Source: a virus. From it: a stretch of 24,386 bases of DNA. Position 1 is the first letter of the stretch. Every line of letters starts with the position of its first letter. The notes beneath the pieces are model-generated. The model did not search any database and had not been told where the DNA came from. It saw only the letters and a list, made by a program, of their open reading frames with translations. The position numbers and the translations under genes were made by a program. Location of the stretch: positions 1 through 24,386 of IMG/VR virus record IMGVR_UViG_3300044961_001091; one strand, 5' to 3'. This document shows positions 1-24,386 of the stretch, piece after piece.

Positions 1-1365
1 TCAGGCGGCCGCCTTCTCCTGCTTGAGCAGCGCGGTCTCGAACTGCGTCACTGCGTAGCCGTAGGATGCCTCGTTCTTGCCGAGCTTGTTCGGGTCGAAG
101 CGCGACATCTCCAGCACCAGCTTGTAGTTGCGCGCGATCTCGATCAGGTGGCGGTCAAGGAACGCTGTCGGATTGGCCCGCCAGCGCACCTTGCCGTCCT
201 TGAACTCCATCAGCACGCGCAGCGCCCAGACGAGCGGCATGATCAGCGCATCGGGATAGCTGTATTCCACGTCCTGCTCGGTGAAGTGCGTCGAGGGCTG
301 GGTGCGCATGTACTTTCTGTTCTTGTCCGCCCGCTTCGACGGATCGTACATCCGCACGATACCGATACGACCAAAATTCCCGCCCGCCTTGTTGTAGGCG
401 TCGGGGAACTCCGCGTAGATCTTGTCGTAGAGGGCGGGCAGATCACCGAGCACCTGGATCGCGCTGCGGACGGCTTCGCTCTTCAAGGTGTATGTCGGAC
501 CGTCAGCGCCGCGCTCGGAAATCGTCTCGTGGCTCATCAGATCGTCGAAGAGCTTCGCGCACTCGCCCTTGTTCCGGTAGAGGTTCTGGGGCGCGGGCGG
601 CTTCACGGGCAGACCGGGGATCAGTGAGAGCGGAATCCACGAGAGAGCAATGATGTCGCGGACCTTGATGTCGCCACCTGCGATGTTCGACTTCCATTCG
701 ATGCGCTCGGCGACGGTCTTGGGCAGGGCCGCCTTGATCGCATCGTAGAAGCCCTTCTGGTTGGCCTTCGTCTCGAGTGTCAGCTCGGCATTGTTGTTCC
801 GCGCTGCGCAGATCTCGAGAAGCTCCGAACGGAAATCCGAAACAATCGTATCGTCCTCCAGGTCGGCGGGCACAAGGATCTCCACCGGCAGCAGGAAAGT
901 CAGATCATCGCGGATCCCTTCGATTGCCTCCCGGTTGGTCTGCCAGGACTCCTTGAAGGTTTCCCAGTTCTTGATCTTGCGCCCGGCCTTCTCGTCGCCA
1001 AGGGCGGTGAGGATGATGTGGGTGCCGATGGCGAGCATGTTGTGTCCGCCATCGAGGATTCCCTCTGTCGAGGGGTCACTGAAGCGTAGCTCATAGCGCT
1101 TGCGTTCGAGTGCCTGATAGTCGGAAGAGCCGATCAGAATGCCCTTCGTCTTGAACGGGAAGATGTCGGCGTCGCGGTTGATGCTCTCGACGATTGCTTC
1201 AGTGACCTGCCCCCATTTGGCCGATCGGGGATTAGCCTCGAGGTCGACAGTGTCGAACAGGCCGAGCAGGCTCTTGGCCTGTACGAAGCCAATGATACGC
1301 CGGACAGAGCCATGGACCTGCTCTGCGGCGTCCTCGAACTTGATGATGAGCTTCTTCGTCGTCAC
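1..1365 (-). CDS. AIPR-like (abortive infection phage resistance type) protein
   Basis: A complete 454-residue protein. It starts at a GTG preceded by a strong AAGGAGG-type ribosome-binding site 8 bases away. Residues 74-79 (KGILIG) and 102-109 (GILDGGHN) resemble the conserved 'gI..' and 'IVNGGQT' signatures of the AIPR family, whose members are phage-resistance or restriction-associated proteins of poorly known biochemistry; the family call is from memory of these motifs. No signal peptide or membrane segment is visible. It lies downstream of the recombinase trio on the same strand but is separated from it by about 200 bases holding inverted repeats, so it is probably its own transcription unit. 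It may be a prophage-borne defence gene or the first host gene outside the prophage. The C-terminal half is lysine- and aromatic-rich and not recognised. The coding call is firm; the function is tentative. Confidence 0.55.
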   Translation of the reverse strand: MTTKKLIIKFEDAAEQVHGSVRRIIGFVQAKSLLGLFDTVDLEANPRSAKWGQVTEAIVESINRDADIFPFKTKGILIGSSDYQALERKRYELRFSDPSTEGILDGGHNMLAIGTHIILTALGDEKAGRKIKNWETFKESWQTNREAIEGIRDDLTFLLPVEILVPADLEDDTIVSDFRSELLEICAARNNNAELTLETKANQKGFYDAIKAALPKTVAERIEWKSNIAGGDIKVRDIIALSWIPLSLIPGLPVKPPAPQNLYRNKGECAKLFDDLMSHETISERGADGPTYTLKSEAVRSAIQVLGDLPALYDKIYAEFPDAYNKAGGNFGRIGIVRMYDPSKRADKNRKYMRTQPSTHFTEQDVEYSYPDALIMPLVWALRVLMEFKDGKVRWRANPTAFLDRHLIEIARNYKLVLEMSRFDPNKLGKNEASYGYAVTQFETALLKQEKAAA

Positions 1366-1396
1366 GACCGGTTCCTCCTTCGCAAGAGAACCGGTC
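1366..1396 (-). promoter_or_regulatory. Inverted repeat enclosing the ribosome-binding site of the AIPR-like gene
   Basis: GACCGGTTC (1366-1374) and GAACCGGTC (1388-1396) are perfect 9-base inverted arms. The 13-base loop holds the AAGGAG ribosome-binding sequence of the gene that starts at 1365. As RNA this would place the ribosome-binding site in a hairpin loop with the start codon at its base; as DNA it could be an operator. Seen directly; the regulatory role is inference. Confidence 0.5.
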
Positions 1397-1406
1397 CCGG
1401 TGCATG

Positions 1407-1423
1407 CGTCACCCGAGGTGACG
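1407..1423. promoter_or_regulatory. Second short palindrome upstream of the AIPR-like gene
   Basis: CGTCACC-CGA-GGTGACG is a perfect 7+3+7 inverted repeat 11 bases beyond the previous one. Together they make a double-dyad leader or operator for the minus-strand gene. A possible minus-strand promoter lies farther upstream (TTGACT at 1565-1560), but no convincing -10 box accompanies it. Confidence 0.3.
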
Positions 1424-1568
1424 AGCCGACAGGTCGAGCGGCTGCCGCTCTGTCAACTGCGCTGCCATCCAGCAGCTACCAACACCAGAACCGCTTCCCA
1501 GGGTTCTTCGCAGTCCCCATCCGGAGACGGAACGAGGGATAAGTTGCGGTCATATGTCGAGTCAAGTA

Positions 1569-1961
1569 CTAATCGTGGCCTTCGAGCGCGAAGCCCTGAG
1601 CGTTCCACACGGGCGTCAACGGCTCCAACAGCCGCGGCAGCGTCACCCCCTCCGCCTGCCTCCCGTCGACGATCGCCTCGACGATATCCGGCGCGAGCCG
1701 GGTGAGCTGCAGCAGCCGGCCGAGGTAGCCGCGATCCAGCTTCTCCGCCGCGGCCATCTCGGTGATCGAGGCGTAGCGCCCTTCGTCGAGCATGCGCTGG
1801 TAGCGGAACGCGCGGGCCAGCGCCTTCACCAGCGTCGGGTCGGCGCGGGTCGTTGTGGACGCCGGCAGCCCGTCCACCACCGGCGTGACGATGGTCTTGC
1901 GCCCTGGCCGGCGCCTGATCTTCATCGGCACCCGGACGGTGACGTGTGTTGGCCCAGTCAC
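1569..1961 (-). CDS. Small HTH protein coupled to the serine recombinase
   Basis: A 130-residue protein. The start is GTG at 1961, whose GTGA overlaps the recombinase stop codon, the same kind of coupling seen upstream. An arginine/lysine-rich N-terminus (KIRRRPGRK) is followed by a helical segment, roughly residues 60-105 (ITEMAAAEKLDRGYLGRLLQL), that reads as a ParB/KorB-like helix-turn-helix. It most likely binds DNA and helps the recombinase, for example as a directionality or accessory factor. I recall small proteins of this kind beside such recombinases in alphaproteobacterial prophages, but the role is inferred from position. Confidence 0.65.
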   Translation of the reverse strand: MTGPTHVTVRVPMKIRRRPGRKTIVTPVVDGLPASTTTRADPTLVKALARAFRYQRMLDEGRYASITEMAAAEKLDRGYLGRLLQLTRLAPDIVEAIVDGRQAEGVTLPRLLEPLTPVWNAQGFALEGHD

Positions 1962-3292
1962 GCGGCAGCCCTCTCGGCCCCGACTAACCCGAGATCGCGC
2001 ACCAGGCTCGCGAGCCCCTCGCCGCGGAGGCGGATCTCCGCGCCGTCGAGCCCGACCGTGACGCGCTCGACCAGCGAGCGGACGATGCGTTGCTGCTCGG
2101 CCGGGAACAATTCGTCCCACAGCGGCTCAAGCCGCCCGAGCGCCTCGCGTACGTCGGATTCTGTCAGGTCCGGGTCCTCCGCCTTCGCCGCCACCCACGT
2201 CCCGACCACAACCTCCGGCTGGCGCAGCAGGGCGCGGAGCTGCGTCATCACCGCGCCCTCGATCTCCCCGGCCGAGACGCGCCGGACGATGCCGTCGTCG
2301 TCCTCGCCCTTCAGCGCCCGCTGGGCGACGTAGTAGCGGTAGAGCCGTCCCCGCTTCCGGCTGTGCGTCGGCGAGAGCGCCCGGCCGTCGGTGCTGAAGA
2401 TCAACCCCTTCAGCAGCGCTGGGCTCTGCGGCCGGTTGGCCTTCGCCCGTGCGCGCGGACTGACCTGCAGGAGTTCGTGCACGCGGTCCCACAGCGCGCG
2501 CGAGACGATCGCCGCGTGCTCGCCCGGATAGACATTGCCGCGGTGCGCGACCTCACCGACATAGGTGCGCAGGTGGAGGATCTTGTAGACGTCGCCCTTG
2601 TCGACCGGCCGGCCGCTCCTGGTCGTGATCCCCTCGGCGCGGCACCGGCGCACGGTCTCGATGCCAGATCCCGTGGCGGCGAACAGTTCGAACACCCGGC
2701 GCACGCGGGCAGCCTCGGGCTCGTTCACCACCAGCTTGCGGTCCCGCACGTCGTATCCGAGCGGCACCTTGCCGCCCATCCACATCCCCCTGGCCTTCGA
2801 GGCGGCGACCTTGTCGCGGATGCGCTCGCCGATCACCTCGCGCTCGAACTGGGCGAAGGAGAGCAGGATGTTCAGCGTCAGCCGGCCCATCGAGGTGGTG
2901 GTGTTGAACGACTGCGTCACCGAGACGAAGGTGACCTCGTGGGCGTCGAACACCTCGACCAGCTTGGCGAAGTCCATCAGCGAGCGCGACAGGCGGTCGA
3001 TCTTGTAGACCACCACGACATCCACCAGGCCGCGCTCGATATCGGCGAGCAGGCGCTTCAGGGCGGGGCGGTCGAGCGAGCCGCCGGAGAACCCGCCGTC
3101 GTCATAACGGTCGGGGACGAGCGTCCATCCTTCGGCGCGCTGGCTCGCGACGTACGCCTCGCAGGCCTCGCGCTGCGCGTCGAGGGTGTTGAACTCGCGG
3201 TCGAGACCCTCCTCGGTGCTCTTGCGGGTGTAGACTGCGCAGCGCTTGCGGGTGACGGAGGAAGGCAGGTCGGGGAGCGTGCGCCGGCTCAT
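1958..3292 (-). CDS. Serine recombinase, likely prophage integrase
   Basis: A 444-residue site-specific recombinase. The resolvase/invertase domain is N-terminal: YTRKS carries the expected nucleophile Ser25, DGGFSGGS (65-72) is the family signature, and K-I-D-R-L-S-R (97-103) holds the catalytic arginines. A recombinase DNA-binding domain follows (GYDVRDRKL onward), then a zinc-ribbon-like stretch (LLKGLIFSTDGR to YRYYV) that lacks cysteines. At this length it is shorter than phiC31-type integrases and has no long coiled coil. The ATG at 3292 is chosen because it overlaps the stop of the DUF2924 gene (ATGA). In this position, beside the repressor region and facing away from the lytic genes, it is the best candidate for integration and excision. 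A second role, such as resolution of another element, cannot be excluded. Confidence 0.88.
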   Translation of the reverse strand: MSRRTLPDLPSSVTRKRCAVYTRKSTEEGLDREFNTLDAQREACEAYVASQRAEGWTLVPDRYDDGGFSGGSLDRPALKRLLADIERGLVDVVVVYKIDRLSRSLMDFAKLVEVFDAHEVTFVSVTQSFNTTTSMGRLTLNILLSFAQFEREVIGERIRDKVAASKARGMWMGGKVPLGYDVRDRKLVVNEPEAARVRRVFELFAATGSGIETVRRCRAEGITTRSGRPVDKGDVYKILHLRTYVGEVAHRGNVYPGEHAAIVSRALWDRVHELLQVSPRARAKANRPQSPALLKGLIFSTDGRALSPTHSRKRGRLYRYYVAQRALKGEDDDGIVRRVSAGEIEGAVMTQLRALLRQPEVVVGTWVAAKAEDPDLTESDVREALGRLEPLWDELFPAEQQRIVRSLVERVTVGLDGAEIRLRGEGLASLVRDLGLVGAERAAA

Positions 3293-3786
3293 GCGCCGCT
3301 CCTCCCACGCAGCCCGAAGAAGGTGTGCCCGTTCCACCGCGTGCCGGTGATGTGGCGTGCGATTGCCGACAAGGAACGATACGGCCGCCCCTCGTACTCG
3401 AAGTCGTCGGCGCGCACCGTGACGACATGCTGCACGCCATCGTACTCGCGCACCAGCCGCGTGCCTGGCAGCGGCCGGCTGTCAGCCCGCATCCGGCGCA
3501 GCACCACGTTGCCACCATCTAGCTGCTCGCCGAGCGCCTCGAGGCGTGCCCGCGTCTCCGGCTTCAGCCCGCCGTAGGCAAGCTCCTGGATCCGGTAGGC
3601 CAGCCGGCTCTCGATATAGCTGCGGCTGAAGGGCGGCGGCTCCTTACCATAGAGCTCACGCCACTGCTCCTTCAGGTCACCGATCGGCGCGGTCTTCAGC
3701 GCCGCCAGCCGCGGCAGCACCTGCGTCTTCGGAATCGCCGGGATCACCGGTGCCTCCGGCACTTGCTTCGTCGATTGCTTCGCCAT
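3289..3786 (-). CDS. DUF2924 family protein, first gene of the recombinase operon
   Basis: A 165-residue protein recognised as DUF2924 by its core: an N-terminal 'RLAALKTAPIGDLKEQWREL' segment, then SRSYIESRLAYRIQELAYGGL near the middle, and a C-terminal half with GTRLVREYDG, FEYEGRPYRSLSAIA and GTRWNGHTFFGL. The last part resembles the small DNA-binding modules found in recombinase-associated proteins. Start at ATG 3786 (MAKQSTKQ); the frame stays open farther upstream but that extension is arginine-rich and not family-like. Its stop overlaps the recombinase start by 4 bases, so the two are translationally coupled. The exact function is unknown; an accessory DNA-binding role for the recombinase is the simplest reading. 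Confidence 0.8.
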   Translation of the reverse strand: MAKQSTKQVPEAPVIPAIPKTQVLPRLAALKTAPIGDLKEQWRELYGKEPPPFSRSYIESRLAYRIQELAYGGLKPETRARLEALGEQLDGGNVVLRRMRADSRPLPGTRLVREYDGVQHVVTVRADDFEYEGRPYRSLSAIARHITGTRWNGHTFFGLRGRSGA

Positions 3787-4110
3787 GCGTCCTCCGTCTC
3801 TTCGGGGTTCGCATGACGGCGCTGCCGTGCGGTGGAGTGGAGAGACCTCTCTCCCGTCCGCCAAGGCTCTGCGTCGATCTTGGCGATGCTGCGGCTCCGC
3901 AGCCGCACCATCCCGCGCGCGAGGATCGCACAGACCTCGAGCAGATGCGGCGGTGAAGGCTGCGGGCCATGCCGCTGAGGAACAGTGCTTCTGCGCATGC
4001 GACCAGGATGCAGAAGCACGCTGGCGCGGCGAAGATGGTTCGATGCACCAAGCGAACGCGTGCGTGCACAAAGGTAGCCGAGCGAAACGCTGCGGCAACG
4101 AGTTGTCGCG
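3787..4110. other. Gene-free gap with three inverted repeats
   Basis: No open frame here looks like a protein; the frames present are arginine/serine-rich shadows. Three dyads stand out: GGAGAGA-CC-TCTCTCC at 3839-3854; GCTGCGG-CT-CCGCAGC at 3888-3903; and the strongest, GTGCTTCTGC (3985-3994) with GCAGAAGCAC (4010-4019), a perfect 10-base pair of arms around a 15-base loop. The gap separates the immunity operon from the recombinase operon. It may hold a terminator, the recombinase operon promoter and possibly the attachment site. No T-run follows the largest hairpin on either strand, which argues against a standard intrinsic terminator. Confidence 0.5.
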
Positions 4111-4341
4111 CTATCGCGGCGAGAGGTCGGGATAGATGGCCTTGCACCGTTCCGTGGCGAAGGGCGTATTGCGCGGGCACCGCTCCGTGATCGCGCACAG
4201 CAGGTCAGGCATCGCGGTGTCCGAGCCGAAGCGGCGCATCAGGCTGGCGCGCTGGTACCGCCCTTCCCGACCGCAGGGCATGCAGCGGATGAGCACGGTG
4301 TCGAAGGGGTAGGTCGCGACCGTGAGCGCACCTCGGCTCAT
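4111..4341 (-). CDS. Small cysteine-rich, possibly zinc-binding protein
   Basis: A 76-residue protein beginning MSRGALTVATYPFDT. Cysteines occur as C-x2-C (R-C-M-P-C-G) near residue 30 and then three more in the C-terminal half (LLCAITERC and ATERCKA), a spacing that would suit a treble-clef or zinc ribbon. A GAGG ribosome-binding site precedes ATG 4341 by about 10 bases, and the gene starts 13 bases after the nuclease stop, so it is the third gene of the repressor operon. Function unknown. It would be expressed in the lysogen together with the repressor. Confidence 0.6.
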   Translation of the reverse strand: MSRGALTVATYPFDTVLIRCMPCGREGRYQRASLMRRFGSDTAMPDLLCAITERCPRNTPFATERCKAIYPDLSPR

Positions 4342-4354
4342 GGCGACTGGTGCC

Positions 4355-4849
4355 TCAGTACGTCCGGTTTCCGGCGCGCCAATCCCAGGGCATGTCGAAG
4401 GTCCCTGCCCACAGGCCACGCCGCCCACGCTGTGCCGCCTCCTCCTGGGGCACGTAGTCCAGGCTGAAACGGCGAAACGCGACCGCCCAGCCGTGCGTGA
4501 CCATCCAGGCGGCGATGTCCTCGGAGCCGCGATAGGAGACCGCAATCAGCCGTCCAAATCTGTCGAAGGACTCACCGACACACCGGATGCTGCTAAGGCC
4601 AAGCCGATCGGCGAGCGCGTTCGCCGCCTCCTGTCCACAAAGCCACCGCTTCCCCGTGCGCGTCCCACAGATCTGGTCGCTCTCGGGTGCATCGATCCCG
4701 TGGATCCTGATCCTATTGCCGTGGATCTCGATCGTGTCGCCATCAATCACGGATGCAACGCCCCGAATAGTCTCCGCGTGGCTCGGAAGCGCGACCGCGC
4801 TTGCGGCCACCATGGCTGCGAGGATCACGGTAGGGATATGTCGCGTCAT
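4355..4849 (-). CDS. Secreted thermonuclease-like (SNase family) protein
   Basis: A 164-residue protein with a clear signal peptide (MTRHIPTVILAAMVAASAVA, cleavage probably after SHA at residues 23-25), then a single SNase domain. The calcium-site DGDT is at 36-39, and the catalytic triad equivalents are Arg48 and Glu56 (RIHGIDAPE) and Arg100 (DRFGR). The C-terminal RRGLWAG motif is typical of bacterial homologues. All catalytic positions are present, so it should be an active Ca-dependent nuclease acting on DNA or RNA outside the cytoplasm. ATG 4849 is preferred to GTG 4852 because it sits 7 bases from GGAG. It lies 20 bases after the repressor gene in the same operon, so it is probably made in the lysogen. 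Confidence 0.87.
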   Translation of the reverse strand: MTRHIPTVILAAMVAASAVALPSHAETIRGVASVIDGDTIEIHGNRIRIHGIDAPESDQICGTRTGKRWLCGQEAANALADRLGLSSIRCVGESFDRFGRLIAVSYRGSEDIAAWMVTHGWAVAFRRFSLDYVPQEEAAQRGRRGLWAGTFDMPWDWRAGNRTY

Positions 4850-4869
4850 CACAATGCTCCCTGGAATCG

Positions 4870-5616
4870 CTACAGCTTCTTCGCCGCCCAGATGACGCGG
4901 CCGATGATGGTCACCTCTTCGGCGTGCCTCTCATAGGTCGGGTAGTCGGGATTGATTGACCGGATCACAACGGTGGTCGGCTCCGAACTCGGCACGTGCT
5001 CGACCCGCTTGGCGACCACGCCCATGCCGTCCCAGATCACGAAGACACCCGGCGGCACCGGCACACGCTGGCTGACGTCGACGAGGATGCGGTCACCCGA
5101 CGACAGCAGCGGCTCCATCGAATCCCCATCGATGGTGATCACGCGCAGATCCGCAGGTCGCGCGCGCAGCTCATGCCTCAACATCTCCTCGGGGAACACC
5201 CAGGTTCTCGCGACGGCCTCGAGGCCTTCGTTCAGCGCGCCCGGTCCCGCAGACGCTCGCACGTCGATCTCAGGCACGGAGGCGAACCCAACAGGCACCT
5301 CGATCCGCTTCTCCCATAGGCGCTCCACGATCGGTTGCTTGCTCGTCTTTGGAGGAGGCTGCCCGCGTTTGTCTGGTGAGGCGAGAGGGCGCTTCAGCGT
5401 CCGCGTCACGGGATGACGTAGATCGTCTGGACCGACACCCAGCACTGCGCCGAGACTCTCCCGCACGTCCTCGGGCAACACCTTGGGCGTGCCGCGATAG
5501 AGGAATTGCTGGAGATAGGCCGGGTTTTTGCCAATCGCGAGCGAGGCATTCTTCAGGTCGGTCTTCTTCAGCTGGATGAGCTTCATCAGCCGAAGGCGGA
5601 TGGGATCGAGGTCCAT
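4870..5616 (-). CDS. LexA/CI-type phage repressor (HTH plus S24 peptidase)
   Basis: A 248-residue transcriptional repressor. Residues about 14-45 form an XRE-like helix-turn-helix (KTDLKNASLAIGKNPAYLQQFL). A proline/lysine-rich linker follows, then an S24 peptidase-like domain with Ser166 in GDSMEPL and Lys203 in VVAKRVE as the self-cleavage dyad; Ala123-Gly124 (RASAGPG) is the probable cleavage bond. It should hold the prophage silent and be inactivated by RecA-dependent autocleavage on DNA damage. ATG 5616 is chosen because AAGGAG lies 8 to 10 bases upstream; the longer open frame lacks such a site and would cover the operators. It is transcribed divergently from the Cro-like gene. Confidence 0.88.
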   Translation of the reverse strand: MDLDPIRLRLMKLIQLKKTDLKNASLAIGKNPAYLQQFLYRGTPKVLPEDVRESLGAVLGVGPDDLRHPVTRTLKRPLASPDKRGQPPPKTSKQPIVERLWEKRIEVPVGFASVPEIDVRASAGPGALNEGLEAVARTWVFPEEMLRHELRARPADLRVITIDGDSMEPLLSSGDRILVDVSQRVPVPPGVFVIWDGMGVVAKRVEHVPSSEPTTVVIRSINPDYPTYERHAEEVTIIGRVIWAAKKL

Positions 5617-5639
5617 CGTAGGCAACTCCTTGATCTGAC

Positions 5640-5701
5640 GCGATAGGGAATAGCCTATTTTTACTGCTTGCTCGATCGCGGCGTCCAGCATTTCCTATCG
5701 C
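5640..5701. promoter_or_regulatory. Immunity operator region with CCTATCGC half-sites
   Basis: The 89-base gap between the divergent repressor and Cro-like genes holds gcgatagggaa (5640-5650) and tttcctatcgc (5691-5701), inverted copies matching at 10 of 11 positions. Between them is AATAG-C-CTATT (5649-5659), an 11-base palindrome sharing the CCTAT half-site. These are likely binding sites for the repressor and/or the Cro-like protein. The right-hand copy ends only 4 bases before the Cro-like ATG, so a bound protein would block its expression. Promoter boxes could not be assigned with confidence. Confidence 0.55.
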
Positions 5702-5705
5702 CACG

Positions 5706-5933
5706 ATGACAAGCTTCAGCGAACAGTTCCTCGCCCGCGTGGAGGGGTTTCTCGCGGCGACCCGGATGCGCGTGACCGACTTCGGTCGCGAGGCAGTCGG
5801 AGACCCAAGCTTCGTGACGCATCTGCGCCGCGGACGCTCCCCCACGCTCGCCACGGCCGACCGAGTGCTCGCGTTCATCGCGCGGCTCGAGGCTGAGCGG
5901 CACGCCAAGGCATCGCGGAGTGCTGCGCGATGA
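5706..5933 (+). CDS. Cro-like small HTH protein
   Basis: A 75-residue protein with a lambda-Cro/XRE-like fold: FLARVEGFLAATRMRVTDFGREAVGDPSFVTHL reads as helix-turn-helix, followed by LRRGRSPTLATADRVLAFI. It is the first gene of the rightward early transcript and lies opposite the repressor, the usual place for Cro. ATG 5706 has no clear ribosome-binding site and sits just after a putative operator, so translation may be weak or nearly leaderless. It ends in ATGA, overlapping the next gene. Confidence 0.72.
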   Translation: MTSFSEQFLARVEGFLAATRMRVTDFGREAVGDPSFVTHLRRGRSPTLATADRVLAFIARLEAERHAKASRSAAR

Positions 5934-6133
5934 CCGAGCACGCCGTGCATCTCAGCCAGGTTCAGCTGGCCCGCCGCTGGCACATCAGCCAACGCACGCT
6001 GGAGCGCTGGCGGTGGCTCGACCGCGGGCCCGCCTTTGTCAAGCTGGACGGTCGGATCATCTATCGCCTCGCGGACGTCGAAGCCTACGAGGCCGCGCGT
6101 CGCCATGACCCCGCGCAGGAGCCGAGCCAATGA
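5930..6133 (+). CDS. Excisionase-like HTH_17/MerR-type DNA-binding protein
   Basis: A 67-residue protein whose core LARRWHISQRTLERWRW and the wing-like GRIIYRLADVEAYEAAR fit the small HTH_17/excisionase pattern, with VKLDGRIIYR as the typical beta wing. It overlaps both neighbours by the 4 bases ATGA. It may be the recombination directionality factor for the serine recombinase or an early transcription regulator; the sequence does not separate these. Confidence 0.68.
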   Translation: MTEHAVHLSQVQLARRWHISQRTLERWRWLDRGPAFVKLDGRIIYRLADVEAYEAARRHDPAQEPSQ

Positions 6134-6501
6134 GGCCGCTCCTCGCGATGCATCATGTCGCCGACGCGAACGCGCTCACCGACTGGCTGATTGACGCGAG
6201 GCCCGGTGCGCACGCCGTCTACCACTGCGGCCATCTCGCCAGCGATCTCGCAACAGGCAGCACGGGCCTGACGCAGCAGCGCCGCCACGAGCTTGCAGTG
6301 CTCGCGCAGGCGGCCTGGCGGCTCGGCGAGCGCGGCCTCGTGCATCTCGTCCAGCGTCGGGTCGACGAGAACGCCTGCGCCTACCTCGTCGTCGCGCGGC
6401 GGCGGTCAGTGCTGCCACTCAAGCGACCCGCCCCTCTGCTGCCGCACACGCCCGCACGGGCCGAGACCACCTCCCCATCCGAGATCAGGAGCATCGCGTG
6501 A
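6130..6501 (+). CDS. Unrecognised early phage protein
   Basis: A 123-residue protein of unknown family. The first 90 residues look folded, with alternating helices and strands; ARPGAHAVYHCGHLASDL and ERGLVHLVQRRVDENACAYLVVARR read as part of a small winged-helix-like domain. The last 30 residues are proline-rich and probably disordered. It is translationally coupled on both sides by ATGA and GTGA overlaps, which supports it being a real gene of the early operon. Confidence 0.6.
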   Translation: MRPLLAMHHVADANALTDWLIDARPGAHAVYHCGHLASDLATGSTGLTQQRRHELAVLAQAAWRLGERGLVHLVQRRVDENACAYLVVARRRSVLPLKRPAPLLPHTPARAETTSPSEIRSIA

Positions 6502-7019
6502 CCCATCTGCCCAACCGCCCGACGCTGGAGAGCGTCCGGCACATGCCGATCGGCGAGGTGGTCAAGCTGCCCGCCGACGTCCTGGCGCTGCTGCAGGCCG
6601 AGGCGCGCGAGGCGCAGGAGGCTGCGAAGCGGATGCAGGACTGGATCGATGGCGCGATCGCGCTGCGCTACGAGCAGCACGCGATCGCCGTCCGCGGGGC
6701 GGCCGGCAAGGACACCGGCACGGTCCGGTTCCAGGATGGCGACGTCGAGGTCGCGGTCGATCTGCCGAAGCGCGTCGAGTGGGACCAGGCGCGGCTGGCC
6801 ACGCTGGCCGAGCAGATCCGCAACGGCGGTGAGGATCCGACCGAGTATCTCGAGGTCAGCTTCAAGGTGCCGGAGCGTGCCTATGGCGCGTGGCCCGAGC
6901 GCATCCGCGCTGCCTTCGCACCCGCCCGCACGGTGCGCACCGGCAAGCCGACCTATCGGCTCAGCATCCTCTCCGGGACCGAGCGGCGCGACGGACCGCA
7001 TGCCGGGAGCATCGGCTGA
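6498..7019 (+). CDS. Unrecognised early phage protein with N-terminal coiled coil
   Basis: A 173-residue protein starting at GTG 6498, overlapping the previous stop as GTGA. Residues about 28-50 (LALLQAEAREAQEAAKRMQ) look like a coiled coil, followed by a region with VAVDLPKRVEWDQARLATLAEQI and VSFKVPERAYGAWPERI. I do not recognise the family. Similar proteins are, as I recall, common just before the recombination ATPase in alphaproteobacterial prophages, so a recombination or regulatory role is plausible but unproven. It ends in TGATG, sharing a base with the ATPase gene. Confidence 0.6.
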   Translation: MTHLPNRPTLESVRHMPIGEVVKLPADVLALLQAEAREAQEAAKRMQDWIDGAIALRYEQHAIAVRGAAGKDTGTVRFQDGDVEVAVDLPKRVEWDQARLATLAEQIRNGGEDPTEYLEVSFKVPERAYGAWPERIRAAFAPARTVRTGKPTYRLSILSGTERRDGPHAGSIG

Positions 7020-7861
7020 TGGCGCTCCGTATCGTCACGGCCGACGAGCGCCTCTCGCGCGCGGCGAACAAGACCACCATCGCCCTGTTCGGCCCGACCG
7101 GCGTCGGCAAGACGACGCAGCTCAAGCGCCTGGCGCCGAGCGAGACGGTCTGCATCGACCTCGAGGCCGGCATGAAATCGGTCCAGGAATGGCGCGGCGA
7201 CAGCATTCCAATCCGCTGCTTCGAGGACATGGTCGTGCTCGCCTCGCTGCTCGGCGGTCCGAACCCCGCCGCGGCGCCGGAGGCGTTCTTCTCGCAGCAG
7301 CACTACACGCACTTCGCCGCCCAGCATCCAGAGCTCGTTGCGCTGCTCGCCAGCAAGTCGATCGTCTTTCTTGACAGCATCACCGATCTCACGCGCCAGG
7401 CGATGGCCTGGGCCAAGAAGCAACCCGAGGCCTTCTCCGAAAAGACAGGCAAGCCCGACGTCCGCGGCGCCTACGGCCTGATGGCGCGCGAGGTGGTCGG
7501 TCTGCTGAAGCACCTGCAGCACGCCCCGGGCAAGACCGTGATCATGGTCGGCATCCTTGAACGCGTGACGGACGAGTTCGGCCGCGTCACCTGGCAGCCG
7601 CAGATGGAAGGCGGCAAAGCCGGCCGCGAACTCCCCGGCATCGTCGACCAGGTGATCTCGATGTCGCTTTTCGCGATCGAGAAGGACGGCTCGCTCCGCC
7701 ACGACCCCGAGACCGGCACCGAGCGGCGCTTCGTCTGCCGCGCCGGCAATCGCTTCGGGCTACCCGCCAAGGACCGCTCCGGAAGGCTCGATGAGGTCGA
7801 GCCAGCCGACCTCGCCGCGCTGCTCCGCAAGATCAACGCCCCTGCCACTGCCAACGCCTGA
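7019..7861 (+). CDS. Sak4-like RecA-fold recombination ATPase (AAA_24 type)
   Basis: A 280-residue ATPase. Walker A is GPTGVGKT at 25-32 and Walker B is IVFLD at 115-119. The 'CIDLEAGMKS' strand after Walker A and the C-terminal GREL-PGIVDQVI segment fit the phage AAA_24 family, which includes the Sak4 single-strand annealing proteins related to the RecA/Rad51 core. It should promote strand annealing or exchange in phage recombination, working with the ssDNA-binding-type protein encoded next. ATG 7019 is chosen over the longer open frame, which would overlap the previous gene by 130 bases and has no domain content. Confidence 0.83.
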   Translation: MALRIVTADERLSRAANKTTIALFGPTGVGKTTQLKRLAPSETVCIDLEAGMKSVQEWRGDSIPIRCFEDMVVLASLLGGPNPAAAPEAFFSQQHYTHFAAQHPELVALLASKSIVFLDSITDLTRQAMAWAKKQPEAFSEKTGKPDVRGAYGLMAREVVGLLKHLQHAPGKTVIMVGILERVTDEFGRVTWQPQMEGGKAGRELPGIVDQVISMSLFAIEKDGSLRHDPETGTERRFVCRAGNRFGLPAKDRSGRLDEVEPADLAALLRKINAPATANA

Positions 7862-7878
7862 GCCGAGAGGAGACCTCA

Positions 7879-8607
7879 ATGTACGACATGAACGATGCCG
7901 AGCTGCCGCGCAGCTCCGACCTGATCCCGGATGGAACCTTCGCGAAGGTGATGATGGTGATCCGCCCGGGCGGCCTCGACGGCCACGGCGAGGCAGATCG
8001 CGGGCTGCTCAAGCCCTCGCGCAGCGGCAGTGACACCAAGATGATCGACGCCGAGTTCACGGTGCTGGTCGGCCCACATGCCAAGCGGAAGTTCTGGCAG
8101 ACCTTCACCGTCGCTGGCGGGAAGGTGGACGAGCACGGCGTGTCGATCGCCTGGAAGATCTCCAAGGGGACCTTCCGCGCCATGATCGACAGCGCGGTCG
8201 GGCTCGATCCGCAGGACATGAGCGAGGCGGCGAAGGCCAAGCGGGTGCTGCGGGGCCTCTCCGATCTCTCCGGTATTTCCTTCGCGGCCAAGGTCAGGGT
8301 CGAGCCAAAGACCTCTGACTACAACGAGGCCAACAAGCTCGATCGGGTCGTCCTGCCGGGCGAGCCCGAGTACGCGCGGATCATGGCCGGCGAGGTGGTG
8401 CCGCCGTCGCCCACCACGCCGCGTGCTCCATCGAAGGGGCCGGCACAGGCGTCACTGGCGCCGCAATGGGCCAGCGCACCGACACCGCCATCGCCTGCCG
8501 CTGCGGCGCCTGCTTGGGCGACACCGAGCCCCGCGGCGGCGCCCCCAGCCACACCCATGCCGGCCCCGGCGCCACTGGCCGGTGCCCCAGCGTGGCTAAA
8601 CGGCTGA
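7879..8607 (+). CDS. DUF669-like phage ssDNA-binding-type protein
   Basis: A 242-residue protein with a good GAGGAG ribosome-binding site. The first 165 residues are a beta-rich domain (FAKVMMVIRPGG, MIDAEFTVLVGP, KFWQTFTVAGG, ISFAAKVRVEP) like the phage DUF669/OB-fold proteins that partner recombination ATPases. From about residue 170 the chain is alanine/proline-rich and low in complexity and ends APAWLNG, so it looks like a disordered tail. Single-stranded DNA binding is inferred from the neighbour and the fold-like pattern, not from a motif that I can point to. Confidence 0.62.
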   Translation: MYDMNDAELPRSSDLIPDGTFAKVMMVIRPGGLDGHGEADRGLLKPSRSGSDTKMIDAEFTVLVGPHAKRKFWQTFTVAGGKVDEHGVSIAWKISKGTFRAMIDSAVGLDPQDMSEAAKAKRVLRGLSDLSGISFAAKVRVEPKTSDYNEANKLDRVVLPGEPEYARIMAGEVVPPSPTTPRAPSKGPAQASLAPQWASAPTPPSPAAAAPAWATPSPAAAPPATPMPAPAPLAGAPAWLNG

Positions 8608-8614
8608 TGCCGAC

Positions 8615-9070
8615 ATGGCCCGTCGCCGCTGGAGCAGACCACGCAAGCCGCGCCCACAGGCCGGCATGCCATCGCTGCTGCGCAGCTACGCGCCTCTGCC
8701 GCAGGTCGGTCGCGCTCTCTGCGACCTCTGCGGCCGGCAGGCGACGGGCTTCGGCTACCTGCACCAGCTGCGCTCCGGCGAGTTCCCGCACCTCCGGTTC
8801 TGCAGCATGGCCTGCTGCGACGCCGGTGGCGCCCTCGCCGCGCGGAGCGGCGGCGTGATCGACAAGACCGCCATGGAAGCGCAGGCGATCAAGGACGCGC
8901 GGCGTCCCTTCGCCGAGGTGCTGATGGAGCTGAACCTCCTGGCCCCCTTCCACGGTCGGGACGCGTCGGAGATCGACCGCATCATCGAGGCCTGCGTCGA
9001 CGGCTTCCAGACATCGATGCAGCGCCAGGCCGCCAAGCGGGATCCCCTCGACCATGACATCCCCTTCTGA
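8615..9070 (+). CDS. Cysteine-rich protein with SSB-like C-terminal tail (DUF6511-like)
   Basis: A 151-residue protein. A basic N-terminus (ARRRWSRPRKPR) is followed by a probable zinc site, CDLCG near 36-40 and C-S-M-A-C-C near 63-68, then an all-helical second half. It ends LDHDIPF, very like the acidic DDDIPF tail that bacterial SSB uses to recruit repair proteins. The resemblance to DUF6511 proteins is from memory. It sits between the ssDNA-binding-type protein and the Fe-S nuclease, and overlaps the latter by 17 bases. A single-strand DNA or replisome-recruiting role is an inference. Confidence 0.6.
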   Translation: MARRRWSRPRKPRPQAGMPSLLRSYAPLPQVGRALCDLCGRQATGFGYLHQLRSGEFPHLRFCSMACCDAGGALAARSGGVIDKTAMEAQAIKDARRPFAEVLMELNLLAPFHGRDASEIDRIIEACVDGFQTSMQRQAAKRDPLDHDIPF

Positions 9071-9851
9071 GGCGCCCGTGCTGCTCGACCTGAACCACGG
9101 TTCTGGGTTCGTCTATGGCCGCGACGCTGCGGCACCAGGCGATGCCGACGCGCTCACGGCGCGGATGAATGCAGCGATCGACGCGGCGTTGATCGCACGT
9201 CATCGGCAGCAGACCCCGCGCGATTATCTCGGCGGCAGCCGGGTCGGCGAGCCCTGTGCACGTAAGCTGGTCTACGAGATCACCCACGCGCCGAAGGACC
9301 GGGACTTCGACGGCGGTATCCTCCGCGTCTTCGACGCCGGGCATCAGTTCGAAACCCTCACCATCCGCTGGCTTCGCATGGCGGGCTTCGACCTCCGCGA
9401 TCGTCGTCCTGATGGCCAGCAATTCGGCTTCGCCACAGCAGGCGGTCGGCTCCGCGGGCATGTGGACGGGATCCTGGTGAGCGGCCCCGAAGTCGGCGTG
9501 CGGTGGCCAGCGCTGTGGGAGCACAAGGCGCTCGGGCAGAAATCCTGGACCGATCTGGTGAAGCGCGGGCTGCGGCTATCGAAGCCGATCTACTTCGCCC
9601 AGGTGCAGCTCTACATGGCCTATCTCGGGCTCGAGGTGGCACTGCTCACCGCACTCAACAGAGACACCCTCGCGCTGCATCACGAGGCGGTCCCGTTCGA
9701 GGCCGCAGAAGCGCAGCGGCTCTCCGACCACGCCGTCGACATCCTGCGCGCCGCCGAAGCCGGCGAACTGCCGCCGCGCATCGCGCAAGCCGCCGACTTC
9801 CACCTCTGCCGCTTCTGCCACTACGCCACGCGCTGCTGGGAGGCACCATGA
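9054..9851 (+). CDS. Cas4/RecB-like PD-(D/E)XK nuclease with Fe-S cluster
   Basis: A 265-residue nuclease. The active-site pattern is complete: H97 and E100 (GHQFE), D138 (GHVDGI), E156-x-K158 (WEHKA) and the Q-x3-Y helix around 183-187 (AQVQLYMAY). One cysteine near the front (C68, GEPCARK) and three at the end (C252-x2-C255-x5-C261) match the split 4Fe-4S ligands of Cas4 and AddB. It probably resects or trims DNA ends for the Sak4-like annealing protein. No CRISPR genes are nearby, so a role in phage recombination is more likely than in adaptation. It overlaps the next gene as ATGA. Confidence 0.82.
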   Translation: MTSPSEAPVLLDLNHGSGFVYGRDAAAPGDADALTARMNAAIDAALIARHRQQTPRDYLGGSRVGEPCARKLVYEITHAPKDRDFDGGILRVFDAGHQFETLTIRWLRMAGFDLRDRRPDGQQFGFATAGGRLRGHVDGILVSGPEVGVRWPALWEHKALGQKSWTDLVKRGLRLSKPIYFAQVQLYMAYLGLEVALLTALNRDTLALHHEAVPFEAAEAQRLSDHAVDILRAAEAGELPPRIAQAADFHLCRFCHYATRCWEAP

Positions 9852-11170
9852 CCATCGTACCGTCCGACACGCAGCACCGCGCGATCGCTGCGATCAAACA
9901 CTGGTACGAGAACGACACAGAGCACCAGCAGGTGTTCCGGCTGTTCGGCTACGCCGGGACCGGCAAGTCCACAGTGCTGCGTTTCGCGCTGGAGGAGCTC
10001 GGCCTCGAGCACCACCGCAGCGGTGGCGATGGCGAGCCCTGTGTACCTGGCGTCGTGACGGCCACCTTCACTGGCAAGGCCGCGCTGGTGCTGCGCCGGA
10101 AGGGCACACCGGCACGCACCATCCACAGCCTGATCTACTCCGTGATCGAGGCGACCGAAGAGGAGGTCGAGGCCGCCGAGAAGAAGATCGAGGAGGCGGT
10201 GGTACGGGCGCGCAGCCTGACTGGCTTCGAGCGCACCACCGCCGAGGCAACGATAGAGGCCATGCGCCAGGGCGTCGCCGACATGAAGCGCCCGCGCTTC
10301 GCGCTGAACCCCAAAAGCGATGCCGCGCACGCGAAGCTCGTCGTGCTCGATGAAGTCTCCATGGTCGGCGAAGAGATGGCGCGCGATCTCCTGAGTTCCG
10401 GCAAGCCGATCCTCGTGCTCGGCGATCCCGGCCAGTTGCCGCCGATCCAGGGCGAGGGCGCCTTCACCAAGGATGCCCCGGACATCATGCTGACGGAGAT
10501 CCACCGCCAGGCGGCCGAGAGTGCGATCATCCGCCTTGCCACCATGGCGCGGCAGGGCGAGCCGATCGGCTTCGGACGCTACGACGACCACGTCTGGAAG
10601 ATGCGGAAGCTGGATGTCACGCCGGAGCAGGCACTGCGCGGCGGCCAGGTGATCTGCGGCATGAACGCAACACGACTGCAGCTGAACAACGCCATGCGCC
10701 GCGCCGCGGGCTTCGGTGCCGGCGGATGGCTGCCCACCGGCCCGGGCGAGAAGATCATCTGCCTGAAGAACCAGAACGATCTCGGCCTCATCAACGGGAT
10801 GTTCCTGACCCTCTCAGACATCGTCGACGAGGGCAGCCACTACCTATCGGCGGTGGTGACGGACGAGGACGGCAACCGCATCGGCGCGCCACAGGCTGAC
10901 GGCAGCCGAGGCCGGCTGCGCATCTACAAGGGCCACTTCGAGGACCATATCGCATTCGACAGGCAGCGCCATGACCGCGACTGGAAGCTGAAGAAGGGGC
11001 TGACCGAGGCAACCTTCGGCTGGGCGATCACCGGACACAAGTCGCAGGGAAGCCAATGGGAGAACGTCATCGTGTGGGATGACGGGCTCGGTCGCACCGA
11101 AATCGACCGTCGCCGCTGGCTCTACACTGTGATCACCCGCGCCGAGCAGGGGCTGGTGATCTTGGCATGA
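9848..11170 (+). CDS. RecD-like SF1B DNA helicase
   Basis: A 440-residue helicase. Walker A is GYAGTGKS at 34-41, Walker B LVVLDE has Asp168-Glu169, motif III is GDPGQLPPI, and the C-terminal UvrD-like motifs are ITGHKSQGSQW and YTVITRAE. This is the RecD/TraA/Dda type that unwinds 5' to 3'. A helical insertion of about 50 residues rich in glutamate (EEEVEAAEKKIEEAVVRARS) separates motifs Ia and II. It follows the Fe-S nuclease as ATGA and would supply an AddAB/RecBCD-like end-processing pair or a replication helicase. ATG 9848 is preferred; the longer open frame upstream is a shadow inside the nuclease gene. Confidence 0.85.
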   Translation: MTIVPSDTQHRAIAAIKHWYENDTEHQQVFRLFGYAGTGKSTVLRFALEELGLEHHRSGGDGEPCVPGVVTATFTGKAALVLRRKGTPARTIHSLIYSVIEATEEEVEAAEKKIEEAVVRARSLTGFERTTAEATIEAMRQGVADMKRPRFALNPKSDAAHAKLVVLDEVSMVGEEMARDLLSSGKPILVLGDPGQLPPIQGEGAFTKDAPDIMLTEIHRQAAESAIIRLATMARQGEPIGFGRYDDHVWKMRKLDVTPEQALRGGQVICGMNATRLQLNNAMRRAAGFGAGGWLPTGPGEKIICLKNQNDLGLINGMFLTLSDIVDEGSHYLSAVVTDEDGNRIGAPQADGSRGRLRIYKGHFEDHIAFDRQRHDRDWKLKKGLTEATFGWAITGHKSQGSQWENVIVWDDGLGRTEIDRRRWLYTVITRAEQGLVILA

Positions 11171-13743
11171 CCACTGCGCCGATCGACCTGAACGACGCGG
11201 GCCTCGCGCCGATCCGGCACGACCTGGGGGAGATCCGGCGCCGTCTCTCCGAGACAGCGCGAGACTGGCTGCCGCCATTGTTCCCAAACGCGCGGCGCGC
11301 CCCCGACGGTCGATTCCTGCGCTGCGCGGATCTCTCGGGCCGCGCGCCCCGGGGCGAAGGCTCGTGCGTCATCCATCTGGAGGGGCGCTTCGCAGGGTGG
11401 GGGTTCGATCACGCCACGGGGGAGAGCGCCGGCCCGATCGACCTGCTCGCCCACGGCACCGGCGTGGCAGATTCTCGTCTGTTCGACGAGGCCGCACGGC
11501 TTGCGCGCATGGATCGACCAGCAGCCTCGCCCCGCCCGGCCGAGCCGAAGCCGGACCACAGCCGGGAGGTCGCAAGGATCCTGAACGGCTGCCTTCCGCT
11601 CGCAGGCTCGCCTGCCGAAGGCTACCTGCGCAGCCGTGGCCTCTCACCACCCGACAGTCCTGACCTGCTGTTCCACGCCGATCTCGCTGACTTCGAAACA
11701 CGGCGCGGCTGGCTGGGAATGGTCGCGATCGTCCGCAACGGCGCTGGAGAGCCTACGGGCGGCATCCACCGCACCTTCTTGCTGGACGACGGCTCAGGAA
11801 AAGCACCGCCCGGAAAGAAAATGCTCGGCCCCGTCGCCAGCGGCGCGGTGCGGCTCGCATCATTGCCCCAGGACGGTCGGATCGGCGTCGCGGAGGGGAT
11901 AGAGACCGCGCTGTCCGCCATGGCCATGTTCGGCGTCCCGACGATGGCTGCGTTGTCGGCCGACGGCCTGCGGCGCTGGCAGTGGCCGGAGGGCGCCAGC
12001 CACGTCACCATCTTCGCCGATGCCGGCCAGGCCGGGAGGCAGGCCGCCGCGACACTGGCAGACCGGCTGAACGTCGCGAACATCCCATCACGCATCATCG
12101 CTCCCCTGCATGGTGACGACTTCAACGACGACCTGCGGCGCGGCGCGGCCGCCGCCGATTACGAGCAGGCGGCTGACACGGCACCGAATGCGCCCGGACC
12201 CGTGCCGGCGCCCGCGACGTTGGAGAAGCTGCTCGCGGCTGCCTCCAGCCTGACCCGCCCGCCCGATTCCGAGCCGCTCGCCGACTTGCTGGGGCGGCTC
12301 GCCCTGGCGCGGCTCGACCCGCTGCCCGAACGCCAGGTTCTCGCAGCGGTTAAGACCTCCACCGGCATCGCCGTCTCCATCCTGGAGAAGCAGCTCGTCG
12401 AACTGCGACGGCGCGTGAACGCAACCGGCGATGTCCGACGCGCGCCCGTCAGGGCGCCCTGGACGTCACTGCTGCGCATCGACGCCAGCGGTGCGCCGGA
12501 GCGCAACGAAGCGAACGTCATCACTGCGCTCTCGCTTGATGCTGCCTTCGCCGGCGCGCTGATGTTCGACGAATTCAGCCAGGAGATCATCGTCGCCCGA
12601 GCGCTGCCTTGGGATCCCGCCGGCACGTCGCACCCCCGCCCCTGGGGCGAAGCCGATGATGTGCGCTGCGCTGAGTGGCTGCAGCGGCACGAGATCAACG
12701 TCCCGCCCGTCGTGGTCGGCCGCAGCGTTGTCGCCGTGTCGCGCAACATCCGCATTCACCCGGTGCGCGACTATCTCGACGCGCTGGCATGGGACCGTAC
12801 GCCGCGCCTCGACGCCTGGGCCGTCACCTATCTCGGCGCAGAGGACACGCCGCTCCACCGCAGCATGGCCTCGCTGTGGATGATCTCAGCCGTCGCCCGG
12901 ATCATGCAGCCCGGCTGCAAGGCAGACCACATGCTGATCCTGGAGGGACCGCAGGGCATCCGGAAATCGACCGCACTGAAGGTGCTCGCCTCCGAACCCT
13001 GGTTCACCGACGAGCTCGCAGAGCTCGGCTCGAAGGACGCGGCGCAACAGATGCGCGGCATCTGGATCATCGAGATGGCGGAGCTGGACGCCATCGGCCA
13101 GGCGGACGTCTCACGCATCAAGGCGTTCCTGAGCCGCACCACGGATCGCTACCGACCGCCCTACGAGCGCTACGTCGTCACCGTCCCGCGGCAATGCGTG
13201 TTCGCCGGCACCGTGAACCCTGACACTTACCTACGCGACGAGACCGGCAACCGGCGCTTCTGGCCACTCCGCTGCGGCGACATCGACCTCGACGGACTAC
13301 GGCGAGATCGGGACCAGCTCTGGGCCGAGGCTGTCGCGCGCTACCGCGCCGGTGCCCCCTGGTGGATCGAGGACCGCACGCTCGTCGCCGAGGCAAGCGC
13401 AGCGCAGGAAGCGCGCTACCAGGGCGATGCATGGGACGCGCGGATCGAGCGCTGGCTCATCTCCGAGCGCAAGTCGGTGAATGTTGGCGTCGGACATTTC
13501 GAGGACTGGCAGGAGCGCTTCGTGCCGCGGGCCAAGCCTCTGACAGACGTCTCGGTCGGCGAGGTCCTGGAGCAGGCGCTCGGGATCGAGGCCGCGAAAT
13601 GGACGAAGGGCGACCAAATGCGGGTGGGCGCCTACCTCAAGGCAAAGAAGTGGGAGCGGTACAAGACCACTGGCGCCCCCAAGGACGGTGTCGCGCGCGA
13701 ATGGCGCTACCGCCGGCTCTCCCCGCCCGAGGAGGGCGCGTGA
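11167..13743 (+). CDS. TOPRIM primase fused to VapE/VirE-type helicase
   Basis: An 858-residue phage replication protein. The N-terminus has a CHC2-like front without a clear zinc site, then a Toprim_3 domain: Glu243 in VAEGIETALS and Asp285 in IFADAGQAG. The expected DxD second aspartate is a glycine at 287. A linker follows, then a virulence-associated E (SF3-like) helicase from about residue 520: P-loop GPQGIRKST at 594-602, IIEMAELDAI as Walker B, FAGTVN and TGNRRFWPL. The P-loop has arginine where glycine is usual before the lysine. It most likely primes and unwinds at the phage origin, which may be the repeat cluster just downstream. It overlaps the helicase gene as ATGA. Confidence 0.86.
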   Translation: MTTAPIDLNDAGLAPIRHDLGEIRRRLSETARDWLPPLFPNARRAPDGRFLRCADLSGRAPRGEGSCVIHLEGRFAGWGFDHATGESAGPIDLLAHGTGVADSRLFDEAARLARMDRPAASPRPAEPKPDHSREVARILNGCLPLAGSPAEGYLRSRGLSPPDSPDLLFHADLADFETRRGWLGMVAIVRNGAGEPTGGIHRTFLLDDGSGKAPPGKKMLGPVASGAVRLASLPQDGRIGVAEGIETALSAMAMFGVPTMAALSADGLRRWQWPEGASHVTIFADAGQAGRQAAATLADRLNVANIPSRIIAPLHGDDFNDDLRRGAAAADYEQAADTAPNAPGPVPAPATLEKLLAAASSLTRPPDSEPLADLLGRLALARLDPLPERQVLAAVKTSTGIAVSILEKQLVELRRRVNATGDVRRAPVRAPWTSLLRIDASGAPERNEANVITALSLDAAFAGALMFDEFSQEIIVARALPWDPAGTSHPRPWGEADDVRCAEWLQRHEINVPPVVVGRSVVAVSRNIRIHPVRDYLDALAWDRTPRLDAWAVTYLGAEDTPLHRSMASLWMISAVARIMQPGCKADHMLILEGPQGIRKSTALKVLASEPWFTDELAELGSKDAAQQMRGIWIIEMAELDAIGQADVSRIKAFLSRTTDRYRPPYERYVVTVPRQCVFAGTVNPDTYLRDETGNRRFWPLRCGDIDLDGLRRDRDQLWAEAVARYRAGAPWWIEDRTLVAEASAAQEARYQGDAWDARIERWLISERKSVNVGVGHFEDWQERFVPRAKPLTDVSVGEVLEQALGIEAAKWTKGDQMRVGAYLKAKKWERYKTTGAPKDGVAREWRYRRLSPPEEGA

Positions 13744-13774
13744 TGCGCCCACGGCACCTCACCGCGACGCTGTT

Positions 13775-14058
13775 CTGTCCCACTGCCCCACTTCGGCGAC
13801 TTCCGCCGTCGAAGTGGGACATGCGCAAGCCCAGGGTTCCCCCGGCTTTCCGAGCGTCTGTCCCACTGTCCCACCTGTCCCACTTGCTCCTCAGAGCTAT
13901 ACGCGAAGGGTGTGATGGGTCGGGAAATACATTCTCCTATACGGGTTTATGGAGGTGGTCGGCAGGTAGGACAGGTAGGGCAGAATTGGCCAAGCTGCTG
14001 ATTCAACAGCGAAATTCCTGTCCCACCTCTCCGTGCCAAGTTGGACAAGGTAGGACGG
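13775..14058. repeat. CTGTCCCAC short-repeat cluster (iteron-like)
   Basis: Perfect CTGTCCCAC copies lie at 13775-13783, 13858-13866, 13866-13874, 13875-13883 and 14018-14026; the middle three are tandem with steps of 8 and 9 bases. A near copy (CTGCCCCAC) is at 13783-13791. An inverted copy aagtgggaca is at 13812-13821. Degenerate inverted copies (aggtaggaca, aggtagggca) lie at about 13964-13981, with more at about 14038-14056. Such repeats would suit binding by a replication initiator. Confidence 0.65.
13787..13818. promoter_or_regulatory. Stem-loop at the left end of the repeat cluster
   Basis: CCCACTTCG (13787-13795) and CGAAGTGGG (13810-13818) pair perfectly over 9 bases with a 14-base loop that can extend the stem by about 3 more pairs. 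It is built from one direct and one inverted copy of the repeat unit. It could be a terminator for the primase gene, although no T-run follows, or part of the replication origin. Confidence 0.45.
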
Positions 14059-14204
14059 CCAGCCTCCAGCAGCGCCGCGGCCCCATTGCCCGCGCCCCGC
14101 CTGGCCGAGGTCATCAAGCCCCAAAGCCGGGCAGCGACGGTGAGCTCCGCCAAGAACCGCACCGTCGCCGCCCTCACCACGACGATCCCCTCTCGGAGGC
14201 CACC

Positions 14205-14750
14205 ATGGCTCTCGCGACTCTGACTGCGCCCGCGCCGCTGGCAAGCGGTGATGGCACGATCCCGGTGCACGCCGCCCTCGCGCACCGCTCCGTCCTCGCC
14301 CTCGACCTTGGCACCATCACCGGCTGGGCAATCCGCTTCCACGACGGCATCATCACCTCAGGCACGATGCGCTTCACGCCGAGCCGCTTCGAAGGCGGCG
14401 GCATGCGCTACCTCCGCTTCCGCCACTGGCTTGGCGACATTGCCCGGCTTGCTGGCGGCCTCGAGCGCATCGTGTTCGAGGAGGTCCGCCGCCACGCCGG
14501 CACCGACGCGGCGCACATCTACGGCGGCTTCCTCGCCCATCTCGCGGCCTGGGCCGACGAGCGCCGCATCGCCTACGAGGGTGTCCCGGTCGGCACGATC
14601 AAGCGCTTCGCCACAGGCCGCGGCAACGCCGACAAGGTCGCGATGATGGCCGCGATCCAGGCCCGCGGCTTCACGCCCGCCGACGACAACGAGGCCGACG
14701 CGATCGCACTGCTGCTCTGGGCCACCGAAGCCCACGGAGACCGCGCATGA
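14205..14750 (+). CDS. RuvC-like Holliday junction resolvase
   Basis: A 181-residue protein of the RuvC/RNase H fold. Asp34 lies in LALDLGT on the first strand, Glu92-Glu93 in IVFEEVRR, and the DNEADAIALL helix carries Glu163 and Asp165; together these are the expected metal-binding acids. It should cleave branched DNA during phage recombination or before packaging. ATG 14205 has a GGAGG ribosome-binding site 5 bases upstream; the upstream open frame is the repeat region and is rejected as coding. The stop overlaps the next gene as ATGA. Confidence 0.84.
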   Translation: MALATLTAPAPLASGDGTIPVHAALAHRSVLALDLGTITGWAIRFHDGIITSGTMRFTPSRFEGGGMRYLRFRHWLGDIARLAGGLERIVFEEVRRHAGTDAAHIYGGFLAHLAAWADERRIAYEGVPVGTIKRFATGRGNADKVAMMAAIQARGFTPADDNEADAIALLLWATEAHGDRA

Positions 14751-14971
14751 TGCTGCCCGGCTCCCCCATGCAGCCGCGGTCATCGCTGCAACGGGCGTGC
14801 AGCCCGACCACCGCGCACGAGCTCGACGCCCTACGCCGCCGCGTCTGGCGTGAGCAGGGCGTGGTCTCGATCGGCGTCGACGACATCACCGATCCCTGGC
14901 TGCGCCAGGCGCTCATCAATGAAGCCACGAAGCGGTGGGGACGCCGCATGGGAGGACACCATGGCGCGTAA
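14747..14971 (+). CDS. Small unrecognised protein after the resolvase
   Basis: A 74-residue protein overlapping the resolvase by ATGA and the next gene by 11 bases. The segment TAHELDALRRRVWREQGVVSIGVDDITDPWLRQALINEA is helical and could be a small DNA- or protein-binding unit. No family recognised. The tight overlaps and the fact that its frame holds through both support coding. The alternative start at the second ATG (14750) is equally possible. Confidence 0.55.
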   Translation: MMLPGSPMQPRSSLQRACSPTTAHELDALRRRVWREQGVVSIGVDDITDPWLRQALINEATKRWGRRMGGHHGA

Positions 14972-15500
14972 GCGGAAGCAGGTGCGGCAGCAGCACGAGC
15001 GGCTTGGCGATCCCACTGCATGGCGCCTGCAGCACGGACCGGTGACGTCGCCGCAGCGGATCGCGGATCCCTCCACCGGAACTCCGATCGCAGTGCGGCG
15101 CTGCGTCGACACACTCGGGCAGATGCTGGCGAACGGCACGATCACCGCAGAGATGCACGAGGCAGCGTCAATCTTCCATTCGCACTTCCGTGCGGCCTCC
15201 CTCGATCCCTTGCGCGCACGGTCACTGATGCGGCTTCCCGGCAGCACGGGCGAGAGCGTCACGGAGCATCAGGCTTGGGCCCGTGAGCATGTGGCGCGCG
15301 CCATCGCGGCCCTCGGTGGCAGCGACAGTCCTGCCGGTTCGTGCGTGTGGCACGTGGTCGGCTGCGAGATGTCGGTCAGGGAGTGGGCAATGCATCGCGG
15401 GTGGGGTGGGCGGAGCGTGCCCGCGACGCAGGCGCAGGGGATGCTGGTGGCGGCGTTGTCCGCTCTTGCAGGGCATCTCGGGCTTGCAGAGAATCGTTAA
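14961..15500 (+). CDS. DUF6456-like helical regulatory protein
   Basis: A 179-residue protein starting at ATG 14961 with GGAGG 6 bases upstream. It has a basic N-terminus (RKRKQVRQQHE), then a helical middle (EMHEAASIFHSHFRAASLDPLRA) and a C-terminal segment (WHVVGCEMSVREWAMHRGWGG to LVAALSALAGHLGL) that resembles the last domain of DUF6456 proteins, which looks like a sigma/HTH-type fold. The match is from memory. It may act as a late regulator or terminase-region activator, but nothing in the sequence proves this. It closes the operon that began at the resolvase. Confidence 0.58.
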   Translation: MARKRKQVRQQHERLGDPTAWRLQHGPVTSPQRIADPSTGTPIAVRRCVDTLGQMLANGTITAEMHEAASIFHSHFRAASLDPLRARSLMRLPGSTGESVTEHQAWAREHVARAIAALGGSDSPAGSCVWHVVGCEMSVREWAMHRGWGGRSVPATQAQGMLVAALSALAGHLGLAENR

Positions 15501-15568
15501 GCCGTTGATTTCACATAAATTCACTGTTCGCGCAGGGCGTGGTAACGTACCGTGCTGAGGAGAGGGAC

Positions 15569-16288
15569 GTGAACGCGATCGCTGCTGCGCTTGGGATTTA
15601 TAGCGTCCGGGATGCTGCCAGGCTGGCCAAGGTGCCGCCGCGGCAAATCCGCGGCTGGCTACAAGGCTATTCTCAGCGCAAGGGGAAGCCAGCAGCCGGC
15701 CCCGTTCTGCATCGTCAGCACCCGCTGCGAGACGGCGAGCTAGCCCTCGGATTTCTTGATCTGCTTGAGGTCGCATTCCTCGGCCGTCTCGTGCGCGCAG
15801 CAGAGGTTCAAGGTCGTTCACCAAGCTGGAAAGCGATCCGAACTGCTGCCGATACGGCGAGGCGTGTGCTGAACACAGATCATCCGTTCGCAGTGCGTCG
15901 TATCCATACCGATGGTAGGCGTATCTTCGCTGAAGCCCAGGAAGCAACCGGCGATCGGGCATTGTACGATCTCGTGGGCGACAACTTTGCGATCTACGAT
16001 GTGGTCGTCGACAGCTTCGTCGCGAGCGTGGACTATGAGGACGACACACCCACTCGCTGGAAGCCAGATAGCCGCTTCGATAGGATTGTCGTCGATCCTC
16101 GGCGTGCGTTCGGACAGCCAGTTGAAGTGATCAGTGGAGCTCCAGCAGAGGCCCTGTTCGATGCTTGGCGTGCTGAGAAGGGCAACGCCGCAAAGGTCGC
16201 TGCATTCTATGGCACGGATACTGCCGGCGTGCAGCAGGCTGTCCGGTTCAAGATCGGCGCGGATGCGGTGGCGCCGCTGGCCGCGTGA
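15569..16288 (+). CDS. VapB45-like antitoxin (HTH plus DUF433)
   Basis: A 239-residue protein. The N-terminus (YSVRDAARLAKVPPRQIRGWLQG) is a MerR-type helix-turn-helix, and the C-terminal 45 residues (GQPVEVISGAPAEALFDAWRAEKGN to VQQAVRFKI) are a DUF433 domain, the layout of VapB45 antitoxins. GTG 15569 is chosen because AGGAGAGGG lies 2 to 10 bases upstream; an earlier GTG at 15539 has no such site. It should bind its own promoter and neutralise the toxin encoded by the next gene, which it overlaps as GTGA. Codon use is less GC-biased than in the flanking phage genes, which suggests separate acquisition. Confidence 0.78.
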   Translation: MNAIAAALGIYSVRDAARLAKVPPRQIRGWLQGYSQRKGKPAAGPVLHRQHPLRDGELALGFLDLLEVAFLGRLVRAAEVQGRSPSWKAIRTAADTARRVLNTDHPFAVRRIHTDGRRIFAEAQEATGDRALYDLVGDNFAIYDVVVDSFVASVDYEDDTPTRWKPDSRFDRIVVDPRRAFGQPVEVISGAPAEALFDAWRAEKGNAAKVAAFYGTDTAGVQQAVRFKIGADAVAPLAA

Positions 16289-16710
16289 GAATCGCGTTCG
16301 ACGAGAACACGCCACACGTAGTGGCGCATGCAATCAAGCTAATCGCGGAAGCCGAAACAGCAGGATCGGCTGATCCGCTAGAGGTTGTTCACGCTCGCGA
16401 CCTCGTCGATCGTGGCACTGCTGACGTGCCGCTGATCCAGATGGTCGCCGACAGCGCGCACTCACGCGCTGCTCTGATCACCAGCGACAAGTCGATGCGA
16501 ACTCGGTTGCACGAGCGCGCCGCCTTTGCAGAGACAGGCTGCATTGGGATCGTCCTTCGCGGTGGCTGGAGCCACGCTTCAATGTGGGATCGAGCTCGGT
16601 ACTCGCTGATGTGGTGGACTACATGGATGCAGTCGATACGCGCATCCGGTCCCGGCCAACTCTGGCAATGCCCGTGGTCATCCAAGCCGAAGCCGCTGAA
16701 GCCCTTCTGA
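16285..16710 (+). CDS. VapC45-like PIN-domain toxin
   Basis: A 141-residue protein beginning at GTG 16285. RIAFDENTP carries the first acidic pair, GTADVPLIQMVAD the next and LITSDKSMRTRL the third, the arrangement of PIN-like ribonucleases in the DUF5615/VapC45 group. It would cleave RNA when freed from the antitoxin. The last 25 residues are tryptophan/proline-rich and unlike the family core. In a prophage such a pair may stabilise the element or defend against other phages. The acidic residues were placed by eye rather than by alignment. Confidence 0.75.
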   Translation: MRIAFDENTPHVVAHAIKLIAEAETAGSADPLEVVHARDLVDRGTADVPLIQMVADSAHSRAALITSDKSMRTRLHERAAFAETGCIGIVLRGGWSHASMWDRARYSLMWWTTWMQSIRASGPGQLWQCPWSSKPKPLKPF

Positions 16711-17055
16711 GCCTTCGCGAGCGAAGAAGAAGGAAGCCGCGCGAAAGAATGTCGTGGGGACGAGCGAAACTCACATCGCGTATCATCTCGATAGTCGGGA
16801 AAGATGCGGCCGCGCCTCGGACAACGATCCGATAGCGCAGCAAAGCGAAGGGATGCGAAGACCTGATGGTTCCTTCGTGGCCGCGGCGTATGCGGGGGGC
16901 GGACGCGCCGGACTTCGCTAGCGTCAGCCGTAAAACATGGTTCGCAGTTCGCACGTTTGCCGCGTGATATCCGCACCTTAGGTGCGAACCATGGTGCGCA
17001 CGGTTCGCACCGTGGTTCGCATGGTTCGCACTCCCCCCTGATCCTGGATGGTTCC
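16711..17055. other. Non-coding gap between the toxin and the ParB-methyltransferase genes
   Basis: No convincing open frame on either strand; the long minus-strand frames here are shadows. The first 225 bases show nothing clear beyond a weak CTTCG-CGAG-CGAAG dyad just after the toxin stop. The last 120 bases hold the GGTTCGCA repeats and a palindrome. The promoter of the methyltransferase operon should lie here, but no good boxes were found. Confidence 0.55.
16939..17030. repeat. GGTTCGCA short-repeat cluster
   Basis: Four perfect direct copies lie at 16939-16946, 17002-17009, 17014-17021 and 17023-17030, with an inverted copy TGCGAACC at 16983-16990 and near copies at 16946-16952 and 16993-17000. 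Between the first copies and the rest is a perfect 7+1+7 palindrome, CGCACCT-T-AGGTGCG (16972-16986), of related sequence. The cluster ends 25 bases before the start codon of a ParB-domain protein, so it may be an operator or partition-like site bound by that protein. Confidence 0.62.
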
Positions 17056-18519
17056 ATGACGCTCCCCTGGATGGCAGCAAAGATCCTGCTGCGCCCGGTG
17101 GCGGAGCTGCGTGCGCATCCAGGCAACGCGCGGCTGCACGGCGCGGAGCAGCTCGAGCAGATCAAAGCCAGCATGCTGGCCTTCGGCTTCACCAACCCGC
17201 TGCTGGTCGACGAGGCGGGCATGCTGATCGCCGGCCATGGCCGGCTCGCGGCGGCGGCGTCGCTCGGCCTCGAGAAGGTGCCGGTGATCGTGCTGCGGCA
17301 TCTCTCCGCGGCGCAGAAGGAAGCGCTGCGTCTCGCCGACAACCGCATCGCGGAGAACGCCACCTGGGACCAGGCGCTGCTGCGTGACGCGCTCGCCTCG
17401 GTGCAAGCGGCAGCGGAGATCGACCTCGCGTCACTCGGCTTCTCGGCAGACGAACTCGGCGCCCTCATGGCGGCGGCTGAGAGCGCCGTCACCGATGGCG
17501 ATGCTCCCGAGGAGGTGCACGCCGCTCAGCCCGGCGTTCCCGCGCCGCACGTCGGCTCGGCTGAGCAGGACGATGCCGAGGATCCGGCCGACGCGGCTAC
17601 CGAACAGCCTCGCCAGGTGATCACCCGAGCGGGTGATCTCTGGCACCTTGGCGACCACCGCCTGCTCTGTGGCGACAGCACCGATGCGGCCTCCGTCGCC
17701 CGCGTGATGAGCGAGGACCGTGCCGCGCTGCTATTCACCTCGCCGCCCTACGGCAACCAGCGCGACTACACGACCGGCGGCGTCTCGGATTGGGATGCGC
17801 TGATGCAGGGCGTGTTCGCGCATCTCGGTGCGGCTCTGCGGCCCGATGCGCAGGTGCTCGTGAACCTCGGGCTGATCCACCGCGAGAGCGAGTGGCAGCC
17901 CTACTGGCAGTCATGGCTGGACTGGATGCGCGCCCGCGGCTGGCGGCGCTTCGGGCTTTACGCCTGGGATCAGGGGCCAGGCCAGCCTGGGGATTGGAAC
18001 GGGCGGCTTGCCCCTGCCTTCGAGCTTCTCTTCCACTTCAACCGTGAGGCCCGGCAGCCGAACAAGATCGTGCCCTGCAAGTGGGCTGGCGATCCGCTGC
18101 CTATGACCGGGCTGCGCCGGCCCGATGGGACGATGAGCGGCTGCACCCACGAGGGTCGACCGATCCAGCCGTTCCGCGTGCCCGACAGCGTGCTGCGCAT
18201 CACCCGTCACAAGGCACGCGGCATCGAGACGGAGCACCCGGCGGTGTTCCCCGTGGCGCTGCCGGAGTTCCTGATGCGTGCCTACACGGACGAAGGCGAA
18301 GTGGTGTTCGAGCCGTTCGCCGGCTCTGGCACGACGATCCTCGCTGGCCAGCGCACCGGTCGCCGCGTGGCCGCCATTGAGCTTGCATCCGCCTATGTCG
18401 ACCTCGCGATCGCGCGCTGGCGGATGTTGCATCCCGATCTACCGGTGACGCTCGATGGCGACGGCCGGGACTACGACAGCATCGCCGCAGCGCGCACGGA
18501 GGTGGCTGATGCAGCCTGA
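17056..18519 (+). CDS. ParB-domain DNA methyltransferase fusion, SPPY type
   Basis: A 487-residue fusion. Residues 1-140 are a ParB/Srx-like domain (GHGR box at 60-63, LRLADNRIAENATWD). The methyltransferase domain has SPPYGNQ at 229-235 as motif IV and FAGSGTT at 421-427 as the SAM-binding motif, in the beta-class order. SPPY favours N4-cytosine modification, although N6-adenine enzymes also occur. A linker rich in alanine, aspartate and proline (about 143-188) joins the domains. ATG 17056 is preferred; the longer frame consists of repeat-encoded Gly-Ser-His. It may protect phage DNA from host restriction or set methylation marks; the target sequence is unknown. The next gene starts 11 bases inside its 3' end. 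Confidence 0.83.
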   Translation: MTLPWMAAKILLRPVAELRAHPGNARLHGAEQLEQIKASMLAFGFTNPLLVDEAGMLIAGHGRLAAAASLGLEKVPVIVLRHLSAAQKEALRLADNRIAENATWDQALLRDALASVQAAAEIDLASLGFSADELGALMAAAESAVTDGDAPEEVHAAQPGVPAPHVGSAEQDDAEDPADAATEQPRQVITRAGDLWHLGDHRLLCGDSTDAASVARVMSEDRAALLFTSPPYGNQRDYTTGGVSDWDALMQGVFAHLGAALRPDAQVLVNLGLIHRESEWQPYWQSWLDWMRARGWRRFGLYAWDQGPGQPGDWNGRLAPAFELLFHFNREARQPNKIVPCKWAGDPLPMTGLRRPDGTMSGCTHEGRPIQPFRVPDSVLRITRHKARGIETEHPAVFPVALPEFLMRAYTDEGEVVFEPFAGSGTTILAGQRTGRRVAAIELASAYVDLAIARWRMLHPDLPVTLDGDGRDYDSIAAARTEVADAA

Positions 18520-19762
18520 CCTCCGCGTCGTCGATCTGCCGCTCGCATCCCTCGCGCCCTACGCCGAGAACGCGCGCACACACTCGCCCGAGCAGGTAGC
18601 GCAGATCGCGGCGTCGATCGCGGAGTTCGGCTTCGTGAACCCGGTGCTGGTCGACGCCGACGGCGTGCTGATCGCCGGCCATGGCCGCGTGATGGCGGCC
18701 AAGCGGCTCGGCCTCGCCGCGGTGCCAGCGCTGCGGCTTGGGCACCTCTCGCCCGCGCAGGTGCGCGCGCTTCGGCTGGCCGACAATCAGATCGCACTGA
18801 ACTCGGGCTGGGACGAGGCGCTGCTCGCTGCCGAGATTGCGAGGATCCGCGACGAGGCGGTGATCGATCTCGACGTGCTTGGCTTCTCCGGCATGGAGCT
18901 CGATCGGCTGCTCGCGGTAGCCGATGGCGACCTCGAGGACGGCGTCGATGACGCTCCTGAGCCGCCCGCGGTCCCGGTCACGCGTCCGGGCGACCTCTGG
19001 CGCTGCGGCGAGCATCGGCTGCTCTGCGGCGATGCCACGAAGCTCGCCGACATCGAGCGTGCGCTCGGCCCCGGCCACCTCGCCGACATGGCCTTCCTCG
19101 ATCCGCCTTACAATGTCGCCTACCAGGGTGGCACGGCGGCGAAGATGACCATCGCCAACGATGCGCTCGGTGATGCCTTCCTCGACTTCCTCCGCCCCGC
19201 GCTGGCCAACGTGCTCTCGGTGACGAAGGGTGCCTGCTACGTCTGCATGTCCTCGTCGGAGTGGCCGACGCTGCACCGGGCTTGGCTCGAGGCAGGCGGC
19301 AAATGGTCGAGCACGATCATCTGGGCGAAGAACACCTTCGCGCTCGGCCGCGCCGACTACCACCAGCAGTTCGAGGCGATGCTCTACGGCTGGAAGGCTG
19401 GCGCGCAGCACTACTGGTGCGGCGCGCGCGACCAGGGGAACGTCTGGCACTTCGACAAGCCGGCACGGAACGACCTGCATCCGACCATGAAGCCGGTCGC
19501 GCTCGTGGAGCGCGCCATCCGCAACAGCAGCAAGCCGCGCGATACCGTCCTCGACAGCTTCGGTGGCTCCGGCACCACGATGATCGCGGCGGAGCGGCTC
19601 GGGCGCCGCGCGGTGCTGATCGAGATCGATCCCGCCTATGCGGACGTCATCGTGAGGCGCTGGCAGGAAGCGACGGGTCAAGCTGCGGTGCTGGACGGGG
19701 AGGATCGGACCTTCGCCGACGTGGCCGCCACTCGCCATCATAGAATGATTGAGGTGGCCTAA
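18509..19762 (+). CDS. ParB-domain DNA methyltransferase fusion, DPPY type
   Basis: A 417-residue paralogue-like partner of the previous gene. The ParB domain has GHGR at 57-60 and LRLADNQIALNSGWD. The methyltransferase domain has DPPYNV at 198-203 and FGGSGTT at 351-357, with the WHFDKPA and HPTMKPV target-recognition strands typical of beta-class N6-adenine enzymes. ATG 18509 has GGAGG 6 bases upstream and overlaps the previous gene. The two fusions share the same domain plan but differ in motif IV, so they probably modify different bases or sites. Its last eight codons match a decayed copy found again at 21006-21034. Confidence 0.84.
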   Translation: MQPDLRVVDLPLASLAPYAENARTHSPEQVAQIAASIAEFGFVNPVLVDADGVLIAGHGRVMAAKRLGLAAVPALRLGHLSPAQVRALRLADNQIALNSGWDEALLAAEIARIRDEAVIDLDVLGFSGMELDRLLAVADGDLEDGVDDAPEPPAVPVTRPGDLWRCGEHRLLCGDATKLADIERALGPGHLADMAFLDPPYNVAYQGGTAAKMTIANDALGDAFLDFLRPALANVLSVTKGACYVCMSSSEWPTLHRAWLEAGGKWSSTIIWAKNTFALGRADYHQQFEAMLYGWKAGAQHYWCGARDQGNVWHFDKPARNDLHPTMKPVALVERAIRNSSKPRDTVLDSFGGSGTTMIAAERLGRRAVLIEIDPAYADVIVRRWQEATGQAAVLDGEDRTFADVAATRHHRMIEVA

Positions 19763-19780
19763 GGAGGCGATCCGATGCTC
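19700..19780 (+). repeat. Repeat copy A: 3' end of the second methyltransferase gene plus leader start
   Basis: Bases 19737-19762 match 21009-21034 at 21 of 26 positions, all differences being transitions; 19700-19726 match 20971-20997 at 19 of 27. Past the stop codon, gcgatccgatgctcgc (19767-19782) matches copy C's gcaatccgatgatcgc at 14 of 16. The sequence begins as coding and continues as the first part of the leader seen again in copies B and C. Confidence 0.6.
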
Positions 19781-19931
19781 GCCTAAGCCAGATCGCTTCG
19801 TCGGCGAGACGCGGCCGGTCAGCTAACGGCGCCATCCTCGATGAGCCGGCTCTGAGGTGCTGCCTTTGTTCCATACGGACCGCTAGTACATACTTCGATG
19901 CTGTAGCTGGCAGCATGCGGGAGGATACGGC
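19763..19931. other. Leader of the HNH gene
   Basis: After the end of repeat A there is a perfect 6+7+6 hairpin (ATGCTG-TAGCTGG-CAGCAT, 19898-19916) that ends just before the GGAGG ribosome-binding site. No convincing promoter boxes were found; TACATA at 19889-19894 is a weak -10 candidate. Confidence 0.35.
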
Positions 19932-20876
19932 GTGGTTCTGCGAGTTGCAGATCTGATGGCACCCGATGGCAAGGTTTTCCTCAAAAGCGAGTGGGCTCCG
20001 ATCGGCGACAACTGGCCTTGCTTGTCGTTCACCAAGAAGGCCGTTGGCGATCGGCTTCGTCGTGAGTTCCTTCCTGGCAGAGACGTGTTGATCTACGTCG
20101 GAACGGGTGATGCCCAGCGAACCGAAAATCCGGCCCACCGACGCCGACTGTTGTCGGCGATCGTCGTCGACCCGAGTCAGGAAATCGCCACCAGCAAGAT
20201 AGTTCCGCCGTGGCAGTGGGCCGAAAGTGTCGCAGAATATGGGCGGGATGCCTGGCCGCTCTCCATGCCAGTGACGACCGCTGCGCTGTTCACCGATGAG
20301 CCACTCCCTCCTGCACAAGAGGTTGCTCCGCTTGCGTATGTAGGGCTTGGCAGTGGGTTAGGGCGCGGAGGGGTAGTCGAGGCGGTTGGCAACGAACGCC
20401 GCGCCATCATGGAACTGCCAATCCGCAAGATCGAACTCACGCTATCGCCCGATGTTAAGGAGCACATCGCGCGCGCGTCCACGCTCCGGGCGCCGGACAG
20501 CAAGAACCTGCGTCGCGAGATTTCACGCGTCGCCTCCTTGATCGAGGAACGCATTCGAAGAAGCGGTGACCCCGCATCGCGGACGAACCCGCAGCGCAGC
20601 GTCCCGAATCTGTCTGATTTGTTCGCTTCGCTCAACGCGCGCTGGGACAAGCAGGCGGGCCGCTGCGCGATATGCGGTGGTGCAATCAGCATCGATGGAT
20701 CAAACGAGCTCCTCAAATTGTCCGCCGATCGCGTCGATTCCAGCAATCCGTCCTACGGTACCGGGAATCTTCAGCTCACGCACTTCGCCTGCAATCTGGG
20801 GAAGAACAACAGCTCTATGGCGGACACGTTGGCATGGATCGAAGTGATCAGGGAGGCCGGTAGGTCGACAGATTGA
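19932..20876 (+). CDS. HNH endonuclease candidate with possible PUA/EVE-like N-terminus
   Basis: A 314-residue protein starting at GTG 19932, with GGGAGG 7 bases upstream. The C-terminus is an HNH-like zinc-finger nuclease: C245-x2-C248, D266 and D269 (SADRVDSS), N279, H284 and C287 (GNLQLTHFACN), with a lysine near 291. The first 120 residues (LIYVGTGDAQR, RRRLLSAIVVDP) read like a small beta-barrel of the PUA/EVE/ASCH kind that in some restriction enzymes reads modified bases; this is a guess from pattern. A helical middle links the two. It stands right after two DNA methyltransferases, and its coding is less GC-biased than its neighbours'. It could be a modification-dependent restriction enzyme or a homing-type insertion. 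Confidence 0.6.
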   Translation: MVLRVADLMAPDGKVFLKSEWAPIGDNWPCLSFTKKAVGDRLRREFLPGRDVLIYVGTGDAQRTENPAHRRRLLSAIVVDPSQEIATSKIVPPWQWAESVAEYGRDAWPLSMPVTTAALFTDEPLPPAQEVAPLAYVGLGSGLGRGGVVEAVGNERRAIMELPIRKIELTLSPDVKEHIARASTLRAPDSKNLRREISRVASLIEERIRRSGDPASRTNPQRSVPNLSDLFASLNARWDKQAGRCAICGGAISIDGSNELLKLSADRVDSSNPSYGTGNLQLTHFACNLGKNNSSMADTLAWIEVIREAGRSTD

Positions 20877-20970
20877 TGCGAGTGCGTGGAGGACAGCATC
20901 CGGCGCATGCTGGGCATGGGTAACGCTTCGAGAAGCCCGCACGTAGTTGGTGTCAGCTAGCCTCGCTGGT

Positions 20971-21136
20971 GAAAATCGGACCTGCGCATACATCGGCATT
21001 CACCCGTGATCATGGAATGATCGAAGCGGCCTGAACAAAGCAATCTCCTGATCGTCTGATCCGCTTGGCTCGGCCGCGCTGCAGCGCGAATGGTGCGTCA
21101 CGAGCGGGACGCACCGCGCAGCAGACGGAGAGCACG
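20971..21136 (+). promoter_or_regulatory. Repeat copy B: decayed methyltransferase tail and GATC-rich leader
   Basis: Bases 20971-21034 are a frameshifted remnant of the second methyltransferase 3' end. From 21008 a 129-base leader follows that is 79 of 95 identical without gaps to copy C. It holds the inverted repeat GATCAT-GGA-ATGATC (21008-21022), GATC at 21008, 21019, 21050 and 21058, a 14-base palindrome CGCGCTGCAGCGCG (21075-21088) and a hairpin GGTGCGTC/GACGCACC (21092-21115). It ends with GGAG 6 bases before the start of the next gene. Confidence 0.6.
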
Positions 21137-21505
21137 ATGACCAACCGCACGATCCTCGCCACCCAGAACATCGACTGGGGCTTCTGGGGCACGATGCGCG
21201 AGCGCGCCGCCGACGCATGGCCGGTCGCCTTGGCCGCGATCCATGGCGCCACCGCCGCGGATCCGGAGTCGGTCCGCGCCTTCCTCGACAGCCGCCACGG
21301 GCGTCACTTCGCCGACGAGGTCACCAACCACCTGCACGCGGGCAAGGGGATCGCGGACGCGATCGCCGCCGCCACCGAAACCTGGATGGGCTGGCGCATC
21401 GGGCGCCGCACCAGCCGCGAGACCGGCATCCCTGCGGGGCTGCCCTACCTGACCGGCTTCGTGATCAGCGAGGGCATCGCCGCCGACGCCGCGCACGAAG
21501 GCTGA
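21137..21505 (+). CDS. Unrecognised accessory protein (122 residues)
   Basis: It begins MTNRTILATQNIDWGFWGTM and is mainly helical, with no membrane segment or catalytic motif seen. ATG 21137 is chosen for its GGAG 6 bases upstream and because it directly follows repeat leader B. The residues HLHAGKGIADAIAAATETWMGWRIG suggest a small structural or DNA-binding helix bundle. Part of a set of small genes with repeated leaders between the methyltransferases and the terminase. Function unknown; the gene is believable because of its ribosome-binding site, length and third-position GC pattern. Confidence 0.6.
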   Translation: MTNRTILATQNIDWGFWGTMRERAADAWPVALAAIHGATAADPESVRAFLDSRHGRHFADEVTNHLHAGKGIADAIAAATETWMGWRIGRRTSRETGIPAGLPYLTGFVISEGIAADAAHEG

Positions 21506-21514
21506 GCCCTGCGC

Positions 21515-21629
21515 GATCAAGGAATGATCGGGGCGGCCCGAACAACGCAATCCGATGATCGCGCGATCCGCTTGGCTCAGCCCCGCCGCAGCGCGAATGG
21601 TCCATCACGCGCAGCACACGGAGACGAGC
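21515..21629 (+). promoter_or_regulatory. Repeat copy C: GATC-rich leader
   Basis: 115 bases running from 10 bases after the previous stop to the next start codon. It is 79/95 identical to copy B and then lacks about 14 bases, including B's second hairpin. GATC sites at 21515, 21526, 21557 and 21565 have the same spacing as in B (11, 31, 8). The first dyad is GATCA/TGATC. TTGGCT-N12-AGCGCGAA is shared with B and D. Confidence 0.6.
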
Positions 21630-21833
21630 ATGGCCAACGCCATGGAGATCACGCCCGCCGACGAGGGGCTCATCGCAGCGATCCTGGACGAGGCAATGGG
21701 CTTGGGTCTCGGCGACGACGGGACGGTTGAGTGGGCTGCCTCGCGCATCGCCGACGCGGTCGAGACTGACCCAGCCACCGCGTGGTCGCTCGCCTACCAC
21801 GCCTTCCGCCGCCGGATTGGCAAGCACGACTGA
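21630..21833 (+). CDS. Unrecognised small accessory protein (67 residues)
   Basis: It starts MANAMEITPADEGLIAAI and is acidic and helical, with WAASRIADAVETDPATAW in the middle and a basic end (FRRRIGKHD). ATG 21630 has CGGAG 7 bases upstream, supplied by repeat leader C. No family is recognised. It shares nothing obvious in sequence with the 122-residue protein before it, although both have near-identical leaders, so the leader rather than the protein is the repeated unit. Confidence 0.55.
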   Translation: MANAMEITPADEGLIAAILDEAMGLGLGDDGTVEWAASRIADAVETDPATAWSLAYHAFRRRIGKHD

Positions 21834-21874
21834 CGCGGGCCCTTCCCGCATTGCCCCGACCGGTGATCCCGGCG

Positions 21875-21918
21875 GGGCTCGGGCTCGTAGGAGCCCGATG
21901 GTCGGGCTTCGACGAAGG
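21875..21918 (+). promoter_or_regulatory. Leader with mutually exclusive hairpins before the DUF3489 gene
   Basis: GGGCTC (21881-21886) can pair with GAGCCC (21891-21896), and AGCCCG (21892-21897) can instead pair with CGGGCT (21903-21908). The two helices share an arm and cannot form together. The small dyad CTTC-GAC-GAAG that follows touches the AAGGAG ribosome-binding site. This looks like a switchable leader. AGCCCGATGGT may be a diverged form of the AGCGCGAATGGT core of copies B and C. Confidence 0.4.
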
Positions 21919-21928
21919 AGCCACGACG

Positions 21929-22684
21929 ATGAAGCTTTCCGACACCCAGCTGGTGATCCTCTCTGCTGCTGCGAAGCATGAGATGGGACTGGCCCGCGCA
22001 CCCAAGGGCCTCCCGGCGGCAGCCCGCAACGCGGTGTTCCGCAGCCTGATCAAGAACAACCTGCTGACCGAGATCAACGCACAGCCCGAGCACGTGGGGC
22101 TCGGCTGGCGCCAGGACGAGGACGGGACGTGGATCGTGGCGCGCATCACCGACGACGGGCTCCGCGCCATCGGGATCGACCCGAACGAGGGCGACGCCGA
22201 GGCCGACACGGCGCCCACGGGCACGGAGGACGACGCACCGCAGCAGGAAGGCACCCCGGCGCCCGAGGCCAACCAGGACGCGCCTGTGGCCGCCCCGCGC
22301 GCCAGCCTGCGCGACGCCGCGCAGCGGGTTCTGGCTGCATGGGACGACGAGGACAACCAGCGCTACGACCTCGCCGACGCGATCGACGCCCTGCGCCGGA
22401 TCCTGGCCAAGCCCTCCCGCACCCCAAGCGCGCCCTCCGCGCCGCGCAAGCCGCGCGAGGGGACGAAGCAGGAGACGGTGCTCGCCCTGCTCCGCCGCGA
22501 CGAGGGGGCCACCATCGCGCAGATCATCGAGGCCACCGGCTGGCAGAGCCACACCGTCCGCGGCTTCCTCGCCGGGCTGAAGCGCAAGGGCATCACCGTC
22601 GAGGTGCTGGAACGCATCCGCCAGGTCGGCCCGAACAAGGAAGGCGCGAAGGGCTCCTACAGCATCTACCGCATCGCCTGCTGA
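21929..22684 (+). CDS. DUF3489 domain protein
   Basis: A 251-residue protein with three parts. The N-terminal 80 residues (KLSDTQLVILSAAAKHEMGL to GLRAIGIDPNEG) form a winged-helix-like domain. A long acidic/proline linker follows (about 85-160). The last 75 residues (REGTKQETVLALLRRDEGATI to SYSIYRIA) are a DUF3489 domain, itself a small winged-helix, as suggested by QIIEATGWQSHTVRGFLAGLKRKG. The two-winged-helix plan fits a DNA-binding regulator. ATG 21929 with GGAG 8 bases upstream sits after a leader able to form alternative hairpins. Regulatory target unknown. Confidence 0.75.
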   Translation: MKLSDTQLVILSAAAKHEMGLARAPKGLPAAARNAVFRSLIKNNLLTEINAQPEHVGLGWRQDEDGTWIVARITDDGLRAIGIDPNEGDAEADTAPTGTEDDAPQQEGTPAPEANQDAPVAAPRASLRDAAQRVLAAWDDEDNQRYDLADAIDALRRILAKPSRTPSAPSAPRKPREGTKQETVLALLRRDEGATIAQIIEATGWQSHTVRGFLAGLKRKGITVEVLERIRQVGPNKEGAKGSYSIYRIAC

Positions 22685-22726
22685 CGCAGCCGAGCCACAG
22701 CCAAGCAGAACATCGCGCGCGCCGGG

Positions 22727-22834
22727 GATCATCGCGATCTCCGGCGCACTCTCGAGTTGGCTGTGTCGAACCACAGCGCGAAGCGTCCGTCACGCGCAGG
22801 GGAGTGGCCCCGCGCCTCGGACGGAGACGCCTCG
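22727..22834 (+). promoter_or_regulatory. Repeat copy D: diverged leader
   Basis: It contains TTGGCT-N12-AGCGCGAA, as in B and C, where the spacer can fold as GCTGTG-TCGAAC-CACAGC (22760-22777). The next part matches copy C at 23 of 26 bases (22774-22799). GATC occurs at 22727 and 22736. A hairpin with GCGC-A-GGGG and CCCC-GCGC arms lies before the CGGAG ribosome-binding site. Confidence 0.5.
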
Positions 22835-23050
22835 ATGCCCTACGACCTCGCCACGCACGCCGACCTGGTTGGCCTCGCCGCACACGCGCGGCTCTCCTGG
22901 CAGCACTGGTTCGCCTGCGCCCGCGCCACGCGGATGGGGCTCAACGACGACCGCTACGGCGGCGCCTACGCGCTCGAAGGCGCCGGTACCTGGCGCCGCC
23001 GCTTGGCGGAGCTCAAGGCGCAGATCCGCGCCATCAAGGCGGGGGCCTGA
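22835..23050 (+). CDS. Unrecognised small protein (71 residues)
   Basis: It starts MPYDLATHADLVGLAAHARL and carries WQHWFACARATRMGL and TWRRRLAELKAQIRAIKAG, a short helical protein with a basic tail. ATG 22835 is preceded by CGGAG from repeat copy D and ends TGATG, overlapping the next gene. The family is not recognised. The coupling to the next gene and the repeated leader support that it is a real gene. Confidence 0.5.
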   Translation: MPYDLATHADLVGLAAHARLSWQHWFACARATRMGLNDDRYGGAYALEGAGTWRRRLAELKAQIRAIKAGA

Positions 23051-23331
23051 TGGCTCCCGCAGCCCGCAGCTGGATCGTGCTCGGCCAGGACGGCCGGCAC
23101 GTCAGCCTGGGCCGGACGACGCCGACAGATGCGGCGATCACGGCCGCCAGCGATGCCCTCAACGCACAGGGCCTCGGCGGCTGGATCGTCACGATGGTCG
23201 GCGCCTATTGGGGCCGCGGAGGCGTGGCCCTCGCGCCCGTGCAGGCGATCGGCGCCGACGTGACCCTGGACTGGCCCGCTGCCGTCGCCGCCTTCCTCGA
23301 CGCCCGGCAGCGCGCGCGGCGCGCTCGCTGA
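23050..23331 (+). CDS. Unrecognised small protein (93 residues) coupled to its neighbour
   Basis: It starts MAPAARSWIVLGQDGRHVSLGR and has a beta-rich first part (SWIVLGQDGRHVSLG, WIVTMVGAYWGRGG) followed by a helical, arginine-rich tail (FLDARQRARRAR). The start overlaps the previous stop as TGATG. No family match is known to me. As the last gene before the terminase it may be an early or late accessory gene. Confidence 0.5.
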   Translation: MAPAARSWIVLGQDGRHVSLGRTTPTDAAITAASDALNAQGLGGWIVTMVGAYWGRGGVALAPVQAIGADVTLDWPAAVAAFLDARQRARRAR

Positions 23332-23365
23332 TCCGATCACTGCGCGCGGCGGGAGGTCCGCCGCC

Positions 23366-23902
23366 ATGCCCGAGCTCACCCCATCCACCCGCGAGGCAGC
23401 ACGGCGCATCGGCGTCACGGAGACGGCGCTGCGCAAGGCGGAGCAGACGAACCGGATCGCCCGGGAGCCTGACGGCCAATGGGACATCGACAAGACCCGC
23501 CGCCGCCTGGTCGAGACCGCTGATCCGTCGCGCTCGCCGCTGTCGCCTGGTGGAGCCGGTGCAGAGGGCACCCCCTACGCGCGGCTGAAGGTCGCGCAGC
23601 TGGCGCTGAAGGTAGAGGCGCAGCGGCTCGCACTGGACGAGAACAAGCGCCGGCTGCTCGACGTCGCTGAGGCCAACGCCACGATCGACGAGATCGCCGG
23701 CACGATGCGCGACGCGCTGCTGAACTGGCCCGCGCGCGTCTCGGGTCTGATCGCTGCCGAGATCGGCATCGATCCGCATCTGCTGCAGACCATCCTGCAG
23801 CAACACATCACCGCCCTGCTGACGGAGGCCGCCGATCGCTTCGATCCCCCAGGCCTCACCGCCGGCGGCGCCGGTGGCAAAGATCGGGGCGCGGACGCGT
23901 GA
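23366..23902 (+). CDS. Phage terminase small subunit (Nu1-like)
   Basis: A 178-residue protein. The N-terminus (TREAARRIGVTETALRKAEQTNRIA) is the winged-helix DNA-binding domain that Nu1/TerS proteins use to recognise packaging sites. The middle, ARLKVAQLALKVEAQRLALDENKRRL, is a probable oligomerisation coiled coil, and the C-terminus is disordered and Gly/Ala-rich. It is followed at once by the GpA-type large subunit, so the pair is the packaging motor. ATG 23366 has GGAGG about 9 bases upstream. Confidence 0.82.
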   Translation: MPELTPSTREAARRIGVTETALRKAEQTNRIAREPDGQWDIDKTRRRLVETADPSRSPLSPGGAGAEGTPYARLKVAQLALKVEAQRLALDENKRRLLDVAEANATIDEIAGTMRDALLNWPARVSGLIAAEIGIDPHLLQTILQQHITALLTEAADRFDPPGLTAGGAGGKDRGADA

Positions 23903-23927
23903 GCATGTGCGGCGGCGTGCGGGCGGC

Positions 23928-24386
23928 ATGCTTCGGCCACCGCCGCAACTCACCGTCTCGGCCTGGGCCGAGCGGCATCGCATCCTCGGCTCGCGTGCCT
24001 CTTCCGAGCCCGGCCCCTGGAGGACCAGCCGCACCCCGTACCTGCGCGAGGTGATGGACGCGCTCTCGGCGGTGCATCCCGCCCGGCGCGTGGTGTTCAT
24101 GAAGGGCGCGCAGGTGGGCGCGACCGAGAGCGGCAATTGCTGGCTCGGCTACATCCTGCACCACGTCCCCGCCCCGGTACTGGCGGTGCAGCCGACCGTC
24201 GAGCTCGCCAAGCGGTTCAGCCGCCAGCGCATCGACCCGCTGGTGGAGGAAACGCCCGTGCTCCGCGAGCGCGTGGCCCCCTCCCGCGCACGCGACAGCG
24301 GCAACACGCTGCTCTCGAAGGAGTTCCCCGGAGGGATCCTGGTGCTCACCGGCGCCAACAGCGCAGTGGGGCTGCGCTCGATGACG
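23928..24386 (+). CDS. Phage terminase large subunit, GpA type (5' part, cut by window)
   Basis: 153 codons are present before the window ends, so the gene is incomplete because of the window edge. The protein begins MLRPPPQLTVSAWAERHRIL, then a typical front (SEPGPWRTSRTPYLREVMDAL) and the ATPase P-loop region VVFMKGAQVGATE, with ILHHVPAPVLAVQPTVELAKRFS after it and TGANSAVGLRS near the edge, as in lambda gpA-family enzymes. It pumps DNA into the capsid and cuts concatemers. ATG 23928 is my choice of start although it lacks a clear ribosome-binding site; GTG 23907 in the same frame is an alternative. Confidence 0.85.
   Translation, partial: MLRPPPQLTVSAWAERHRILGSRASSEPGPWRTSRTPYLREVMDALSAVHPARRVVFMKGAQVGATESGNCWLGYILHHVPAPVLAVQPTVELAKRFSRQRIDPLVEETPVLRERVAPSRARDSGNTLLSKEFPGGILVLTGANSAVGLRSMT

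Follow-up and report, generated by a model that had tools for sequence, protein, structure and literature searches.

A short bipartite sequence, TTGGCT-N12-AGCGCG, is found before numerous small, unrelated genes across hundreds of phage contigs (among the matches listed), where it occurs in two classes. With moderate confidence, this repeat is taken to be a cis-regulatory DNA site that serves as the promoter or promoter/operator of a regulon of accessory genes. The element comes from a window of virus DNA, i.e. the whole stretch analysed, a 24.4-kb virus record of 24,386 nt (IMGVR_UViG_3300044961_001091). An initial annotation of the window had described a repeated, structured leader heading at least three unrelated small open reading frames (ORFs), and had offered a regulatory RNA, a promoter or anti-termination signal, and a recombination sequence as its possible roles.

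Only three exact matches to TTGGCT-N12-AGCGCGAA are present in the window, at 21065, 21572 and 22757, all on the + strand, against 1.5e-4 expected from base composition and none in 200 control sequences from a dinucleotide model. They are the cores of leader copies B (21005-21136, core 21065-21090, SD GGAG near 21127), C (21512-21629, core 21572-21597) and D (22719-22834, core 22757-22782), each located 58-78 nt 5' of the ATG of a different small ORF. The ORFs are indeed unrelated, as the initial annotation had held. Copy B heads a gene for a 122-aa protein of phrog_8020, function unknown (21137-21505, + strand), copy C a gene for a 67-aa protein with no family found (21630-21833, + strand), and copy D a gene for a 71-aa protein of family f7 (22835-23050, + strand). 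The same annotation had copy D keeping the core with its 12-base spacer, which the exact match at 22757 bears out, and its count of 79 of 95 identical positions between B and C agrees with 81% identity over 106 nt (21005-21110 versus 21512-21617) and with 83% across 98 nt by blastn. A terminator-like GC hairpin (22719-22747, GCGCCGGGGAT..ATCTCCGGCGC) lies ahead of the core of copy D. The array is made up of ORF 21137, ORF 21630, a DUF3489 gene (21929-22684, + strand), ORF 22835 and ORF 23050. It is flanked on one side by two ParB_N-N6/N4 DNA methyltransferases (phrog_498, 16957-19762, + strand) and on the other by the terminase small subunit (phrog_57, from 23366) and the start of the large subunit (up to 24386, + strand). 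The 3' end of the methyltransferase gene at 19738-19764 (HHRMIEVA*, CATCATAGAATGATTGAGGTGGCC) resembles the palindromic GATCA-N5-TGATC at 21005-21035 and 21512-21542, as if the DNA upstream of B and C were derived from it. An endonuclease-VII-like ORF (phrog_1035, 19932-20876), possibly an insertion, is present between methyltransferase and array.

Copies upstream of other genes in related genomes, which the initial annotation had proposed as a test, were found when viral contigs and one genome per species were scanned for the motif; the results given here are among the matches listed. Class I has the core ..AGCGCGAA, ..AGCGCGAANNGTCCGTCACG and belongs to prophages of Acetobacteraceae, with Roseomonas, Falsiroseomonas, Neoroseomonas, Roseococcus and Elioraea as hosts among the matches listed. 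It was found in 11 of 60 Acetobacteraceae genomes (36 copies), and a reversed control pattern gave no match. Class II has the core ..AGCGCGTT, with the arrangement GCTTGGCTTC-N6-GAACAGCGCGTTCAT, and belongs to other phage contigs with few host names, including Acidithiobacillus phage AcaML1. Among 398 sampled genomes of the phylum it was found in one, as six clustered copies with no control matches. Sak4-like, Cas4-like, DUF6511, methyltransferase, DUF3489 and terminase genes are common to five diverse members, which makes this one broad temperate phage lineage. A plasmid origin was considered and rejected, as the leader has no match in PLSDB; plasmid pTha01 carries a relative of ORF1 without the core.

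Such scans require the motif, and early motif matches with just 14 fixed bases took in unrelated contigs, so loci recruited by protein were used to measure conservation. With 11-12 of 12 fixed bases matching, the core is present in all 45 distinct upstream regions of phrog_8020 relatives (maximum of 9 in shuffled sequence), in 57 of 58 upstream regions of DUF3489 relatives, and in 16 of 19 for a third family. At least 641 distinct copies (duplicates removed) precede ORFs, which form approximately 23 multi-member families and a number of singletons, some of these being chance motif matches. The repeat is therefore a cis-element not tied to one gene, as had been proposed, with unrelated families behind its copies. 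DUF3489, DUF6900, KleA/KleC-like and phrog_8020 are the named families behind the core, and most of the others are nameless.

At least 224 loci contain two to six copies as [core+ORF] units, all co-oriented within each locus; loci overlap, so that this and the other locus counts are not independent. The order of families is conserved (f3-f2-..-f0), with families inserted into or lost from it. The spacer is 12 bases in 358 of 359 class II copies and 12 or 13 bases in class I, and the class II core is found about 64 nt before the ATG (IQR 63-65). About 30 nt separate the core from the end of the preceding gene, which leaves little room for another promoter. Wherever the neighbourhood is visible, the array is located between methyltransferases and terminase. 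Class II arrays run antisense to both in every locus, and class I arrays share the strand of their neighbours in 103 loci and lie on the opposite strand in 44. Since arrays face either way or run antisense, transcription from the neighbours is insufficient and a promoter of their own is needed.

Copies are also found outside the array. About 15 of 28 long class II phage records have an extra copy at a distance of 15-20 kb, which heads a DUF2924 gene or a member of a small family starting MSNRFK, and the out-of-array copy of AcaML1 likewise precedes gp4. In loci L613-L619 the out-of-array DUF2924 core shares bases with the 3' coding end of the gene ahead of it (..GLGFLPDQRVHPTPYQQEQL*), and the site thus constrains the C-terminus of that gene's product. 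In AcaML1 (JX507079) the starts annotated for gp5 and gp30 lie over or ahead of a core copy (about 3043 and 21140); their true starts are probably downstream, e.g. at gp4 and about 21076.

The core itself gives no sign of RNA structure. Its folding energy compared to shuffles has a mean z of about -0.5 to +0.9 with no excess in any family, RNAalifold found no covarying pair in class I leaders, and mutual information found no paired columns in class II. The segment after the core folds better than shuffles in class I only (z about -2), and families f4, f6 and f7 have a terminator-like hairpin just 5' of the core (z about -1.5 to -2.8). The description of the leader as structured thus applies to the variable hairpins after the class I core and not to the conserved core. 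Rfam release 15 gave no gathering hit in the window; in 14 relatives its hits were all below threshold, attributable to chance and away from the element. This agrees with the initial annotation, which had recognised no described RNA family. Peptide-level explanations were also considered. Class II copies can be read as LASxxNSAF in frame 0 and as LGFxxxQRVH in the frame from CTT GGC TTC. A leader peptide was rejected, as 107 + 200 copies have no in-frame start with an SD, the class I spacer is 12 or 13 bases, and third codon positions (nt 28, 37) are among the most conserved. An in-frame N-terminal fusion was rejected as well, the core-to-ATG distances covering all three frames. Being unfolded, free of covariation and without a leader peptide, the core acts like a site that is recognised by its linear sequence.

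Of the options originally offered, a promoter is still the best. The site would be read as linear sequence ahead of every accessory gene in a single temperate phage lineage, and unrelated small genes would thereby come under one shared expression programme. RNA polymerase would initiate inside or just past the core, with TTGGCT near -35 and the start about 25-30 nt before the ATG, and a phage protein would recognise the core. Recombination between copies would allow genes to be gained or lost as [core+ORF] units. This reading is supported by the near-invariant bipartite core, its fixed spacing, its location on the gene's own strand, the many families it precedes and the arrays that run against their neighbours. 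The following observations count against it. There is no recognisable -10 box, as the hexamers 17 bp from TTGGCT are GTTCAT/GTTACT in class II and GAATGG in class I, unlike one another and unlike TATAAT, and the tight class II core-to-ATG distance would equally suit an mRNA or translation element. In favour of the reading, a scan for sigma70 hexamers only (-35/-10, 16-18 bp apart) found none in 19600-23420 of the window; the site would then depend on an activator, a different sigma factor or some other reader. No phage-encoded RNA polymerase was recognised among the families common to five annotated phages.

It is possible, though on balance unlikely, that control is exerted on the RNA, with the core read as a linear motif of the 5' leader of the mRNA, where a protein or antisense RNA opens or blocks the ribosome-binding site of each cistron, and where the class I hairpin covers the SD. 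The short and fixed core-to-ATG distance of class II would fit such a role, as would the folding of the class I post-core segment, in which TCCGTC pairs fully with the SD-containing GACGGA in 190 of 249 copies. In class II, an arm 5' of the core, GAAGCCAAGC, is complementary to GCTTGGCTTC in 140 of 359 copies compared to 8 in shuffles. However, the SD-sequestering helix is frequent yet shows no covariation above permutation (6 versus 6.2 distinct combinations). Together with the folding values of the core and the lack of covarying pairs, this result tells against the structured regulatory RNA suggested by the initial annotation. Class II leaders moreover lack any fold, the upstream arm is restricted to certain, mostly internal, genes of the array, and RNA-level control would still leave the arrays in need of a promoter. 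The arm is found in class II leaders of f0, f2, f12 and f14; it is common before f0 and f2 and rare before f3 and f9, which are usually first in the array.

A site for recombination or cassette exchange, in which a recombinase recognises the core and the main role is the shuffling of cassettes, is improbable. Gene content does vary at the boundaries of the element while order is conserved, and the phage genes include ones for a Sak4-like annealing protein and a Cas4-like exonuclease. One locus (L220, around 1690) has a hybrid leader with an f0-type first half and an f4-type second half followed by the f4 gene; it would fit recombination at the core, but could be an assembly artefact. However, each copy in an array stands 5' of an ORF, on the ORF's strand and with constant spacing. 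An ORF was detected behind all but 9 of 374 class II copies, which means that the last cassette has no terminal site after it; no cassette is reversed, and copies also precede the distant DUF2924 gene. Ordinary homologous recombination between repeats accounts for the variation. The shuffling of cassettes put forward earlier is thus retained as a consequence, seen in the variable gene content and the one hybrid leader, and not as the primary function. Very improbable is an operator similar to a stoperator, at which a repressor would silence the accessory genes and transcription would not be started. The copies are asymmetric, co-oriented, numerous and intergenic like the cluster A stoperators named in PMC4351075, and winged-helix and HTH_17 proteins are encoded nearby, but the cores are tied to gene starts and not scattered through operons, and a separate promoter was not recognised. 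A chance repeat, or the recent copying of a single gene together with its flank, has next to no probability: the likeness of B and C extends upstream of the core, which makes this pair probably a local duplication, but the ORFs behind the copies are unrelated, hundreds of copies occur in many phages, and the core is invariant in samples recruited without the motif, counts that already refute this explanation.

If the core is a promoter or promoter/operator, the best candidate for the phage protein that would recognise it is the product of the DUF3489 gene (PF11994; 3.8e-23, 81.8 bits compared to the Pfam gathering cut-off of 29.5). DUF3489 is the only constant gene of the arrays. It is present in 99 of 99 class I and 71 of 73 class II arrays (170 of 172, recruited by motif), and in 254 of 257 overall. 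AlphaFold2 predicts two winged-helix domains with a linker of low confidence between them. Structural matches of the model are to winged helices of RuvB type (Z 10.4) and of NolR/NiaR/BirA type (Z about 8.5). A PDB sequence search gave weak MarR-like hits only and Foldseek no hit below 1e-3. A pair of DNA-binding-like domains would be well matched to a site whose two parts, TTGGCT and AGCGCG, are 12 bp apart. That DUF3489 reads the bipartite core is an attractive candidate idea, drawn from co-occurrence and a predicted fold. Against it, the DUF3489 gene itself is without the core in class I and in AcaML1, and its constancy may have another reason. The full proposal is a tentative one that we rate as rather unlikely: an undescribed phage regulon in which the tandem winged-helix DUF3489 protein of the same array would read the bipartite site before every accessory gene, so that exchangeable small genes would be under plug-in, host-independent control in phages whose hosts are distant (at least Acetobacteraceae and Acidithiobacillus).

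The DUF3489 gene has a different leader. What was noted earlier as a possible fourth copy of the repeat, at 21875-21918, belongs instead to a two-hairpin structured leader at 21845-21928 (+ strand; cmsearch 68.6 bits) that is peculiar to DUF3489 genes and lacks the core. In class I phages an invariant GTAG separates the two hairpins. In an alignment of 26 sequences 96.6% of pair cells hold, both sides change in 7 of 17 pairs, and covariation is 0.280, whereas shuffled sequences give 0.102 and slid controls no more than 0.089. Searched with a covariance model, 34 of 47 sources, the window included, have a single copy; there is one per class I array, and the class II records tested have none. 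The leader has no Rfam match and is a candidate new RNA motif of Acetobacteraceae phages.

Integron gene cassettes are also small genes of variable content with a repeated element between them. The integron attC site is foldable and occupies the 3' end of the cassette, whereas the core is located 5' of the ORF at a fixed distance from the ATG and without an attC-like fold. The literature search found no description of the element, no paper naming DUF3489 together with phage and none naming DUF6900. Frpo, the single-strand promoters of plasmid leading regions, are repeated promoters for variable accessory (anti-defence) genes (PMC11541004). Frpo are folded single strands with -35/-10 boxes, whereas the core has no such boxes and no fold, as judged with RNA parameters only. 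EGeRS1/EGeRS2, the establishment-gene regulatory sequences of pLS20-family plasmids (PMC8708921), similarly define a regulon by a repeated regulatory sequence ahead of several variable accessory operons; they belong to conjugative Bacillus plasmids, are unrelated in sequence and have been tested by experiment. SAS/ESAS are repeats of cluster K mycobacteriophages (PMC3203893). SAS is a 13-bp GGGATAGGAGCCC at 3-9 bp from the start codon, and 17-bp inverted repeats are also part of the SAS/ESAS definition (PMC3203893; PMC11373665). In Adephagia, ESAS coincide with putative SigA promoters (PMC11373665), and similar repeats are found in Microbacterium phages (PMC7302621) and in phage Mordin (PMC4611695). 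Like the core, SAS/ESAS are asymmetric, multi-copy and in one orientation before the starts of unrelated non-structural genes, with function unproven. SAS overlaps the SD close to the ATG, whereas the core is a different sequence about 64 nt away, without the 17-bp inverted repeats or SigA-like hexamers, in other phages and hosts, and mainly in an array between methyltransferases and terminase.

The core would provide a near-invariant sequence tag for many small unknown phage genes under one expression programme, and could be used to collect candidate accessory or anti-defence genes. DUF3489 and the core form a concrete candidate pair of regulator and site. The closest published analogues are SAS/ESAS and EGeRS. 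The element would work like these, with no sequence or position in common with SAS, and would show a widespread proteobacterial counterpart of the start-associated repeats known from actinobacterial phages.
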